From Acidobacteriota bacterium (GTDB lineage Bacteria > Acidobacteriota > Terriglobia > Bryobacterales > Bryobacteraceae): a stretch of DNA of 64,000 nucleotides. The stretch is taken from positions 310,001 to 374,000 of the forward strand of contig JAKOTR010000053.1 of NCBI GenBank assembly GCA_029776225.1, written 5' to 3'. Below, piece by piece: positions 1 through 64,000 of this stretch. Both the position numbers and the translations under genes were made by a program. Position 1 is the stretch's first letter. Every line of letters starts with the position of its first letter. Under the pieces are notes generated by a model. It did not search any database. It saw nothing but the letters and a program-made list of their open reading frames with translations, and was not told the origin of the DNA.

Positions 1-1
1 C

Positions 2-454
2 GAAGCTGTCAACAACCTGGGCACCATCCACTATGCGAAGAGAAGTTACCGGCGCGCGGTAAACCAGTACAAGAAAGCGCTCAAACTGAACCCGCAGGCC
101 GCGTCCATCTATAGCAACCTCGGCACCGCCCTCTTCGCACGGAAGAAATACAAGGAGGCGGCCGAAGCGTACGCACAGGCGCTCGCGCTCGATCCCGAGG
201 TCTTCGAGCGCAGGAGCACCTACGGCGTGATGTTGCAGGAACGCAACATCGAGGAGCGCGCGAAGTTTCACTACTACCTTGCCAAGATCTACGCCCAGGC
301 AGGCGTGACGGACCGCGCCCTGCTGTACATCCGCAAAGCGCTCGAGGAAGGCTTCAAGGACAAGAAGCAATTCACGGAAGAACCCGAGTTCGCCAGTTTG
401 CAGGAGCTTGCCGAGTTCCAAGAGATAATGGCAACGGAATACCGTGTTCTCTAG
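2..454 (+). CDS. TPR-repeat protein, C-terminal part (cut by window edge)
   Basis: The reading frame is open from the first bases of the window, so the N-terminus lies outside it. The visible 150 residues hold at least two tetratricopeptide repeats with the usual small/large residue pattern (N-L-G-x-x-x-x, A-x-x-x-Y-x-x-A-L-x-L-x-P). A more divergent C-terminal helical segment ends in a repeat-like AKIYAQAG / YIRKALEEGF stretch. An internal GTG-ATG pair near 227 could be mistaken for a start, but the TPR pattern continues upstream of it, so the gene is longer. TPR domains mediate protein-protein contacts; no catalytic domain is visible. The stop overlaps the next gene by 11 bases, so the two are probably co-transcribed. 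Confidence 0.8.
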   Translation, partial: EAVNNLGTIHYAKRSYRRAVNQYKKALKLNPQAASIYSNLGTALFARKKYKEAAEAYAQALALDPEVFERRSTYGVMLQERNIEERAKFHYYLAKIYAQAGVTDRALLYIRKALEEGFKDKKQFTEEPEFASLQELAEFQEIMATEYRVL

Positions 455-2288
455 GGCACGGGATCCGCTTGTCTGTGTAGCCGTCCTGTGCCTCGCGTTT
501 GCGTCGTGCTCGAAACAGCAGCCGGCGGCGCGAAAAATCGCGATACTTCCGTTGGAAAATCTCTCCGCCGATCCGCAGCTTGACTGGGCAAGCAGCGCCT
601 TCTCCGAACTCCTCACGGTGCAGCTCACCGGAGTTCCGCGCATCGCTCCGCTCTCGCTGAAGTCTTTGCGGGACGTTCCGGGGTCGGGCGCCGGCGCCGT
701 TCTTCAGGGCTATTTTTCGGAGGCGGGCGGCAGTCTGCGCGTCGAGGGCGTCCTCCAGGACTTGGCCGCGAACCGCGCCGAAAAAACCATTTCAGCCGCC
801 GGCCCTCGCGAGGCAATTCTGGAAATTGCGGCCTCGCTTGCGCGGCAGATCGATCCCGATGCGCGTCCTTTGCCCACGAGAGACCAGGCGGCGCTGCGGG
901 CGTGGCTGGAAGGGCTCGAAGGCGCGAGCGATGGTTTTGAGCGCGCCGTCGCGGCCGACCCCGATTTCGGCGCGGCCTACGTCAGTTGGGCGCAGCGGCT
1001 GGCCTCGCACGGCGATCGCGCCGGGGCGCAACAGGTGATCGCCTCCGCCGCGAGGAGAGGCAGCCGCATTCCCGCCGTGGAACGGGCGCGTCTCGGGGTG
1101 CTGGCGGCTGCGCTCAATGGCGATAGCGCCGCGCGGCGCCGGGCGCTTGTCGAAATGGTGCGCGCCACGCCGGCCGACGTTTCCCTTTACCGCACCCTGG
1201 CCCAGATGGACCTCGCGGCGCGCTCCTATACCAATGCCGTGCAATGGTACGAGCAGGCGCTCGAGCGCGACCCCGGCAACGCGGCCTTGCTCAACGAAGC
1301 CGGATACGCCCACGCCTACGCGCGCAATCTCGAAGCCGCAAAGAAGGCGCTCACCAGGTACCGCAAACTCCGGCCGCGCGAGGCCAACCCGCTTGACTCG
1401 CTTGGCGACGTGCACTTCTACCTGGGACGCTTTGCGGAAGCCGAACAGTATTACCTTGAGGCTTACGACAAAGACCCCGCATTCCTTTCCGGCGCGGAGT
1501 TGTACAAAGCCGCCTGGGCAAGACTGATGGCCGGCGACCTTCAGGGCGCGCGCGCGAACTTCGAGCGGTTTGTGCAGGCGCGGCAGCAACAGCAGGATGC
1601 GCTCCTGCCCTATCGAATCGCCCAGTGGGATTACCTCACCGGGCGCCGCCGGGAAGCCATCGAGCGGCTCGAGAAAGCCGCAGGGCCGCCCCATTCTCAG
1701 CTCGCCACGCTTGCCGCGGTGCAGTTGTCGCTCTGGGCGCTCGAGGCGGGCGACCGCGATCGCGCCCGCGAGTTCGCGCTGCGCGCCCATCCCTCGCATC
1801 CGCTCGCGGCGGTGTGCCGGTTCCTGTCCGGGCCGCCCGCGACAGCGGACGAATGGGCTGCGCGGGCTGATGAGGCGTTCCCGCAGCCGGGCCAAAGCGC
1901 GTTGCGCCGGTACGCTCTCGCCTACGCTCTGCTGCTTTCGAAAAACTTTCAGGCAGCCGTGCCGGTGCTCAAGGAGATCTACCATCAGACCCCGCCCACC
2001 GCTCCGGACCCCATCGAAGTGCCGCTCGCATGGGCGCTGGTTGAAACCGGCCGGATCAAGGAGGCAAGCGAACTCCTTGCAGTCAACCCGATCCCCGAGC
2101 CTGTTGGCGAGCACCCGGTCCTCTCGTTGAGTTTTCCCCGCATCTTCCAGCTCCGGGGAATCGTGCTGGATAAGGAAGGCCGCCCTGCGGAGGCAAGAGC
2201 GAACCTGGAGCTGTTTCAACGATTTTCCGGTCCGCAACAGCGCGCCGGGCGCGGCGATCGAACGCCGCCGGCAGCCACGCCGCAGTAG
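444..2288 (+). CDS. TPR-repeat lipoprotein with TolB-like N-terminal segment
   Basis: 614 residues from a GTG start that overlaps the preceding TPR gene by 11 bases. The N-terminus has a short hydrophobic signal ending in F-A-S-C near residue 22, a plausible though not ideal lipobox, so the mature protein is probably a membrane-anchored lipoprotein. Residues 30-60 (IAILPLENLSADPQLDW) resemble the N-terminal domain seen before TPR arrays in many acidobacterial signalling proteins, where it is described as TolB- or FlgO-like. From about residue 170 to the end there are multiple TPR units, for example YNAVQWYEQALERDPGN-type helices. No enzyme motif is seen. Likely a periplasmic scaffold; the partner is unknown. 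Confidence 0.75.
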   Translation: MFSRARDPLVCVAVLCLAFASCSKQQPAARKIAILPLENLSADPQLDWASSAFSELLTVQLTGVPRIAPLSLKSLRDVPGSGAGAVLQGYFSEAGGSLRVEGVLQDLAANRAEKTISAAGPREAILEIAASLARQIDPDARPLPTRDQAALRAWLEGLEGASDGFERAVAADPDFGAAYVSWAQRLASHGDRAGAQQVIASAARRGSRIPAVERARLGVLAAALNGDSAARRRALVEMVRATPADVSLYRTLAQMDLAARSYTNAVQWYEQALERDPGNAALLNEAGYAHAYARNLEAAKKALTRYRKLRPREANPLDSLGDVHFYLGRFAEAEQYYLEAYDKDPAFLSGAELYKAAWARLMAGDLQGARANFERFVQARQQQQDALLPYRIAQWDYLTGRRREAIERLEKAAGPPHSQLATLAAVQLSLWALEAGDRDRAREFALRAHPSHPLAAVCRFLSGPPATADEWAARADEAFPQPGQSALRRYALAYALLLSKNFQAAVPVLKEIYHQTPPTAPDPIEVPLAWALVETGRIKEASELLAVNPIPEPVGEHPVLSLSFPRIFQLRGIVLDKEGRPAEARANLELFQRFSGPQQRAGRGDRTPPAATPQ

Positions 2289-2372
2289 TCCCCGGACAGC
2301 CGAGAAAGCCCCCCAATGAACACGCTTGCATTCCTGTTTCGTCGGGAATAGCATTTTGTTGGAGGCTGTTTT

Positions 2373-2726
2373 TTGAAGATGAGAATGTCTTATATCGCAC
2401 CGTTGCTTCTCGTGCTTTTTATTGCCTCGACTTGTCTTCAGGCGCAGTCCGGAATGCCGCAAATGAAGTCGGTCGAGCCGGTTAATGCGAAAGCCGGTGA
2501 TGTGCTGACCGTTACGGGAGAAAACCTTGACGCGGCGAACGTGGCCAAGGTTTATCTGACGGACGGAAAGAACGATGTCGAGGTGGTTATCGAAGGGCAG
2601 GAAGCGACGGCGCTGAAGTTCAAAGTGCCAGAGAACGTCAAGCCGGGACGCCTCGCCCTGATGATTCTCACCAAGGGCAAGGAGCCGAAGCTGATCGAGC
2701 AGCCGGTGAAAGTCACGATCGATTAA
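2373..2726 (+). CDS. Small secreted IPT/TIG-domain protein
   Basis: 117 residues: a clear signal peptide (about residues 1-25, ending A-Q) followed by a single immunoglobulin-like IPT/TIG fold, recognisable from P-x-x-A-K-A-G-D-x-L-T-V-T-G-E-N-L and the regular beta-strand pattern. Such domains bind or present other proteins on the cell exterior; no catalytic residues are expected. Start choice: GGAGG at 2361-2365 is 7 bases from the TTG at 2373 and 13 from the ATG at 2379, so the TTG is favoured. Starting at the ATG would only remove two residues. A 7-bp inverted repeat (2713-2719 with 2726-2732) spans the stop codon, but no T-tract follows. Confidence 0.75.
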   Translation: MKMRMSYIAPLLLVLFIASTCLQAQSGMPQMKSVEPVNAKAGDVLTVTGENLDAANVAKVYLTDGKNDVEVVIEGQEATALKFKVPENVKPGRLALMILTKGKEPKLIEQPVKVTID

Positions 2727-2789
2727 TCGTGACGAACCGATGCGGGCTGTTCGGAGCTGCGTAGTCCGCCAGGGCGAAGGACGCGGGGG

Positions 2790-3962
2790 TCAGTTTGTTT
2801 TTTTTCTCCGGAACGGCGAGGACAGGTAGCCCCGCGATTCTTTCGCTGCGTCGGACTCGGGCGCGAATGCCGCCGCACGGCGATATGCCTCCACGGCAAG
2901 AGCGCGCTGCCCTTTGAGATCGTAGATCTGCCCCAGACGCATCCAGGCGAGCACGCCGGTGTTGAGGTCGAGATCATCGGCGCTCGCGGCCGCCTTCTTC
3001 ATATTGGCCAGTGCGGCATCGAGGTCGTTGTACCAGAACTGGATGTTTCCTTCGGCAAAGAGGATTTTTTCGAGCTTCAGCGTGGGAAATGCGCCGGGAT
3101 TGCGGAGCTTCAGTTGCTTCAACCGGCGCAGCGGGGCCAGCGCTTTCTCCAGGTCGCCGAGATCGCTGTACATCTGCGCCAGCTCCATTTGAAAAAGGTA
3201 ATTCTGCGGGAAGCGCCGGATCATCTCCTGGAGCAGCGGGATAGCCTTCTGCGGCTGGCGCTCGCGCCGGTATACGGCGCAGAGAAGGATCTTCGCGTCA
3301 ATTGAATTCCCCACGCCTTTTTGCGCCACCAGTTCCAGACCCCGGATGCCTTCCTCCTTGCCGCCGCGAATTCCGGCCAGGAATCCGAGCACTCTCCAAT
3401 GCCACGGCAAGCTGCCGACAACATAGTTGTGCACCGCCGGCACAAGCATCGCGTCGATTTGGCCGGGGTCGAGTCTGAGTACGCGCTCGTGATACTTCCG
3501 CGCGTTGGTGGCGTTGCGCAGCGCGTCTTTCCAGGCTTTACGCACCAGGAAGTCGTAGTTGGCCCGCAGGCCATAAGAGACCCCAAGGGTGTACAGCGCC
3601 TCGGTATCCGCGGGGTTTTCCTTGAGGCGCGCCTGGGCGAGCTGAATCGCGCGCGCGATCGCGCTGTCGAACATGCGCTGGTCCTCGGGACTGGCTTCCA
3701 CCTTCGGCCGCCGCAGAAAAGGATTCGCCCCAGTCACCAGTTCGCTTTCGAGCGCCCCGGCGCGGTACATGTCCCGGTAAAGGATTGCCTGGGCGAGGTG
3801 GTTGAAAACGCGGGGATCGGTGGGTTGCTCTTGCGTCTCGCGGGTGAATTCCGCGATCGCTTCCTCGCAGCGCAGATTGTAGAAGTGCTGGAAGCCGCGC
3901 GATAGCGGCGGTTCGCGCGGGATGATCAAGGCAGCGGCGAGCAGCAGGGGCAGCGAGAGCAT
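2790..3962 (-). CDS. Secreted TPR-repeat protein
   Basis: 390 residues. An N-terminal hydrophobic stretch (LSLPLLLAAALII) acts as signal peptide or anchor. The rest is alpha-helical with TPR units around residues 120-150, 230-300 and 320-375 (A-E-G-N-I-Q-F-W-Y-N-D-L-D-A-A-L, Q-I-Y-D-L-K-G-Q-R-A-L-A-V-E-A-Y-R-R-A). A region near residues 170-220 with P-A-V-H-N-Y-V-V-G-S-L-P-W-H-W-R is conserved-looking but not assigned. It converges on the IPT/TIG gene and is divergent from the LolA-like gene. Function unknown beyond protein-protein interaction. Confidence 0.75.
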   Translation of the reverse strand: MLSLPLLLAAALIIPREPPLSRGFQHFYNLRCEEAIAEFTRETQEQPTDPRVFNHLAQAILYRDMYRAGALESELVTGANPFLRRPKVEASPEDQRMFDSAIARAIQLAQARLKENPADTEALYTLGVSYGLRANYDFLVRKAWKDALRNATNARKYHERVLRLDPGQIDAMLVPAVHNYVVGSLPWHWRVLGFLAGIRGGKEEGIRGLELVAQKGVGNSIDAKILLCAVYRRERQPQKAIPLLQEMIRRFPQNYLFQMELAQMYSDLGDLEKALAPLRRLKQLKLRNPGAFPTLKLEKILFAEGNIQFWYNDLDAALANMKKAAASADDLDLNTGVLAWMRLGQIYDLKGQRALAVEAYRRAAAFAPESDAAKESRGYLSSPFRRKKTN

Positions 3963-3977
3963 CCAAATTCATTTTAG

Positions 3978-3991
3978 TGAAAGCGTTAACG
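3978..3991. promoter_or_regulatory. LacI/CcpA-type operator-like palindrome
   Basis: TGAAAGCGTTAACG lies between two divergent genes. It matches the CcpA cre consensus TGWAARCGYTWNCW at 13 of 14 positions and contains the perfect palindrome GCGTTAACGC. Acidobacteria are not known to use CcpA, but LacI-family regulators bind very similar sites. A chance match is possible in a 134-base intergenic gap. Confidence 0.3.
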
Positions 3992-4096
3992 CGCGCCTTC
4001 AGTTCCGCGGCGCGCCGCCCGGGAAAGTGAGGGAGGAGTTCCCGGACGGGGTTCGGAAGGTGGCAGACCGGCGGAGCGCCGATTTATCCTACAGGC

Positions 4097-4891
4097 GTGA
4101 GAGTCTTTCTGCTGCTGGCATTATCGGGAATAGCGGCTTTCGCCCAAACGAAGCAGGAGCTCGGAAAGCGGGCAATCGACGAAGCGCTCGCCGCGCTCGG
4201 CGGGGACCGCTTCCTCTCCATGCAGGACCGCGTGGAAACCGGGCGGGCGTACTCGTTCTATCGCGAGGAGCTTTCCGGACTTTCCATCGCCACCATCTAC
4301 ACCCGCTATTTGAAGCGCGCGGAGCCGCCGGAGCCGGGCCAACTCCTCATCAGCGAGCGCCAGTCGTTCGGAAAAGAGGAGCGCTACGGCGCGGTACTGT
4401 TTGCCGATGGGAAGGGCCACGAGATTACGTTCCGCGGGGCACGCCCGGTGCCGCAGGATACTCTCGACCGGTTCCGCGACTCGACTCTGCACAACATCTT
4501 CTACATCCTCCGGCAGCGGCTCGACGAACCGGGACTGATCATCGAACACCAGGGAACGGACTTCGTGGACAACATGCCGGTGGAGATCGTGAGCATCACG
4601 GACGCCGACAACCGCACCGTCACGGTGTACCTGAACCGCTCGACGCATCTGCCCGTGCGCCAGCTTTATGTGCGCCGCGACCCCAAAACCCGCGAGCGCT
4701 TCGAGGAGGTGACCATCTACTCGAAGTACCGCGACGTCGGCGGCATACAGTGGCCGTACGATGTGCAGCGGCTCCGGAACGGCCGGAAGATCTTCGAGAT
4801 GTACGCCGACAGCGTCGAGGTGAACAAAGGGCTCCCCGACGAGTTGTTCACCCTGCCCGCGAACATCAAGATCCTTAAGCCGGCGCGGTAG
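4097..4891 (+). CDS. Secreted LolA-like outer-membrane lipoprotein-sorting family protein
   Basis: 264 residues from a GTG start; no ATG lies nearby in frame. Signal peptide RVFLLLALSGIAAFAQ with cleavage after A-F-A. The mature part has the alternating strand pattern of the LolA/LolB-like half-barrel seen in acidobacterial secreted proteins: T-V-T-V-Y-L-N-R-S-T-H-L-P-V, then E-V-T-I-Y-S-K-Y-R-D-V-G-G-I-Q-W-P, followed by the F-E-M-Y-A-D-S-V-E-V-N strand and the conserved L-P-D-E-L-F-T-L-P ending. Such proteins carry lipids or lipoproteins through the periplasm; the ligand here cannot be told. It converges on smc with 24 bases between the stops. Confidence 0.65.
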   Translation: MRVFLLLALSGIAAFAQTKQELGKRAIDEALAALGGDRFLSMQDRVETGRAYSFYREELSGLSIATIYTRYLKRAEPPEPGQLLISERQSFGKEERYGAVLFADGKGHEITFRGARPVPQDTLDRFRDSTLHNIFYILRQRLDEPGLIIEHQGTDFVDNMPVEIVSITDADNRTVTVYLNRSTHLPVRQLYVRRDPKTRERFEEVTIYSKYRDVGGIQWPYDVQRLRNGRKIFEMYADSVEVNKGLPDELFTLPANIKILKPAR

Positions 4892-4915
4892 CGGTGCAGC
4901 GCCGGGACGCGAATT

Positions 4916-7900
4916 CTATACCGTCGCGATCTGCTGCTGCGGCTGCTGCGGCGGAGGCGGCGGCGTCGGATTGAACTTGACGGACACCAGCTTGGAAACG
5001 CCCGGCTCCTGCATCGTAACGCCGTAGAGCGCCTCGGCAGCCTCCATGGTGCGCTTGGAGTGCGTAATCAGGATGAACTGCGTTTGCTGTGACATTTCGC
5101 GGATCAAGCGCGTGAGCCGCGCGATGTTCGGATCGTCGAGCGGCGCATCCACCTCGTCGAGGATGCAGAACGGGCTCGGCTGATACTTGAAAATCGCCAT
5201 CAGCAGCGCAAGCGCCGTAAGGGCCTTCTCTCCGCCCGAGAGCAGCAGCACGTTCTGAAGCCGCTTCCCCGGAGGCGAGGCGACGATGTCGATGCCCGAC
5301 TCGTTCACGTTCGCCTCGTCGGTGAGCCGCATCTCGCCCGTGCCGCCGTTGAACAGCGTCGCAAAAAGCTCGCGGAAGTGGTTGTTGATGGCGGTGAAAG
5401 CCTCGTTGAACCGCTTCTTCGATTCGACATCGATCTCCTGAATCACCTTCTCGAGATCGCGGATGGAATCGAGCAGGTCCTGCCGCTGGGTGTTCAGGAA
5501 GTCGTACCGCTGCTGCGCAAGCTGGTACTCGGAGAGGGCTTCCGGGTTCACCGGGCCGAGCGCCTCGATGCGCCGCTTGAGCTCCTGGAACTTGTTTTCG
5601 ATTTCGGCCAGCCCTTCGGCGTCCAGAGGCGGCTCGCTATCGGACCCAAGCTCCGCGATCGGTATGCCGAGTTCGTTGCGGCAAGTCTCATCGAGGAACT
5701 TCAGTTCGGTCTGGCGCTTCACCAGCTCCACTTCGATATGCGAGCGGTTCTCCTGCGCGGCTTGCAGGTTGGCCCGCAACTGCTTCAGCGATTCTTCGAG
5801 GCCGGCCAGGGCGGCGCGCAGTTTGACCTCCTGTTCGGCCAGCCCGGCGACCTCCGCTTCGGTGCGCGCTTTCGTATCGGCCAGCACGGCGGCGCGCTCA
5901 TCCAGTTCGATATTGTTGGCGAGCAGCCGAGCGCGCTCGACGCCGAGACGCTCGAGGTCGGCCGCGATCTCCTTGCCGCGCTTCGCCAACTCCTGGATCT
6001 GCGATTCCAGACGGGCCAGCGTGGCGCGGTCGGCGCGCTGCCGCTCCTCAAGGCCCGCCAGTTCGGCGCGGAGGGCGGAGTGCTCCTCGCCGGCGCGCGT
6101 CGCCGCGGATTTCAGGCCTTCGAGTTCGTTGCGCGCGGCTTCGAGCGCCTGCTCCAGTTCGGTTCTGGCGCGCTCTTTTTCCTCCACCGCAGCCTGGTTC
6201 TGCTGGCGCCTCTCCGCGGAGCGCTGGCGCTCTTTCGACAGGCGGTCCAGCTCCAGCCGCGCCACCGAGAGCCGCGAGTTCGCGCGGTTCAACTCTTCGG
6301 CGACCTTGCGCATTTCGTGATCGAGAGCCAGAGTTTCGCGCTCCTGAGCCTGCTGCGCGCTGCGAAGGCGCTCGATTTCCTGCTCCAGGCGGGCAATTTC
6401 GCGCTCCAGGTTCTGGATGCGGGCCGCGGTCTCTTCAAGGACCTTCTGCCGCGCCTGCACGAGCGCCGTGGTCTCCCGCAGCTCCCGTTTCAAAGCCAGC
6501 GGACCGCTGGAGCTCTTCTTTCCGCCGCTCACGGCGTGCCCGTGATAGCAGACGCCGTCCGGGAGGAGGAAGTACAGGTCCGGGTATTCGAGCGCGAGCC
6601 GCTGAGCCTCCGCGCGGTCGTTCACCAGGAAGCACCGGGAAACGCGCGGCAAACACTGGAGGGCCGTATTGCTGAATCCGTTAGTCAGCCGCAGGACGTC
6701 GCTCAGGCGCGCGGCGGTTCCGGCAGGCGGCTCGGCCGGCTGCGCCGCCGCGGGTTCAGTTCCCTTCTCCGGATGAACCAGGAACGTGGCGCGCCCTTCC
6801 AGGCTGCTGCGCATCACCTCGATGCCGCACTCGGCCTGCTGCCAGTCCTTCACGACAATGTATTCGAGTTCGTCGTGCAGGAACTCTTCGGCCGCTTTTT
6901 CATAGGCGGGTTCCACCTCGACGAAATCGGCCAGCACGCCGATCGGGCGCAGCTCCTTGGCCTGCCCGCGCTCGATCGCACTGAACAGCCGCTTGACCGA
7001 ATCGGTGGTGTAGGCGCGGTGCGAGAGGATCTCTTCGAGCGAATCGCGGCGCGCTTTCAGGCGGGAAAACTCCGCCCTAGCCGCTTCGAGCTGGCGGCGC
7101 GCCTCGCTGAGTTCCTTTTTCCTCTCGGCCAGTTCGCCCTCCACCCGGCGCCGCTGTTCGGCGGTGGATTCCAGTTCCATCTGCCGCGCGGCGCGCTTGG
7201 CCGTCAGCTCGTTTTTCGACGCGGTGAGCCACTCGATGTCGGCCGAGGCGGTCTGCTCTTCCTTCTGCGCCTTGGCGGCATCGCGGTCGAGCGCGGCCAT
7301 GTAGGCGTCGATCTGCGCGAGCTGGTTCCTCAGCGCTCCGGCCTCGCCCAGCAGCCGCAGCACGGCCTGTCGCGAGGATTCGAGCCCCCGCTCGCGCTCG
7401 CCGAGCGAAGCCTGAAGCGCGTCGCGTTCTTTCGCCTTGGCCTGGAGCCGCTCGCGGGCCTCGGCAGTCTGCCGGTCCCGCTCGGCCACAGTCTGGCGGT
7501 GGGCCTCCAGTTCCTCGCGCACGCGGACGGCGCGGCTTTCGATTTGCTGCGATTCGGTTTCGCCCTGCGCCAGCCGCTGCTCGATCGAAGCGATCTGCTT
7601 CGCTTGATAGTCGAGCCGCCCGCGGGTTCGCTCAAGCTCCAGGTCCAGCTCAGCCAGCCTCTTGCGAGCTTCCCTCAGTTGCTCTTCGGTCTGGTAGCCT
7701 TCCGCCTGCGAGCGGCTGTATTCCTGTTCCTTTTGTGCGGCTTCGGCCGAGAGTGCCTCGCAAGCCGCCGTTGCGGAGTTCAGATCGAGCGCGATCTTGG
7801 CCGCCTCCCGCTCCAACGCCTGGTGGCGCGCCGCCAGCACGCGCCGCAACTGGGCGTCCATCTCCGCCTTCAACTCTTCGTACCGGCGGGCCTTGGATGC

Positions 7901-8638
7901 CTGCCGCTTCAGTGAGTTCACCTGCCGCCCGACTTCCTCCAGGATGTCGAAGACGCGTTCCAGGTTGTGCTTGGCGCCCTCCAGCCTGGCCTCTGCGAGC
8001 CGGCGCCGAGCCTTGAACTTCGATATCCCCGCGGCCTCCTCGATCACGGCGCGGCGGTCCTGCGGGCGGGAGCTGAGAAGTTGCCCGATGCGCCCCTGCT
8101 CGATGATGGCGTAGGATTCCGGCCCCAGCCCCGTGCCCATGAAGATGTCCTGGATGTCGCGGAGGCGGGCCGCGCGCCCGTCGATGAGGTATTCACTCTC
8201 CCCCGAGCGGAACAGCCGGCGCGTAATGGTGATTTCCCGTTCACCTTGCGCGGCGCCCTTGCCGTTGACGGCGCCGTTGGCCTTGCCGTTCACACTGCCG
8301 TTCACAGCGCCGTTCACACTGCCGTTCGCCCCGCCGTTGGCCTTGGCGGCCAGCTCGGCGAAGTGGAAACCGGGATCCACCAGGGTGATGGTCACCGAAG
8401 CCAGTCCTACCGGTTTGCGGTCGCGCGTTCCGGCGAAGATCACGTCCTCCATGCGCGCGCCGCGGAGGCTTTTCGCCGACTGCTCGCCCAGCACCCAGTT
8501 GATGGCATCCGCGATGTTGGATTTCCCACAGCCGTTCGGGCCAACGATGGCGGCGATCCCCGAGCCGTTGAAGCGGAGCTCGGTCCGGTCCGGGAACGAC
8601 TTGAACCCCTGCATCTCGACGCGCTTGAGTCTCAGCAA
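4916..8638 (-). CDS. smc: Chromosome segregation protein SMC
   Basis: 1240-residue SMC ATPase, the core of condensin with ScpA/ScpB. N-terminal head with Walker A G-P-N-G-C-G-K-S (about residues 33-40). Two long coiled coils flank a hinge (about residues 550-690, starting near G-V-L-A-D-F-V-E-V-E-P). The C-terminal head has signature L-L-L-S-G-G-E-K-A-L and Walker B C-I-L-D-E-V-D-A-P-L-D. Start choice: a TTG at 8653 is the longest frame, but GGAG at 8651-8648 sits 9 bases before the TTG at 8638, which gives MLRLKRVEMQGFKSF, the normal SMC beginning. Oddities: a seven-fold Asn-Gly tetrapeptide array inserted in the N-terminal head (about residues 101-128) and a Pro/Gln-rich tail after the head. 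Length is at the upper end for bacterial SMC. Confidence 0.96.
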   Translation of the reverse strand: MLRLKRVEMQGFKSFPDRTELRFNGSGIAAIVGPNGCGKSNIADAINWVLGEQSAKSLRGARMEDVIFAGTRDRKPVGLASVTITLVDPGFHFAELAAKANGGANGSVNGAVNGSVNGKANGAVNGKGAAQGEREITITRRLFRSGESEYLIDGRAARLRDIQDIFMGTGLGPESYAIIEQGRIGQLLSSRPQDRRAVIEEAAGISKFKARRRLAEARLEGAKHNLERVFDILEEVGRQVNSLKRQASKARRYEELKAEMDAQLRRVLAARHQALEREAAKIALDLNSATAACEALSAEAAQKEQEYSRSQAEGYQTEEQLREARKRLAELDLELERTRGRLDYQAKQIASIEQRLAQGETESQQIESRAVRVREELEAHRQTVAERDRQTAEARERLQAKAKERDALQASLGERERGLESSRQAVLRLLGEAGALRNQLAQIDAYMAALDRDAAKAQKEEQTASADIEWLTASKNELTAKRAARQMELESTAEQRRRVEGELAERKKELSEARRQLEAARAEFSRLKARRDSLEEILSHRAYTTDSVKRLFSAIERGQAKELRPIGVLADFVEVEPAYEKAAEEFLHDELEYIVVKDWQQAECGIEVMRSSLEGRATFLVHPEKGTEPAAAQPAEPPAGTAARLSDVLRLTNGFSNTALQCLPRVSRCFLVNDRAEAQRLALEYPDLYFLLPDGVCYHGHAVSGGKKSSSGPLALKRELRETTALVQARQKVLEETAARIQNLEREIARLEQEIERLRSAQQAQERETLALDHEMRKVAEELNRANSRLSVARLELDRLSKERQRSAERRQQNQAAVEEKERARTELEQALEAARNELEGLKSAATRAGEEHSALRAELAGLEERQRADRATLARLESQIQELAKRGKEIAADLERLGVERARLLANNIELDERAAVLADTKARTEAEVAGLAEQEVKLRAALAGLEESLKQLRANLQAAQENRSHIEVELVKRQTELKFLDETCRNELGIPIAELGSDSEPPLDAEGLAEIENKFQELKRRIEALGPVNPEALSEYQLAQQRYDFLNTQRQDLLDSIRDLEKVIQEIDVESKKRFNEAFTAINNHFRELFATLFNGGTGEMRLTDEANVNESGIDIVASPPGKRLQNVLLLSGGEKALTALALLMAIFKYQPSPFCILDEVDAPLDDPNIARLTRLIREMSQQTQFILITHSKRTMEAAEALYGVTMQEPGVSKLVSVKFNPTPPPPPQQPQQQIATV
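8255..8338 (-). repeat. In-frame 12-bp tandem array within smc (7 copies)
   Basis: On the plus strand GCCGTT recurs exactly every 12 bases at 8261, 8273, 8285, 8297, 8309, 8321 and 8333. The array encodes seven tetrapeptides of form N-G-x-x (NGGA, NGSV, NGAV, NGSV, NGKA, NGAV, NGKG). Units differ mainly in the two variable codons, so it is a slightly degenerate minisatellite. Because the unit is a multiple of three, copy-number changes would keep smc in frame. Confidence 0.95.
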
Positions 8639-8736
8639 AGTCGCAATCTCCAAAACGGAAAAGTTTTACCCGGCCCAACACGGGCCCGGCACTCGGGGGG
8701 GTTGAGACCATCCTAAACCGGAATGGGAGCAAAAGT

Positions 8737-8774
8737 AAAGCACCTCAGATACTCTATAAAGGGCTAGGTGCTTT
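8737..8774. other. 9-bp inverted repeat upstream of smc
   Basis: AAAGCACCT at 8737-8745 and AGGTGCTTT at 8766-8774 form a perfect 9-bp inverted repeat with a 20-base spacer that contains a TATAAA-like sequence. It lies in the 277-base gap between smc and the DUF5343 gene. It is not a terminator, as there is no T-tract. It could be a paired operator or the stem of an smc leader RNA. Confidence 0.4.
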
Positions 8775-8861
8775 GCAGCCCCAAAATATAGTGCCCCACG
8801 CGCCGGAGCATCTCCTTCCCCTCGTCCAATTCTAGCCGCCCCCGCTCACCACACCAAAAAA

Positions 8862-8902
8862 AGTCCGCACGAGTCCGCAAATGGAATTGATTGTGGTATA
8901 GC
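8862..8902 (+). promoter_or_regulatory. Putative extended -10 promoter with phased direct repeats for the DUF5343 gene
   Basis: AGTCCGCA occurs at 8862-8869 and again at 8872-8879, exactly one helical turn apart. Downstream is TGGTATAGC, an extended -10 (TGn at 8894-8896, TATAGC at 8897-8902). A start at about 8909 would leave a leader of only about 7 bases before the ATG at 8916. The 8-bp palindrome ATACGTAT (8910-8917) overlaps the start codon. Confidence 0.4.
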
Positions 8903-8915
8903 AAACAGTATACGT

Positions 8916-9542
8916 ATGCGGATCGCCGTTCACCCCGTGCCGTATGTGCCTTTCCGCACCTTCCTCACCGCGATTGAAACCCTCGAGCGCGGCTGCCCCA
9001 ACCAGCTTGACCGCTCCGTCTGGCCCTCCTACTCCGGCGCCATTCAGGGCCAACTGCTCGGCGCTTTCCGGTTCCTGGGCCTGATGGATGAAAACCAGTT
9101 CCCCACTCCCGAACTGAGGGAACTCATTGCCCGCAAGGACAATCGGCGCGCGCTGCTGCGCCGCTTGCTCGAAACCAGCTATGCCGACCTGATCCGCCTC
9201 GATCTCTCGCGCGCTTCCCCGCGCCAGCTCGATGACGCCATGCGGCAATACGGGTTGAACGGCGCCACGCACCGGAAAGCCGTCTCGTTCTTTCTACAGG
9301 CCGCGCAATACGCCGGACTGCCGCTTTCGGCCCTGCTGCGGGCCAAAATCCGCGGCCGAGGCCAGGGGAAACGCCGCGCCGCCACCGCCACGAAAAGCGT
9401 TCCCGCGATCTCCAAGACGATTGAACTGAAGAGCGGCGGCGTTCTGACCCTGACGGCGGCTGTGGACTTCTTCGCGATTTCCGCCGAGGACCGCCAGTTT
9501 GTCTTCGATCTGATCGACCGCATGCAAGCGTACGAAGAATGA
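8916..9542 (+). CDS. DUF5343 family protein
   Basis: 208 residues, no signal peptide, predicted cytoplasmic. The sequence has the features I associate with DUF5343: an N-terminal Y-V-P-F-x-T-F-L-x-A-I-E segment, a middle winged-helix-like region (G-A-I-Q-G-Q-L-L-G-A-F-R-F-L-G-L-M-D), and a C-terminal strand-helix ending L-x-S-G-G-V-L-T-L-T-A-A-V-D-F-F then F-V-F-D-L-I-D-R-M-Q-A-Y-E. A basic linker (R-G-R-G-Q-G-K-R-R) sits near residue 147. Molecular function is unknown; the helical N-terminal part could bind DNA. It is divergent from smc and the start overlaps a palindrome, which may mean autoregulation. Confidence 0.7.
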   Translation: MRIAVHPVPYVPFRTFLTAIETLERGCPNQLDRSVWPSYSGAIQGQLLGAFRFLGLMDENQFPTPELRELIARKDNRRALLRRLLETSYADLIRLDLSRASPRQLDDAMRQYGLNGATHRKAVSFFLQAAQYAGLPLSALLRAKIRGRGQGKRRAATATKSVPAISKTIELKSGGVLTLTAAVDFFAISAEDRQFVFDLIDRMQAYEE

Positions 9543-9649
9543 GTGCGAACAGGCCCAGGCGCCGCTGTGTTCCGGCTTTTGATATCGTGTTTGCCGGAGT
9601 TCGCGGCGGCGTTGATTCCCGGCCGCGCTGCGAGCCCAGGAGGGATTGG

Positions 9650-10612
9650 ATGACTGCCGCCTGCACCCGGCGTGAACTGCTGCTTGTGTTTGCCGCTTCT
9701 GCCGCCCGCCCCCAGAGCGCCGCCAAGCCCATCCGCGGCGTGTTTCCGATCATGGCCACTCCGTTCACCGAGAAAAAGGAGGTTGACTGGGAGGACCTCG
9801 TCCGCGAAGTCGAGTTTCTCGGCCGCTGCGGCGTCCACGGGTACGTGTGGCCGCAACTGGCGAGCGAGTACTGGCTGTTGAGCAAAGAAGAGCGCATGCG
9901 CGGGATGGAGCTGCTCGCCAAAGCCGCCAGGGGACGCCGCCCGGCGCTCGTGCTCGGCGTACAGGGTCCGAACACCGAGGCGATGCTGGAATACGCCCGC
10001 TACGCGGAGACACTCGGCCCCGACGCGATGATCGCCATCCCGCCCACCGAGGCCAAAACGATCGACGACTTCCGCGAATACTACCGGTCCCTGGCGCGCG
10101 TAACGAAACGGCCCATATTCGTGCAGACGAGCGGCGGCGCGCGCGGTATCAGCCCGTCCATTGAAGTCCTCGTGGAGATGGCGCGCGAGTTCCCTAACCT
10201 CGCTTACGTGAAGGAGGAGCACGCTCCCATCATCCCGCGCATGATCCAACTGACGAAGCACCGGCCGCCGATCCGGGGCGTCTTCAGCGGGAATCATGGC
10301 AAGGGATGGACGTACGAACTCCGGCTCGGCTGCGACGGCACGTGCCCCGGAGCGCCGCTCGCGGACGTTTACGTGAGCATCTGGGACCTTTATCACGCGA
10401 ACAAGAAAGAAGCGGCGCTCGATGCGTTCTCCAAGCTGATGCTGCTGGTGAACCTGGATTCGCAGATCCCCGGTACGTTTCAGTACCTGATGAAGAAGCG
10501 CGGCGTGTTCAAGACCACGGTCTCGCGGCAGCGCGAGATTTCGCTCACGCCGGAGGCCATCGCGGAGATCGAGTTCAATTTCGCCGCGCTCAAGCCGTGG
10601 CTGAAGGCGTAG
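9650..10612 (+). CDS. Tat-exported DHDPS/N-acetylneuraminate-lyase-fold protein
   Basis: 320 residues. The longer frame from 9539 is rejected because AGGAGGG at 9638-9644 precedes the ATG at 9650. That start exposes a twin-arginine-like signal (T-R-R-E-L-L-L-V-F-A-A-S-A-A). The rest is the (beta/alpha)8 DHDPS-like aldolase fold: T-P-F at about residues 37-39, G-V-H-G-Y at 61-65, and a Schiff-base lysine candidate K188 in N-L-A-Y-V-K-E-E. Two family hallmarks are missing: the G-T-T-G-E loop is replaced by W-P-Q-L-A-S-E (67-73), and the Y-N-x-P tyrosine segment reads F-V-Q-T-S-G-G (157-163). So it is unlikely to make dihydrodipicolinate. A lyase or aldolase acting on an exported substrate is the best guess. 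Confidence 0.8.
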   Translation: MTAACTRRELLLVFAASAARPQSAAKPIRGVFPIMATPFTEKKEVDWEDLVREVEFLGRCGVHGYVWPQLASEYWLLSKEERMRGMELLAKAARGRRPALVLGVQGPNTEAMLEYARYAETLGPDAMIAIPPTEAKTIDDFREYYRSLARVTKRPIFVQTSGGARGISPSIEVLVEMAREFPNLAYVKEEHAPIIPRMIQLTKHRPPIRGVFSGNHGKGWTYELRLGCDGTCPGAPLADVYVSIWDLYHANKKEAALDAFSKLMLLVNLDSQIPGTFQYLMKKRGVFKTTVSRQREISLTPEAIAEIEFNFAALKPWLKA

Positions 10613-10616
10613 CCGC

Positions 10617-11261
10617 TCACCGCGGCGTGGCCGCGGAAGTCGCCGGCGATTCTTTTCCGCGTGCCGCGGGCCTGGAGGGACGCCTGGCGATCATTCGCGC
10701 AGCCAGCAGAAGCGCAAGAACGGCGGCGTAGGCAAGCGGCGCCCGCACATCCGATTTCACCAGCCAGTAGTAATGCAGGCAGCCGGCCGCGGCGCTCACG
10801 TAAATGAGCCGGTGCAGCCTCTGCCATCGCTTTCCGCCCAGCCGCCGCACCCAGTTGTTTGTCGACGTCATCGCCAGCGGTATCAGCATTACGAAAGCCG
10901 CAAAGCCGGCGGTGATGAACGGGCGTTTTCCGATGTCGACGGCAATCTCGTGCAGATCAAAAAACTTGTCCAGCCAGAGATACGTGATGAAATGCAGGCA
11001 TCCGTAGAAGAACGCAAACAGGCCGAGCATCCTGCGATACCGGATCAGCCCGGGCATCCCCAGCAGCCTGCGCGCGGGCGTCACGGCTAGCGTGATCAGC
11101 AGGAACCGCAGCGTCCAGTCGCCGGTGGCGTGAGTGATGAACTCGATTGGATTCGCGCCGAGCCCGTCATGAAACCCCCGCCAGACCAGCGCGCCCAGTG
11201 GCGAAAGGCAGAGCGCGAAAACAAGCGGTTTAGTAATACTTGCGGAGGTCCATGCCGGCAT
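10617..11261 (-). CDS. msrQ: Heme-binding membrane subunit MsrQ of methionine sulfoxide reductase
   Basis: 214 residues with about six membrane helices and the ferric-reductase-like transmembrane pattern: [18 protein letters not shown] near residue 80-95, with the heme-ligand histidine, and [10 protein letters not shown] near residue 150. MsrQ takes electrons from the quinone pool or flavin reductase and passes them to periplasmic MsrP, which repairs oxidised methionines. The start overlaps the end of msrP by 32 bases, so translation is probably coupled. The C-terminal tail after the last helix is Arg/Pro-rich. Confidence 0.93.
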
Positions 11262-12150
11262 AGAGCTGAGCCACTTGATCGCCGTAGCCGTTAAACATCA
11301 GGGTATTCCGTTTGAAGAACTCGCCCAGGCGGCGCTCTTTCGCCTGGCTCCAGCGCGGGTGATCGACCTGCGGATTCACGTTCGAGTAGAAACCGTACTC
11401 CTGCGGGTTGGCGCGGCTCCAGGTGGTCGGCGGCTGCTTTTCCGTGAACTTGATTTTGACGATGGACTTGATGCTCTTGAACCCGTACTTCCAGGGCACG
11501 ACCAGGCGCACGGGAGCGCCGCTCTGATTCGGCAACGTTTCCCCGTACATGCCGACGCAGAGCAGCGTCAGCGGGTGCATGGCCTCGTCCATCCGTAAAC
11601 CTTCCACATACGGGAACGGGATGCCGGCCCAACGCGCCGCCGGCATCTGTTTCGAATCGTACAGGCTCTCAAAGGCGACGTATTTCGCTTTGGAGGTGGG
11701 CTCCACCTGCCTGATGAGGGCATTCAGCGGGTATCCGATCCACGGAATGACCATCGACCAGCCCTCCACGCAGCGAAGCCGGTAGATGCGCTCCTCAAGC
11801 GGCGCGAGTTTCATAATGTCGTCGAAATCGAAGACCCTGGGGCGGGCGACGTGGCCTTCGACCGAAATCGCCCACGGCGATATACGCAGGTTCTTCGCCA
11901 GCTCCGCCGGCTGCTCCTTGCCGGTGCCGAACTCATAGAAGTTGTTGTAATGAGTGGCGTGCTGGTAGGGCGTAATTTTCTCGTCCGTGCTGAACGGGCT
12001 TTTCCGGACGTCCGCCAGCCTGACGCCCGCCGGAGCAAGGCCCGGAAAGGCCGCCAGCGCCGGAACCGCCAGGAACTTCCGGCGGTTGAGGTAGACGTGC
12101 TTGGGCGTAATCTCGCTGGCGCGGATTTGGGGCGGTTTACGGATCAGCAT
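11230..12150 (-). CDS. msrP: Periplasmic protein-methionine-sulfoxide reductase MsrP
   Basis: 306 residues, normal for the YedY/MsrP family. Tat signal L-N-R-R-K-F-L-A (21-28). Molybdopterin-binding core with cysteine ligand C127 in [10 protein letters not shown]. Typical family segments follow: [25 protein letters not shown], and the C-terminal R[16 protein letters not shown]. It reduces both epimers of methionine sulfoxide in exported proteins. First gene of the msrPQ pair. Confidence 0.95.
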
Positions 12151-12190
12151 TAGTTGCTTGGATGCGCGGCGCGGGCCGTCCGCTGCAAGC

Positions 12191-13090
12191 TTAAGCAGCT
12201 TTGCGGGGCCGCTCTTCGGTGCGGATGGCGCCTTCGGCCGGCTGGATCCGCCTCCCGCGTTCCCTCGCCCAAACCTGGGTGAACTCGGCGCCGAGCAGCA
12301 GGATCATCGACGCGTAATAGACCCACAGCACGATGAGGATCAGCGACCCCGCGGCACCGTAGGCGCTCGTCCTCGCGCTATTCGCGAGATACATGCCGAT
12401 CAGGTAGCGGCCGATTACAAACAGCACCGCGGTTGTAATCGCCCCCACCCAGACTTCCCTCCAGGCGATCTGCGTGTCGGGCAGCACCTTGTAAATCGCG
12501 GCGAACAGAACAACAAATACGGCGAAGGAAACCAGCGCGTAGAGGACCCGGGAGAGCGTCCCGGAAAAGGGCATAAAGCCGGCCACACTTTCGAGCGCGG
12601 GCAGAAGCGCGCTGAGGGCCAGCGAGGCAAACAGCAGAACGCCGATTCCGAGCAGCATGATAAACGACCAAAGCCGCTTGAGCAGGAAATTTTTGACGCC
12701 GGCTTCCGGATCCGGCTGCACTTCCCAGGTCTTGTTCAGCGCGGACTGGAGCTGTGCGAACGCGGTCGTAGCGCTGAACAGCAGCGCGAGGCCACCGAAA
12801 ACCAGCCCCAGCACGGTCCCGGAAGTGTTTTCGCTCTGCCGCTGAATGATGGTTTGCACCTGCTGCGCCGCGCCGGGCCCGATGAAGCCCTGTATCTGCT
12901 GCTGTATCTCGCCCTCCACGGCCGCACGGCCGAAAACAATCCCAACCACCGCGACAAGGATCAGCAGAATCGCGGGCAGCGAGATCACGGTGTAGAAAGC
13001 CAGGGCGGCCGCCATCGTCGAGCAGTCGTCGGCGATGAATTCCTCGATCGTGGTTTTGAGGTACTTGAAGTAGCGTCCGAGGCGTCCCAT
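12191..13090 (-). CDS. YihY/BrkB-family inner-membrane protein
   Basis: 299 residues, six predicted membrane helices. Family features: the N-terminal [19 protein letters not shown] segment, then [21 protein letters not shown], and the C-terminal [16 protein letters not shown] block. The cytoplasmic tail is charged. The family was once misnamed ribonuclease BN; its biochemical role is not established and is often suggested to be transport. Located 40 bases downstream of the msrP start codon on the same strand, probably a separate unit. Confidence 0.88.
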
Positions 13091-13146
13091 GGCTCGCGCC
13101 AGCCCCTGAAAGTATTGAGCAATTCCGGGGCCAGAGGAGAGCGGGA

Positions 13147-13890
13147 CTACTCGGTCTCGCGCGGCTTCAGACCCTCAGCCAGCAGAACGGCTTCCGCCAG
13201 TTCCCGCATGGGGCGGCGGCGCCGGCGGCTCTCATTGCGCAGGCGCAGGTAGGCCTCAGGCTCGGTCAACTGAAATTTTTGCTGGAGAATGCCTTTGGCG
13301 CGCTCTATGATCGTGCGGTCCTCCAGGCGGCGCCTGATCTCGCCGGCGGTACGCTGGAGGCGGGCATTCTCCTCCACCAGCCGCCAGCGCTCGATTGCCC
13401 CTCCCATCTGCTCGCCCAAAAAGGTCAGGACGCCGATCTCCGCCGGCGAGTGCTCGTGCGGCAGCTTGTGATGCACATTCATCACGCCAATCACGGCGCC
13501 TCTGGAGATGATCGGAACCGAGACCAGCGCTTCGTAGCTGTCCTCGACGAGCGACGGAAATTTTTTAAACCGGGGATCGTTGAACGCGCCACTCGAAAGC
13601 GCGACCACGGACTTGTGCTCCGCGACCCAGCCGGCGATGCCCTCCCCCAACTTCATCCGCAGCGTTCCGATCTCGGCCTTGTGAGGCAACTGCGAGGCTT
13701 CCAGCACGACCTCGCCGGTGGCGAAGTCGGGCAGATAGACGAGACAGGCGTCGCAGCGGGTGGCCTCGACAACCAGCTCGATCAGAGCCTGCAGCATTTC
13801 GCGAAGGCTCATGCCGGAACTGACAATCCGGCTGGTCCGGTGCAGGAGCGCAAGATGCGGCTCGGCAGTTGTTCCTGTCGGGGCGCTCAT
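13147..13890 (-). CDS. GAF-ANTAR RNA-binding antiterminator-type regulator
   Basis: 247 residues. An N-terminal GAF sensor domain (about residues 15-170; L-R-M-K-L-G-E-G-I-A-G-W-V-A and S-V-P-I-I-S-R-G-A-V-I-G-V-M-N-V) is followed by a coiled segment and a C-terminal ANTAR domain (about residues 185-240; I-I-E-R-A-K-G-I-L-Q-Q-K-F). ANTAR domains bind dual hexaloop hairpins in nascent RNA and prevent terminator formation. The target transcripts are not evident in this window, as no paired hexaloop was recognised. No histidine kinase partner is adjacent, so the GAF ligand may be a small molecule. Confidence 0.88.
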   Translation of the reverse strand: MSAPTGTTAEPHLALLHRTSRIVSSGMSLREMLQALIELVVEATRCDACLVYLPDFATGEVVLEASQLPHKAEIGTLRMKLGEGIAGWVAEHKSVVALSSGAFNDPRFKKFPSLVEDSYEALVSVPIISRGAVIGVMNVHHKLPHEHSPAEIGVLTFLGEQMGGAIERWRLVEENARLQRTAGEIRRRLEDRTIIERAKGILQQKFQLTEPEAYLRLRNESRRRRRPMRELAEAVLLAEGLKPRETE

Positions 13891-13956
13891 GCTTCGAGAG
13901 TAAGAGACAACTTCGGCAGGCGTCCAATCGAAAGTTTCTATGCCGTGTATAACGGC

Positions 13957-15009
13957 TTATTCGGCCGCGGCGCCGAGGGCATCCAGGAACAACCGCGCCA
14001 CCCGCGGGGCGTCGTACTGGCGCACGGTTTCCAGGCCGGCCTCGGCCAGGGCGGCGCGCATCCGGCCGTCGTTGCGCAACTGGAAGAGGGCGTCCGCCAG
14101 CGCCCCGGCATTCTCCGGCTCCACAAGCAGCCCATGCGGCACAACTTCCGGCGCAGCGGCCGCGCGCGCAGCCACGATTGGCTTTCCCGCAGCCATCGCC
14201 TCCAGGAACACGATGCCGAAACCCTCCTGCACGCTGGGCAGACAGAACACGTCGCAGCTCTGATACTCGCGGGCCAGAACGTCCTGCGGAACGTCGCCGA
14301 GCCAGCGCACGGTCTCGCCCAGTCCGGCTTCGCGCGCCAAGCGGTGCAGCCGCCGCCGCTCGGGTCCTCCTCCCACGATCCGGAGTTCGAGTTCGGGAAC
14401 GCGCCCGCGCAGCCGTGCCGCGGCTTCGAGCAGCACGTTGAGGCGCTTGCGCCGGTAGAACCGGCATACTGTAAGCACGGTGAAGCGGCGGGGATCGGGA
14501 GCGGCGGGATTGCGGGCGAACAGCTCGCGCCACAGGTCGAGATCGATCAGTTCCGGAACCACTTGCGGCTCTTTGGCGAGCCCGTACAGCTCCCGGATGC
14601 GCCCGGCCGCGTACCGGCTGGTGGTTATGACCGCACCGGCGCGGTGCACGTGAGCGCGCTCGCACGCCGCCTGAATCAGCATGGTGCGGCGCGTAAGCCC
14701 GCGCTCGAAGCGCGCCTCGTCGGCAATCACGCCCTTGATGGAGGCGACATGCGGGCGGCCGCTGCGCACGCGGTATCCATCCATATCGAAGCCGACGACC
14801 GCGTCGAAGCCGCTGAAATCGCGCCGCCGGAGCTGTTCGTTGAACCACAGCCGTTCCAGCGTGAACACCGGCAGGCGCACTTCCGGCGTGAAGAAGTGAA
14901 TCTCGCAGCCAAGTTTCCGGAGAGCGCGCGCCAGCGTGGATATGCCGCTGAAGGTTCCGCTACCGCGGATGACATCGAGGGGCGTGGCAGTAAGAAAAGC
15001 AAGCCTCAC
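13957..15009 (-). CDS. GT4-family glycosyltransferase (GT-B fold)
   Basis: 350 residues. The N-terminal Rossmann half begins L-A-F-L-T-A-T-P and has the glycine-rich G-S-G-T-F-S-G-I. The C-terminal half has the GT4 signature: V-L-T-V-C-R-F-Y-R-R-K-R, L-R-I-V-G-G-G-P-E, V-R-W-L-G-D-V-P and the nucleotide-sugar motif P-S-V-Q-E-G-F-G-I-V-F-L-E-A-M-A. It transfers a sugar from a nucleotide donor, probably to a lipid or polysaccharide acceptor; donor and acceptor are unknown. The start overlaps the cyclase stop by 4 bases (ATGA), so it is third in the operon fabG - cyclase - glycosyltransferase. Confidence 0.88.
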   Translation of the reverse strand: MRLAFLTATPLDVIRGSGTFSGISTLARALRKLGCEIHFFTPEVRLPVFTLERLWFNEQLRRRDFSGFDAVVGFDMDGYRVRSGRPHVASIKGVIADEARFERGLTRRTMLIQAACERAHVHRAGAVITTSRYAAGRIRELYGLAKEPQVVPELIDLDLWRELFARNPAAPDPRRFTVLTVCRFYRRKRLNVLLEAAARLRGRVPELELRIVGGGPERRRLHRLAREAGLGETVRWLGDVPQDVLAREYQSCDVFCLPSVQEGFGIVFLEAMAAGKPIVAARAAAAPEVVPHGLLVEPENAGALADALFQLRNDGRMRAALAEAGLETVRQYDAPRVARLFLDALGAAAE

Positions 15010-15800
15010 GGCGCCACCGCGAACGGCCTCAGCGGCGAACCGGTGCCTCCGCGAATCTTCAGGGGCGCGGCGACGAACAGAAACGTGTAGACGCGCTCGC
15101 GCGCCACCTCTTCCAGGTTGAGCGATTCGATGATGTGGATGCCGCTTTCCACCAGCAGGTGTACGTGGACCGGCATCGAGGGCGCCGGGACGCGCTCAAA
15201 CGAAACTGTATCCGAACCCGCGGCGTATATGCCGCGCTCGCTCAGCCAGCGCGCGCCCTCGGCTTCCGGTCCGGGCCCGCGCACTTCCGCGATGTAGCGG
15301 GCCGGCTCGTTCCAAAACCGCCCCCAACCCGTTCGGAGCAGGACGACATCGCCGCGCCTGATCTCGACGCCCTGCGCCCGCACGGCGGCATCGAGGCACT
15401 CCGGCGTGATCGTGTAGTCGACGGGCAGCGCCTCGACCCCTTCCAGCCCGGCGATATCGAGCAGCACGCCGCGCCGCAGCACCAGCCCCACGGTGTCGAT
15501 CGAGAGGTGCCGCAGACCCTCGGAGTAGGACTGCACCCCTTCGGCTGGGACTCCGCCGTGCAGCATGCCGCCGCACGAGTAATGGCAGAGCGCGTCGATG
15601 TGCGTGCCCACGTGCCCGCCGAGCGCGATTGCTTCCGAAGCCGAGCTGACCCCGCCCGGCCCAACGTAGTCTCCGTGCTTCTTGGAAAGGCTGAACAGAA
15701 ACGGGGGATGCGAGGGATAGTGAGGCATCCCCACGAACCACGGCTGCGCCAGATCGTACATGCGGGCGCCGCGTAGAAGCTCGAGAAACTCGTCGATCAC
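15006..15800 (-). CDS. Cyclase-family (kynurenine formamidase-like) metal hydrolase
   Basis: 264 residues of the cyclase superfamily. The metal-binding signature H-x-G-T-H-x-D-x-x-x-H is intact (H63, H67, D69, H73), and the second conserved block G-D-V-V-L-L-R-T-G-W follows. Members hydrolyse amides or open ring compounds (kynurenine formamidase, isatin hydrolase); the substrate cannot be assigned here. No tryptophan-degradation genes are nearby, which argues against a dedicated KynB role. It starts 3 bases after the fabG stop and overlaps the glycosyltransferase start. Confidence 0.85.
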   Translation of the reverse strand: MIDEFLELLRGARMYDLAQPWFVGMPHYPSHPPFLFSLSKKHGDYVGPGGVSSASEAIALGGHVGTHIDALCHYSCGGMLHGGVPAEGVQSYSEGLRHLSIDTVGLVLRRGVLLDIAGLEGVEALPVDYTITPECLDAAVRAQGVEIRRGDVVLLRTGWGRFWNEPARYIAEVRGPGPEAEGARWLSERGIYAAGSDTVSFERVPAPSMPVHVHLLVESGIHIIESLNLEEVARERVYTFLFVAAPLKIRGGTGSPLRPFAVAP

Positions 15801-15803
15801 GAC

Positions 15804-16538
15804 CTACATATACATTCCGCCGTTGACGGCGAGCACGTGGCCGGTGATGTAAGCCGCGTCGTCGCTGGCCAAAAATTTCACAGCATTGGCGACGTCTTGA
15901 GGCTGCCCGCCGCGCTTCAACGGCACTTTCGCCAGCATCGCGGCGCGCTGCTCCTCCGTGAGCCTGGCGGTCATGTCGGTCTCGATGAATCCCGGCGCCA
16001 CAGCGTTCACGGTGATGTTGCGGCTGCCGAGTTCCTGGGCCAGCGTCTTGGTCAGCCCGATGATGCCGGCCTTCGAAGCCACGTAGTTGGCCTGGCCCGG
16101 ATTCCCCGACTGGCCCACCACCGACGCGATGTTAATGATGCGGCCCCAGCGCGCTTTCATCATCCCCGGGATCACCTGCTGCGACGCGAGAAACGCGCCG
16201 GTCAGGTTGATGGAGAGCACCAGGTCCCAGTCCTCCTTTTTCATGCGGAGCGCCAGGTTGTCCTTCGTGATTCCGGCGTTGTTGACCAGTATGTCGACGC
16301 GCTCGAACTGCTTCAGAATGTCTCCGAATGCCTGCTTGATGGAATCCGGGGAAGTGAGGTCGAGGAAAACCGTGACGGCTTGCCCGCCGGCCTCGCGGAT
16401 CTCCGCCGCGACCTTCTCGTTGTTCTCCGGCTCGTTCGAGGCGACAACCACCCTGGCGCCGGCCTTGGCCAGGGTGAGGGCGATTGCACGGCCGATGCCG
16501 CGGCTGGCGCCCGTAACAAAAGCAATGCGATCTGTCAT
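15804..16538 (-). CDS. fabG: 3-oxoacyl-[ACP] reductase FabG
   Basis: 244 residues, the classical FabG length. Start set at 16538, where GGAG lies 5 bases upstream, not at the longer frame from 16568. NAD(P)-binding T-G-A-S-R-G-I-G (9-16), N-N-A-G (86-89) and the catalytic set N111, S139, Y152, K156 are all present. The C-terminus ends I-T-G-H-V-L-A-V-N-G-G-M-Y-M, typical of fatty-acid-synthesis FabG rather than generic SDRs. Normally it reduces beta-ketoacyl-ACP; here it stands apart from other fab genes and leads an operon with a cyclase and a glycosyltransferase. Divergent from ubiD. Confidence 0.9.
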   Translation of the reverse strand: MTDRIAFVTGASRGIGRAIALTLAKAGARVVVASNEPENNEKVAAEIREAGGQAVTVFLDLTSPDSIKQAFGDILKQFERVDILVNNAGITKDNLALRMKKEDWDLVLSINLTGAFLASQQVIPGMMKARWGRIINIASVVGQSGNPGQANYVASKAGIIGLTKTLAQELGSRNITVNAVAPGFIETDMTARLTEEQRAAMLAKVPLKRGGQPQDVANAVKFLASDDAAYITGHVLAVNGGMYM

Positions 16539-16598
16539 TTCATCTCCAGGCGTCAAAACAAACATCAATCATAATAGAAGCTGGACGTTTGAAGCCAT

Positions 16599-18050
16599 AT
16601 GTCTTACGCCGACTTGCGCGAATTCATTCAGAAGCTGGAGCAGGAGCGCGAACTCAGCCGCGTCCGCGTCGAGGTCGATCCGGAACTGGAAATCACCGAA
16701 TTTGCCGATCGCGCCGTCAAGCGGGGCGGCCCGGCGCTTCTGTTCGAAAAGCCGAAGGGCTCCGACGTCCCGGTCCTTATCAATGCGTTCGCGAGCACGC
16801 GCCGCATGGAGTTGGCCCTTGGCGTTTCGTCCCTCGACGAGATCGCCGCGCGCATACAGAGCCTCCTCGAGATGAAGGCGCCCGAGGGGCTTATGGGCAA
16901 ACTGAAGATGCTGCCGCGGCTCGCCGAAGTGGGTTCGTTCTTTCCCAAGAGCGTCTCCAGCGGCCCGTGCAAGGAAGTGATCCGGCGCGATAATTTTTCG
17001 CTGTTCGATTACCCGATTCTCAAGTGCTGGCCGGAGGACGCCGGCCGCTTCATCACCCTGCCGCTCGTGTTTTCGCGGCACCCGGAAACCGGCAAGCGCA
17101 ACTGCGGCATGTACCGGATGCAGATCTACGACGAGCGCACCGCGGGCATGCACTGGCAGACGCACAAGCACGGCGCGGAGCACTACCGGCGCCTGGCCAA
17201 GGAGGGCAAAAAGACGCGCATGGACGTCGCGGTCGCCATCGGCGCGGATCCCGCCACGATGTTCTCCGCCATCCTGCCGCTGCCCCCCGACGTCGACGAA
17301 ATGCTGTTCGCCGGTTTCCTGCGCTCCCGCCCCGTCGAGATGGTGAAGTGCGAGACGTCGGACCTGGAAGTGCCCGCAGCGGCGGAGATCGTTCTGGAAG
17401 GCTACGTCGAGCTCGGCGAGCTGCGCCGCGAAGGGCCGTTCGGCGATCATACGGGTTTCTATTCGCTCGCGGACGACTACCCGGTCTTCCACGTCACCTG
17501 CATCACGCAGCGGAAGAAGCCGATTTACGCGGCCACGATCGTCGGCCCGCCGCCGATGGAGGATTACTACATGGGCAAGGCGGTCGAGCGCATTTTCCTG
17601 CCGCTCATGCGCCTGCAACTGCCCGAGGTTCGCGATATGTGTATGCCGGCCGAGGGCGTGTTCCACAACCTGTTGCTGGTTTCGATACGCAAGTCGTATC
17701 CCGGCCACGCGCGCAAGGTGATGCACGCCATCTGGGGCATGGGCCAAGCGATGTTCAGCAAGTGCATCGTGGTGGTGGACGAGGACGTGGACGTGCAGAA
17801 CGTCCGCGAGGTCGCCTGGAAGGCGCTCAACAACATCGACCCGCAGCGCGACATCGAGTTCGTCATGGGCCCCGTGGATTCGCTCGACCACGCCAGCCGG
17901 CTGCCGAACTACGGCTCGAAGATGGGCGTGGACGCCACGCGCAAGTGGCCGGAGGAGGGTTTCACGCGGCCCTGGCCGGAGGTGATCCGCATGACGCCGG
18001 AGGTGCAGCGGCGGGTCGATGAGCTCTGGAAGCAGGCTGGGCTGAAATAG
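16599..18050 (+). CDS. UbiD-family (prenylated-FMN) decarboxylase
   Basis: 483 residues. UbiD family hallmarks: the E-x-x-R...E-G-P-F-G-D-H-T-G-F-Y block near residue 280 that holds the catalytic Glu/Asp, R-N-C-G-M-Y-R-M-Q near residue 167, and K-S-Y-P-G-H-A-R-K-V-M near residue 370. It needs prenyl-FMN made by UbiX; no ubiX is visible here. Candidate roles are 4-hydroxy-3-polyprenylbenzoate decarboxylation (ubiquinone) or the menaquinone/futalosine-pathway decarboxylase (MqnL-like). Acidobacteria generally use menaquinone, which favours the latter, but this is inference. Upstream of tRNA-His on the same strand. Confidence 0.88.
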   Translation: MSYADLREFIQKLEQERELSRVRVEVDPELEITEFADRAVKRGGPALLFEKPKGSDVPVLINAFASTRRMELALGVSSLDEIAARIQSLLEMKAPEGLMGKLKMLPRLAEVGSFFPKSVSSGPCKEVIRRDNFSLFDYPILKCWPEDAGRFITLPLVFSRHPETGKRNCGMYRMQIYDERTAGMHWQTHKHGAEHYRRLAKEGKKTRMDVAVAIGADPATMFSAILPLPPDVDEMLFAGFLRSRPVEMVKCETSDLEVPAAAEIVLEGYVELGELRREGPFGDHTGFYSLADDYPVFHVTCITQRKKPIYAATIVGPPPMEDYYMGKAVERIFLPLMRLQLPEVRDMCMPAEGVFHNLLLVSIRKSYPGHARKVMHAIWGMGQAMFSKCIVVVDEDVDVQNVREVAWKALNNIDPQRDIEFVMGPVDSLDHASRLPNYGSKMGVDATRKWPEEGFTRPWPEVIRMTPEVQRRVDELWKQAGLK

Positions 18051-18114
18051 TTCGTGCTCCCGCGCCTACTCCGCCGGGAGCCTATGTTAAACTGACTCTG
18101 TTCCCCCTTTTCGC

Positions 18115-18191
18115 GGTGGGTGTAGCTCAGTTGGTAGAGCGTCGGATTGTGGTTCCGAATGTCGCGGGTTCGAATCCCGTCACCCACCCCA
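18115..18191 (+). tRNA. tRNA-His (anticodon GTG)
   Basis: 77-base cloverleaf including the extra G(-1) at 18115 that is diagnostic of tRNA-His. Acceptor stem GTGGGTG (18116-18122) pairs with CACCCAC (18181-18187), the discriminator C pairs with G(-1), and CCA is encoded (18189-18191). D arm GCTC/GAGC, anticodon stem TCGGA/TCCGA, anticodon GTG at 18149-18151, and T loop GGTTCGAATCC are all canonical. Confidence 0.98.
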
Positions 18192-18195
18192 CCGC

Positions 18196-18221
18196 AAGCC
18201 TGTTGTGTACATTGGCTTTTT
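18196..18221 (+). terminator. Weak terminator-like hairpin after tRNA-His
   Basis: AAGCC (18196-18200) and GGCTT (18214-18218) can pair around a 13-base loop and run into five T residues (18217-18221). The stem is only 5 bp, so this is a weak candidate for the tRNA 3' end. Confidence 0.3.
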
Positions 18222-18249
18222 GGTTGAGCAGGGCGGCTTTACAGCTCTA

Positions 18250-18396
18250 GGCTCTACGCCATTAATGGGGGCACCCCGCTGCTGACCGTCACCCACACAT
18301 TATCCTAACCCTCAACCGATAGTTGTTGAAATTGCGGAAGCCATAGCCTGTCTGCTGATGAGACACGCGTCTGCCCATGTGGGATAACGTGAATCA
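18250..18396 (-). mobile_element. Degenerate end of an ISL3-family insertion sequence
   Basis: GGCTCTACGCCATTAATGGG at 18250-18269 resembles the GGCTCT-starting terminal inverted repeat of ISL3-type elements. About 20 bases inward lies the tail of an ISL3-like transposase in the expected orientation. No matching opposite end is seen before the TonB-receptor terminator, so only one end survives. The remnant sits within 60 bases of the tRNA-His gene. The rest of the 450-base gap (18230-18249, 18397-18579) shows no further recognisable feature. Confidence 0.5.
18289..18393 (-). pseudogene. ISL3-type transposase, C-terminal fragment
   Basis: In one minus-strand frame 34 residues can be read to a TGA at 18289-18291. 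They contain G-Y-G-F-R-N-F-N-N-Y-R-L-R-V, which is the conserved C-terminal block of ISL3/IS204/IS1001/IS1165 transposases (consensus Y-G-F-R-N-F-x-N-Y-R-L-R). A stop codon precedes the fragment at 18394-18396 and no catalytic part is present, so it is a dead remnant. Confidence 0.5.
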
Positions 18397-18579
18397 GCCT
18401 GCTTACCGGACCGGATGGCCTTCCGGGTCCGTTTTCGATGCGGCCCGCCAGGTAGGCGGCGAAGGAGGCTCAGATAATCGGCGGGCTTCTGGCGGCGCCA
18501 TTTCTTCGCGGCGTGGAGAAAAGGCCAAGCCCGGCAGGATGGAAGAAACGTGAGGCAGGAAGGCGGGACAGGACATCAC

Positions 18580-18623
18580 AAAAAAACCGGGGGCAGGCCG
18601 AAGAAACACGGCCTGCCCGCCGG
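18580..18623 (-). terminator. Strong rho-independent terminator of the TonB-receptor gene
   Basis: Perfect 10-bp stem GGGCAGGCCG (18591-18600) / CGGCCTGCCC (18609-18618) with an 8-base loop. CCGG/CCGG (18587-18590, 18620-18623) extends it across one bulged base. Read on the minus strand it is followed directly by seven T residues (A-run 18580-18586). It lies 20 bases downstream of the receptor stop codon. Confidence 0.93.
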
Positions 18624-18643
18624 ATCACCGGGTCAGAACCGGA

Positions 18644-21600
18644 TCAGAAGAGAATGCGCAGGCCCAGCTGCACTATGCGTGGTTCCCTAGCGCTTGTCAC
18701 CTGACCGAATCTCGAGGTCGAGGAGTCGGTGTACCAGGTGTCAATGGATGCCCATTGCGAATGGTTGAATGCATTGAAGAGTTCCGCGCGGAACTCGAAT
18801 TTCAGCCTTTCCCTGGCCTCAAAGGTCTTCCCAAACGAAATGTCCCAGTTGTTGATGCCGGGACCGCGGAGTATGCCAACGCCCGCGTTGCCTTTCACAT
18901 CCTGCGGCGGGGCCGAGAACACGGCGGTGTTGAAGAACCGCCCGGGCGTCCGTTCCCCGCGCGGGAGGTTCGGGTTTCCGGAAACGTTAGGCATATTGGG
19001 CTCCCAGTCGCGCGCGCTGGTTACGCCGTTGTAGACAGTCAGGGCATCGCCCGATTCGAAGGTCGTGATCGCGTTGACGTTCCAGCCCCAGAGGAGCGTT
19101 TTGGCCACTCTGCCCATCGAGGCGCCCCAGGGCGTCTGGAAACTCAGCGCCGTGACGAACCGGTGTGGATGCGAGAACTGCGCTTCACCCCGGCCAAGAC
19201 GGCGGTTCCAGTGCCAGTACGAGGTGTCGAAGCCGAAAGCCTCGGCCGCGAACGGCGACCGGTCGGCTACGGTCTTGGAGAAGGTGTAGTGGCTTATGAG
19301 CTGAAGGTTTTCGGCCAGCCTGCCCTCGAGCTTGATCGTCGCGCTGTTGTAGAAGGAGTTCAACCCATGGCGAATGACATTGACGTCTCCGAAGCGCCCG
19401 GTGTTGTTGGGACGCGCCTGATTATAGGCGTCCTCAGAGGGCCAGCCGGTGCGGTATTCCGGAGCGTTGATGTTCCAGTAATACGGCAGTTTCACGCCTC
19501 TGCCGCCCAGGTACGACGCGCTCAGCACGACGCCCTGGTTCAGGCTCTTCTGAATCTCCAGCATGTACCGCTGATAATAGGGAACCGTTCCCGATTTCTT
19601 ATCGCTGAACATAATGTCGGCCGGGTAATCGAAAATGCCCCGGCCCGGTCCGCTGCTGATGGGATAGCGTCCCACCTCGACTTCAGCCGGCTGGGGGAAG
19701 ATATCCGAGAACGTCAGATACGGGATGTCGTCGTGAATGCCGTAGCGGGCATTGTCGTAGTAGTCGCCGACAAATCCGGGAACGGAGCCGTATGCGCTAT
19801 CCATTCTGCTGCCGACCAGCGAGATGCCGGCCTGGTAGAAAATGCCGTAGCTGGCTCTGGCAACCAGGTCTTCACGCAGGCGGTAAGCGAGGCTGACCCG
19901 GGGCGCGAAGTTGTTCTTGTCCGCCGGCACATAGTGCAGCGGCACGCCGTCCGCCCTTCCGGGAATGGCCAGCTCCCATCCCGGCACGCTGGTATCAACG
20001 ATCGCCGAGCCGTACCGGGTCGGAGAGTAAAGCGGAATTGAGAGATCGTACCGCAAGCCAAGGCTCAGCGTCAGCCTCGGCGTGACCTGCCATCTGTCTT
20101 CCGCAAAGAAGCCCCAGTAGGGAAAGGCAAAGTTCAGATCGGGCGAGCCGCCGACGAAGCGGTACCGCTGGCTGATTGACGTCGGCAAGCCGAGCAGAAA
20201 CGATGCCATCGCGTCCCCGCCGCGGCTCTGATCGACGCTGCCGGCGCGGGTGAAACGATTGTTGAATCTTACCGCACGGACGTATACCCAGTCGGCCTGC
20301 TTCTTGTTGAAGAAGTTGAAACCGAACTTCATTGAATGGCTGCCCTTGATCCAGCTCACGTTGTCGGAGAACTGGAGCGTCGGGTTGGATGACATGAACA
20401 CTTCTTCGTGTCCGATGGTCGGCCAGGAACGGCCGCTGAGATAGATTGCGTGGTATCCAAAGTCCTTGCCGGGCTCTCCCAGGTTTTTGAAGAACTTGTT
20501 CCTCAGGGTGTCCGCCTTGCTCATATAGGAGCGAACGTCCCCGTCAACGTTGTACATGGTGCCTTTTCCAGTGGCGAAGACGAACTCGTTGGTCAACGAG
20601 GGAGTGAAAATACGCGCGTAGTTTACAGTCACCAGGTACGATCTGTCTTCAACGCTGGCTGCCAGCTCGGGAATCAGCCCACCGCTGTTGAGGTCGAGGC
20701 CCTTGGACCGCGAAACGTTGACGTAAACGTTGTCGTTATCGCTCAGGCGATAGTCGAACCGCATGTCCAAGCGGTAATTGTCCTGCCCGCCAGCGGCGAA
20801 AGTACGGTAGTTCCTGAGATCGCTCGGGTCAAACGGGTTGGAGTATCCGTTCGGCATGGGGAACATGGCAAGCATCGCCTTCGCGTCGGGGTGTATCGGC
20901 GCGGCGATGTTGCGCAGATCGTTATTCGGAATCGGCTGGCGGATGCTCTGCCCGTTTTCATCGATCACGGTCGAGAAAGGATCCCACAGCACGTAGTTCG
21001 GATCGCCGGGGAAACGAGTCAGGTAAGCGCTGAAATCTCCCTGCCGCTCGGCTTCGGTCGGCACCCGGTACAGCGCGCTGGCGCCGCCGCGGCGCTCGAT
21101 CGTGCCTTCATAGTTCACGAAGAAAAACGCCCTGTCGCGCCCGTCATACAGCTTCGGAACCACGACCGGACCGCTGAAGTTTGCGCCGTACTGGTTGCGC
21201 TGGAGTACGCTCTTCTTCTGGCCCGGCGCCGCAGTCAGCTTGGAGAACGCATTCCACGCGTTCAGCCCGCTGTTCTGGAAGTAGTCAAACAGCGTGCCGT
21301 GGAACTGGTTCCCGCCGCCGCGCGTCTGCACCTGGACCGTCGAGATGTCGCGCCCGTTAGCGGCCGAAAAGCCGGCCACGTCAACTTTCACTTCCGCAAC
21401 GGCCTCCATCGACGGCGCGTAGCTGACCCCTCCAACCCAGTTGTCGTTGATGTTCACGCCGTTCATGTAAAAGCCGTTGTCGCCGCCGCCGCCGGCGACG
21501 ACGTTGGCCCCGCCGATCAGGTGGTGCCCGCCGACCGACCACGTCCCGGCGTTATTGCCGCGCGGGTAAGCGGTGAGGTTCGGGCTCAAGGCCGCGAAAC

Positions 21601-22066
21601 TGGTGAAGTTCCGGCCTTTCACCGGCAGCGCTTCCACCAGGGAGCGCTGGATCGTCTGGCCGATTTGATTCTGTTCGGTCTGCAACGCCGACGCTGTTGA
21701 ACTGACCTCGACTACTTGCGTGACGTCGCCGAGCTCAAGTTTAAGATCGACGCGCACGGTCTGCTGGGCCGTGACTTCCAACACAGCGGAGACGGCCCTG
21801 CGGAAGCCGGACGGCTCCACGCTGACCTGATAGCGCCCCGGATTCACGTTGGAGAACAGGTATAGACCCGCCTCGTTGGTTTGAGTCGTGAAGGTCTGAT
21901 TCCGATCGAGATCGGTCAGGGTCACGGTGACATTCGGAATAATCGAGTCGGACGGGTCCGTGATCAGCCCGGTGATGTTGCTGCGCAGCGTGAACTGCGC
22001 CCAGGCGGCGGATGCCATCAGACTGGCCGCAAGCACAAGGCCAACGGCGCTTAATTTTCTAGGCAT
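18644..22066 (-). CDS. TonB-dependent receptor with carboxypeptidase-regulatory-like N-domain (Oar-like)
   Basis: 1140 residues from the ATG at 22066, preceded by AGGAGG; the longer frame to 22102 lacks a ribosome site. Signal peptide cleaved after A-W-A (about residue 23). A CarboxypepD_reg-like beta-sandwich follows (about 28-110; L-T-D-L-D-R-N-Q-T-F-T-T-Q-T-N-E-A-G-x-Y). Next is the plug (about 130-260, with V-E-A-L-P-V-K-G-R-N-F-T and a G-G-G-G loop) and a large outer-membrane barrel ending in R-I-L-F with the terminal Phe. This acidobacterial/Oar class imports oligosaccharides or large organics with TonB energy; the ligand is unknown. It is divergent from the ADP-ribosylglycohydrolase operon, each with its own promoter, which suggests a shared substrate. 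Confidence 0.92.
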   Translation of the reverse strand: MPRKLSAVGLVLAASLMASAAWAQFTLRSNITGLITDPSDSIIPNVTVTLTDLDRNQTFTTQTNEAGLYLFSNVNPGRYQVSVEPSGFRRAVSAVLEVTAQQTVRVDLKLELGDVTQVVEVSSTASALQTEQNQIGQTIQRSLVEALPVKGRNFTSFAALSPNLTAYPRGNNAGTWSVGGHHLIGGANVVAGGGGDNGFYMNGVNINDNWVGGVSYAPSMEAVAEVKVDVAGFSAANGRDISTVQVQTRGGGNQFHGTLFDYFQNSGLNAWNAFSKLTAAPGQKKSVLQRNQYGANFSGPVVVPKLYDGRDRAFFFVNYEGTIERRGGASALYRVPTEAERQGDFSAYLTRFPGDPNYVLWDPFSTVIDENGQSIRQPIPNNDLRNIAAPIHPDAKAMLAMFPMPNGYSNPFDPSDLRNYRTFAAGGQDNYRLDMRFDYRLSDNDNVYVNVSRSKGLDLNSGGLIPELAASVEDRSYLVTVNYARIFTPSLTNEFVFATGKGTMYNVDGDVRSYMSKADTLRNKFFKNLGEPGKDFGYHAIYLSGRSWPTIGHEEVFMSSNPTLQFSDNVSWIKGSHSMKFGFNFFNKKQADWVYVRAVRFNNRFTRAGSVDQSRGGDAMASFLLGLPTSISQRYRFVGGSPDLNFAFPYWGFFAEDRWQVTPRLTLSLGLRYDLSIPLYSPTRYGSAIVDTSVPGWELAIPGRADGVPLHYVPADKNNFAPRVSLAYRLREDLVARASYGIFYQAGISLVGSRMDSAYGSVPGFVGDYYDNARYGIHDDIPYLTFSDIFPQPAEVEVGRYPISSGPGRGIFDYPADIMFSDKKSGTVPYYQRYMLEIQKSLNQGVVLSASYLGGRGVKLPYYWNINAPEYRTGWPSEDAYNQARPNNTGRFGDVNVIRHGLNSFYNSATIKLEGRLAENLQLISHYTFSKTVADRSPFAAEAFGFDTSYWHWNRRLGRGEAQFSHPHRFVTALSFQTPWGASMGRVAKTLLWGWNVNAITTFESGDALTVYNGVTSARDWEPNMPNVSGNPNLPRGERTPGRFFNTAVFSAPPQDVKGNAGVGILRGPGINNWDISFGKTFEARERLKFEFRAELFNAFNHSQWASIDTWYTDSSTSRFGQVTSAREPRIVQLGLRILF

Positions 22067-22102
22067 TGATACCTCCTGAAACGGTTCATCTCTCAAGCGC
22101 AA

Positions 22103-22131
22103 GGTATATCACACGAATCAGACACCGTCAA
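22103..22131 (-). promoter_or_regulatory. Sigma70-type promoter of the TonB receptor
   Basis: On the minus strand TTGACG (22131-22126), a 17-base spacer and TATACC (22108-22103). Transcription would start near 22096, giving a leader of about 30 bases with AGGAGG before the ATG at 22066. Confidence 0.65.
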
Positions 22132-22222
22132 GGCAGAGTAGAACCTCGGGTTTCGTGGCCGAATCCTGCAAAAAAAGTAAGCTGCAGGGGTCAAAACCAA
22201 TGCTTGCATCCGCATCCGGCTC

Positions 22223-22251
22223 TTGACACCACCGGCGGGCGGTGACAGTAT
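22223..22251 (+). promoter_or_regulatory. Sigma70-type promoter of the first ADP-ribosylglycohydrolase operon
   Basis: TTGACA (22223-22228), 17-base spacer, CAGTAT (22246-22251). Predicted start near 22258; the gene follows at 22308 with AAGGAG at 22291-22296. The -35 is a perfect consensus. Confidence 0.7.
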
Positions 22252-22277
22252 GGTTCGGACAGGATCTGAACCGATCC
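22252..22277. promoter_or_regulatory. Overlapping inverted repeats at the transcription start (candidate operator)
   Basis: GGTTC (22252-22256) pairs with GAACC (22268-22272), and GGATC (22262-22266) with GATCC (22273-22277). The two interleaved inverted repeats sit immediately after the -10 element, where a repressor such as the nearby LacI protein would block initiation. A related sequence, GGTTCTGACAG, occurs at 27037-27047 before the second operon. Confidence 0.35.
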
Positions 22278-22307
22278 AACAATTTCATCTAAGGAGCACT
22301 GACTCAG

Positions 22308-23888
22308 ATGGCCCGCAAGAAGATCTACCTCGCCGCCGTTCTGGCCGCCGCCGTTCTGGTTCTGGCTTATTTCCTCGCCGCGCAGAGACCAAAGGATACC
22401 CAGAGTATTTCGCTCGCCGAGCTAAGAGACAAGATCGCCGGAGGCTGGGCCGGCCAGATGATCGGCGTCAGCTACGGCGCGCCGACCGAGTTCCGCTACC
22501 TCAACCAAATTATTCCCGAAGACCAGCTACCCGAATGGAACCCGCAACGAGTGCGCAATGCAATCCGCCAGGACGACCTCTACGTCGAGATGACTTTCGC
22601 CAAGGTGCTTGACGAGAAGGGTCTGGACGCCACAACCGAAGACTTCGGGGCCATGTTTCGCGATAGCAAGTACGCGCTGTGGCACGCCAACCTGGCTGCC
22701 AGGCGCGCCCTCAAGCGGGGCGTTCCCGCCACACTCTCCGGAACGCCGAAGTACAACATTCATGCCAACGATATTGACTTCCAGATCGAAGCCGACTTCA
22801 TCGGCCTGATGAGCCCCGGCCTCTTCCAGGCTTCCAACGACCTCGCCCTGAGAGTCGGACGCGTCATGAATTACGGCGACGGAATCTACGGCGGGGTTTT
22901 CGTATCGTGCATGTACGCCGCGGCGTTTTTCGAAAAAGACCCGCGGAAAATCGTCGAGACCGGACTGGCCTGCTTGCCGGCAGAAAGCCCATATGCGCAG
23001 CTAATCACCGATGTCCTCGCCTGGTCGAAGCAGACATCCGACTGGATCGAGGTATGGAACCGCATCGAGGAGAAATGGAACAAGCGCGAGCCCTGCCCGG
23101 AGGGAGCCATGCAGCCGTTCAACATCGACGCCAAGCTCAACGGCGCCTACATTGCGCTTGGCCTTCTGTACGGCGACTCCGACATGGGTAAGACAATCAA
23201 AATCAGCACGCGCTGCGGCCAGGACTCCGACTGCAACCCGTCCAGCGCAGCCGGAATACTCGGCGTCGTTCTGGGCTATAACAATATCCCCGACGAGTGG
23301 AAATCGGGTATCGCCGCGGTCGCCGACGAGAAATTCCGGTACACGGATTATTCGTTCAATTCCATCATCGAGAGCACGGTGAAGCGCGCCGTCGCCATGG
23401 TGGAGCGCGCGGGAGGCCGCGTCGAGGGCGACACTCTGATCGTCAGGACACAACCTGCCACACCCGTGCCGCTCGAAATTTGGGATGATTACGGTTCACC
23501 GGTCGAGCAAATCGACACCGGCGACCCGCGCTGGACATGGAAGGGCAAGTGGACCACGAGCACCGTCAAGGCGCGGCGGACCTTTGAGCGAAAGGTGAGC
23601 GGTGAAAAAGGCGCCGAGGTCTCCATCACCTTCGAGGGCACGGGAGCTGTCTTGGTCGGCCCGTATCTGCCCACCGGAGGCAAGGCCGACGTGTATCTCG
23701 ACGGGAAGCTCGACCGGACCGTGGACGTGTACCCGGACGAGGAAACTACCCGGAACGGGGAGAGCGTGTGGCACGCGTTTGGCCTCGAAGATACGAAACA
23801 CACGGTGCGCCTGGTGGTCCGGGGCGAGCCGTACCCCGGTTCCAAGGGCGCCGACATCGGAATCGATAGCTTGATTGTGTTCCGCTAG
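22308..23888 (+). CDS. Exported ADP-ribosylglycohydrolase-fold protein with C-terminal carbohydrate-binding-like domain
   Basis: 526 residues. The N-terminal hydrophobic segment (about 5-25) is an uncleaved anchor or signal peptide. Residues about 36-360 carry the ADP-ribosylglycohydrolase family pattern: G-G-W-A-G-Q-M-I-G-V-S-Y-G-A-P-T-E-F, an acidic metal-site segment R-Q-D-D-L-Y-V-E-M, G-D-G-I-Y-G-G-V-F-V, and C-G-Q-D-S-D-C-N-P-S-S in place of the usual G-G-D-T-D-T-N. The last about 130 residues are beta-rich with the look of a carbohydrate-binding module (V-Y-L-D-G-K-L-D-R-T-V-D-V-Y). The family cleaves N- or O-ribosidic bonds with two Mg ions; an export signal is not normal for the cytoplasmic de-ADP-ribosylating enzymes. 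First gene of an operon with ribokinase and a permease. Confidence 0.85.
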   Translation: MARKKIYLAAVLAAAVLVLAYFLAAQRPKDTQSISLAELRDKIAGGWAGQMIGVSYGAPTEFRYLNQIIPEDQLPEWNPQRVRNAIRQDDLYVEMTFAKVLDEKGLDATTEDFGAMFRDSKYALWHANLAARRALKRGVPATLSGTPKYNIHANDIDFQIEADFIGLMSPGLFQASNDLALRVGRVMNYGDGIYGGVFVSCMYAAAFFEKDPRKIVETGLACLPAESPYAQLITDVLAWSKQTSDWIEVWNRIEEKWNKREPCPEGAMQPFNIDAKLNGAYIALGLLYGDSDMGKTIKISTRCGQDSDCNPSSAAGILGVVLGYNNIPDEWKSGIAAVADEKFRYTDYSFNSIIESTVKRAVAMVERAGGRVEGDTLIVRTQPATPVPLEIWDDYGSPVEQIDTGDPRWTWKGKWTTSTVKARRTFERKVSGEKGAEVSITFEGTGAVLVGPYLPTGGKADVYLDGKLDRTVDVYPDEETTRNGESVWHAFGLEDTKHTVRLVVRGEPYPGSKGADIGIDSLIVFR

Positions 23889-23898
23889 AGCTGAGACT

Positions 23899-24849
23899 AT
23901 GACACACCGAAACATAATCGTCCTTGGCAGCGCGAATATGGATTTGGTGCTGCCGCTCCCGCGCCTCCCGCGAGAAGGAGAGACGCTGACCGGCGGCGAT
24001 CTTGCCTTGCACCCCGGAGGAAAGGGGGCCAACCAGGCGTGCGCCGCCGCCAAACTGGGGGGCAAAGCGGTGATGATCGCCCAGGTTGGCAGCGATCCCT
24101 TCGCCGCGAAGCTGATCGAGAGCCTGGCCGCGAACGGTGTCGACACCTCCCGCATCGGAGTCTCCGCGCGCCCAACCGGCTGCGCGTCGATTTACGTGCT
24201 GCCGGATGGGGAGAACTCGATCGTGATCTCCCCGGGCGCAAACGCAACGCTGGACGTTGACATTGCGCTCTCCAAGCTGGACTCGCTCCAGAGCGGCGAT
24301 CTGCTGCTCTGCCAGCTCGAGATTCCGTTGCCGACGGTAGCGGCTGCGCTCTCGAAGGCGCGCGCCGCCGGGGCGACCACCATCCTCGACCCGGCGCCGG
24401 CACAATCTCTTTCGCGTGATGTGCTCTCCAGCGTCGATTTCCTCACGCCGAATCAGACCGAGGCGGCGGCACTGCTGGGCCGTCCCGGTTGCGAGCCACG
24501 CGGATTCGAGGATGCCGCTGAAGTAGCGCGTGAACTGCTGTCCCTGGGGCCGAAAACCGTCGTGGTGAAGCTCGGAAGCCTCGGCTGTCTCATCGCGAAT
24601 GCGAATATGTGCGAGTCCGTGCCCGCGTTCCCGGTGACGGCTGTCGACAGCACGGCGGCGGGCGACGTTTTTAACGCCGGTTTCGCCGTCGCGCTCGCAG
24701 AGGGAAAGGGTTTGGTGGATGCGGCCGTCTTTGCCAGCGCCGCGGCGGCGATTTCGGTCACGCGTCCGGGAGCGCAAAGTTCCGTTCCTAGCAGGAATGA
24801 GGTCGAGGCATTTTTGAAGCAGAAGACCGGGCCCGCGGCGGCCCGGTAA
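23899..24849 (+). CDS. rbsK: Ribokinase (PfkB family)
   Basis: 316 residues from the ATG at 23899, 10 bases after the preceding stop. PfkB signatures: N-terminal H-P-G-G-K-G-A-N-Q-A (38-47), the substrate-specificity G-S-A-N-M-D near residue 10-15, and the C-terminal anion-hole/catalytic D-S-T-A-A-G-D-V-F-N-A-G with the base Asp. The canonical T-G-A-G-D is T-A-A-G-D here, a mild variant. It phosphorylates D-ribose to ribose-5-phosphate. The context (ribosyl-hydrolase-like enzyme before, permease after) fits ribose salvage. Confidence 0.9.
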   Translation: MTHRNIIVLGSANMDLVLPLPRLPREGETLTGGDLALHPGGKGANQACAAAKLGGKAVMIAQVGSDPFAAKLIESLAANGVDTSRIGVSARPTGCASIYVLPDGENSIVISPGANATLDVDIALSKLDSLQSGDLLLCQLEIPLPTVAAALSKARAAGATTILDPAPAQSLSRDVLSSVDFLTPNQTEAAALLGRPGCEPRGFEDAAEVARELLSLGPKTVVVKLGSLGCLIANANMCESVPAFPVTAVDSTAAGDVFNAGFAVALAEGKGLVDAAVFASAAAAISVTRPGAQSSVPSRNEVEAFLKQKTGPAAAR

Positions 24850-24861
24850 GGAGCCATTTGT

Positions 24862-25857
24862 ATGTTTGTCGTCGAGAATCTTGGACTCGCCATTTTTTTC
24901 TGCGTCATCACCATGCTCGGCTGGGGATCGTGGGCCAACACCCAGAAACTCGCCGGGAAGGATAAATGGCAGTTCCCGCTTTATTACTGGGATTACGCAA
25001 TCGGCGTGTTCGCGCTCAGCCTCGTGCTGATGTTCACTCTTGGGAGTTTTGGCGACGCGGGGATGCCCGCGCTGGCGAACCTCGGCCAGGCCGATGCAGG
25101 GCCGCTTTGGCGGGCGGTCTTCAGCGGCGTGCTGTTCAATATTTCCAACATCCTGCTGGTGGTGGCGATTGACGCCGCCGGGATGTCGGTTGCATTTCCA
25201 GTCGGTGTCGGTCTCGCGCTCGTCATCGGTACGGTAGCGAGCTATTTGCAGGCGCCGAAAGGGAGCGCAGTACTTTTGTTCGCCGGCGTTGCCCTTGTCG
25301 TTTCGGCGATGGTGGTTTCCGCGCTCGCCTACAGCAAGCTGCCGAGGCAGTCCGGAGGCGGCTGGGCGCGCGGCGTGATGTTTGCCGTAGTCGCCGGCTG
25401 CCTGATGGGGTTCTTTTATCCTCAGCTTGCGAAGGCAATCTCACCGAGCCTCGACGCCGGAGTGATCGAACCGGGGTATCTGACGCCCTATACGGCGCTG
25501 GTGTTCTTCGCCATCGGACTGCTGGCCAGCAACTTTGTAGTGAACACCGTCTTCATGAAAGCCGGCGGACTGACTTACGGCGACTACTTCAAAGGCACCG
25601 CGAGACTGCACTCGCTGGGCTTCCTCGGCGGCTTGATCTGGATGCTCGCGCTCAGCGTGAACATCCTCGCCTCGGGCGTGGCGGGACCGGCGATTTCCTA
25701 CGCGCTCGGCCAGGGAGCAACGCTGGTGGCCGCCATCTGGGGCGTATTCATCTGGAAGGAGTTCGCCGGGGCCCCGCGAGGAACCACGCCGCTGATCGTC
25801 ATCATGTTCGCGGGATACGCCGGCGGGCTGATGCTGATCGGACTGGCTACGCTATAG
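24862..25857 (+). CDS. GRP/DMT-superfamily permease (RbsU- or ureide-permease-like)
   Basis: 331 residues with ten membrane helices of the drug/metabolite-transporter superfamily. The N-terminal segment I-T-M-L-G-W-G-S-W-A-N-T-Q-K is characteristic of the sugar-uptake (GRP/RhaT/RbsU) and ureide-permease branch. AAGGAG lies before the ATG. It sits 12 bases after ribokinase, so ribose is the likely substrate; nucleobases or ureides are the alternative, because that branch also transports them. Its stop overlaps the convergent lacI-type gene by 6 bases. Confidence 0.8.
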   Translation: MFVVENLGLAIFFCVITMLGWGSWANTQKLAGKDKWQFPLYYWDYAIGVFALSLVLMFTLGSFGDAGMPALANLGQADAGPLWRAVFSGVLFNISNILLVVAIDAAGMSVAFPVGVGLALVIGTVASYLQAPKGSAVLLFAGVALVVSAMVVSALAYSKLPRQSGGGWARGVMFAVVAGCLMGFFYPQLAKAISPSLDAGVIEPGYLTPYTALVFFAIGLLASNFVVNTVFMKAGGLTYGDYFKGTARLHSLGFLGGLIWMLALSVNILASGVAGPAISYALGQGATLVAAIWGVFIWKEFAGAPRGTTPLIVIMFAGYAGGLMLIGLATL

Positions 25858-26904
25858 CTGCGCAACGGGGTTGGGAATCGGCTGCGCGGTGTAACGCACG
25901 CCGAGAGTCGATTCCCGAACCTTCAGCTCGGGCTCGAGCACCACACTGACCGGCTTTGTGGACTTGATCTCGCCGGTGATCCGCTGGATGAGCAACTCGG
26001 CGCCGCGGTAGCCGATCTCGTACGCCGGCTGCGAGACGACCGTGAGTTGCGGGCGGAAGATGTCGGCGCCCGGCACGTCGTCGAAGACCGCGATTGCCAC
26101 ATCCTCCGGGCAGCGGAGACCCATCTCCTGAATCGCCTTGATCGCGCCCATCCCCATCAACCCGTTGGCGACGAACAGCACCGTGGGCCGGGGGTTGCCC
26201 AGGATCAAGTCCTTCGCCAGCCGGTAGCCGCTTTCGAGCCGAAAATCGCCTTCGCGCAGCAGGTCGGGGTTGAACGGGATGCCTGCCTCCGACAGCGCCT
26301 TGCGATAACCGTTCACGCGCTCCCTGGCGGTCTGCAACGCGGAGGAGCCGGAAATCATCCCGATCAGCCTGTGTCCCATCGAGAGCAGATGGCGCACGCA
26401 CATCGCCGCGCCCTTGGCGTTGTCCACCACGACGGCGTCGACCTGCAAGCCGGGCGGCAGGCGGTCCAGGCAGACCAGGGGAGTGCCCGCGTCAATCATC
26501 TGCTGCAAGTGTGCCGGCTTGCTGCTGTGGGGCGCTACGACCGCCAGCACGCCGTCAACCCGCCGGACTCGCAGCATGGCGAACACCGTCTGCTCGCGCT
26601 CCACATGGTCGTCCGTATTGAAAATGTTCAACAGGTATCCCCGCTTGACGGCCGCATCCTCCGCGCCTCGAACCATCAGCGGGAAAAAGGGATTCGTGAT
26701 ATCGGAGATCACCATCCCGAGGGTCTGGGTCTTGCGGGATTTCAGGCTGCGGGCAACATGGTTCGGCTGGTAACTAAGCTCCCGCGCGGCTCGCTCAACC
26801 CGTTCACGCAGGGCGGCGCTGACCGACACCGCTCCGCTCATGACATTGGAAACGGTGCCTACCGATACGCGAGCGCGCTTGGCGACTTCCTTGATCGTGG
26901 CCAT
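25852..26904 (-). CDS. LacI-family transcriptional regulator
   Basis: 350 residues from the ATG at 26904, which gives the standard start MATIKEVAKRARVS. DNA-binding helix-turn-helix with hinge (1-60; V-S-V-G-T-V-S-N-V-M-S, then Y-Q-P-N-H-V-A-R-S-L), followed by a periplasmic-binding-protein-like sensor domain (Q-T-L-G-M-V-I-S-D-I-T-N-P-F-F). The longer frame to 26967 would place its start inside the gene's own -35 region and is rejected. It is flanked by two sugar-utilisation operons, one convergent and one divergent. The effector is probably a pentose or a derivative. Confidence 0.92.
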   Translation of the reverse strand: MATIKEVAKRARVSVGTVSNVMSGAVSVSAALRERVERAARELSYQPNHVARSLKSRKTQTLGMVISDITNPFFPLMVRGAEDAAVKRGYLLNIFNTDDHVEREQTVFAMLRVRRVDGVLAVVAPHSSKPAHLQQMIDAGTPLVCLDRLPPGLQVDAVVVDNAKGAAMCVRHLLSMGHRLIGMISGSSALQTARERVNGYRKALSEAGIPFNPDLLREGDFRLESGYRLAKDLILGNPRPTVLFVANGLMGMGAIKAIQEMGLRCPEDVAIAVFDDVPGADIFRPQLTVVSQPAYEIGYRGAELLIQRITGEIKSTKPVSVVLEPELKVRESTLGVRYTAQPIPNPVAQL

Positions 26905-26937
26905 GTTAACAGCAGATGATGTGAAACGCGATAATAA

Positions 26938-26967
26938 ACTATACGGCCCGGCGGCGCGGGAGGTCAA
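26938..26967 (-). promoter_or_regulatory. Promoter of the lacI-type gene
   Basis: Minus-strand TTGACC (26967-26962), 18-base spacer, TATAGT (26943-26938). Start near 26931 leaves a leader of about 27 bases. Confidence 0.6.
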
Positions 26968-26984
26968 GTCTCATATCCTTCCCA

Positions 26985-26998
26985 GAGGTAAGAGGTAT
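26985..26998. repeat. Two tandem GAGGTAN heptamers
   Basis: GAGGTAA (26985-26991) and GAGGTAT (26992-26998) lie between the divergent lacI promoter and the second operon's promoter. The same heptamer is present three times in tandem before the gntR-type gene (33933-33953), which makes it a candidate shared regulatory site. Confidence 0.55.
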
Positions 26999-27052
26999 GA
27001 TCTTCTACCACAGAGCAACTGCATTCATTTTCATAGGGTTCTGACAGCCATC

Positions 27053-27081
27053 TTGACTTTCCAGCCAGCTCAGATCATAAT
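27053..27081 (+). promoter_or_regulatory. Promoter of the second (transketolase) operon, probably leaderless
   Basis: TTGACT (27053-27058), exactly 17 bases, CATAAT (27076-27081). The start site should be at about 27088-27089, one or two bases before the ATG at 27090, so the first gene would be translated from a leaderless mRNA. Confidence 0.6.
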
Positions 27082-27089
27082 GGGCGCCT

Positions 27090-28676
27090 ATGTCGAACTC
27101 GGGACGCCGGTTAGCCACAATCCTCTCCGCAACTCTGTTTTCCGCCGGAATACTTTTTGCCCAGAAACCACTAAGACTGAGCCTTGCCGAATACCAGGAT
27201 CGCGTCCATGCGGCCTGGCTCGGCCAGATCATCGGCACGCTTGCCGGTTTTGAGTTCGAGGGAAAGGCGGCCTCCAGCCCCCTGGTCATGGTGGACCGTA
27301 TCCCCAGACGCTTCAAGACCGCTCCGGTGGATGACGATTATTACTACGAACTCGTAGCCCTGCGCGCCTTCGAGAAGTACGGCGTTAACATGACGCTCGA
27401 TCAACTCGGCGAGCAGTGGAAGGAGAACTCCGCAGGTTCCTGGGGCTCCAGCGCCCAGACGCGCATGCAGCTCGCCAAAGGCGTTCCCGGCAGCCAGGCG
27501 GGCCACCCGCGTTATAACCGGCTGTGGTGGACGATCGGGCCTCAGTTCAGCGGCGATACCTATGGATTGATCGCGCCTGGGGACCCCAACCTGGCTGGAA
27601 AGCTGGCCCGCGAGTACGGCCATATTAACGGATACGCGGTCGGAACCGATGGCGGCGTGTTCGTCGCGGGCATGGTCAGCCTGGCGTTCCGCGAGTCCGA
27701 TCCGAAAACCATCGTCCGGCAGGCCGCTCGCCTCATTCATCCCTCCTCGCCCTATCGCCAGTGCATAGACATGGTGATTGCCATGGCCGAAAAGGGCGCC
27801 AGCCCCGAAGAAGTTTTCCGCGCCATCGAAGATCGCTGGCGTATCGAGTACCCCGCGATGAACAATGCGGTCGCAAACGGCGGGCTGGTTGCCGCCAGCG
27901 TCTGGTTCGGCGAAGGCGATTATCTGAAAACCATCAATCTTGCCTTCCGCGCCGCGGATTTTTCCGACGCCGACTGCAACGCGGCCAACGCCGGAGCAGT
28001 GGTCGGAGCCATGAAGGGGACCAAAGCCCTTCCGCAAGACCTTATCGCGGCGTTGCAGGACCGGATCCAAGGCGACAAGATGGGCCCCGTCGCTCTGACC
28101 CCGCCCGTCGATGAAAGCATTTCCGATATTGCCCGCCGCATTGCCGCTCTCGGGCAGAAGATGATTACCACCCGCGGCGAAGGCAAGATCGTCAACGGCG
28201 AAATCAGAGTCCCCTACCGGCCTGTTGTTACCCAGCCGGCCGAAACGTTCAGCCCTGCGGAGTTCACGAAGTTTTGGGACCCGGCATGGACGCTGGAGCG
28301 CGCCGGACTCGGCGGCTCGTGCGGTGGGACACACCTCAACGGCGACGTTCTCGTCACCTTCCCGCGTGACGAATACCGCGGGTTGCTGCTGCGCCGCAAG
28401 GTGAAGCTGGGCGCCGCCCCTGTCCTGGAGCTGGAAGTCGCTGCCGACGGCAACCGCGCCTGGCGCCTCGACGTGTTCGTGAACAATGCACGCCTGCTCG
28501 ACCGCGTGATCGAAGGTCCCGCTTCCCGAGGCCGCGGAGACTGGCAACAGATCAGCGTGGATCTTTCCAAGTTCAGCGGGCAGGAGGTCGAAATCCGCCT
28601 TTATCAAGTTACGCAGCTAGCCGACAAGCTCTCCAGTTGCGCCTATTGGCGGAAAGCCGTGGTGGCCTCGAAATGA
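27090..28676 (+). CDS. Second exported ADP-ribosylglycohydrolase-fold protein
   Basis: 528 residues. Signal peptide S-G-R-R-L-A-T-I-L-S-A-T-L-F-S-A-G-I-L-F-A-Q (cleavage near residue 25). The catalytic-fold region (about 30-370) has A-A-W-L-G-Q-I-I-G-T-L-A-G-F-E-F, an acidic V-D-D-D-Y-Y-Y-E segment, G-T-D-G-G-V-F-V-A-G-M and F-S-D-A-D-C-N-A-A-N-A-G-A-V-V-G-A, the counterpart of the D-T-D-T-N metal motif. A C-terminal beta-rich domain of about 140 residues follows. It is clearly related to, but well diverged from, the 22308 protein, so the two probably act on different linkages. No Shine-Dalgarno is needed if the transcript is leaderless. Its stop overlaps the transketolase start (ATGA). Confidence 0.85.
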   Translation: MSNSGRRLATILSATLFSAGILFAQKPLRLSLAEYQDRVHAAWLGQIIGTLAGFEFEGKAASSPLVMVDRIPRRFKTAPVDDDYYYELVALRAFEKYGVNMTLDQLGEQWKENSAGSWGSSAQTRMQLAKGVPGSQAGHPRYNRLWWTIGPQFSGDTYGLIAPGDPNLAGKLAREYGHINGYAVGTDGGVFVAGMVSLAFRESDPKTIVRQAARLIHPSSPYRQCIDMVIAMAEKGASPEEVFRAIEDRWRIEYPAMNNAVANGGLVAASVWFGEGDYLKTINLAFRAADFSDADCNAANAGAVVGAMKGTKALPQDLIAALQDRIQGDKMGPVALTPPVDESISDIARRIAALGQKMITTRGEGKIVNGEIRVPYRPVVTQPAETFSPAEFTKFWDPAWTLERAGLGGSCGGTHLNGDVLVTFPRDEYRGLLLRRKVKLGAAPVLELEVAADGNRAWRLDVFVNNARLLDRVIEGPASRGRGDWQQISVDLSKFSGQEVEIRLYQVTQLADKLSSCAYWRKAVVASK

Positions 28677-29563
28677 AGCTCGATATCCCGTCCGTTCTGG
28701 CCGAGAAAAACAGGTCTCGCAAGGCAGCGCAGCTTCAGTACCTGGCTCAGTACTTCCGCTTGTCCGTATTTGATGTCCTGCACGAGCGAGGTACTGGGCA
28801 CTGGGGCGGTGCGTCTTCGGCCGCCGAACTCCTGGTGTCGCTGTACTTCGACGCCATGAACGTCAAGCCCGAGGAACCGCGCTGGGCTGACCGCGACCGC
28901 CTGGTGCTCAGCAAGGGGCACGCCTCGTGCATGCTGTATACGGTGCTTGCGTGGCGCGGCTTCCTGCCGGTGGAGGAATTGAAATCCTTTCGCCGGCTCA
29001 ACAGCCGTCTGCAGGGCCATCCCTGTATGGTGAAGACCCCCGGCGTCGACATGTCCACCGGCGCGCTTGGGCACGGCGTTTCGGTCGCTGTGGGTATGGC
29101 TCTTGCCGCCCGCGTTCTCAAAAAGAGCTACTGGACCTACGTCCTGGTGGGTGAGGGCGATCTCAACGAAGGCCAAACCTGGGAAGCCATCATGAGCGCC
29201 GCCAAGTTCCGCCCGGAACGGCTTGTCATGCTGATCGACTACAACAAGGTTCAACTGGACGGACCGAGCCAGGAAATCATGCCGCTCGATCCGCTTCCGG
29301 ATAAACTTCGCGCTTTCAACTGGAACGTGGCGCCCACCATTTACAACGGCCACTGTGTGGGCGAAATCCTCGATTCGTTCACCTGGATCCGCTGCCAGTC
29401 CCAGTGGCCGGTGGCGGTCATCTATACGACGCACAAGGGCCGCGGCGTATCGTTCATGGAGGACAACGCTTACTGGCACGGCTCGCCGATCGACGCGGAG
29501 TCTTACGCGCGCGGGCGCCCCGAGCTGGAGGCGACGCTGGCGGAACTGGAGGCGAAGCTATGA
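28673..29563 (+). CDS. Transketolase, N-terminal (TPP pyrophosphate-binding) subunit
   Basis: 296 residues; start at the ATG overlapping the upstream TGA. Contains H-W-G-G-A-S-S-A-A-E (substrate/TPP histidine region), K-G-H-A-S, D-M-S-T-G-A-L-G-H-G and the TPP/Mg motif G-E-G-D-L-N-E-G with the downstream N-K-V-Q-L-D-G. It forms an alpha-beta pair with the next gene to make a complete transketolase, which moves two-carbon ketol units between sugar phosphates. Coupled to both neighbours by 4-base overlaps. Confidence 0.92.
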   Translation: MKLDIPSVLAEKNRSRKAAQLQYLAQYFRLSVFDVLHERGTGHWGGASSAAELLVSLYFDAMNVKPEEPRWADRDRLVLSKGHASCMLYTVLAWRGFLPVEELKSFRRLNSRLQGHPCMVKTPGVDMSTGALGHGVSVAVGMALAARVLKKSYWTYVLVGEGDLNEGQTWEAIMSAAKFRPERLVMLIDYNKVQLDGPSQEIMPLDPLPDKLRAFNWNVAPTIYNGHCVGEILDSFTWIRCQSQWPVAVIYTTHKGRGVSFMEDNAYWHGSPIDAESYARGRPELEATLAELEAKL

Positions 29564-30501
29564 CCGTCACGCAAGCCGCCATGCGCGACGCCCTGGGCGA
29601 CGCCCTGCTGGAACTCGCTCCCCGGTTCCCCGATATGGTTGTGCTGGATGCGGACGTCTCCTCCAGCACGCGAACGGCTGCGTTCGGCAAAGCCTATCCG
29701 GAACGCTTCTTCAATGTTGGAGTCGCCGAAGCCAACATGGTGGACATTGCGGCCGGAATGGCCACATGCGGCCTGCGCCCGGTAGCGAGCACGTTCGCTA
29801 TCTTTCTCACGCTGAAGGCGGGCGATCCGATCCGCAACACCATCTGCTACGGCAAGCTTCCGGTCATTTTCGCTGCCGGATACGGAGGCCTTTCCGATTC
29901 CTATGACGGCGCCAGCCATCAGTCCATCGCCGATCTGGCTGTAGTGCGGGCGATGCCCAACATGACGGTTGTCGTGCCGGCGGATGTTATCGAGGTCAGG
30001 CAGGCTCTGGAAGCCGCGCTCCTCATGGAAGGCCCCGTTTACATTCGTCTTTCCCGCAACCCGACGCCGGTCCTGTTCGAAGGCAGCCCTCCTTTGGAGA
30101 TTGGGAAGATCCGCAAGCTCCGCGATGGCAGCGATCTCACCATCGCGGTCTGTGGCGTTCCCACGTTCATGGCGATCGAAGCCGCCGACAGGCTTGCGGC
30201 GTCCGGCATCTCCGTGGATTTGCTGGAGGTGTCCACGCTGAAACCCATCGACGCCGAGGCGCTGGCCCGCTCGGCAGCTAAGACCCGTCGCGTGCTCACC
30301 GTCGAGGAACACTCGATCCACGGCGGCCTTGCCGGAGCGGTGGCGGAAACCCTTGGCCGGCTGGCTCCCGCCAGAATGGACTTTATAGGCATCGAAGACA
30401 CGTTCCCCGAATCCGGCGATTATATGGAGCTTCTGAAGAAGTACGGGATATCGGCCGAACACATCGAAAACCGTGCCAAAGCGCTTGTAAAGGAAGGTTA
30501 G
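29560..30501 (+). CDS. Transketolase, C-terminal (pyrimidine-binding) subunit
   Basis: 313 residues from the ATG at 29560, overlapping the previous stop by 4 bases. The pyrimidine-domain motif F-N-V-G-V-A-E-A-N-M-V-D-I-A-A-G-M-A includes the glutamate that activates TPP. D-G-A-S-H-Q-S-I-A-D and the C-terminal transketolase domain (V-D-L-L-E-V-S-T-L-K-P-I-D) follow. It pairs with the N-terminal subunit. Split transketolases of this kind are common in dedicated sugar-catabolic operons, separate from the housekeeping one-chain enzyme. Confidence 0.92.
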   Translation: MTVTQAAMRDALGDALLELAPRFPDMVVLDADVSSSTRTAAFGKAYPERFFNVGVAEANMVDIAAGMATCGLRPVASTFAIFLTLKAGDPIRNTICYGKLPVIFAAGYGGLSDSYDGASHQSIADLAVVRAMPNMTVVVPADVIEVRQALEAALLMEGPVYIRLSRNPTPVLFEGSPPLEIGKIRKLRDGSDLTIAVCGVPTFMAIEAADRLAASGISVDLLEVSTLKPIDAEALARSAAKTRRVLTVEEHSIHGGLAGAVAETLGRLAPARMDFIGIEDTFPESGDYMELLKKYGISAEHIENRAKALVKEG

Positions 30502-30503
30502 TG

Positions 30504-31346
30504 ATGAAGCTTGGAATCGCGATCGCGCCGGCAGACGCTCCCCCGTCCACCTTTGTCGTATTCCGCGACGACCTCAAGCGCTCGATTGAGCGTGCCGCCG
30601 ACCTCGGCTATGACGGCGTGGAACTCGCCCTGCGCGACGCTTCTCAGGTTGATCTTGCCGCTCTGAAGGGATGGCTTGCCGCAACCGGCATGGAGGTCCC
30701 CTGCATCTCCTCTGGCCAGGTCTTCGCGGCGGACCACCTCTATTTCACACATCCCGATGAAGAGATCCGCCAAGCGGCCGTGGCGCGCATCAGCGGCCTG
30801 GTCGTTCTTGCTGCGGAACTCGGAGCCAAAGTCAATATCGGCCGGGTACGGGGCTTCATCCATGACGGCGACACGCCGGAACTCGCCCGCTCCCGCTTTA
30901 TGTCCTGTCTCGAGCGCTGCGCTGCCGTTGCCGAGCCTTTGAACGTGGAGTTGATCGTGGAGCCGGTGAACCGGTACGAAATCAACTTCCTCAACACCTG
31001 CGCCGAGGTTCTCGAGACCATCAAGGCATCCGGCAGATCGTGCCTGAAGCTGATGCCCGATCTTTTTCACATGAACATTGAGGAGTCCTCCTTCCGCGGT
31101 GCCTTCGAGGCTGGCAAGGAGTTCGTCGCCTATGTTCACGTTGCCGACAACAACCGGCTGGCGCCGGGTTGGGGTCAGCTTCGCTTTGAAGAGATCTTTC
31201 AGATCTTGACTGACATCGGCTACGACGGCTATATCACGGCCGAGATCCTGCCCAAGCCCGATCCCGTCTCCGCAGCCAAACAGGCGGCGGAGTATCTTTC
31301 GACGATGCTCGGCCGGCTTGCCCAGACGAGGCCCGGATGCGCATAA
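30504..31346 (+). CDS. Sugar (phosphate) isomerase/epimerase, TIM-barrel (AP-endonuclease 2 fold)
   Basis: 280 residues. The ATG at 30504 is preferred over the GTG at 30501 because AAGGAAGG ends 6 bases before it. The fold is that of tagatose-3-epimerase/IolO-type enzymes. The four divalent-metal ligands are recognisable in order: E of E-P-V-N-R-Y-E, D of M-P-D-L-F-H-M-N, H of V-H-V-A-D-N-N-R and E of A-E-I-L-P-K-P. These enzymes epimerise free or phosphorylated ketoses. In this operon a C3 epimerisation linking RpiB to transketolase is possible, but the substrate is unproven. Overlaps the MFS gene by 10 bases. Confidence 0.85.
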   Translation: MKLGIAIAPADAPPSTFVVFRDDLKRSIERAADLGYDGVELALRDASQVDLAALKGWLAATGMEVPCISSGQVFAADHLYFTHPDEEIRQAAVARISGLVVLAAELGAKVNIGRVRGFIHDGDTPELARSRFMSCLERCAAVAEPLNVELIVEPVNRYEINFLNTCAEVLETIKASGRSCLKLMPDLFHMNIEESSFRGAFEAGKEFVAYVHVADNNRLAPGWGQLRFEEIFQILTDIGYDGYITAEILPKPDPVSAAKQAAEYLSTMLGRLAQTRPGCA

Positions 31347-32608
31347 GCAACCTCCGGTGGTGGATCGCCGGCTTGCTGGCGGCGGCTACCGCGCTCAACT
31401 ACCTCGACCGGCAAAGCCTGCCGGTCGTCATTACGGAAGTCCAGAAAACGATCCCGATCACGGATCAGCAGTACGCCAACCTTCAGATGCTTTTTCTGCT
31501 CGCCTACGGCGTCATGTATGCAGGCGGCGGGAGGATCATGGACTGGCTGGGCACCCGGCTCGGCTATGCCATTATGATCATCTGGTGGTCGGCGGCGACA
31601 GTTCTTCACGGCCTGGTGAACAGCGCTTTCGGCCTCGGCGCCGCCCGCTTTCTTCTCGGCCTCGGTGAAGGGGGCGGCTTTCCCGGCTCGGCGAAAGCAG
31701 TCTCGGAATGGTTTCCTCCCAAGGAACGTTCGTTTGCCTTCGGTATTTTCAACACCGGCTCCAGCGTGGGCGCTGTCATCGCGCCGCCGTTGATCGCGGC
31801 AGTGGTGCTGTGGCTCGGATGGAGATGGGTCTTTTTCCTGACGGGAGCGGCGGGCATCCTCTGGGCTGTCATCTGGCTTTTCGTCTACGATCTGCCCGGC
31901 AGGCACAAGTTGATCACGGCCGCCGAACGCGACTACCTCAAGTCTTCCCGCCCCCTCGACTTTGTTGACGAAGGGCCCGCCCCGCGCTGGATCGAGTTGT
32001 TCCGCTTCCGTAAGGTCTGGGGCTTGCTCGGCGCGAAGTTCCTTTCCGATTGCGCCTGGTACTTTTTCATTTTCTGGCTTCCCAAGTATCTTGGCGACGT
32101 CCGCGGTCTCGACATCAAGCAAATCGGCTACTACGCGTGGATTCCCTACGCTTTCGCCGGAGCCGGCAGTTTTATCGGCGGCTGGCTGTCGAGCTTTCTG
32201 ATCCGCCGCGGTTTCTCGATCAACCGGTCGCGCAAAGTCACGCTGGCGATAAGCGCGGCGATTATGCCGGTGTCGCTGCTGATCACCGCCTCCCCGTTGA
32301 GCCTCGCCATCGTCTTCTTCAGCATGGCGCTCTTTGGCCATCAGTTCTGGTCGACGATCATGCAGACTCTGGCCGTCGATATGTTCCCTTCGAAGGTGGT
32401 GGGCTCCGTCTCCGGCTTGATGGGCGCTGTCGGTTCCTTCGGAGCGATGCTGTTCAGCGGCCTGGTGGGTATGCTGCTTACCCATTACCAGAGCTACACG
32501 CCGGTTTTTCTCATCGCGGGCTTGATGCATCCGGCGTCTTTCTTGATCATTTTGCTGCTCGTCGGGAAGATCGAGCCGGTAAAAGTCACTTCCGAGGTGA
32601 AATCATAG
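31337..32608 (+). CDS. MFS transporter, ACS family (hexuronate/aldonate-type)
   Basis: 423 residues with 12 membrane helices. ACS-family features: the first helix region W-W-I-A-G-L-L-A-A-A-T-A-L-N-Y-L-D-R-Q-S, and F-L-L-G-L-G-E-G-G-G-F-P-G-S-A-K-A-V-S-E-W-F-P in helices 4-5. This branch carries organic anions such as hexuronates, galactonate or glucarate by proton symport. It is embedded in the pentose-phosphate operon, so it probably imports the operon's acid or sugar substrate. Confidence 0.88.
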   Translation: MRISNLRWWIAGLLAAATALNYLDRQSLPVVITEVQKTIPITDQQYANLQMLFLLAYGVMYAGGGRIMDWLGTRLGYAIMIIWWSAATVLHGLVNSAFGLGAARFLLGLGEGGGFPGSAKAVSEWFPPKERSFAFGIFNTGSSVGAVIAPPLIAAVVLWLGWRWVFFLTGAAGILWAVIWLFVYDLPGRHKLITAAERDYLKSSRPLDFVDEGPAPRWIELFRFRKVWGLLGAKFLSDCAWYFFIFWLPKYLGDVRGLDIKQIGYYAWIPYAFAGAGSFIGGWLSSFLIRRGFSINRSRKVTLAISAAIMPVSLLITASPLSLAIVFFSMALFGHQFWSTIMQTLAVDMFPSKVVGSVSGLMGAVGSFGAMLFSGLVGMLLTHYQSYTPVFLIAGLMHPASFLIILLLVGKIEPVKVTSEVKS

Positions 32609-32612
32609 GACT

Positions 32613-33104
32613 ATGGACGACATCTGGATCGGAAACGATCACGGCGGCTATGAACTGAAGCTCGCTGTTGTTGAACATCTTCGCGAGTTGGGCGTGCAAG
32701 TCCGGAACGTGGGTTCGGACTCCACCGAAATCGTGCGCTATCCGTACTACGCGTCGCTGGTCGCCCGGGCGGTGGCCGAAGGGCGGGCGCGCCGCGGCAT
32801 TCTCATCTGTTCCACAGGCATCGGAATGAGCATCATTGCCAACAAGTACAAAGGAATTCGCGCCTCGCTCTGCACCAGCACCTATATGGGAAGGCTCACC
32901 CGCGCCCACAACGACTCCAACATCTTGTGCTTGGGAGGGAAGATCACCGGCGTATTTGAGGCGCTGGATATTCTGGATGCCTGGCTGAACACCCCGTACG
33001 AAGGAGGGCGCCACGACATTTCGCTCGGTCTAATCCGCGAGGCTGAGGAGACGATGATCGGCGGACCCCTCTGGGACCCGCCAGATCCCATGAAAAAATC
33101 CTGA
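32613..33104 (+). CDS. rpiB: RpiB/LacAB-family sugar-phosphate isomerase
   Basis: 163 residues. Family residues intact: D9-H10 in N-D-H-G-G-Y, the active-site cysteine C66 in I-L-I-C-S-T-G-I-G-M-S-I, and H99 in R-A-H-N-D-S-N. Ribose-5-phosphate isomerase B interconverts ribose-5-phosphate and ribulose-5-phosphate; relatives act on allose-, galactose- or tetrose phosphates. With ribokinase upstream in the region, the ribose-5-phosphate role is the simplest reading. Last gene of the operon, convergent with the GntR gene. Confidence 0.88.
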   Translation: MDDIWIGNDHGGYELKLAVVEHLRELGVQVRNVGSDSTEIVRYPYYASLVARAVAEGRARRGILICSTGIGMSIIANKYKGIRASLCTSTYMGRLTRAHNDSNILCLGGKITGVFEALDILDAWLNTPYEGGRHDISLGLIREAEETMIGGPLWDPPDPMKKS

Positions 33105-33127
33105 GCGCCTAGGACGCGCCGGCTACC

Positions 33128-33889
33128 TCACTGCTGATCTTGAGTCAGTTCCCTTTGGATACTCAGCGCGATGTTGAGATGCTCGCGCATTGCCGTGCCG
33201 GCGCCCTCGGAATCGCGCGAAGCGATGCATTCCAGGACGCGGAGATGGGTCGGCATTACCCGCTCGAACAGGCCGGGCCGCTGCCCCACGCGCGTCCGGA
33301 CTTCCGACATCAGGTCGCGGACGGAGTCCAGCAGCAACGTCAACAGCGGGTTATGAGTAGCCTCGGCGATGCGGCGGTGAAACTCGGCGTCCTTTGCGGC
33401 GAACTGCTGCGGGTCGGCCGCTACCTCTTCCATTTCGGCAAAGATCCTGCGGAGGTCCTGTATGTCCTCCTCCGTGGCCTGTTCGGCGGCCAGGATGGCG
33501 ATGCCTACCTCCAGCATCATCCGCACCTGGTGCAGATGCTCGATGGTGACTGCCGAGCCGCAGGTGCGCATGTACAGCGTTAGCGGAGTGGTCACCTGTT
33601 CAGGCGTCAGCGCCCGCACGGTGGTCCCCACGCCATGGCGAGTCTGTAGCAAACCCCTCGTCACGAGGATGCGGACGGCTTCCCGGACGACCGTCCGGCT
33701 GACCCCCAAGCGCTCGGAAAACTCTCTTTCGGGAGGGAGGCTGGCGCCCAAGGGAAGGCGCCCTTCCACGATCTCTTTTTCAATCGCCTCCACAACGCGA
33801 TGAACGAGGCCGCTTTTGGAGCCCAGCGCCCGGAAACGCGGTTTTGCACGTGGAGTTTTCACAGGAGCGCTTTCGACTGGGTTCGGCAC
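33128..33889 (-). CDS. GntR-family regulator, FadR/FCD type
   Basis: 253 residues with the GTG start at 33889; the GTG at 33862 is another option. The longest frame starts at a TTG (33925), but that triplet belongs to the -35 element of a good promoter and cannot be transcribed. Winged-helix domain with L-P-P-E-R-E-F-S-E-R-L-G-V-S-R-T-V-V-R-E-A, then an FCD ligand-binding domain (about residues 110-240) with the metal-ligand histidines H-R-R-I-A-E-A-T-H-N and L-x-H-L-R-V-L-E. FCD regulators sense sugar acids or other organic acids. It is convergent with the rpiB end of the operon it may control. Confidence 0.9.
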   Translation of the reverse strand: MPNPVESAPVKTPRAKPRFRALGSKSGLVHRVVEAIEKEIVEGRLPLGASLPPEREFSERLGVSRTVVREAVRILVTRGLLQTRHGVGTTVRALTPEQVTTPLTLYMRTCGSAVTIEHLHQVRMMLEVGIAILAAEQATEEDIQDLRRIFAEMEEVAADPQQFAAKDAEFHRRIAEATHNPLLTLLLDSVRDLMSEVRTRVGQRPGLFERVMPTHLRVLECIASRDSEGAGTAMREHLNIALSIQRELTQDQQ

Positions 33890-33896
33890 ATCGCTT

Positions 33897-33925
33897 ATTC
33901 TACAGACATTCGTATCGGCGGTCAA
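33897..33925 (-). promoter_or_regulatory. Promoter of the gntR-type gene
   Basis: Minus-strand TTGACC (33925-33920), 17-base spacer, TAGAAT (33902-33897). A start near 33890 coincides with the GTG at 33889, so this gene too may be leaderless. Confidence 0.6.
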
Positions 33926-33932
33926 CGGCGTA

Positions 33933-33953
33933 GAGGTACGAGGTATGAGGTAT
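33933..33953. repeat. Three tandem GAGGTAY heptamers upstream of the gntR promoter
   Basis: GAGGTAC (33933-33939), GAGGTAT (33940-33946) and GAGGTAT (33947-33953) abut the -35 element at 33925. The same unit occurs twice before the second operon at 26985-26998. Confidence 0.6.
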
Positions 33954-33959
33954 GACTAT

Positions 33960-34096
33960 CCAATAAGTTACTACCTTTCAACGAACTGCCAAACCAATGA
34001 GCGCCATCATAGTGGATCGGTGAGCGTTATTCTGTGTCTTCGGTCCCGCTGCCGCCGGCGAGACTTTCACGCCGCGGGCAACCAGTAACGTATTGG
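33960..34096. promoter_or_regulatory. Widely spaced 13-bp inverted repeat in the gntR / membrane-regulator intergenic region
   Basis: CCAATAAGTTACT (33960-33972) and AGTAACGTATTGG (34084-34096) are inverted copies with one mismatch, 111 bases apart. A further GTAACATA follows at 34103-34110. It could be a pair of operators allowing DNA looping. This gap (33890-34257, 368 bases) otherwise holds the two promoters and no gene. Confidence 0.4.
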
Positions 34097-34148
34097 GAAT
34101 GTGTAACATACGGCGGACTTTTTACGCGCGGAAAACCGGAAACCCTGG

Positions 34149-34178
34149 TTGATACGTTTCCGGAGGATAATGTATACT
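34149..34178 (+). promoter_or_regulatory. Promoter of the membrane-anchored regulator gene
   Basis: TTGATA (34149-34154), 18-base spacer, TATACT (34173-34178). The perfect 12-bp palindrome ACTCCATGGAGT at 34188-34199 lies at +3 to +14 of the expected start, an operator position. Confidence 0.55.
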
Positions 34179-34257
34179 CTTCAACGCACTCCATGGAGTT
34201 GATCGGCGCTCCAAGAGGTCTTGGCCCGACTAAACCAATTTCAAGCGGTGGCCTCAC

Positions 34258-35490
34258 GTGACACCCGAAGAGCAGGAGGCCATACGCGCCCAGTTGGAGC
34301 GCATCCTCGCAACCCCGCAATTCAGGATCAGCCGCCGGTATCCCAATTTCCTGCGTCACGTAGTGACTCGCGCGCTTGAGGGGCGCACCGAAGAACTCAA
34401 AGAGAGAACGCTAGGGGTTGAGGTCTTCGGGCGGGATCCGTCCTATGACACGAGCGCCGACCCGGTTGTTCGCATGACGGCGGGGCAGGTGCGGCGGCGC
34501 CTCGCCCAATACTACGAGGAACCGGGGCACGAAAACGAAATTCGCATCGAGCTGCCGGTTGGTTCCTACGTGCCGGAGTTTCGTAAGCCGCCGGCGCCGG
34601 CCGAGCCCGAGGCAGCCCCTGCCGCGCCGCCACCGCAGAAACCGGAGAATGCCCGCGCTGAAGAGACTGTTTCTGATGACGCCACCGCGCCGCCGGTTGC
34701 GGCTCGCCGGCAGCCCGGCATCTGGAAGCGGTTCGGAATTCTGCCATACGTTGCCGCCGGAATCGCCCTGGTGGCGGCCGGCCTGCTCCTGGTTGACGCA
34801 TGGAAGGATAGCCCGCTGGAGGAATTTTGGCAGCCCGTGTGGCAATCGTCCGACTCCGTGCTGATCTGCGTCGGAGGAGGACTGCCCAGAGCCGTCTCGC
34901 AGAACGATCCTGAGAAGCCGCCCAGCATACTCGATATCATTCGCCAGCACAGAGTGGCGTGGGCCGATGCGCTGACTCTCGCCGACCTGGCGAGCTTTCT
35001 CCGCGCCAATGGAAAAACGCCGATTCCCCTCCGGGCGGGAGAGACCACGCTCGCGGAGTTAAGAAGACGTCCGGCGGTACTGATCGGCGGATACAACAAC
35101 GAGTGGATCCTCCGGTTCACGCGCTCTCTGCGCTTCCGGTACGCCTGGAGCCTGGACTCATCCATCTACTACATCGAGGACCAGCAGAACCCGGCCCAGC
35201 GATGGGCGATCGATGCTGAAGCCCCGCACTCCTCCTTCAACGAGGACTACGGCATCGTCACGCGATACTTTGAGCCAGCGACGCGGCAGTACATCGTAGT
35301 GGCCTCGGGAATCGCCTACTACGGCACCCTGGCCTCCCGCGAGTTCCTGACCGACGCGAGGTCCATGGCGCTGCTCGCGGCGGCTGCCCCCAAAGGCTGG
35401 CAAGCGAAGAACGTGCAAGCGGTGTTCTCCACCCGGATCATCAATGGGGAAACCGGGCCGCCCCGCATCCTGGCCGTCCATTGCTGGTGA
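34258..35490 (+). CDS. Membrane-anchored regulator-like protein of an acidobacterial family
   Basis: 410 residues from a GTG. Residues 1-105 form a cytoplasmic helical domain with the pattern L-E-R-I-L-A-T-P-Q-F...F-L-R-H-V-V...E-L-K-E-R-T-L-G-V-E-V-F-G-R-D-P-S-Y-D-T, which I recognise from many acidobacterial proteins of unknown function, often next to winged-helix or TPR parts. A Pro/Ala linker (about 107-150), one membrane helix (about 160-180) and a periplasmic domain of about 225 residues follow. The periplasmic part has I-L-R-F-T-R-S-L-R-F-R-Y-A-W-S and a Trp-rich start. The topology suggests transmembrane signalling by a one-component regulator. The ligand and DNA target are unknown. 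Confidence 0.65.
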   Translation: MTPEEQEAIRAQLERILATPQFRISRRYPNFLRHVVTRALEGRTEELKERTLGVEVFGRDPSYDTSADPVVRMTAGQVRRRLAQYYEEPGHENEIRIELPVGSYVPEFRKPPAPAEPEAAPAAPPPQKPENARAEETVSDDATAPPVAARRQPGIWKRFGILPYVAAGIALVAAGLLLVDAWKDSPLEEFWQPVWQSSDSVLICVGGGLPRAVSQNDPEKPPSILDIIRQHRVAWADALTLADLASFLRANGKTPIPLRAGETTLAELRRRPAVLIGGYNNEWILRFTRSLRFRYAWSLDSSIYYIEDQQNPAQRWAIDAEAPHSSFNEDYGIVTRYFEPATRQYIVVASGIAYYGTLASREFLTDARSMALLAAAAPKGWQAKNVQAVFSTRIINGETGPPRILAVHCW

Positions 35491-36190
35491 CAATCCCCCT
35501 AGCGTGGCGAAGGTCCATGCCATTATCGGAGTTGATACGGTAACAACTTTCTTGGAAACCCCTCTGGCTGCGAGGGAATTCTGTGGCGTTTGGAACAGGG
35601 AACTCTGCCCGGAGGCGGCGCTCGTCCCGAAAGTTGATGCTGATTTCAACACATCCACCCCTTCAAGAGCCCTGTGCGGACCTCGCCGGCGGCCATCGAA
35701 GGCACGCCAAATTGCGCCCGCGCCTGCCACGTAACAAAGACGTATTAACACCTGATAAGCCGCTTTTGGACAACAGATTGGCTGCGGATGATCCACTCCT
35801 GTCCCGCGGAAACACGGTTGCCCAGGCGACGGTAACAACGTACCGTAATCACCGCTCCGGGCCAGGAGCAGGGTGCTAAACTCCGATCTGGAACGGCGCG
35901 GATTGTGTCGTTTCAAAGAACGGCGGAACAGGCCTGCCCGAATCAGCCGGGAGGAGAACGCACCCTGAAGCGCTGTTTCCGGCAAAGAGCCATTCACTGC
36001 TTCTTTGGAAGTGGAAACAAACACAAGGGTTGGAAACCTGAGTGTTTCGGGTGTTAAGATCTGTGACTTGGTGTTTGGCGAGTTGAGTCGTGCGTTCCAC
36101 TAGTGCCAGTGGAATGCAGATGGAATATGCGACGGCCGGCGTCGCTGATGTCTGACGACGCCTTTGATCTCGAACGAACAAGAGGCCCCG
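35491..36190. other. 700-base intergenic region without a convincing gene
   Basis: No frame here has good coding character or a ribosome site. Visible structure: the 11-bp direct repeat ACGGTAACAAC at 35537-35547 and 35829-35839, the second inside CGGTA-N6-TACCG. There is also an imperfect inverted repeat GCGTTCCACT / AGTGGAATGC (36092-36101, 36108-36117; 9 of 10 pairs, 6-base loop) about 75 bases before the next gene, which may be an operator or leader hairpin. Confidence 0.5.
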
Positions 36191-37135
36191 ATGCCGAAGA
36201 CGAGACGGAGTTTCCTGCAGACCACGGCCGCGCTCGGAGCCGGATTCAGCAGCGCGTCTTCCCTGTCATTCGCTCAGGTCCGGAGGGGAGCCAGGAACCC
36301 CATCGATGCCGTTCCGGATTCTGAGATTAAAGTCCCGAAGGTGAAATTCGGCAAGTATGAATTGAGCCGGTTCATGATCGGGTGCAACCCCTTCAACGGC
36401 ACCTCGCACCTCAATCGCACCTTCGACGGCGTGATGAGACAGTGGTACCGGTCGGGGAAAGTCGCCGAAGTGTTGAAGCGGTGCGAGAGTTTCGGCATCA
36501 ACTGCTTCAACTACGTCCATGCCGGACGCCTTTACGCCGAATGGGAACGCTACGTGGCGGAAGGCGGCAAGATGCACATCGTCGCTCAGGCATATCAGGA
36601 CGATCCGACCGAAATGGTGAAGACCATCAAGCCGGCGGGCGTCTGGGTGATAGGCGAACGCGTGGACACCGCGTATCGCCGCAACCAACTGAACACAATC
36701 CGCGACTACTGTAAGAAGCTGCGCGATTTGGGCGTCGAGATGGTCGGGGTCGGCAGCCATATCCCGGAAGTGCTCGCGCTGGTGGAGGAACAGGGCTGGG
36801 ACGTGGACTTCTACGCCGGCTGCGCCTACAACCGGCGGCGCACCCAGGAGGAACTCGAGCGGCTCATGTCGGGCGAACTCCCCGAAGATGTCCAGGAAGT
36901 GTATCTGCGGGGCGATCCGCCGCGGATGTACAAGGTCTTCCGGCAAACGAAAAAACCATGCGTCGCCTTCAAGATCCTGGCTGCCGGGCGGGTGAGCAAC
37001 ATCGAGGCTGCTTTCAAGCTGGCGTTCGACAGCATAAAGCCGATCGATTTGGTCTGCGTGGGCCTGTTTCCGTACTTAAAAGATGAGGTAAAAGAGAACG
37101 CTTACTGGACAATGCGTTACGGTTCCACATCCTGA
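36191..37135 (+). CDS. Tat-exported protein of unknown function, TIM-barrel-like
   Basis: 314 residues from the ATG at 36191, preceded by AGAGG. Textbook Tat signal K-T-R-R-S-F-L-Q-T-T-A-A-L-G-A-G-F. The mature part has repeating strand-helix units (F-M-I-G-C-N-P-F-N-G-T-S-H-L-N, then G-I-N-C-F-N-Y, I-V-A-Q-A-Y, G-V-W-V-I-G-E-R, V-E-M-V-G-V-G-S-H) consistent with a (beta/alpha)8 barrel. The C-terminal A-F-K-I-L-A-A-G-R-V and D-L-V-C-V-G-L-F-P resemble the last strands of aldo/keto-reductase-like or aldolase barrels, but I cannot place the family. Tat export suggests it folds, or binds a cofactor or metal, before export. Confidence 0.7.
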   Translation: MPKTRRSFLQTTAALGAGFSSASSLSFAQVRRGARNPIDAVPDSEIKVPKVKFGKYELSRFMIGCNPFNGTSHLNRTFDGVMRQWYRSGKVAEVLKRCESFGINCFNYVHAGRLYAEWERYVAEGGKMHIVAQAYQDDPTEMVKTIKPAGVWVIGERVDTAYRRNQLNTIRDYCKKLRDLGVEMVGVGSHIPEVLALVEEQGWDVDFYAGCAYNRRRTQEELERLMSGELPEDVQEVYLRGDPPRMYKVFRQTKKPCVAFKILAAGRVSNIEAAFKLAFDSIKPIDLVCVGLFPYLKDEVKENAYWTMRYGSTS

Positions 37136-37284
37136 TTGAAGACACAAGAGTCTGTGGCGGCACCGGGGAAGCTCGTGAACCCCTGGAATTGATGTTGAGC
37201 CCGCTCTGCCGCGGTAGTGAACGCCGCGAATTACTTCCCTGCTTCGACACCGCATGCCGCCGCAGCTCGCGAGTGGGATAGCAC

Positions 37285-37827
37285 ATGTCTACTGGTCGAA
37301 AAACTGTAAAGCGCCGCAAGTTCCTCAAGATCGGACTTGCGGCGAGTGCATCCGGACTGCTCATCTCCTGCGGGCGCACGGGAGGCGGTCCCCATTGGCG
37401 GTTCTTCACCGAAGAGGAAGCGCGCACCGTGGATGCCATCTGCGAGCAGATTATCCCGGCGGACGATTTCCCGGGCGCTTCGCAGGCCGGAGTGGTGAAC
37501 TTCATCGATCTGCAACTGACGAGGCACTACAAGAAACACCGCGCCGCCTATCGCAAGGGCGTCGCGAACGTCGAGGCCGTCAGCCGCGAGACCTTCGGCA
37601 AGCGCTTCACGGAGCTGGAGCCGCAACAGCAGATCGAGGTGCTGACCACGATCGAGGAGAAGGACCCGGCGTTCTTCGCGCTGATCCGCAATCACACCAT
37701 GCAGGGCTATTACGGCGATCCCCGCCACGGCGGCAATCGCGAGTGGGTGAGCTGGAAGATGCTGGCTCTGGCGTCGCCACCGGTGCGCGGGCGCGCACGC
37801 CTCGACAAGGAAAGCAGGGTGAGCTGA
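37285..37827 (+). CDS. Gluconate 2-dehydrogenase subunit 3-like Tat lipoprotein
   Basis: 180 residues. Tat motif K-R-R-K-F-L-K and lipobox L-I-S-C (Cys near residue 29), so a Tat-exported lipoprotein. The rest matches the gluconate-2-dehydrogenase subunit 3 family: F-F-T-E-E-E-A-R-T-V-D-A-I-C-E-Q-I-I-P-A-D-D-F-P-G-A and the C-terminal Y-Y-G-D-P-R-H-G-G-N. This small subunit is a chaperone/partner needed for export of the flavoprotein, which often lacks its own signal. Its stop overlaps the start of the GMC gene (TGATG). Confidence 0.9.
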   Translation: MSTGRKTVKRRKFLKIGLAASASGLLISCGRTGGGPHWRFFTEEEARTVDAICEQIIPADDFPGASQAGVVNFIDLQLTRHYKKHRAAYRKGVANVEAVSRETFGKRFTELEPQQQIEVLTTIEEKDPAFFALIRNHTMQGYYGDPRHGGNREWVSWKMLALASPPVRGRARLDKESRVS

Positions 37828-39482
37828 TGGCTTTAAAGCATGTCAATGCAGTCGTAGTGGGATCCGGCGCCGGGGGCGGCGTCGTCGCCAAAGAACTTGC
37901 CACGGCCGGCCTGAGTGTCGTGTTGCTGGAGCGCGGGAAATCCTACTCCGCCGCCGACTGCCGCAAGGACGACCTCAGAAACCAGCGGACCACCGTGCTG
38001 GGCAACGCATTCGGCCCGGATGACGAGCGGAACCCCCGCGTGCTGGTGGACGAGAAGGGCCGCGAGCGCATCGTGCTTGCCAGCGAAGGCGGCTACAGCA
38101 ACAACGCCGCCTGCGTGGGCGGAGGCACCTTCAGCTACGGCGCCATGGCGTGGCGGTTCATGGAGCAGGATTTCCGGATGAAGTCCATTTACGGAGCGGT
38201 GGAAGGAAGCACGCTCGAGGACTGGCCCATCACCTACTTCGACCTGGAGCCGTATTACGAAAAAGCCGAATGGGAGATGGGAGTTTCCGGAGACGATTCG
38301 GGGAACCCCTTCAAAGCCCCGCGGCGCAAGCCATTGCCGATGCCGCCCCTGCCGCCGAACCGGGAATTTGAAATCCTGGAGCCGGCGGCCAAAAGGCTTG
38401 GCCTGCACCCGTTCCATATCCCCATGCTGCGCAACTCGGTGCCTTACAACGGCAGGGGGGCGTGCATGCGCTGCCGCTGGTGCGTGGGTTTCGCCTGCGA
38501 AGTGGACGCCAGGACGGGGACACACAATTCGGTCATCCCGATGGCGCTGGCCACCGGCAACTGCGAACTCCGCACCGAGTGCATGGTCAGCGAGGTTATG
38601 GTGGACGACCACGGGCGGGCCCGCGGCGTCGTGTATTTCGATGAGAACGACCGGCGCCAGGAGCAGACCGCCGATCTCATCATCATCTGCTGCGGGGCGA
38701 TCGAGTCCGCGCGGCTTCTGCTGAACTCCAAGAGCAAGCTTTTCCCCAACGGCCTGGGCAACCGCTACGACTGGGTCGGAAGAAACCTGCAAGGGCACAC
38801 CTATTCCGGCGCGGTGGGCCTGTTCGACTTCGATACGTACGATGACGTCGGGCCCGGCGCCCAGATCGCCATCTGCGACTACAACCACGGAAACCCCGGC
38901 CTGGTGGGCGGCGCCATGCTGGCCAACGAGTTTATACGGCTACCCTATCACGTCGTCAATTATGCGCCGGCTTACGTGCCTTCCTGGGGCCTGGCTCACA
39001 AGGAGTGGATGCGGAATGCCTTCAAGCGAACCATTGTGGTCATAGGGCCGACTCAGGAGATCCCCATCTTCGACGCCAGAGTGCAGGTGGATCCGAAGGT
39101 GAAGGACCACTGGGGCATCCCGGTCGCGCGGCTGTCCGGCGGGAAGCACCCGCACACAATGGAGATCGCGCACGCCATGACCCAGAAGGCGGAGGCATGG
39201 CTGAAAGAGGCGGGCGCCAGGCGCACCTGGCGAAGGCAGCCCTCTCCGGGGTTGAGCGGCGGCCAGCACCAGGCGGGCACGTGCCGCATGGGCAACGATC
39301 CGAAGACTTCGGTGGTGGATAAATACTGCCGCATTCACGATGTGGATAACGTTTACGTCGTTGATGGAGGTGTGCACGTCACCAACGGCGGATTTAACCC
39401 GGTCTTGACGATTCTGGCGATCGCATACTACGCCTCCGATAACCTGATCAAGACCTGGAAAAACACGAAGGGCCGCGTATGA
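37827..39482 (+). CDS. GMC-family FAD dehydrogenase, large subunit (gluconate/sugar dehydrogenase-like)
   Basis: 551 residues from the ATG at 37827; a frame extending to 37254 merely overlaps the small-subunit gene and is rejected. N-terminal FAD Rossmann motif G-S-G-A-G-G-G (12-18), E-R-G-K near residue 36, and a GMC C-terminal block H-Q-A-G-T-C-R-M-G with the catalytic histidines, followed by N-V-Y-V-V-D-G-G and N-G-G-F-N-P-V. A C-x-x-C-x-x-C-x-x-x-C cluster (C-M-R-C-R-W-C-V-G-F-A-C, about residues 212-223) is reminiscent of the Fe-S-binding cysteines in FAD-glucose dehydrogenase alpha subunits. It has no signal peptide and is probably carried out with the Tat small subunit. Electrons likely go to the next gene's cytochrome. 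Confidence 0.9.
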   Translation: MALKHVNAVVVGSGAGGGVVAKELATAGLSVVLLERGKSYSAADCRKDDLRNQRTTVLGNAFGPDDERNPRVLVDEKGRERIVLASEGGYSNNAACVGGGTFSYGAMAWRFMEQDFRMKSIYGAVEGSTLEDWPITYFDLEPYYEKAEWEMGVSGDDSGNPFKAPRRKPLPMPPLPPNREFEILEPAAKRLGLHPFHIPMLRNSVPYNGRGACMRCRWCVGFACEVDARTGTHNSVIPMALATGNCELRTECMVSEVMVDDHGRARGVVYFDENDRRQEQTADLIIICCGAIESARLLLNSKSKLFPNGLGNRYDWVGRNLQGHTYSGAVGLFDFDTYDDVGPGAQIAICDYNHGNPGLVGGAMLANEFIRLPYHVVNYAPAYVPSWGLAHKEWMRNAFKRTIVVIGPTQEIPIFDARVQVDPKVKDHWGIPVARLSGGKHPHTMEIAHAMTQKAEAWLKEAGARRTWRRQPSPGLSGGQHQAGTCRMGNDPKTSVVDKYCRIHDVDNVYVVDGGVHVTNGGFNPVLTILAIAYYASDNLIKTWKNTKGRV

Positions 39483-40537
39483 AGAGAATTGCCGCTTTCG
39501 CCGGCGCCGGACTAATTGCCGCTATATTACTGGTTCCCGGAGCGACTTTGTATTACGAGTCTGGCGGAGGCGCCAACTGTACGAAGTGTCACGAGATGAA
39601 CTCTCAGTACGATTTCTGGCGCGCCTCCAGTCACCGGGGCATCGCCTGCTCCAAGTGCCACGGCGGAGCTTTCACGGCCGACGTCGGGTTCCACCTACAG
39701 AACGCCAGCAGGGTCTACTACCACCTGAAAGGGGATTTGCCGGAGCAGATCCGCATTCGTAACGCCGACGTGCCGGCCATCGTGGAGCGCTGCCGGAGCT
39801 GTCATCAGCAGGAATTCGCGCAATGGCAAGCGGGTCCGCACAGCGCCACCTACGCGCGCATCTTCACCGACAAAGAGCACAACACGGGCCGGCTCCTCAT
39901 GGACGACTGCCTGCGCTGCCACGGCATGCATTATGAAGGCGGCATACGGGACCTGGTGGCTCCTCTGGACCGGACGGGGCCGTGGCGGATCGTGCCTGCC
40001 GGACTGGCCGATCAACCCAGCATCCCCTGCCTGGCTTGTCACGCGATTCACCGCGAGGGGCCGATGCTCAAGAAAGTTGGCGTGGAGGGCCGCATAGCCG
40101 GACCGGAACAGGAGATTCACCGCCCGTCGCTGGCGTTTTATGATCGCCGGAGCGGGAAATCGATTCCGGTTGCCGATCTGCCGCTGCCCGTAATGCTGGA
40201 AGGCGACCGTCAGGTCAAGATGAGCACGGACCGCCGCCAGGCGCTGTGCTATCAGTGCCACGCGCCCGAAGCCGGGATGCAGGTGGGCAGCGGCGACGAC
40301 CGCACGCCCATCGGCGTACACGAAGGCATAAGCTGCCTGTCGTGCCACCAGAAGCACGGCCAGAAAACGCGGGCCTCATGTGCGGAGTGCCATCCAAAGA
40401 TGTCAAACTGTGGTTTGGACGTCGAAACGATGGACACCACTTTCCGGTCTCCGGAAAGCAAGAACAATATTCACTGGGTGAAGTGCGTAGATTGCCACCC
40501 GAAAGGTGTGCCAAGAAAGAAGGAGGGCAGACAATGA
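39479..40537 (+). CDS. Membrane-anchored nine-heme c-type cytochrome
   Basis: 352 residues with nine C-x-x-C-H heme sites (CTKCH, CSKCH, CRSCH, CLRCH, CLACH, CYQCH, CLSCH, CAECH, CVDCH) and no retained-only half motifs. One N-terminal membrane anchor (about 5-26), then a NapC/NrfH-like start: C-x-x-C-H-E-M...S-S-H-R-G-I-A-C-S-K-C-H. It overlaps both the GMC gene (ATGA) and the DUF2911 gene (ATGA). In gluconate-2-dehydrogenase-type enzymes this position is held by a three-heme subunit, so a nine-heme NapC-like chain is unusual. It probably moves electrons between the flavoprotein, the quinone pool and other periplasmic acceptors. Confidence 0.9.
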   Translation: MKRIAAFAGAGLIAAILLVPGATLYYESGGGANCTKCHEMNSQYDFWRASSHRGIACSKCHGGAFTADVGFHLQNASRVYYHLKGDLPEQIRIRNADVPAIVERCRSCHQQEFAQWQAGPHSATYARIFTDKEHNTGRLLMDDCLRCHGMHYEGGIRDLVAPLDRTGPWRIVPAGLADQPSIPCLACHAIHREGPMLKKVGVEGRIAGPEQEIHRPSLAFYDRRSGKSIPVADLPLPVMLEGDRQVKMSTDRRQALCYQCHAPEAGMQVGSGDDRTPIGVHEGISCLSCHQKHGQKTRASCAECHPKMSNCGLDVETMDTTFRSPESKNNIHWVKCVDCHPKGVPRKKEGRQ

Positions 40538-41022
40538 AATCCGTTATCCACTGTGCCGCCGCGCTGCTTCTCACGGCGGGCCTGGTTGCCGCCCAACCGG
40601 CGGGGCTGAAGGAAGCGTCGGTGACGATGAGCGGGAAGGTCATCAAGATCGAATACCCCGCGCTGCCATCCCAGGGCCAGATCGCAGGAAAACCCGCCTT
40701 CTTCCATACGGACTCGGATCTGGAAGTGCAGGGCCTGGCAGTTCCGAAGGGCGACTACACGCTTTTCGTGGAACCGGACGCCAACGAATGGCAACTCGTT
40801 TTCAGCAAGCAGCCGAAAGCGCAGGCCGCCAAGCTGAACCCGAAGATGGTGCTCGGGCGCGTGCCTATGGATATGAAAAAGAACGCCGCGCCGGCCGAAG
40901 CGCTTAAGGTGACGCTCACCAGCTTCGGCAAAGTGGCGGGCAAGCTCGAAGTGGCGTGGGGAAACACGATCGCGTCGGTTCCGTTCAGCCTCGATATTTT
41001 GAAACCGGCCCCGGAGTGGTAA
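40534..41022 (+). CDS. Secreted DUF2911-family protein
   Basis: 162 residues with the ATG overlapping the cytochrome stop and AGGAGGG before it. Signal peptide S-V-I-H-C-A-A-A-L-L-L-T-A-G-L-V-A-A-Q. The mature domain has the DUF2911 pattern: an N-terminal strand V-T-M-S-G-K-V-I-K-I-E-Y, then L-A-V-P-K-G-D-Y-T-L-F-V-E-P and W-Q-L-V-F-S-K-Q. The family is found in secreted proteins of Bacteroidetes and Acidobacteria without known function. Co-translation with the cytochrome suggests an accessory role in the dehydrogenase complex. Confidence 0.8.
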   Translation: MKSVIHCAAALLLTAGLVAAQPAGLKEASVTMSGKVIKIEYPALPSQGQIAGKPAFFHTDSDLEVQGLAVPKGDYTLFVEPDANEWQLVFSKQPKAQAAKLNPKMVLGRVPMDMKKNAAPAEALKVTLTSFGKVAGKLEVAWGNTIASVPFSLDILKPAPEW

Positions 41023-41047
41023 GGAGCCTTCGAGTTTCCTCCTAACA

Positions 41048-41085
41048 GGCCGCGCTGCGAAAAATCCGCCGCGTGCAGCGCGGCC
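41048..41085 (+). terminator. Strong hairpin after the dehydrogenase operon
   Basis: GGCCGCGCTGC (41048-41058) and GCAGCGCGGCC (41075-41085) form a perfect 11-bp GC-rich stem with a 16-base loop. The following GTCTTCCCCC is only weakly T-rich, so it may be a rho-independent terminator with a poor tract or an attenuator before the glycosidase gene. Confidence 0.5.
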
Positions 41086-41126
41086 GTCTTCCCCCGAGTA
41101 TCGCGGCATTCGAGTATCACTTGCCC

Positions 41127-43616
41127 ATGTCCACCCGATCGCTAATCTTACAAGCCGTTGCCTGCCTGCTGGCCGTTTGCGGCTGGCCGGCCGGGGCTCC
41201 GGCTGCCGAAATCGAGGATCTCGTGCGCCAGATGACTCTCGAAGAGAAGCTCAGCCTGCTGCGCGGCGACCGCGATCCCGAAAATCTCGGGCAGGCAGGC
41301 TACTGGTCCGGTCTGCCGCGGCTTGGGATTCCGCCGATGCGTCTGGCGGACGGGCCGCCCGGCGTCAATGTCGACCGGGAAGCTACCGCCATGCCGGCGC
41401 CCGTTCTGCTGGCGGCCACGTTTGACGCCGCAGCCGCGCGGCGCTACGGCGAGGTCTTGGGACGCGAAGCGCGAGCGCTGCGGCAGGACGTGCTGCTGGC
41501 GCCCTACGTGAACATCGTCCGCGATCCGCTGTTCCGGCGGAACCATGCGACGCTGGGCGAGGATCCCCTGCTCAACGCCCGCCTGGGAGCCGCGTACATT
41601 GAGGGCGTCCAGAGTCAAGGCGTGATGGCGCAGGTGAAGCACCTTGCGGCTTACAACGGGCCGGATAGCGTCTACATCGACGAGCAAACCCTCCGGGAGA
41701 TTTACCTGCCGCCGTTCGAGGCCGCGGTACGTGCGGGAGTGGCTTCCGCGATGTGCGCCTACAACCGCGTCAACGGCGTTTCCGCCTGCGAGAACGACGA
41801 GATCCAGAACCGGATTCTGCGCGGGGAGTGGGGCTTTTTGGGATTTATCACCAGCGATTGGGGCGCTCTGCGGCGCCCGCAGGCCCTGCTGGGTGGAGTC
41901 GATATGGAGATGCCCGGGCGCGAGGTGCTCGGCAGGGGAGGACCGCACTTCGGGAAGCCGCTTGAGGAAGCTGTGCGCCAAGGGCAAATCCCCGTTTCCG
42001 CGATCGATGCGGCTGTCACTCGCATACTCCGGCAAATGGATCGCTTCGGTTTGCTGAAACGCGGTCCGGCTTCCTCAACTGGCGCGATCGACGTCGCGGC
42101 TCACGCCGAGATCGCCCGAGAGATCGCGGAAAAGGGCGCGGTGCTGCTCAAGAATGACGGCAACGCCCTGCCGCTGTCGCGGAACGATCTGGAATCGTTG
42201 GTTGTGGTTGGGCCTACCGCGCGGCAGCCGGTAACTGGTTATCAGACTGAGCGCGGCTCCGGCTTTTCATCGCGGCTGATCTCTGCGCTGGACGCTCTGC
42301 GCAGGTCCGCCCCCGGCGCGAAAATTCGCTACTTCGTGGGGAACGATTTGGCAGGCGAGCCGCTGGGCGCGCCCGAGCTCTCCTCTACGACGCATCCGGT
42401 TCGAGAAATGGATTTTTCCGGCTCCGGCGCTCTTCAGCCGGGCTCAGAGTTTACCTGGTCGGGCACGCTGGCGGTCGAGGAGGAAGGCGAGTACGTCTTC
42501 ATGGTTCAAACCGCGGTCGGAGCGGATGGCGGGAGCGGCGGCGAAGTGCTGATTGACGGGCGCCCGGTGGTCCGCTCACGCGGCTTCCGCGGTTTCGGAG
42601 CCGTGCAAAGGCCGTGGTCCAGCCTGCTGCCGACGGCGGACGGCCTGGACAACGCGCGCGCCGCGATTCACCTCACACCGGGCTCGCACAAGATCGAGTT
42701 CAGGGCCCTTTCGGCCGGAAGGTCTCCGTTTCGCATCCGGTTTGCCTGGGCGAGCCCGGCGCACCGGCGCAAGCAACGGGAGGAGGCGGTCAAGGCCGCG
42801 GCGGCGGCGCGCGCCGCTGTTGTCTTCGCCTGGCACGAGGCGGGGTCTTCTCTGTCCTTGCCCGAGGAGCAGGACGAACTGATCAGCCGGATTGCCGCGG
42901 TGAATCCCCGCACGATTGTGGTTTTGCATGCCGGCGCTCCGGTCGCGATGCCGTGGAAGGAAAGCGTGAAGGCGATTCTGCTGATGTGGTACCCCGGACA
43001 GGAGGGCGGTTGGGCCACGGCGAACCTGCTGTTGGGCAGGGCGAACCCCAGCGGAAAACTTCCGGTGACCTTTCCAGTCAGGTTGCAGGACACACCGGCG
43101 CGCGCCCCCGGTCATCCCGAGCGGTGGGCCCCGCCGGCGCCCGCGGGCATAGCCGGAGTGGACCCGAATCCGCCCAAAGTGGTTTTCTCCGAAGGTTTGG
43201 CCGTCGGCTATCGATGGTATGACCAACAGGGGATCGAACCTTTGTTCCCGTTCGGCCATGGCCTGTCCTACACCCGTTTCGAGTATTCCGATTTGCGGGT
43301 GATCCAGCGGGGTGACGGCGTCAGTGTTACCTTCTCATTGCGAAATGCCGGCGACGTCAAGGGCGCCGAGGTGGCGCAATTGTACCTGGGCCCGCCGGAG
43401 CGTCAGGCCGCAAACAGGCCGCCGCGGTGGCTGGCCGGGTTTGAGCGGATTGAACTTGCAAAAGGCGAGCGCCGTGATGTAACGATTCACCTGGGTTCGC
43501 GCGCCCTCTCGGTCTGGTCATCGGAACAGCACGCCTGGGCCCCCGGCGAGGGCCGCCGTGAAGTATTTATCGGAAGCTCTTCGCGCGACATCCGGCTGCG
43601 GGGGTATATAGAGTAA
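41127..43616 (+). CDS. Secreted glycoside hydrolase family 3 with PA14 insertion
   Basis: 829 residues from the ATG at 41127. Signal peptide (about 1-27). GH3 N-terminal barrel with K-H at 171-172 and nucleophile D244 in G-F-I-T-S-D-W-G-A-L. The second GH3 domain (about 330-380 and 540-640) is interrupted by a PA14-like beta-barrel (about 390-540; S-G-T-L-A-V-E-E-E-G-E-Y-V-F). The C-terminal fibronectin-III-like domain (about 700-829) contains F-P-F-G-H-G-L-S-Y-T-x-F. The architecture matches beta-glucosidases/beta-xylosidases that attack plant oligosaccharides. It follows the sugar-dehydrogenase operon, which might oxidise the released sugar. Confidence 0.92.
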   Translation: MSTRSLILQAVACLLAVCGWPAGAPAAEIEDLVRQMTLEEKLSLLRGDRDPENLGQAGYWSGLPRLGIPPMRLADGPPGVNVDREATAMPAPVLLAATFDAAAARRYGEVLGREARALRQDVLLAPYVNIVRDPLFRRNHATLGEDPLLNARLGAAYIEGVQSQGVMAQVKHLAAYNGPDSVYIDEQTLREIYLPPFEAAVRAGVASAMCAYNRVNGVSACENDEIQNRILRGEWGFLGFITSDWGALRRPQALLGGVDMEMPGREVLGRGGPHFGKPLEEAVRQGQIPVSAIDAAVTRILRQMDRFGLLKRGPASSTGAIDVAAHAEIAREIAEKGAVLLKNDGNALPLSRNDLESLVVVGPTARQPVTGYQTERGSGFSSRLISALDALRRSAPGAKIRYFVGNDLAGEPLGAPELSSTTHPVREMDFSGSGALQPGSEFTWSGTLAVEEEGEYVFMVQTAVGADGGSGGEVLIDGRPVVRSRGFRGFGAVQRPWSSLLPTADGLDNARAAIHLTPGSHKIEFRALSAGRSPFRIRFAWASPAHRRKQREEAVKAAAAARAAVVFAWHEAGSSLSLPEEQDELISRIAAVNPRTIVVLHAGAPVAMPWKESVKAILLMWYPGQEGGWATANLLLGRANPSGKLPVTFPVRLQDTPARAPGHPERWAPPAPAGIAGVDPNPPKVVFSEGLAVGYRWYDQQGIEPLFPFGHGLSYTRFEYSDLRVIQRGDGVSVTFSLRNAGDVKGAEVAQLYLGPPERQAANRPPRWLAGFERIELAKGERRDVTIHLGSRALSVWSSEQHAWAPGEGRREVFIGSSSRDIRLRGYIE

Positions 43617-43762
43617 CCCAAAAGCAACGCGCCGCGCAGGCGTCCCGGCCGCCTTCCGAACCGGCACCGTTTCGGTTCGCAAGCCGCAGAATTTACGTCT
43701 CCGGCACCGGGCCGGGCGCATTTGAGCGAGCCTATTGGCCGCTCTCCTGCATCTTTTTCTTA

Positions 43763-45136
43763 GTGCAGCCGTTGACGCCAGAACCGCCACAGGAGAGCTT
43801 TGCCCCTTCCCCGCCCCGCCGGGGACTTCTTGGCCGGGTGGTGCTGATCCATCCGGGCGAGGGGCGTAGAGTCGCCTGGGCATGGCTTTACCTCTTCTCC
43901 GTTTTCAGCGCTTACTACATCATCCGGCCGATCCGGGACGAGGCCGGGGTGGCGGGAGGCGTCGCCAATCTCTCCTGGCTCTTCACGGGCACGCTGCTCG
44001 CCATGATGGCCCTGAACCCGCCTTTCGGCGCCCTGGTCAGGCGGTTGCCCCGGATGCGCTTCATCGCCATCACGTACCGGTTCTTCATGCTGAACCTGCT
44101 CGTGTTTCTGGTTCTTTTTCAAACCACTACCGGTAGCGCCAACATTTGGACCGGACGGGCATTCTTCATCTGGACCTCCGTTTTTAACCTTTTCGTGGTT
44201 TCCGTGTTCTGGGCCTTCATGGTGGATCTGTTCACCAGCGGCCAGGCGAAGCGGCTGTTCGGCTTCATCGCCGCCGCGGCAACCGTCGGCGGAATTCTCG
44301 GGTCGAGCGTGACCGCCGCTGCGGTGCGCAGCCTCGGCGTCCCGGCGCTGCTTCTGATCGCGATCGGGCTCCTGGAGGTGGGCGTATTTTCGGCGCGGCG
44401 GCTGGGCCGGTTGCAGCCGGTGCTGCACACTCCCGCCGCATCCATGAGCGGCGCCGGCCCGGAGACCCCCATCGGCGGAAGCGTGATGGCCGGCCTTACC
44501 AACGCGCTGCGTTCCCCTTATCTGCTCGGCATTTGCGTGTACATGCTCCTGTACACGGTCCTCTCCACGTTCCTCTACTTCCAGCAGGCCGAAATCGTTG
44601 ACCGTACCTTCGCGGACCGCGCCGCGCGCACGGTCTTCTTCGCGCGCGTCGATCTGCTGGTGAACGTGCTTACGCTCGGGGGCCAGTGCTTCCTGACAGG
44701 CCGGACGATGACGCGAGCCGGGGTGGCGATCACGCTCACCTTCGTGCCCGCCCTGACCGCCGCGGGGTTCCTGCTGCTCGGCATGATGCCCACGGCCGCC
44801 GTCGTCGTCGGGTTCACGGCGCTTCGGCGGGCGGGAAATTTCGTGTTTGCGCGGCCGACACGCGAAGTGCTCTTCACGGTGGTCAGCCGCGAAGACAAGT
44901 ACAAGACGAAGAACTTTATCGATACCGTGGTTTACCGTCTCGGCGATCAGGTTGGCGCCTGGTCGTCGAGCTTGATTACTCTGCTCGGGCTTGGCGCGGG
45001 CGCTATCGCGTGGACCGCGGTGCCGATTGCGCTGGCCTGGGCCGGCAATGCCTGGTGGCTCGGCCGCCGACAGGAAAAAATGGCGGGCGCCATCAGAGAC
45101 AAGAAGCGGCCGGCTGGTCTCCCGGAACTCGCTTGA
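43763..45136 (+). CDS. ATP/ADP-translocase-like (NTP/NDP exchange) MFS-related transporter
   Basis: 457 residues from a GTG, about 11-12 membrane helices. The sequence resembles the ATP:ADP antiporter (Tlc) superfamily: Y-I-I-R-P-I-R-D-E-A-G-V-A in helix 1, F-W-A-F-M-V-D-L-F-T-S-G-Q-A-K-R-L-F-G-F-I-A-A-A-A-T-V-G-G-I-L-G-S, and V-S-R-E-D-K-Y-K-T-K-N-F-I-D-T-V-V-Y-R. Classical members serve intracellular parasites; homologues in free-living bacteria have uncertain substrates. A 7-bp hairpin (43658-43664 / 43674-43680) separates it from the GH3 gene. Confidence 0.8.
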   Translation: MQPLTPEPPQESFAPSPPRRGLLGRVVLIHPGEGRRVAWAWLYLFSVFSAYYIIRPIRDEAGVAGGVANLSWLFTGTLLAMMALNPPFGALVRRLPRMRFIAITYRFFMLNLLVFLVLFQTTTGSANIWTGRAFFIWTSVFNLFVVSVFWAFMVDLFTSGQAKRLFGFIAAAATVGGILGSSVTAAAVRSLGVPALLLIAIGLLEVGVFSARRLGRLQPVLHTPAASMSGAGPETPIGGSVMAGLTNALRSPYLLGICVYMLLYTVLSTFLYFQQAEIVDRTFADRAARTVFFARVDLLVNVLTLGGQCFLTGRTMTRAGVAITLTFVPALTAAGFLLLGMMPTAAVVVGFTALRRAGNFVFARPTREVLFTVVSREDKYKTKNFIDTVVYRLGDQVGAWSSSLITLLGLGAGAIAWTAVPIALAWAGNAWWLGRRQEKMAGAIRDKKRPAGLPELA

Positions 45137-45174
45137 TACGCATCGTTACAGCCGCCGCCGGAGGAAGATAACCC

Positions 45175-46110
45175 ATGTCTGAAATGACTCGCCGCAATTG
45201 GTTGAAGCTCACCGCGGGCGCTTCGGCGCTGTACGCGGAAAAACTGTTCGCACAGCAACGCCTGATTACGAGGCAAGTCCCATCCAGCGGGGAAGCCCTG
45301 CCTGTGGTCGGGCTGGGCAGCTCAGCCACCTTTTCGCGAGTGGCCCGGTCCGAGGACGTAAGCGCGCTCAGGGCGGTTCTGCGTACACTGGTCCAAAACG
45401 GCGGCTCCGTCTTCGACACGGCCCCCGCCTATGGCGCTTCCGAAGAAGTGGCGGGCCGCATCGCCCAGGAAGAGGGCTTCACGGACAAGATCTTCTGGGC
45501 CACCAAGGTGAACGTCGCGCGGCAGGGGAAAGCCGACCCGGCCGCCGCGCGGGCTCAGATCGAGACTTCTTTCAGCCGGATTAAGAAGGCGAAGATCGAT
45601 CTCATACAGGTCCACAACCTGGCCGATCTTCCCACGCAGCTTAGCATCCTCAAGGAATTGAAGAGCGCCGGGCGCGTGCGGTACATCGGCGTGACCTCGA
45701 CTTCGAAGAACCAGTATCCGCTGCTCCTCGAAACGATGAGGAATGAGCCGCTGGATTTCATCGGGGTGGACTACGCCGTGGACAACCGCGATGCCGAGGA
45801 GGCCATTCTCCCGCTTGCCCGGGAGAGAAAGATCGGCGTGCTCGTATACGTGCCGTTCGGCCGCACCCGGCTGTTCCGCCGCGTAGGCGACCGCCCGCTG
45901 CCGGACTGGGCGGCAGAGTTCGACGCCAAGAGCTGGGCGCAGTTCTTCCTGAAGTATGTGCTGGGGCATCCGGCGGTCACCGCGGTCACTCCCGCAACGA
46001 GCCAGCCGAAGAACATGCTGGACAATCTCGGCGGCGCCGTGGGACGCCTGCCGGACGAGGCGATGCGCAAGCGCATGGCTGAATTCGTGGACGCGTTGCC
46101 ATCGGCCTAG
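45175..46110 (+). CDS. Tat-exported aldo/keto reductase
   Basis: 311 residues, GGAGGAAG before the ATG. Tat signal E-M-T-R-R-N-W-L-K-L-T-A-G-A-S-A-L-Y-A. Aldo/keto reductase barrel with the catalytic tetrad recognisable: D in F-D-T-A-P-A-Y-G (with its Tyr), K in A-T-K-V, and H in Q-V-H-N-L. Export of a nicotinamide-dependent reductase needs cofactor loading in the cytoplasm before Tat transport, which is the usual reason for Tat use. The substrate is unknown. It follows the transporter gene by 38 bases, so it could be co-transcribed. Confidence 0.88.
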   Translation: MSEMTRRNWLKLTAGASALYAEKLFAQQRLITRQVPSSGEALPVVGLGSSATFSRVARSEDVSALRAVLRTLVQNGGSVFDTAPAYGASEEVAGRIAQEEGFTDKIFWATKVNVARQGKADPAAARAQIETSFSRIKKAKIDLIQVHNLADLPTQLSILKELKSAGRVRYIGVTSTSKNQYPLLLETMRNEPLDFIGVDYAVDNRDAEEAILPLARERKIGVLVYVPFGRTRLFRRVGDRPLPDWAAEFDAKSWAQFFLKYVLGHPAVTAVTPATSQPKNMLDNLGGAVGRLPDEAMRKRMAEFVDALPSA

Positions 46111-46111
46111 C

Positions 46112-46810
46112 TTACGAGCCGGCGCTTCGAGACGCTCGCCGGTTGGCCGCGTCTCGAGCCGCGCCCAGCTGCGGCGGAAACGAGATCAAGCTCTTCCGGC
46201 CACGCGCAAGAATGATCCTGAAATACGCCCACGTGATCGACGCGGCGACTGCAACGGACGCAGCGACGTCGCTGAGATAGTGGTGGTTCACCACGACTCG
46301 TGCCGCTGAAATCAGCACGGGCAGGACGGCCAGGGGAAGCCAGTACCGCGGAAAAAGCACGGCCAGCGGAAAGAAAAGGCTCCAGAAATGGGCGGCGTGG
46401 CCGGACGGGAAAGAGTTCCCCACTGGCGTGAACCACGTATCCTGCCAGATGCCGCCGGCGAGGGCTTCGTACGGCCGAAACCGTGAAAACGGAGGCTTCA
46501 TCACGCCGGCCACAAGTCGGGTAGTCAGGTGCGCCAGTCCGATGAAGACCAGCGCGCGGGCAACCGCTGGGGATCTTTTTCTCGCGGCAATTCCGGCTGC
46601 GACCAGCAGTGCGCCGTATAAATACGGCGAAACGGGAAAGCCGAACAGCCACTCGCACAGGCGCACGCCCTGATTGATAGCATCCCTGACCTCTTCGGGA
46701 ACGGACGCCAGCATTAGCGCCAGGGGTCCATCGAGCACCGCGACTGACAGCAGAGCGAGCGCAGTTGCGATGAACGCAAACCGCAATAGCATCGTGTGAT
46801 GAGTTGGCAT
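46112..46810 (-). CDS. PAP2-family membrane phosphatase
   Basis: 232 residues with about six membrane helices. The three phosphatase motifs are present in order: K-P-P-F-S-R-F-R-P, P-S-G-H-A and R-V-V-V-N-H-H-Y-L-S-D-V. Family members dephosphorylate lipid phosphates such as undecaprenyl pyrophosphate or phosphatidic acid at the outer face of the inner membrane. A basic C-terminal tail of about 35 residues is not typical. Convergent with the aldo/keto reductase, one base between the stops. Confidence 0.9.
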   Translation of the reverse strand: MPTHHTMLLRFAFIATALALLSVAVLDGPLALMLASVPEEVRDAINQGVRLCEWLFGFPVSPYLYGALLVAAGIAARKRSPAVARALVFIGLAHLTTRLVAGVMKPPFSRFRPYEALAGGIWQDTWFTPVGNSFPSGHAAHFWSLFFPLAVLFPRYWLPLAVLPVLISAARVVVNHHYLSDVAASVAVAASITWAYFRIILARGRKSLISFPPQLGAARDAANRRASRSAGS

Positions 46811-46870
46811 AATAGCCGGAACCTCTTCCGGTGTACGATGCCGGGGCGGGCTTTGTTCCTTGGATTACTC

Positions 46871-46910
46871 GCGATCCCGGCAGGAGGCTACGATGAACCG
46901 CCGGGATCGC
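46871..46910. other. 10-bp inverted repeat across the mrpG stop codon
   Basis: GCGATCCCGG (46871-46880) and CCGGGATCGC (46901-46910) are perfect inverted copies; the mrpG stop lies in the 20-base loop. No T-tract follows, so it may protect the 3' end or act as a weak terminator. Confidence 0.4.
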
Positions 46911-47256
46911 TCTTCAGGCGGTGCGAGCGCTCGTCGTAGCGGCCGCGCAGCTCGTCGATGATGGTTTGGTTCCACATCACGGCGCCCAGGAAATACGCGG
47001 CCCGTGCGATGACGTGCGCGGCGATCGGCGCGGTGACGAAGAAAAGCGCGACGATGGCGCAGGCGCGGAGAACGGTCCCGAGATCGCCGAAGTGGATGGC
47101 GACGCCCAGCATGAGACAGCCAACGCCGAGAGTGGTCGCCTTGCTGGTCGCCTGCATCCGCATGAACAGGTCAGGCATCCGCAGCACGCCCAGGGCCGCC
47201 AGCAACATGAAAGCCGCGCCCACCAGAAGAAAGAAACCGGCTATCACCGAACTCAT
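46888..47256 (-). CDS. mrpG: Na+/H+ antiporter subunit MrpG
   Basis: 122 residues from the ATG at 47256; the longer frame runs into mrpF. Three membrane helices with the MrpG/PhaG pattern: G-A-A-F-M-L-L-A-A-L-G-V-L-R-M-P-D-L-F-M-R-M-Q-A, T-S-K-A-T-T-L-G-V-G. Last gene of the complete mrpABCDEFG operon; overlaps mrpF by 4 bases. A small structural subunit of the multisubunit antiporter that keeps cytoplasmic Na+ and pH in balance. Confidence 0.93.
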   Translation of the reverse strand: MSSVIAGFFLLVGAAFMLLAALGVLRMPDLFMRMQATSKATTLGVGCLMLGVAIHFGDLGTVLRACAIVALFFVTAPIAAHVIARAAYFLGAVMWNQTIIDELRGRYDERSHRLKSDPGGSS

Positions 47257-47540
47257 CGACGCCGTCCTCGCTCCAGAAAACTGGCGAAGGCCACGGTCCC
47301 GAGAAACGCCACCAGGGCGACGATCAGCGCCGCGTCCAGAATCGAGCTCTCGTTCGTGACAACGCAGTAAGCGCCGATCACGCCGACCGCCAGCGTTGAC
47401 ATCAAATCGAGCGCCACTACGCGGTCGGGGAGCCCGGGCCCCAGAATGAGCCGAATCAGCGCAAGCACGACCGCAATGCTCAGAAGGACGATAGCGGCGC
47501 CTGCGGCGCTCGCGGCAATTCCCTCGGCGAACGGCGTCAT
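47253..47540 (-). CDS. mrpF: Na+/H+ antiporter subunit MrpF
   Basis: 95 residues, three membrane helices; R-L-I-L-G-P-G-L-P-D-R-V-V-A-L-D-L-M-S-T is the MrpF signature. ATGA overlaps on both sides (mrpE and mrpG). Confidence 0.93.
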   Translation of the reverse strand: MTPFAEGIAASAAGAAIVLLSIAVVLALIRLILGPGLPDRVVALDLMSTLAVGVIGAYCVVTNESSILDAALIVALVAFLGTVAFASFLERGRRR

Positions 47541-47875
47541 CCGAAAACCCTCCGGATCCGGCGTTCGAACCCCTCTTTGATGTCTCTTCGCACGTCCTCG
47601 ACGTCGCTGATGTTCGCCACATGCACGTACAGGACTTTGTCGTCGGAGGAGACGTCCAGGCTGAGCGTGCCTGGCGTCAGGGTGACGATGTTGGACAGCA
47701 CGGTGACCTCTCCGTCGCCGGTCAGCTCCAGCGGGATGGCGACGACTCCGGGGTGCAGCCGCGAAACGGGGCCGAGCACCTCGCGGGCGAGGCGCAAGTT
47801 GGCCAGCACCAGTTGCCAGTGAAAGAAGCCGATGAACTCCAGCAGGTACGCCAGTCTGAGCAGCACGCGCTTCAT
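47537..47875 (-). CDS. mrpE: Na+/H+ antiporter subunit MrpE
   Basis: 112 residues from the ATG at 47875, which overlaps the mrpD stop by 4 bases; a longer frame to 48016 would sit inside mrpD. The protein is short for MrpE (usually about 160), with the N-terminal membrane part trimmed to one hydrophobic segment plus [13 protein letters not shown]. The conserved cytosolic half ([24 protein letters not shown]) is complete. Confidence 0.9.
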
Positions 47876-49362
47876 CTGTGAGCCCTCGACACAGCGTCGA
47901 TGTAACTCTGCGGATTGACTAACTGCGCGGCCGCGTCGCGCGATAAATCGAAAGCCGGGCCGGCCGCGATTCCAAGCGCCAACGTCAGCGCGGCAAGCGA
48001 GGCGGTTGATGCCCACAGCCCGGCTCCCGCACGCCGCCGCACCGCTGGATGGCGCTGCGGCGCGGGCTTCCAGAAAACCTCCGTCCAGATTTTCATCATG
48101 GAGAAAAGCGTGAGCAGGCTGACGCCGAGCGCCACCGCCACGATCACGTAAGAACCGGCTTCCAGGCCCGCCTTGATCAGCAACAGTTTCGCGAAGAAGC
48201 CGACAAACGGCGGCAACCCGGCCAGCGACAGCGCAGGAACAAGGAAAAGCACGGCAAGCGCCGGGTGCTCCTCATAGAGCCCGCCCAGCTTCTTCAGGTC
48301 GAAAGTCCCGCCGAAACGCTGCGCCAGGCCGCTGACCAGAAAGAGATTCGACTTGGCGAGAATGTTGTGGATAATAAACAGCACCGAACCGGCCAGCCCA
48401 AGCGGCGTGAACAGAGCCAGCCCCATAATCATGTACCCGATCTGGCTGACGATGTGGAAGGACAAGAGCCGGCGGAATTCATTCTGAGCGATGGCGCCCA
48501 GAACGCCGGTTACCATCGTCAGCCCGGCGATCACCAGGATCAGCGTGTGGACATAAACGTCATCGCGGACGAAGATCAGGGTGAATACACGGATCAGCGC
48601 GTAAACGCCGACCTTGGTGAGCAGGCCGGCAAAGATCGCCGAAACCGCCACGGGCGGCGTGTGGTAGGAAGCGGGCAGCCAGAAGAACAACGGGAAGGTG
48701 GCGGCCTTTGTCCCGAACGCCACCAGGAAAAGCATCGCCAGCACCGTCACGATGCCGGGCTCGGGCGCGTGGCGGAGCTTTCGCGCCAGGTCCGCCATGT
48801 TCAGGGTTCCCGCAACGCTGTAGAGGAGCCCGACCGCGGCCAGAAACACCGACGAAGCCATCAGGTTCAACGTGACGTACTTGAGCGCACCTTCGATCTG
48901 CCCCTGCCCGCCGCCGAGCGCCAGCAGGACGAACGAAGCCATCAGCATCACTTCGAACCACACGTAGAGGTTGAAAATGTCGCCGGTAAGGAAAGCTCCG
49001 CAAACGCCCATCAGCAGCACGTGATAGAGCGGGTAGTAGCCGAACGACTGTCGCGCCTTGTCCAACGAGCCGGCCGAGTAGACCGCAACGGCCGCGCCGA
49101 GTATGCCGGTGATCATGACCATCATGGCCGAGAACAAGTCCGCCACCAGGGAGATTCCATACGGGGCGGGCCAGGCGCCGATCTGAACGGCCTGAATCCC
49201 CTCCGTCCGCACGCGGTAAAGCAGCGCAGCGGCCGCGCAGAGAAGGGCGAAGGCGCTCACCAACCCGAGTACGCGCTGGACTCTCCACCAGCGCCACGCC
49301 AGCAGGCACAATGCGGCGGTGAACAGCGGGATCAGAATGGGAAGGGTCAGGAGGACGCCCAT
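47872..49362 (-). CDS. mrpD: Na+/H+ antiporter subunit MrpD
   Basis: 496 residues, about 14 membrane helices, homologous to complex I antiporter-like subunits. The conserved membrane glutamate in [12 protein letters not shown] and lysine in [15 protein letters not shown], both essential for proton conduction in this family, are present. Starts 1 base after the mrpC stop and overlaps mrpE by 4. Confidence 0.95.
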
Positions 49363-49704
49363 CTATTCAGTGCTCCGCAACTCGTCGATGTCCTCGCTGC
49401 CCGTTATCTGGTAGGTCCTGTGCATCAGTGTGAGGGTAAACGCGAGCACGCCGAAACCGATCACGATCGCCGTGAGGATCAGCGCCTGCGGCAGCGGATC
49501 GGAGACGGGCCCGGCCGGCACACCGTTATCCGGCAGCAGCGGAGGTCTTCCGCGCGCCAGCCCGCTCACGGTAAAGATCAGCAGATTCGCGGCGTGGCTC
49601 AGAAGCGCCAGCCCGATGATCAGGGTCCCCAGGCTCCGGCGCAGCATCATGTAGAGGCCGCCCGCGTAAAGCACGCCGATCACAACTGCGAGCAACAGCG
49701 TCAT
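49363..49704 (-). CDS. mrpC: Na+/H+ antiporter subunit MrpC
   Basis: 113 residues from the ATG at 49704, one base after the mrpB stop. NuoK-like three-helix protein: [21 protein letters not shown] and [15 protein letters not shown]. Normal family length. Confidence 0.94.
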
Positions 49705-49705
49705 T

Positions 49706-50119
49706 TCACTCCTCCGCCAGCGTGAGTATGATGAGGGCCACGGCGCCAAGGACGACCAGATACACGCTGGCATCGAAAGCGAGCGCCGTCCCAAGCCTCA
49801 ACTCCCCGCCCCACGGAAGGGCGATCGCCACGGACTGCGCCGTGAGAAACGGTCTACCGGCAAGCAGGCCCACTGTCCCGCTCAGCGTCGCCAGAGCCAG
49901 TCCAGCGCCCATCAGGACTTGCGGGCTGACGTGCAGCCCCCGGCGCGCAGAGGCAACGTCCGTGCTGATCGCCTGAAGCGCAAATGCGGCGGCGGCAAGC
50001 AGGCCGCCCACAAACCCTCCCCCCGGAGCGTTGGGCCCGCGCAGCAGCACGATGATCGAGAAGATCAACAACAGGGGCTTGAGCAGGCGGCTGGTGGTGC
50101 GCAGAATTCCGGAGGTCAT
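49706..50119 (-). CDS. mrpB: Na+/H+ antiporter subunit MrpB
   Basis: 137 residues from the ATG at 50119 (ATGA overlap with mrpA). Four membrane helices with the MrpB signature [15 protein letters not shown] longer frame upstream is only the shadow of mrpA. Confidence 0.94.
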
Positions 50120-52419
50120 TTGAAAAACCCCTTTCTGGACCGGAGGCGCAGGATCGCCCATACGCCGGCCGCCGAGGCGGCCACAACCGTCGTCTCGCCC
50201 AGCGTGTCGAGCGCGCGGAAGTCCGTGATGATTACGTTCACTATGTTGCGGCCATGCGCCTGCGTGTAGCTGTTCTCGACGTAGTAAGTGGAGATCGGCG
50301 GTGCGTACTGAACCGAAGCCGCCGTCAGCACCAGCAGGGTCATGGTGATCCCGCCCGCCGCCGAGACGATCAGGTTGCGCAGCCGGTAGCGCCTCGGCCC
50401 GAACACGCCGAAATCGGGCAGGTGGTACATCACCAGGACCAGCAGGATGACGATCAGGCTCTCGACCGTGAGTTGCGTCATTGCCAGGTCCGGCGCGCCA
50501 AACAGCGCAAAGATCAGCGACACGCCGATTCCCACCACGCCGAGAGCGGCCACGGCGGCGAGCCTCGAAGTGCTTCGGACGGCGAAAATCGTCGCGATGA
50601 TGATCGCTACCGCAAGTACCGCTTCGTGAAACTGGGGGCCGACTGGCCCGACCATCTGCGGCAGCGCCGCCCAGCGAACGATTCCGGCGATCACGAGAGC
50701 GACGGTGGTGACGATCACCATCTGCATGTAATGGCGCAGGTATCCGGTTTGCAGCAGCCCCGTCTGGGTAACGGCGATCCGGTTCAGCGCCCCGACTGCC
50801 CGATCGTAAATGCTTGCCGGCCCCCATTGCGCAAGCGGCTTGAGCCCATCTCCCGCCACGATGAGGCGCCCGTGCAGCGAGTAGAGCGCGAGTCCGCCTC
50901 CGGCCGAGACGGCGCTGAGCACCAGCGCGGGGCTCAAGCCGTGGAAAAGGGCCAAATCGACGGGCGTTGCTGCCGCGGGCGCGACTGCGAGCGTTGCCGA
51001 ACGCACCGCGGCGTTCATCAGGGCAGGCGCCAAACCCAACACAAGCCCGCCCGTAGCGAGTACAAGCGGACCGATCCAGAGGGCGGAAGGCGCCTCATGG
51101 ACATCCGCGCCGGAGTGGCGCCCTCCACCAAAGAACGGCCCAAAACCGGCCGCCGCCGCCAGAATAAACAGCAGCGCTCCGGCTGCGACAGCCGCCGTGG
51201 TCAGCAGGCCGGCGTGCACTGGCGCATGCAAAGCCGATTCGTAGAGCAGTTCCTTGCCGGTAAAACCCAGCATAGGCGGCAGCCCCGCCATGGAAAGCGC
51301 GGCGAGCACACTCGCGCTCGCGGTAACCGGCATGGACTTGAAGAGCGCACCCAGCTTACCGATGTCGCGCGTGCCCGTCTCATGCTCGACGGCGCCCGCT
51401 ACCAGAAAGAGAGCGCCCTTGTAAAGCCCGTGCGCAACCAGGTAGACGGCCATTGCCTGGAACGCAAGCGGCGTGCCGAGGCCGATTAGAAAGACAAGCA
51501 TCCCAAGCACGCTGACCGTTGAGTAAGCAAGGATTTGTTTGAGGTCCGTCTTATTCAGCGCAAGAACCGCTCCGCCCACCATCGTGACCACCCCGACCGC
51601 TACCAAAGCCGCTGTCCACGCGGTGGTGCCGCCCAGCGCCGGGTTGAGCCGCGCCAGCAGGTACACGCCGGCCTTCACCATCGTCGCCGCATGCAGGTAC
51701 GCGCTGACCGGGGTGGGCGCCTCCATTGCTTTGGGCAGCCAGAAATGAAACGGGAACTGCGCCGACTTAGTGAAAGCGCCGATCAGAATGAGACTTAACG
51801 CCGCGGGATAGAGCGCGTGCGCCCGGATCGCATCGCCCTGGGCAAGCAGTGCGGTGATTTCGAAGCTGCCGCCGATATTCCCCAGCAGAACAATGCCCGC
51901 CAGCAGGCAGAGTCCCCCCAACACCGTAACCAGCAGCGCCTGAAGAGCCGCGCTCCGCGCTGCGGCGCGCTGATTCTCAAAGCCGATCAACAGGTAAGAA
52001 CTGATGCTGGTAAGCTCCCAAAACACGTACAGCAGCAGCAGGTTGCCGGCGAGCACGAGCCCCAGCATGGAGGCCATGAAAAATAGCAGCAGCCCGTAAA
52101 GGCGGCCAAGCCGGGCGCGGTCGCGCAGGTATTTTCCGCTGTATACGAGCACAAACGCGCCGATCACCGTAATTAACAGCGCAAACAGCAGGCTCAAGCC
52201 GTCCAAGCGGAAGTCCAGAGCGACTCCCATCCCGGGTGCCCAGGTGTGGTGTTCGAGGATCGGGCCGCCTCGCCAGACCCTGGATGCCTGCGAAGAGAAG
52301 TACGCGGCGAGACAAGCGGGAAGCGCTGCCAGGAACCACCCCGCGGCCGGGCTGCTGATTCTGCGAACCAGCGCTACAAGGATGGCTAGGATAAACCCGG
52401 AGGCAACAGCAGTAAGCAT
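50116..52419 (-). CDS. mrpA: Na+/H+ antiporter subunit MrpA
   Basis: 767 residues, the largest subunit. An antiporter-like N-terminal domain (about 1-500) with the conserved glutamate in Y-V-F-W-E-L-T-S-I-S-S-Y-L and lysine in F-T-K-S-A-Q-F-P-F-H-F-W-L-P is followed by the MbhD/MbhE-like C-terminal extension (F-A-L-F-G-A-P-D-L-A-M-T-Q-L-T-V-E; V-I-I-T-D-F-R-A-L-D-T-L-G-E). First gene of the operon. The 145 bases upstream contain no recognised riboswitch or consensus promoter. Confidence 0.95.
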   Translation of the reverse strand: MLTAVASGFILAILVALVRRISSPAAGWFLAALPACLAAYFSSQASRVWRGGPILEHHTWAPGMGVALDFRLDGLSLLFALLITVIGAFVLVYSGKYLRDRARLGRLYGLLLFFMASMLGLVLAGNLLLLYVFWELTSISSYLLIGFENQRAAARSAALQALLVTVLGGLCLLAGIVLLGNIGGSFEITALLAQGDAIRAHALYPAALSLILIGAFTKSAQFPFHFWLPKAMEAPTPVSAYLHAATMVKAGVYLLARLNPALGGTTAWTAALVAVGVVTMVGGAVLALNKTDLKQILAYSTVSVLGMLVFLIGLGTPLAFQAMAVYLVAHGLYKGALFLVAGAVEHETGTRDIGKLGALFKSMPVTASASVLAALSMAGLPPMLGFTGKELLYESALHAPVHAGLLTTAAVAAGALLFILAAAAGFGPFFGGGRHSGADVHEAPSALWIGPLVLATGGLVLGLAPALMNAAVRSATLAVAPAAATPVDLALFHGLSPALVLSAVSAGGGLALYSLHGRLIVAGDGLKPLAQWGPASIYDRAVGALNRIAVTQTGLLQTGYLRHYMQMVIVTTVALVIAGIVRWAALPQMVGPVGPQFHEAVLAVAIIIATIFAVRSTSRLAAVAALGVVGIGVSLIFALFGAPDLAMTQLTVESLIVILLVLVMYHLPDFGVFGPRRYRLRNLIVSAAGGITMTLLVLTAASVQYAPPISTYYVENSYTQAHGRNIVNVIITDFRALDTLGETTVVAASAAGVWAILRLRSRKGFFK

Positions 52420-52564
52420 TCGTGTTTACTGTGCGTCGCTTCGGTGATGCCGCCCTAACAGGTAGGTGCAAGGAGGGACTTCCCCGGCCCCGGCGGCGAA
52501 TCTTCATTCAGTCTATCATCGGACGTAAGCCGGAGGTGCTGTGTAGCAGGCTCAGGCGGGGCTC

Positions 52565-53914
52565 TCAATCAAAGCGCAGGATGTTCTTCACGCTTTCGGC
52601 CGCAGGCGTCGCGCGAATGAGGAAACTCAGTTCAAAGCGGAGAAAGTACCCCTTATTCTGCATTCGGTAAAAACTGCCCGGAAGGTGCTCTTCATACAAA
52701 ACGTGACCCCGCCAGTTCGGATTCAGTATAAAATCGAGGCGCGCCTGGATATTGTCGCCGCGCCGGGTTCCGTCGCCGAAGACGCTCTGGTCGCCGCGGA
52801 AGGGATGAAAAGCGCCCATGCGGTAGTAAGTCAGCCTGCACTCCAGTTTTCGGTGCGGATAGAATCCGGCTTCCCCCTGCCACATGCCCAGATTAGTCCA
52901 GTAAGCCACTCCACGTTCTCTCACCAGGCTGTAAAGATACAACTCGCTCCATTTTGGCCAGCGCGAGAAGAGCGGGTCCCACCCTTCCACCCGGTCCGCG
53001 GTGACCGGATCGTCTCCGGAGAAACCCCAGTAACCTGCCTGTAAGTACGGTTTCCATGCGTGCTGGAACGTGCGTCTCAAATAGCCGTAGCCGGCCCAGC
53101 CTCGCACGCTTGTCGAAGGGTGCTGCACACCCCACTGGCCCGCAAACTCCCCGGTTGCGCGCCAGCCGGGAGAAATCTCCCGGACCACCCTGGCCCCCAA
53201 CGTACTGATACGGCGGTCCGGTTGGAATTGCGGGTTCGCGGCCGGGCGGACGTCGTTGACTTCCTTCTTTAAGAAGTAGTACGCCTCGATGCCCGTGTTC
53301 TTCAGGTTCGCATCGGTGTAATAAACGCCGAGCGCCTGTTCGTTCCATTCCTGGAGAAGTTTGTGCTGATCGTGTATGCGAGGTAAGAAGCGGTCGTAAG
53401 TTGGATTTAAAATTCCGATCAGCTCAATAGTGGACTTCTTTCGCGAGTAAGCCAGGCGAGCCGCGTTGAAGTAAATGCCGCGCGAGCCGTCGCCGGAGGT
53501 GCCTTCGAACAGTAAAAAGCCCTCGCCCCGCATGAGGTTCTGCCGTCCTACCCGCAGCGAGAGGCCGTCGACAAAGAGGCGCTTGAAGTCCAGGTAGGCG
53601 TTTTCGAAGATCACTTCGTCGAAGCGGTTCGCCATGCCGATCTTCTGATTCGTTTCCTGGTTCAAGCCCACGAAGAGGTCTACCGTGGAGGCCAGTGGCG
53701 CTTTCATCCAGACGCGCGTGCGGTAGCGGATCTGCTGGCGCTCGTCGTCCTGGGCGCTGCTGTAGTCGAGGATGTTGTTCCAGTTTTCGTTGCGAACGCG
53801 CTGCTCAAAGCCGAATTCGAACGACGGGCTGTGGTTTTGGCCCACGGGCTCCTGCGCTGCGCAAGAGCAGCCCGCCAGGATGAAGATCACGACAAAACAG
53901 TTCCGCATGCACAC
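52565..53914 (-). CDS. Alginate-export-family outer-membrane beta-barrel
   Basis: 449 residues. Signal peptide with L-A-G-C near residue 16, which could be a lipobox or simply part of an ordinary signal ending C-A-A-Q. The remainder is alternating amphipathic strands of an AlgE-like (Alginate_exp) barrel: G-F-E-Q-R-V-R-N-E, R-Y-R-T-R-V-W-M-K-A-P, L-R-V-G-R-Q-N-L-M-R-G-E-G-F-L-L-F-E-G. It ends in hydrophobic strands close to the C-terminus. No alginate biosynthesis genes are nearby, so a general porin or efflux role is as likely as alginate export. Confidence 0.85.
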   Translation of the reverse strand: MCMRNCFVVIFILAGCSCAAQEPVGQNHSPSFEFGFEQRVRNENWNNILDYSSAQDDERQQIRYRTRVWMKAPLASTVDLFVGLNQETNQKIGMANRFDEVIFENAYLDFKRLFVDGLSLRVGRQNLMRGEGFLLFEGTSGDGSRGIYFNAARLAYSRKKSTIELIGILNPTYDRFLPRIHDQHKLLQEWNEQALGVYYTDANLKNTGIEAYYFLKKEVNDVRPAANPQFQPDRRISTLGARVVREISPGWRATGEFAGQWGVQHPSTSVRGWAGYGYLRRTFQHAWKPYLQAGYWGFSGDDPVTADRVEGWDPLFSRWPKWSELYLYSLVRERGVAYWTNLGMWQGEAGFYPHRKLECRLTYYRMGAFHPFRGDQSVFGDGTRRGDNIQARLDFILNPNWRGHVLYEEHLPGSFYRMQNKGYFLRFELSFLIRATPAAESVKNILRFD

Positions 53915-54107
53915 ACCATCACTGCTCTTCCCCGGCCAAGCGGTAGCTCTGCAGATGAAGACTCGGATGCAATCGAGCGGCGGGTTCGCGCGCCCGTTCT
54001 CTGGAAGTATAACGCAGACTAAGGGCTCGGAATATCCGTATTCGTATACCGCTCGTAAACCGCGCCCGGAGCCCGCGATAATAGGAGTAGAAGTACGGGG
54101 TGCGGGG

Positions 54108-54731
54108 ATGGCGACTCTGGTCTTTATCCGCCATGCGGCGTGCGATTCGGGGACAGGCAGCGCCGCGCGTTTATGCGGATGGTATGACGTCCCTCTGACT
54201 CCTTTGGGCTGCGCGCAGACCGAACGCCTGCGGGAATGGTTGCGGATGGAGCCGACGGCATCGGCGGTCTACTCCAGCACGTTGAGGCGGGCGGCGGAAA
54301 CGGCCCGGGCGGCGCCGCTGGAGCCCCTGCCGGCCGACTCGCTCCGCGAGATTAATTGCGGCGTGCTCGACGGAAGGCCGCTGGAGGAGATCCGGGCGCG
54401 CCATCCGGAACTCTGGCGCCGCAACCTCGCTCAGAACGACGAGGATTTCAACTGGCTGGGCGGCGAGTCCTACCGGCAGTTTCGCCGGCGCGTGCTTGAG
54501 GCGGTGAGCGCCATCGCGGCGAATCACAAACAGGAGCGCGTGCTGATATTTACGCACGCGGGGGTGATCAGCCAGGTCCTGGGAGCGCTTGCCGGCGTGA
54601 GCGCGGCGCGGTGGGAAGATTTCCGTCCCGGCTATGCGAGCATCACGGAGATCGACTGGAACGGCGGTTCGCCCACGGTGCGGCGCTACGACGACCGCAG
54701 CCACCTGGGGCCGCTTGCAGTAGACGGTTAG
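54108..54731 (+). CDS. Histidine phosphatase (phosphoglycerate-mutase-like) family protein
   Basis: 207 residues from the ATG at 54108; the frame is open further upstream but has no start context. Catalytic R-H-A at 8-10 (His9) and the second histidine in F-T-H-A-G (about 148-152), with L-T-P-L-G-C-A-Q-T-E-R and E-I-N-C-G-V-L-D-G-R between. The standard R-H-G is R-H-A, a common variant. Could be a CobC-like or GpmB-like phosphatase; no cobalamin genes are seen. It overlaps the convergent phosphotransferase gene by 4 bases. Confidence 0.85.
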   Translation: MATLVFIRHAACDSGTGSAARLCGWYDVPLTPLGCAQTERLREWLRMEPTASAVYSSTLRRAAETARAAPLEPLPADSLREINCGVLDGRPLEEIRARHPELWRRNLAQNDEDFNWLGGESYRQFRRRVLEAVSAIAANHKQERVLIFTHAGVISQVLGALAGVSAARWEDFRPGYASITEIDWNGGSPTVRRYDDRSHLGPLAVDG

Positions 54732-55756
54732 CTCCAGCACGCATCGGCGCGCGCCAGGATGCGCAGCCAGTCTCTGACGGCGGCGGACGCCATCGTCCTC
54801 TCCGCGCGGGTGGCCGCCGAACCCATCCGGACCACGTGATATCGAAGGGCGCCCGCAAAGGCGTTCGACGCCCCGGCGAGCCAGTACAGTTCGCGAAGCT
54901 CCGGCGTGAGCTCGTCGGGCATGCCGCGGCTGGTCAGGTACTTCCGGAACAGCGTATCGTGGCGGCGCTTCGGTTCGGGCTCCCAGAAACTGATCGACTG
55001 AAGCCACGAGCAGACGTCCTCGAGGGCGGAGCCCAGGCGGATGCGGCTCCAGTCCAGCAGCACGGCAGAATGACTCCGGCCCTGGCGCCGGATGATGGCG
55101 TTCCCGGTGTGTGCGTCTCCGTGAAGGGCAACGCGCGGCCACCTCCGGTTCACCAGTTGGGCACGCAGAGCGGGCAACGCGGCTGCGAGCCGCCGCACCG
55201 AGGGCAGAAAGCGGCGAACCGGGGTGAAATCGGCCAAAAGCGCCGCCTCTTCCAGAATCTCCAGCGTTGTGCCCGCCGACTCCTGAAGCTCGGCGTCGTA
55301 ATCCCATTCCGGGACCTTTTCGGGAGCGAGGGCCTCGTGTACGGTGGCGAGCCGCTTGAGCACGAGCTCGGAAGCCTTCACATCCGCCCACGGCCAGGGG
55401 TGGAAGGACGGGATGTATTCGAGGTAAAGATTCACGCAGCCCGAGCGCGTCTGCTCGGCGCCGAGAAGTTGGGGCGCGATCCGCGCGCAGGGGCTTCCAG
55501 CGAGCGACCGGTAGGCTCCGAGTTCCCGTATGTCGCCGCCGGCCACGCGCTTGATCACGAAAACAGCCGTTCGCGGCCGCCGCTCCGGATCGAGGAAACG
55601 AACCCGGGCGCGCATCACGGAAGCACAGAGCCCGCCGCGCAGTTCCTGCACCGTGATGCGCAAACGGCCAGGGTCCTGGCCGTAGTGCCGGGCCGCAAAC
55701 GCGGTCAGCCGGCGGACATCAACCGGGGTTCGCCCGCCTTTCGCCAGATTGTTCAT
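54728..55756 (-). CDS. APH-like aminoglycoside/choline-kinase-fold phosphotransferase
   Basis: 342 residues with protein-kinase-like fold. The catalytic loop reads A-L-H-G-D-A-H-T-G-N-A-I and the metal-binding segment V-L-L-D-W-S-R-I, both standard for APH-type small-molecule kinases. N-terminal lobe: F-V-I-K-R-V-A-G-G with the ATP-binding lysine. Substrate unknown; the adjacent phosphatase gene is on the opposite strand, so pairing is not implied. Confidence 0.85.
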   Translation of the reverse strand: MNNLAKGGRTPVDVRRLTAFAARHYGQDPGRLRITVQELRGGLCASVMRARVRFLDPERRPRTAVFVIKRVAGGDIRELGAYRSLAGSPCARIAPQLLGAEQTRSGCVNLYLEYIPSFHPWPWADVKASELVLKRLATVHEALAPEKVPEWDYDAELQESAGTTLEILEEAALLADFTPVRRFLPSVRRLAAALPALRAQLVNRRWPRVALHGDAHTGNAIIRRQGRSHSAVLLDWSRIRLGSALEDVCSWLQSISFWEPEPKRRHDTLFRKYLTSRGMPDELTPELRELYWLAGASNAFAGALRYHVVRMGSAATRAERTMASAAVRDWLRILARADACWS

Positions 55757-55861
55757 CGTTCCCTCGGTCAGCCTATCAGCGATTCAGAGCAGGCGCGAGT
55801 CTCTGCTCCTCGCTGGAAGCGGACGCGAAAGGCGGGCAGCTACCGCGAAGCTAAATCCGCC

Positions 55862-57148
55862 TTAGGCCTTTTCCTCGCCGATGCGAACAGCGGGATTCAC
55901 GAACAGCCAGGCCAGCGCCCCCAAACCGCAGATCGCAGCGGCTGTCAGGAAGGAAGCCGTCCAGCCGTAGTTGTTGGCGATCCAAGGAGTCAGGGACGCG
56001 GTGATGGCGCCGCAAATCTGGTTGCACATGTTCATCATGCCGGAGACCGAGCCGGCGGAGGGCCCGGCGATATCGGCCGTGACCGCCCAGAAGGAACTCT
56101 GCGACAGGTACAAGCACCCTGCGCCACCCGCCAGCACAAAGCTGGCCAGTACGGCGCTGGAAACCTGGGTGGCAAGCGCCAGGAACACGGCCGCGAATCC
56201 CATCCCGACAACCCCAATCACGCACCGGCCGATCCGGCTGCCGTACTTCTTCGTCAGAGCGTCGGCAATCGCTCCGCCAAGAGGCGAGCAGGTCGCCATG
56301 GCGATGAACGGCAGCATCCCGTAGAACGCGCTCGACTTCAAGTCAAGCCCTCGCACGCGGCTCAGGTAGATGAAGAACCAGGTGAAAAAGATGTACGCCA
56401 CGTAGCCGTAAGCGGAGTAGGCGAAGCTGACCGACAACAAATTCTTGCTGGTCAGCATCGTCTTCATGGGAAGTCCCTGCTTGCCACGCGCCGCTTTGGA
56501 AACTGGAGGCAGACCGGCCTTGATGTGCTCCAGCTCCTTTTGCGTTATCCAAGGATGTTGATCCGGATTGTCGCGCGCGAGCCAGTACCAGATGAAGCCG
56601 GCAACCAACCCGATCAGCGCGCTGACATAAAAGGAAACGTGCCATCCCCAGTTCACCAGAATCCAGGTGATCAGCGGCGGCGTAACGCCGGCGCCCGCGC
56701 CGACACCCGCAAAAATCAGGCCATTTGCGATGCCGCGCTCCGCGGACGGAATCCACCTTGCGACCAGGCTGTTGGAGGCCGGGTACACCACGGCTTCCCC
56801 GACACCGAGCAGGAATCGCATTGAGATGAGGAGGGCCACGGCGAAGCCGATAGTTGGCGGCGTCGCGGCGGTGAGGCTGGTGAAAATGCCCCACCAGATT
56901 ACGGCCAGCAGCAGAATGCGCCGGGGACCCAAACGATCGGCCATGCGTCCCCCAGGCACTTGGAACAAAGCATAACCAAGAACGAAGGCGCTAAAAACCC
57001 AGCCGAGCTGGACGTCGTCCAGGTTGAAATCCTGTTGTATGGCTTGCCCGGCTATCGAAATGTTGACGCGATCCAGATAGGCAATCGCGCTGATGAGGAA
57101 CATCCAAAAAATGAGGGCCCACCGCAACCGGCCTTGAAAGAGTTTCAC
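55862..57148 (-). CDS. MFS transporter, ACS family (aldonate/hexuronate type)
   Basis: 428 residues from a GTG preceded by GGGAGG. Twelve membrane helices with S-A-I-A-Y-L-D-R-V-N-I-S in helix 1 and G-V-G-E-A-V-V-Y-P-A-S-N-S-L-V-A-R-W in helices 4-5, typical of GudP/ExuT/DgoT relatives. A central cytoplasmic loop of about 40 residues is Lys/Pro-rich. It probably imports sugar acids by proton symport. No catabolic genes are adjacent on its strand. Confidence 0.88.
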   Translation of the reverse strand: MKLFQGRLRWALIFWMFLISAIAYLDRVNISIAGQAIQQDFNLDDVQLGWVFSAFVLGYALFQVPGGRMADRLGPRRILLLAVIWWGIFTSLTAATPPTIGFAVALLISMRFLLGVGEAVVYPASNSLVARWIPSAERGIANGLIFAGVGAGAGVTPPLITWILVNWGWHVSFYVSALIGLVAGFIWYWLARDNPDQHPWITQKELEHIKAGLPPVSKAARGKQGLPMKTMLTSKNLLSVSFAYSAYGYVAYIFFTWFFIYLSRVRGLDLKSSAFYGMLPFIAMATCSPLGGAIADALTKKYGSRIGRCVIGVVGMGFAAVFLALATQVSSAVLASFVLAGGAGCLYLSQSSFWAVTADIAGPSAGSVSGMMNMCNQICGAITASLTPWIANNYGWTASFLTAAAICGLGALAWLFVNPAVRIGEEKA

Positions 57149-57320
57149 AAGAACCTCCCTTCAGGTACACAACAGCAAAGGGAGAATTATATAGCAGGCG
57201 AGGTGTTAGCGGCGCTGTTCGGCTGAGTGCACAAGCGAAGCGAGGACTTGCAGGCTCCCGGCGGGACTCACTACGCGGGCGCGAGCAGACGAATCAAAGC
57301 GAATCGGAGCCGCAGGGCGT

Positions 57321-58532
57321 TTATTGGTTCAAAATCTCCGCCATGAATTCGGACGCTTCTTTGGAGTTCATTAGAGAGAGCCGGTGGACGGCTTCCTTCT
57401 TCAGCTCGGGGTCGGTTTCCTTGCGCGCGATCTCAACGAGAGCGGGGGCGTTCGCCTGGAGAAACAACCCGCGCAGCACGGCTTTCTTAACGTTCTTATC
57501 CGGGTCGCTCGCATAGATCGCCGTCAGGTCGGATGCAGTCCGGCTACCCATCAGGCCGAGGCGCCGGATGGTTTCCAGGCGGGCGTTGGTGTCTTTCTCG
57601 TTGCGGGCCAGTTCACCCAGGCGGTCCGCCGCGCCGGCCAGAAACAGCGCCTCGATGATCGCCTTTTTGCCTTCCGCGGTGGATTCCGACTTGTACAGAT
57701 CCGCGAGTTGCTGGACGCCGCCGGAGATTCCGAGCATGCGCACGGCCTCGGCGCGCAGATCGGTGTTCTTTTCCTGCCTGGCGACCGCCACAATCTGGTC
57801 GCGGTCCCCGGCAAGCATGAACGACCTCAGGATCTGCTTTTTCACCTTTACGTCGTTTGACGATGCGTAGATCTCAACCAGCGTCTGGCGGCTCGCGCTG
57901 CCGCCGAACAAGCCGAGGTTCCGAATCGCAACCATTTGCAGCGCGGGGTCGGCGCCGGTGCGCGCGAACTGCGCCACGATCTCGCGGGCTCGCGGCGATC
58001 CGCTCTGCATCAGCACGAAGAGCGCCCGCTCTTTGACCTTCGGCGAAGCCGTGCTCCGAAGAACCTTCTCCAGCAACGGGATTGCGCGCTCCGGATCGGT
58101 GGTCATGAGACTGTTGATCGCCAGCAGCTTGAGGTCGTCGTTGCTTTCCGCCTCCGGAGGAACGGGCTGGCCGCTCGCCTGCCGGATCTCCACTTCGAGA
58201 GCGCGGGCGTCGTTCGCCCAGCGCGAATTCGGAAATGAATTCCGCAGATCGGCGGTAGCGGCAAGTGCTTCCTCCCGCCGTCCGAGCTTGTTCAATGCGT
58301 AGGCTTTCCAGTAAAGCGCGGCATCGCCCCGCGGGCTATCTTTCGGGATTGCACCGAAAATTTCGAGCGCCTTGTCCCACTGGTTCTCGCGGAGGGCGGC
58401 CTGGCCTCGCTCATAGTTCGGATCGGAGCGAGCCTGCGATTCGGCCAGAAATCCGTGCCAGCCAACCGGCTGCGCGCCCGCGGGCATCGCCAGCGCCGCA
58501 AACAACGAATACGTCAATAATTTCCTGCGCAT
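57321..58532 (-). CDS. Secreted TPR/HEAT-repeat protein of the sigma/anti-sigma operon
   Basis: 403 residues. Signal peptide R-K-L-L-T-Y-S-L-F-A-A-L-A-M-P-A-G-A. Residues about 35-115 hold two or three TPR-type hairpins (Y-E-R-G-Q-A-A-L-R-E-N-Q-W-D-K-A-L-E-I-F). From about 130 to the end there are seven or more HEAT-like units of about 30 residues with the repeated L-R-x-E-A-V-R-x-L-G pattern. It starts one base after the anti-sigma stop, so it is the third gene of an ECF operon. It is probably a periplasmic scaffold reporting envelope or protein state. Confidence 0.85.
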   Translation of the reverse strand: MRRKLLTYSLFAALAMPAGAQPVGWHGFLAESQARSDPNYERGQAALRENQWDKALEIFGAIPKDSPRGDAALYWKAYALNKLGRREEALAATADLRNSFPNSRWANDARALEVEIRQASGQPVPPEAESNDDLKLLAINSLMTTDPERAIPLLEKVLRSTASPKVKERALFVLMQSGSPRAREIVAQFARTGADPALQMVAIRNLGLFGGSASRQTLVEIYASSNDVKVKKQILRSFMLAGDRDQIVAVARQEKNTDLRAEAVRMLGISGGVQQLADLYKSESTAEGKKAIIEALFLAGAADRLGELARNEKDTNARLETIRRLGLMGSRTASDLTAIYASDPDKNVKKAVLRGLFLQANAPALVEIARKETDPELKKEAVHRLSLMNSKEASEFMAEILNQ

Positions 58533-59273
58533 TTATGAACTCCTCGGAATCGCTTTCTCCCTGATGCGGGAGTCGATGACGCGGACCTTGAACAGAATCT
58601 CCTGGGCCGCCACCCGCCTCTTCAGCCCTTCGAATTCGTCCGGCGAGAGGCGCGAAGGCCCGTTGGCGATCTCCAGCAGGACGCGCTCGAGTTCGTCGAG
58701 TACCCGCTCTACGGCTGCGTTGCCGGCTTGCGCGGCTGTCTGCCGGAAAATGCGGTTGGCCGAAACCAGTTCCCGCGCGCTCTGCTGCTCGGCGGAGATG
58801 TCCACCTCGGCGTCCGGCTCGCTGTTCACGATTTCGAGCAGAACCATCTGCGAGCGGTCCAGGTGATCGCCAACAGCCACCAGCAGCACGCGTTCCCGGA
58901 CCTGCGGCGCCGGCAAGGCAATGTTGGATTGCGGCGGCGAATACGGCCGGAACCGCCCCACCAGAAACGCCGCCGTTAAGAGGGCGGCCATCGCTCCCGC
59001 CAACGCCCACCGGCGCGGCGCGAACAGTCCGGCCAGGAAGCCGCTTGAGGCCTGCTTCTCTTCCAGCGGCAGCCGCGCCCAGACCCGCGCCCCATAGTTC
59101 TCGTCGCGCTCCGCCGCCGGCATCGCCTCCCCGATGAGGTTCAGGCTGCGCTCGAGTTCGGCATAGGAGGCCCGGCATTCCGTGCACGCGGCCAAATGCT
59201 GTTCCGCGGCCGCGTGGCCCTCCTCTTCTCCGTAGTAAAACCAAACCAGTTGCTCTTCCGTAAGATGTCTCAT
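58533..59273 (-). CDS. Anti-sigma factor with zinc-finger (ZAS) domain
   Basis: 246 residues. The N-terminal ZAS motif H-x-x-x-C-x-x-C (H26, C30, C33) binds the sigma factor, often in a redox- or zinc-dependent way. One membrane helix (about 88-106; W-A-L-A-G-A-M-A-A-L-L-T-A-A-F-L-V-G) follows, then a periplasmic part of about 140 residues dominated by charged helices (E-R-V-L-D-E-L-E-R-V-L-L-E-I). It overlaps the ECF sigma stop by 4 bases. Confidence 0.9.
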   Translation of the reverse strand: MRHLTEEQLVWFYYGEEEGHAAAEQHLAACTECRASYAELERSLNLIGEAMPAAERDENYGARVWARLPLEEKQASSGFLAGLFAPRRWALAGAMAALLTAAFLVGRFRPYSPPQSNIALPAPQVRERVLLVAVGDHLDRSQMVLLEIVNSEPDAEVDISAEQQSARELVSANRIFRQTAAQAGNAAVERVLDELERVLLEIANGPSRLSPDEFEGLKRRVAAQEILFKVRVIDSRIREKAIPRSS

Positions 59274-59836
59274 TGCCTGGTGCTCATTACCGGCTCGAGT
59301 GCGCGGCGAAGTTTTTCCACGGCGCGGAACACGCTGTGGCGCGCGGCCCCGTTGGGGCGGCCGAGCGCACGCGCGATCTCCTCAATCGGGACGCCCTCAA
59401 AATGCCGCATCACGAAAGCAGTGCGCTCGAGATCGCTCAGTTCGTCCATCGCGGCGGCGAGCCGTTCGCGGATCTCGCGGCTCTGCGCGAGGCGCTCCGG
59501 CGACGGCCCCTCCGCCCGAAACTCCGGCGGCGCAACCTCCGCCTCGGACTCTTGCCTCCGCTTGCGCGCCCGGATCAGATCCAGCGAGCAATTCGCTGCG
59601 ATCACGTACAGCCAGGTGCTGAACTTCGCCCGCGAGTCGAACCGGTTAAGCTGCCGGTACGCCCGGAGAAATGTTTCCTGCACCATGTCTTCTGCATCTT
59701 GTTCATTACCGGTCATGCGATATGCCAGACGGAAGACGGTGCGGCTGTGCCGCTCGACGAGCTCGCGAAATGCTTCGGTGGAACCGCGGCGTACCCGCTC
59801 TACGGCGTCTGCGTCGTTGTCTTCCATCCGACTCAT
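59270..59836 (-). CDS. ECF-type RNA polymerase sigma factor
   Basis: 188 residues. Region 2 (about 15-85; Y-R-M-T-G-N-E-Q-D-A-E-D-M-V-Q-E-T-F-L-R-A-Y, F-S-T-W-L-Y-V-I-A-A-N) and region 4 (about 125-180; L-S-D-L-E-R-T-A-F-V-M-R-H-F-E-G-V-P-I-E-E-I-A) are both present, with no extra domain. It directs polymerase to a small regulon and is held inactive by the anti-sigma encoded next. The 143 bases upstream, shared with the divergent rhodanese gene, show no clear ECF-type promoter that I can assign. Confidence 0.93.
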   Translation of the reverse strand: MSRMEDNDADAVERVRRGSTEAFRELVERHSRTVFRLAYRMTGNEQDAEDMVQETFLRAYRQLNRFDSRAKFSTWLYVIAANCSLDLIRARKRRQESEAEVAPPEFRAEGPSPERLAQSREIRERLAAAMDELSDLERTAFVMRHFEGVPIEEIARALGRPNGAARHSVFRAVEKLRRALEPVMSTRQ

Positions 59837-59979
59837 TAGACTCTGACAGGATGTGGGCGTTAGGAATTTGGAGTCACGGAATTCTTGTCGTCCGTAAGAT
59901 CCGGTTTTTCAAGAGGTTTCGAGCGGGCGGGCGGCGCGTGACCGGCGCTGTGGGAACATAATTTCGCAAAGGAGGGTCT

Positions 59980-60315
59980 GTGGAGGAACTGCCAATCGAA
60001 ATCAGCCCGCTGGAATTGAAGAGAATGCTGGAGGCGGGAGAACCCGTATCGCTCGTGGATGTCCGCGAACCGCACGAGTATGCGCGGCGCCGCATCGATG
60101 GGGCCGAACTGATTCCGCTGGGCACGATTCCCCAGGCGTTGCCGTCTCTGAAGGAGAAAGCGGAGCGAGGCCGGCTCGTCCTCTATTGCCAGCACGGAGT
60201 CCGAAGCCTGCGTGCCGCGCAATGGCTGCGGCAGCGAGGCGTCCGCCTCTGCCAGAGCATGAGCGGGGGTATAGAACAATGGTGCGCCCCGGCAGAGCCG
60301 CAACGGCAGCTATGA
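59980..60315 (+). CDS. Single-domain rhodanese-like sulfurtransferase
   Basis: 111 residues from a GTG with AAAGGAGGG a few bases upstream. Typical GlpE/PspE-sized rhodanese: L-V-D-V-R-E-P-H-E-Y near residue 25 and the active-site loop Y-C-Q-H-G-V-R-S with the persulfide cysteine (about residue 71). It moves sulfane sulfur to a thiol acceptor; the partner is unknown. Its stop overlaps the end of the small convergent membrane-protein gene. Confidence 0.9.
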   Translation: MEELPIEISPLELKRMLEAGEPVSLVDVREPHEYARRRIDGAELIPLGTIPQALPSLKEKAERGRLVLYCQHGVRSLRAAQWLRQRGVRLCQSMSGGIEQWCAPAEPQRQL

Positions 60316-60447
60316 CGGCCGGAAGCTGAACACCATGAACAGCACCAGGACGACGATGGCAAGAATCGCTGCGGCGGCTATGAATTCCAGATAGACGACG
60401 CGCTTCTCGTCATCTTCGGGCTCGTCGCGCCTGCCCAAACGCAGCAT
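60310..60447 (-). CDS. 45-residue single-pass membrane protein
   Basis: A short gene found by reading the minus strand: ATG at 60447-60445, 45 codons, TAG at 60312-60310. GGAGGAG lies 8 bases before the ATG, a strong ribosome site. The peptide begins MLRLGRRDEPEDDEKR, a charged cytoplasmic head, followed by one membrane helix (about residues 22-41; FIAAAAILAIVVLVLFMVF) and a short S-F-R-P-S end. The head/helix layout and the ribosome site together make chance unlikely. Function unknown; small proteins of this form often tune membrane complexes. Confidence 0.7.
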   Translation of the reverse strand: MLRLGRRDEPEDDEKRVVYLEFIAAAAILAIVVLVLFMVFSFRPS

Positions 60448-60492
60448 GCCGCAAACTCCTCCTGCCCTGTCTACGCCAAACCGCGTCCCAAG

Positions 60493-60978
60493 TCAAGCCT
60501 GGGCCGCCAGTTGCGGCGTAATCAGCCAGCGAAGTACGCCCCGCGGTTCGGAGCCGAACTGGTCGATATCCACCCGGGCGAGGCTGCCCTTTCTCATGTC
60601 GATCTGCGCCGCGGGCGCTCCCAGCAAGAACGCGATCGCCTGGCTCAACAGGGGTTCGTGTCCCGCCAGTAGGATTTGATTTTCCCCACTATTAGTGCGG
60701 ATGGCGTCCCAGACCTCCGCCGGCACGGCGTCCGGCCGGAGGGCGTCTGTCGTGAGGATTCGCGCGTGGGTTCCCAGGATCTCCGCCGCCAGTTCCGCCG
60801 TCTCGACGGCGCGTCGCAGGGGGCTCGCAAGGATCAGCGAGGCCCCTGCCCCGGCGGCGCGTGCCCGCAAGAGCACGTCTCCGAGCCCCCGCCTGCCCGC
60901 CGGCGTCAGCGAACGCTCCTCGTCCGGGATACGGAACGACTCCTCCGCCTCACCATGCCTAAGCAGGTAAACTTCCAT
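60493..60978 (-). CDS. sixA: Phosphohistidine phosphatase SixA-like
   Basis: 161 residues with the ATG at 60978 (GGAG 6 bases upstream); an adjacent ATG at 60981 is equivalent, and the longer frame to 61038 is unsupported. Catalytic R-H-G (7-9) and the second histidine in L-L-A-G-H-E-P-L-L, with L-I-L-A-S-P-L-R-R-A-V-E-T-A-E between, the SixA arrangement. It removes phosphate from histidine of phosphotransfer (HPt) domains or PTS proteins. Confidence 0.88.
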   Translation of the reverse strand: MEVYLLRHGEAEESFRIPDEERSLTPAGRRGLGDVLLRARAAGAGASLILASPLRRAVETAELAAEILGTHARILTTDALRPDAVPAEVWDAIRTNSGENQILLAGHEPLLSQAIAFLLGAPAAQIDMRKGSLARVDIDQFGSEPRGVLRWLITPQLAAQA

Positions 60979-61096
60979 CATTCGCTCCGCTAACGTCATT
61001 CTGGCATACTGAGAACGTTGAAACCGGCTTACTTCCAATACGGCTCTGCAAGTTTGCCGGCGCCTGCCGCCTCGTGCCGCCGGCGCGGAGGCGCCA

Positions 61097-61816
61097 TTGT
61101 TTAGCTCGCTGCGGGGAAAACAGATCGTGCTCGCCGGCGGAACGGGCGGGCTCGGGTCGGAAACCGCGCGGCTGCTGGCGGCCGAGGGCGCAACCGTCGT
61201 CGCCGGTTACTTGAACAACGCCAATGCGGCCGAGGCCCTCTCGGAAATTGCGAAAACCGTCGCGGCCGACCTGACTTCCTCGCCGGACCGCAAACGCCTT
61301 TTGGACGCCGCCCCGGACCTCTATGGACTGGTGGTGTTCACGGGCGATCCGGCGCGCGCCGCCGATCCCGCCGCCCTGGAAGGGGCCATGCGCCGTTCCT
61401 TCGAGCTGAATTTTCTCGGTCCCGTTCTACTGGCGCGGGAGGCCGCCGAGCGGATGCGAGTTTCGGGCACGCCCGGCGCCATCGTTCTGATCGGAACCAT
61501 GCAGGCGGTGGCGGTTTTTTCGGGCTCCACCGCGTACGCTTCGCAGAAGTCCGCGCTCATCTCGGCTGCCCGCGTTCTGGCGAAGGAGTGCCGGGGAGCC
61601 AACATCCGCGTCAACGTGGTCTGTCCGGGCGTAAATCGGGCGGGCATGGCCCTGGCGAGCATCGCCTCGGGCAAGTATGACCGTTATCTGAACGAAGGCG
61701 CGATCCCGCGCTTCGGCGAGGCGCTGGATGTCGCCCGCGCGGTGAGGTTTTTCCTTGAGCCGGACAATTACACTACGGGCCAAGTCCTCACGGTGGACGG
61801 CGGACTGACCCTCTGA
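61097..61816 (+). CDS. Short-chain dehydrogenase/reductase
   Basis: 239 residues from a TTG preceded by GGAGGCG. NAD(P)-binding G-G-T-G-G-L-G near residues 14-20, and the active-site Y-A-S-Q-K (Tyr/Lys) preceded by I-G-T-M-Q-A-V-A-V-F-S-G. The C-terminal G-Q-V-L-T-V-D-G-G-L-T-L is FabG-like. The N-N-A-G motif is replaced by a V-F-T-G-D-P segment and the catalytic serine position falls in the G-T-M stretch, so activity may differ from FabG. Substrate unknown. Divergent from sixA. Confidence 0.85.
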   Translation: MFSSLRGKQIVLAGGTGGLGSETARLLAAEGATVVAGYLNNANAAEALSEIAKTVAADLTSSPDRKRLLDAAPDLYGLVVFTGDPARAADPAALEGAMRRSFELNFLGPVLLAREAAERMRVSGTPGAIVLIGTMQAVAVFSGSTAYASQKSALISAARVLAKECRGANIRVNVVCPGVNRAGMALASIASGKYDRYLNEGAIPRFGEALDVARAVRFFLEPDNYTTGQVLTVDGGLTL

Positions 61817-61828
61817 AAGGTACTTCGT

Positions 61829-62986
61829 CTAGCTGCGGCCGCGCGCCGGCTGTCCCTTCTGCCGGAACGGATACACGGCCTCACGAATCGGTGTGCCGAT
61901 CACCTCAATGCGGCTAAGGTCGCGCGTGCCAACCCCGAGTTCCTCAGCCAGGCGCAGTGTGCTATCGCACTTTTCGAAGGGCGCCGTGCCGCGATCGGCC
62001 ATCGGATCGAAGCCCATCAGGGCTGTACAGACCGCGTCGGTGCACACGGGATTGAGTCCCGCGACCAGCAGCCCAGGGCTGTTCGGGTACGAACCGCGGA
62101 TCCAGGGCCCCTCGCCGCCGCCCATCGATTCTATCCCTTCCACCACCGCCAGATGAATCGGACGCGCGGCTACCAGGTCGGCTACAATCCGCGGCACGCG
62201 ATATCCGTCGTCCCGCGGCGAGTTGGGGTCGATTTCGGGATTTCCCGGCGGCTGCCAGCGGCCGCGATGGAACACTTCGCGGCCACCCTGCGGGAACTTG
62301 GTCGGCTCGCCCTGGTCTCTAGCGCCAGTGCCGTAGATCGTGCATGGCGTAATGCCGAAGCAGTTCTTCATCGAGAGAGTCACGCCCGTGGTGGCATGCT
62401 CCTTCATCTTGGCGATCGACACGAAGACGTCGGTGTCCTCGTAGCAGTGGTTCAGTTCGTACGACTTGTAGATGTAGCCACCGTGTGGAGGAAACACCCG
62501 CACATACTTCTTCCCGCTGCCCAGCCAGTTGGTGTTCTCGAATTCCACCCGCGGCGCGGCGCTAAGGAACATCGAAGGAGACCAGTTCGCCTGGAGCATT
62601 ACCTCTTCGAGCGGATCCGCGGTGGACCAGGGGCACTCGACGATGCGGATGCGCCTCGCTCCCGCTTTGCCCAGCAAGTGTGTAACGGCAGCGGTCACGC
62701 GCGGATGCGTCCAGTGCGCAAGCTCGGCCGGGCGGTAACCCAAGCGGTAGTTCACGTCTCCGGTAAGGTTGATCTTGATCGTGACCGTCTTGCCCTTCAC
62801 CAGTCTCCCCATGCCGCCGAGCTGATCGAACATGCGCTCCAGTGTGGGGAGCAGCTCGGAGCCGTAGCTCTTGCACTTGGCGACGGCAACGGGCGAAGCA
62901 GGCGCGGCTGCCCGGGCAGGCTGCTTTACCGCCAGCGCAGCGCCCAGACCGGCCAGGAGTTCTCTGCGAGTGATCTGTGTCGTCAT
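61829..62986 (-). CDS. Tat-exported DUF362-family protein
   Basis: 385 residues. Tat signal I-T-R-R-E-L-L-A-G-L-G-A-A-L-A-V. DUF362 pattern: V-T-I-K-I-N-L-T-G near residue 70, A-K-M-K-E-H-A-T-T-G-V-T-L-S-M-K-N-C-F-G near residue 195, and V-V-E-G-I-E-S-M-G-G-G-E-G-P near residue 285. Conserved cysteines and histidines suggest a metal or Fe-S site, although the usual four-cysteine ferredoxin motif is absent. Many acidobacterial and planctomycete genomes have exported versions; function unestablished. Confidence 0.85.
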   Translation of the reverse strand: MTTQITRRELLAGLGAALAVKQPARAAAPASPVAVAKCKSYGSELLPTLERMFDQLGGMGRLVKGKTVTIKINLTGDVNYRLGYRPAELAHWTHPRVTAAVTHLLGKAGARRIRIVECPWSTADPLEEVMLQANWSPSMFLSAAPRVEFENTNWLGSGKKYVRVFPPHGGYIYKSYELNHCYEDTDVFVSIAKMKEHATTGVTLSMKNCFGITPCTIYGTGARDQGEPTKFPQGGREVFHRGRWQPPGNPEIDPNSPRDDGYRVPRIVADLVAARPIHLAVVEGIESMGGGEGPWIRGSYPNSPGLLVAGLNPVCTDAVCTALMGFDPMADRGTAPFEKCDSTLRLAEELGVGTRDLSRIEVIGTPIREAVYPFRQKGQPARGRS

Positions 62987-63005
62987 GTCGATTCTCCGTG
63001 CCCCT

Positions 63006-64000
63006 CTAACTATCCAATTCTATGGCAGCATACACATTGAATGCTGGGATGTGGACTTCCATGCCGCCGTCCTCGGTCGGGAACAGCTCGAGCGGCTGCG
63101 CCGTTCCGTCCTCCAGCTTCCAGAGGCGCGCCGCGCGGAAACGCCTCGTAAATGACGCAGAAACCAGATTGTTGGACGGGCGCATCGCGTAGTTGATGAT
63201 CTGAAGCAGCGACTTTTTGCCGTCGGCCGACGCGGTGTAGTAGCAGTTGAGGGTGCCCGTGTTAAAAAATCGCACCAGGTCGTTTTTGTGGCTCATCAGC
63301 AGTTGGGCGTCGGCGGCGATCAGCCACGGATCCTGCGATTCCTCCTTGGCCACGGCGATGCGTCCCTTTCCCACTTGCCGCAGGTCATAGCGGCCGTAGA
63401 CATCGCTGCCCAGCGGAGTGCCCTTCGGCGCAGGGAAATTCGCCGGGACCATCAGCAGCCCGCCCTCGTTCACGAAGTCCAGCAGTTTCTTCATCAGGGC
63501 CGCATCGGGCGCCTGCTCGTCGGGATAAACAATCGCCTTCAGCCCTGCGAACGAGGCGGCCACGGCGCGCGACTTGATAAAAATGCGGTACGGGAGACTG
63601 CGCCGCGACGACAGGTTGAGCACCTCGCCGGCAAGGAACTCGTTCGGGCCATGGAAATCCGAGACGACACCGAGCGCGCCCAACGGCTTGTACGCGGCCC
63701 AATCCCTGTGCGCGTCGAAGAACCGCAATGCGGCCGTAATCGTCTTCCAACCGTCCATTAAGGCCGGAGTCTTTTTGGCCAGTCCGTCGCACCACTGCTT
63801 GTCAAGCGAGATGACCCACCGGGCGCCGTGGGCCTCCGCGTCTGCCACTGCAAGCTGGTAAACCGCAGCCCGTAAATTATTCGCGTCCTCCGGCGGCTCC
63901 GCGGCGACCCAGATGTCCTTGTTCTGCGCCAGCGCGCGGCACAGTTGAATCATCCAGCCGTTGGAATCGATCCACGGCGCCCCCGTCGGACCGGCTTCCT
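63006..64000 (-). CDS. Uncharacterised protein, C-terminal part (cut by right edge)
   Basis: The frame runs from the stop at 63006 and remains open to the last base, so the N-terminus lies beyond the window; an internal ATG at 63953 is not the true start. The visible 331 residues begin with G-A-P-W-I-D-S-N-G-W and contain N-L-R-A-A-V-Y-Q-L-A-V-A-D-A-E-A-H-G-A-R-W-V-I-S-L, then a segment G-G-L-L-M-V-P-A-N-F-P reminiscent of a glutamine-amidotransferase-like (beta-galactosidase trimerisation-type) domain. A C-terminal beta-domain ends I-P-A-F-N-V-Y-A-A-I. This arrangement suggests a glycoside-hydrolase-like barrel enzyme, but I cannot name the family. Confidence 0.6.
   Translation of the reverse strand, partial: EAGPTGAPWIDSNGWMIQLCRALAQNKDIWVAAEPPEDANNLRAAVYQLAVADAEAHGARWVISLDKQWCDGLAKKTPALMDGWKTITAALRFFDAHRDWAAYKPLGALGVVSDFHGPNEFLAGEVLNLSSRRSLPYRIFIKSRAVAASFAGLKAIVYPDEQAPDAALMKKLLDFVNEGGLLMVPANFPAPKGTPLGSDVYGRYDLRQVGKGRIAVAKEESQDPWLIAADAQLLMSHKNDLVRFFNTGTLNCYYTASADGKKSLLQIINYAMRPSNNLVSASFTRRFRAARLWKLEDGTAQPLELFPTEDGGMEVHIPAFNVYAAIELDS

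Follow-up and report, generated by a model that had tools for sequence, protein, structure and literature searches.

What kind of enzyme arises where the genes for a sugar-dehydrogenase-type flavoprotein and its small subunit run directly into the gene for a cytochrome with nine hemes? The question is raised by four plus-strand genes of the window, by which we mean the whole 64,000-nucleotide stretch of DNA, from a soil acidobacterium, that was analysed. They encode, in order, a Gluconate_2-dh3 small (hitchhiker) subunit of 180 aa (37285–37827; PF13618, E 2.3e-33), a GMC oxidoreductase of 551 aa as the catalytic subunit (37827–39482; PF05199, E 4.7e-22; PF00732, E 4.1e-16), a c-type cytochrome of 352 aa with an N-terminal helix and nine CXXCH motifs (39479–40537), and a DUF2911 protein of 162 aa (40534–41022; PF11138, E 1.3e-16). 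All four reading frames were recovered as the initial annotation had described them, and they do overlap, successive frames sharing 1, 4 and 4 bases. Our reading, to which we assign a probability of about 0.7, is that the first three genes specify a periplasm-facing, membrane-anchored FAD dehydrogenase complex in which a nonaheme relay replaces the triheme subunit.

The locus scan confirmed 127 loci, of which 80 were kept and form the basis of the neighbourhood counts; divergent relatives may have been missed by it because it was seeded from two peptide patterns. In 78 of these 80 loci, which are titled Bryobacterales, Acidobacteriaceae and other Acidobacteriota, a GMC gene lies directly 5′ of the nine-heme cytochrome gene on the same strand, and a Gluconate_2-dh3 homologue precedes the pair in 74. 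Where the GMC or small-subunit gene is missing, a contig end is no more than 1 kb away. With starts chosen by rule, the GMC and cytochrome frames abut or overlap in 49 of the 78 loci, the overlap being exactly 4 bases in 39. The association first noted in the window, of a gluconate-2-dehydrogenase-type small subunit and GMC protein with a nine-heme cytochrome, is therefore found as the same trio in other genomes, and we conclude that these three genes are a real conserved unit in many relatives, with DUF2911 outside it. Clustering of the neighbouring ORFs had limited sensitivity, finding the small subunit in just 36 loci; apart from the trio itself it returned the gene upstream of the three in 12 of the 80 loci and TonB-receptor-like and PQQ-type-dehydrogenase-like clusters, named by eye, in 7 each. 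Among the smaller clusters, with 5 loci, were glycoside hydrolase family 3 proteins, one of which is encoded downstream in the window (41130–43616, plus strand; PF01915/PF00933) and is mentioned as context only; in 6 of 80 loci a homologue follows the cytochrome at a distance of up to about 2 kb, in one case on the opposite strand.

The fourth gene had been proposed to belong to the system, and the 4-base overlap of its frame with the cytochrome stop codon would suit a genuine fourth subunit. The predicted co-occurrence held, as described above, for the small subunit, the GMC protein and the cytochrome, and failed for DUF2911, which stands directly behind the cytochrome in 8 of the 80 loci, among the closest relatives; the remainder lack it there, one doubtful match apart. 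Moreover, 118 of 150 genomes encode a DUF2911 protein, whether or not the cytochrome is present: 44 of the 56 that have it and 74 of the 94 that lack it (p = 1.0). Counted among the 56 are G074, represented by a single 64-residue match, as well as G012 and G103, represented by pieces at contig ends. By sequence, nothing credible was found for it among solved structures. On these neighbourhood and phyletic counts the candidate subunit was rejected as very improbable; DUF2911 is a local addition outside the conserved module.

It might be supposed that the trio, too, are mere neighbours and that the cytochrome works in other pathways. This would fit genome G390, which has, on a short contig, a second nine-heme homologue (35% identity) preceded by 3.3 kb with no GMC gene. 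A GMC gene is likewise missing from 4 of 59 fetched cytochrome loci in a second set: two are at contig ends, one is a short contig-end match, and the fourth, L090, is a 64-residue cytochrome match in the interior of a long contig. The adjacency in 78 of 80 loci across Bryobacterales, Acidobacteriaceae and other Acidobacteriota stands against chance proximity, as does the grouping of the paired GMC proteins in one clade. In a GMC tree of 45 rows, all 29 with a nonaheme neighbour fall inside a single 32-row clade (support 100), 3 rows of which have no such neighbour, and the state changes twice on the tree compared with a mean of 13.3 after shuffling. We consider it highly unlikely that the genes are unrelated. 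The phylum search, in which 20 of 36 GMC matches besides the window's own were fetched, also contained close GMC relatives (G305 and G359, 59–65% identity) in genomes with no nonaheme cytochrome, so this type of GMC enzyme can do without the cytochrome.

A profile of the GMC protein matches the FAD-glucose dehydrogenase of B. cepacia (6a2u) over its full length with an E-value of 1.2e-69 and fructose dehydrogenase (8xcm) with 4.2e-60. The His481/Asn524 pair and Cys213, Cys216, Cys219 and Cys224 are invariant in all 29 aligned rows, and both sets align with residues described in PMC6719666. The four cysteines lie in the segment CMRCRWCVGFAC (38463–38498, plus strand; residues 213–224), which aligns with the Cys212/213/218/222 region of the B. 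cepacia enzyme (PMC6719666). The four-cysteine cluster remarked on in the initial annotation thus coincides with the Fe-S site known for the enzyme class, and the loop may hold an Fe-S cluster.

The small subunit carries an RR motif and a possible lipobox (LISC, Cys29), its match to the TAT_signal model reaching 16 bits against a cut-off of 22.7; a crude pattern detects RR-type motifs in the small subunits of 65 of 74 loci. Its only cysteines are Cys29 and Cys53. Sequence comparison with solved structures returned nothing credible, although the B. cepacia complex has been solved.

The nine CXXCH sites claimed for the third gene were confirmed by counting, at residues 34, 57, 105, 144, 184, 257, 286, 301 and 336; in 20,000 shuffled versions of the protein the motif occurred 0.057 times on average and never more than 3 times, and the cytochromes of 78 of 80 loci also have nine. 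An AlphaFold model (pLDDT 83.8) contains a helix at residues 2–27, hydrophobic by inspection, from which an N-terminal membrane anchor is predicted; membrane anchoring had likewise been proposed earlier. The description of the protein as NapC-like stands for the first 130 or so residues: over profile positions 14–112 the N-terminal part can be aligned with NrfH (2j7a, E 1.4e-7), and Foldseek gives a high probability for NrfH only. It does not extend to the remainder, and NapC/NrfH family membership was rejected on scores below the curated cut-offs (58 bits against 134.2 for TIGR03153 NrfH; 16.2 against 24.1 for PF03264, which at E 0.001 matches 9 of 78 family members). NrfH and NapC have four hemes, compared with nine here. 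In the columns of NrfH Met49, Lys82 and Asp89 (numbering from the alignment), which we take to be quinol-site residues, the cytochromes have Met or Ile, His or a gap (51 and 27 of 78 rows), and mostly Arg or His (Arg 59, His 15, Gln 3, Met 1), so that judged from the alignment these residues of NrfH appear to be absent.

Over its whole length the model is best matched by octaheme nitrite reductases, first 8rv0 (Z 7.8, rmsd 4.7, 221 aligned) and then four Thioalkalivibrio entries (Z 7.1–7.5), with NrfA and hydroxylamine oxidoreductase scoring lower. The Cytochrome_C554 model matches 73 of 78 members. Only seven (near-)invariant histidines lie outside the motifs of the nine hemes, and the non-heme residues Cys311 and Met318 are invariant. 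These features would fit a reductase in which an open-site heme reduces nitrite, hydroxylamine or a similar small compound in the periplasm with sugar-derived electrons. The matches with octaheme nitrite reductases, spanning 221–236 residues (24 chains aligned), are nevertheless below a Z of 8 and may mean a common arrangement only, and Foldseek returned no octaheme nitrite reductase. Nitrite reductases of the octaheme type usually have a CXXCK catalytic heme motif; no CXXCK was found in the cytochrome, all nine motifs being CXXCH. His134, present in 67 of 78 members, is a possible further heme ligand. A reductase is on balance unlikely. We hold as equally doubtful the broader proposal of an undescribed Acidobacteriota respiratory class, with an NrfH-like anchor and a nitrite-reductase-like core, that would couple small-molecule reduction to a dedicated periplasmic sugar pathway involving an exported aldo-keto-reductase-fold protein; if true, it would join sugar oxidation and small-molecule reduction in a single periplasmic complex.

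A chain of nine hemes is also long enough to suggest extracellular electron transfer, to minerals or partner cells, and a decaheme survey has put Acidobacteria forward as iron reducers (PMC3669403). Proteins with at least eight CXXCH motifs are present in all the Acidobacteriota genomes of another census, according to PMC8100337, so multiheme proteins as such appear common in the phylum. An MtrB/PioB-type conduit was rejected, since this genome has no match to the porin, whose distribution shows no association with that of the cytochrome (matches in 4 of the 56 genomes with the cytochrome and 5 of the 94 others, p 0.73). The predicted N-terminal anchor helix argues in the same direction, as does the lack of a conserved outer-membrane component nearby, as seen by neighbour clustering of limited sensitivity and with MtrB/PioB as the only porin type tested. 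We think an extracellular route quite improbable, and retain the dehydrogenase complex with a nonaheme relay.

Directly upstream of the trio is a gene that does not figure in the initial annotation (36191–37135, plus strand). Its product has a weak TAT signal and no other Pfam or NCBIfam domain, that is, no aldo-keto family match in either, and by sequence nothing credible among solved structures. Its AlphaFold model (pLDDT 82.9, built from 11 sequences) has a predicted aldo-keto-reductase (TIM-barrel) fold: VIA-align superposes it on the aldo-keto reductase 4exa with Z 21.4 and rmsd 2.9 over 220 residues, nearly all of the 50 entries listed being aldo-keto reductases or Kv-beta relatives, and Foldseek finds mixed TIM barrels with an aldo-keto reductase ranked first. 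The catalytic tetrad of aldo-keto reductases, Asp-Tyr-Lys-His, is not obvious in a sequence-based alignment made with no structural residue mapping. In the family sample the gene occurs in 54 of 56 cytochrome genomes and 18 of 94 others (Fisher 1.9e-22), or 36 of 36 and 10 of 40 by genus, and in the phylum sample in 4 of 5 and 11 of 391 (p 6.6e-6), statistics which, like all the phyletic ones here, treat related genomes as independent. Regrouping the phylum sample afterwards by GMC clade gave 6 of 7 and 9 of 389. The module lacks an upstream-gene match in G020 and G095 (family sample) and G320 (phylum sample). We conclude that the upstream gene is a phyletic partner of the module.

Taken as a dehydrogenase complex, the module would work as follows. 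The twin-arginine type signal of the small subunit may direct its co-export with the folded GMC flavoprotein, at whose FAD a sugar, glycoside or alcohol would be oxidised with the aid of the His/Asn pair. Electrons would pass from FAD to the putative Fe-S cluster in the cysteine-rich loop and on to the nine-heme cytochrome, held by its single N-terminal helix in the place of the triheme subunit of known complexes, and the heme chain could deliver them to another respiratory carrier, either a quinone or a soluble cytochrome. The exported protein with the aldo-keto-reductase fold probably acts on the same substrate or on its oxidised product.

Acidobacteriota are abundant in soil and their physiology is poorly understood; the module offers a testable entry point to periplasmic sugar oxidation in the phylum, within an enzyme class of interest for direct-electron-transfer biosensors, and the exported protein encoded upstream adds a new candidate partner open to testing. 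No description of the module was found in open-access PMC text. Because a widely retained dehydrogenase module has here an unusual electron-transfer subunit, we suggest that the flavoprotein and hitchhiker subunit form a modular pair, able to combine with different heme wires.

Among known systems, the LacABC enzyme has subunits of GMC, cytochrome c and Gluconate_2-dh3 types, with a cytochrome of a different type from the nine-heme protein. This lactose 3-dehydrogenase of Caulobacter crescentus resembles the module as a three-component, membrane-bound periplasmic sugar dehydrogenase, and in several bacteria genes of the LacABC type are found close to DUF1080 genes (both from PMC9007349). To the octaheme nitrite reductases, hydroxylamine oxidoreductase and cytochrome c554, the cytochrome is linked by modest whole-length structural matches and the c554 model match; it differs in being shorter than the matched nitrite reductases, in having an N-terminal anchor helix and only CXXCH motifs, and in its genetic tie to a flavoprotein. 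The module also resembles B. cepacia glucose dehydrogenase (alpha, gamma, beta) and fructose dehydrogenase, shared features being a GMC catalytic subunit, a Cys-rich putative Fe-S loop, the His/Asn pair and a hitchhiker subunit. Set against PMC6719666, several details differ: the cysteines are spaced C-x2-C-x2-C-x4-C here and stand at 212, 213, 218 and 222 in B. cepacia; FAD-linking His105 is replaced by Ser103 (Ser, Thr or Cys in 29 rows); and for the interchain disulfide of B. cepacia no partner cysteine was identified, the small subunit offering Cys29 and Cys53. The electron-transfer subunit of B. cepacia has three hemes (PMC6719666), whereas the adjacent cytochrome here has nine and other relatives. 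In this the module departs from the DET-type FAD dehydrogenase complexes (glucose/fructose/gluconate 2-dehydrogenase type) with their triheme cytochrome c subunit, its adjacent cytochrome being a nine-heme protein that matches models of NrfH and c554 type. As judged from sequence, the kinship of the flavoprotein and small subunit with glucose and fructose dehydrogenases is familiar, and what appears to be new is a nine-heme subunit in the place of a three-heme one.

The four open reading frames that the initial annotation had proposed as a dehydrogenase operon are present in the window in the order claimed and on the forward strand, encoding a Gluconate_2-dh3 small subunit (37285–37827), a GMC flavoprotein (37827–39482), a nine-heme cytochrome (39479–40537) and a DUF2911 protein (40534–41022), with overlaps of 1, 4 and 4 bases between them. 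The nine CXXCH motifs of the cytochrome are beyond chance, since shuffled versions contain a mean of 0.057 and a maximum of 3 in 20,000 shuffles, and this is the only ORF of the window with at least two. The genome, 5.18 Mb in size with the window at positions 310001–374000 of its contig 21, yields three GMC matches and only one cytochrome match.

Named genomes of bacteria and archaea were scanned for relatives of the cytochrome, and the best 80 of 127 confirmed loci were kept; all but one, titled only 'bacterium', are named as Acidobacteriota groups, and the loci closest to that of the window belong to Bryobacterales and Bryobacteraceae metagenome genomes. The survey of neighbourhoods bears out the association of the first three genes: among the best 80 of 127 loci, 78 have a GMC gene just upstream of the cytochrome on the same strand, and in 74 the GMC gene is itself preceded by that of the small subunit, the misses occurring where the cytochrome is <1 kb from a contig end. 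Nine CXXCH motifs are found in 78 of these 80 cytochromes, the other two (L109 and L165) being disrupted or truncated. With start codons picked by rule, the GMC and cytochrome genes are separated by no gap in 49 of 78 loci, by 1–50 bases in 21 and by 51–400 bases in 8, and overlap by exactly four bases in 39. Of 150 genomes sampled from the same family, 56 carry the cytochrome; this set and the best-80 loci have genomes in common. A GMC homologue accompanies the cytochrome in 55 of the 59 neighbourhoods compared, which represent every listed match outside the window; the remaining four are L074 and L084, both at contig ends, L091, where the match is short and also at a contig end, and L090, where only 64 residues match, in the interior of a long contig.

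The DUF2911 gene, which had been counted as part of the system, follows the cytochrome in only 8 of the best 80 of 127 loci, with a doubtful ninth match (E = 0.001); the searches used the window's own protein and a profile built from eight local ones, so that seven of the hits are themselves part of the profile. DUF2911 proteins are found in 118 of the 150 family genomes, equally often with the cytochrome (44/56) and without it (74/94; p = 1.0). DUF2911 is outside the module.

The GMC profile gives full-length matches to the glucose dehydrogenase of Burkholderia cepacia (E = 1.2e-69) and to fructose dehydrogenase (E = 4.2e-60). The B. cepacia study (PMC6719666) describes a 3Fe-4S cluster bound by Cys212, Cys218 and Cys222, a disulfide from Cys213 to the small subunit, a covalent hold on FAD by His105 and a catalytic His/Asn pair. 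In the window protein, the His481/Asn524 pair and Cys213, Cys216, Cys219 and Cys224 are invariant in 29/29 aligned rows, whereas the position corresponding to His105 is Ser103 (Ser in 23, Thr in 5 and Cys in 1 of 29). The four-cysteine cluster singled out in the initial annotation is therefore an expected feature of the enzyme class; its spacing could accommodate a cluster of either the 3Fe-4S or the 4Fe-4S type. The small subunit has a possible lipobox, LISC at residues 26–29, after its RR signal. A cysteine is found in this signal region in 68 of 74 loci by a crude pattern, and the complex may therefore have a lipid anchor as well.

A quick-search tree of 45 GMC rows, with SH-aLRT as its only support measure, covers the window protein, 20 proteins from a sample of the phylum and one in every three of 72 full-length proteins from close loci. 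A nonaheme neighbour, present for 29 of the rows, requires 2 changes of state on this tree, compared with a mean of 13.3 on shuffling, and none of 500 shuffles gave so small a number. All 29 fall in a clade of 32 rows (support 100), the smallest that contains them; its three unpaired members sit in two genomes, G305 and G359, neither of which yields a cytochrome match at E = 1e-15. Thirteen more distant GMC genes have no same-strand ORF with at least two CXXCH motifs within the stretches fetched; a homologue of the small subunit is present for 10 of the 13, and 10 keep the C-x2-C-x2-C-x4-C spacing. From the GMC proteins lacking the cytochrome, both distant and within the clade, we conclude that the flavoprotein type probably predates the pairing. 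A second nine-heme homologue in genome G390 (L210:3302–4276), 35% identical and with no GMC gene in the available 3.3 kb upstream, counts against a strict pairing. Contig C21 of the window's own genome also carries another Gluconate_2-dh3 homologue, with about 50% identity (L092:7202–7834); it adjoins a TonB-receptor-like gene, named by eye, and no GMC homologue was detected in its 14.5-kb stretch.

The description of the cytochrome as NapC-like holds for its first part, which matches NrfH (2j7a, E = 1.4e-7, profile positions 14–112); the whole falls below the NapC and NrfH cut-offs. Across 78 cytochromes, the columns at Met49, Lys82 and Asp89 of NrfH, which we take to be quinol-site residues, are occupied by Met (40) or Ile (38), by His (51) or a gap (27), and by Arg (59), His (15), Gln (3) or Met (1), respectively; on this alignment, the NrfH quinol site is not conserved. 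Non-motif histidines 52, 121, 191, 281, 293 and 332 are invariant in the 78 rows, residues 82 and 134 are His in 76 and 67, and in one additional column 76 rows have His whereas the window protein has Asn. Such a pattern would suit bis-histidine coordination for most of the hemes, one or two being uncertain. Cys311 and Met318 are also invariant; around these non-heme residues, between hemes 8 and 9, residues 309–322 (SNCGLDVETMDTTF in the window) are strongly conserved. The predicted model (pLDDT 83.8, pTM 0.78) gave NrfH as the sole high-probability Foldseek match. Among 24 aligned chains, its best whole-length matches are five entries for two octaheme nitrite reductases (Z = 7.8 to 7.1), followed by an undecaheme cytochrome (7.0) and NrfH (5.9). 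It is conceivable that the cytochrome has a reductase activity of its own; Z values of this size may reflect no more than a common arrangement.

Immediately upstream of the trio, and overlooked in the initial annotation, lies a gene for a TAT-signal protein (36191–37135, forward strand) with no Pfam or NCBIfam domain beyond the signal. Its model (pLDDT 82.9, 11 sequences) matches the aldo-keto-reductase fold with Z = 21.4 over 220 residues; the Foldseek list is of mixed TIM barrels, and the usual catalytic tetrad cannot readily be recognised in the alignment. In 14 of the best 80 of 127 loci a homologue occurs within 7 kb of the cytochrome; its position varies, two homologues are on the opposite strand, and one (L135) is a weak 25% match. 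At E = 1e-30, the gene occurs in 54 of the 56 family genomes that have the cytochrome and in 18 of the 94 that lack it (Fisher p = 1.9e-22, which, like the other values for this gene, is too small because relatedness is uncorrected and related genomes are treated as independent), or 36/36 and 10/40 by genus. No comparable link was found for DUF2911 or MtrB/PioB in the same sample, and the MtrB/PioB porin was not found in the window's own genome. Among 396 phylum genomes, at least three of them common to the family sample, the proportions are 4/5 and 11/391 (p = 6.6e-6), or 3/4 and 11/391 without the window's own genome (p = 1.4e-4). Grouping by GMC clade, chosen after seeing the tree, gives 6/7 and 9/389 (p = 6.7e-9), the matches in G305 and G359 being weaker (E = 4e-82 and 5e-39). 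This protein probably acts with the same substrate as the dehydrogenase. A second copy is present in the window's own genome (G000:C45:181982–182893).

Overall, the trio probably encodes a periplasmic dehydrogenase complex for a sugar or alcohol, in which a nonaheme relay replaces the triheme subunit. A GH3 gene lies behind the cytochrome in the window and within about 2 kb in 6 of the best 80 of 127 loci, lending mild support to a sugar substrate. We found no account of the trio module in the open-access papers surveyed; functionally, it comes nearest to the glucose and fructose dehydrogenases and to the lactose 3-dehydrogenase LacABC (PMC9007349).
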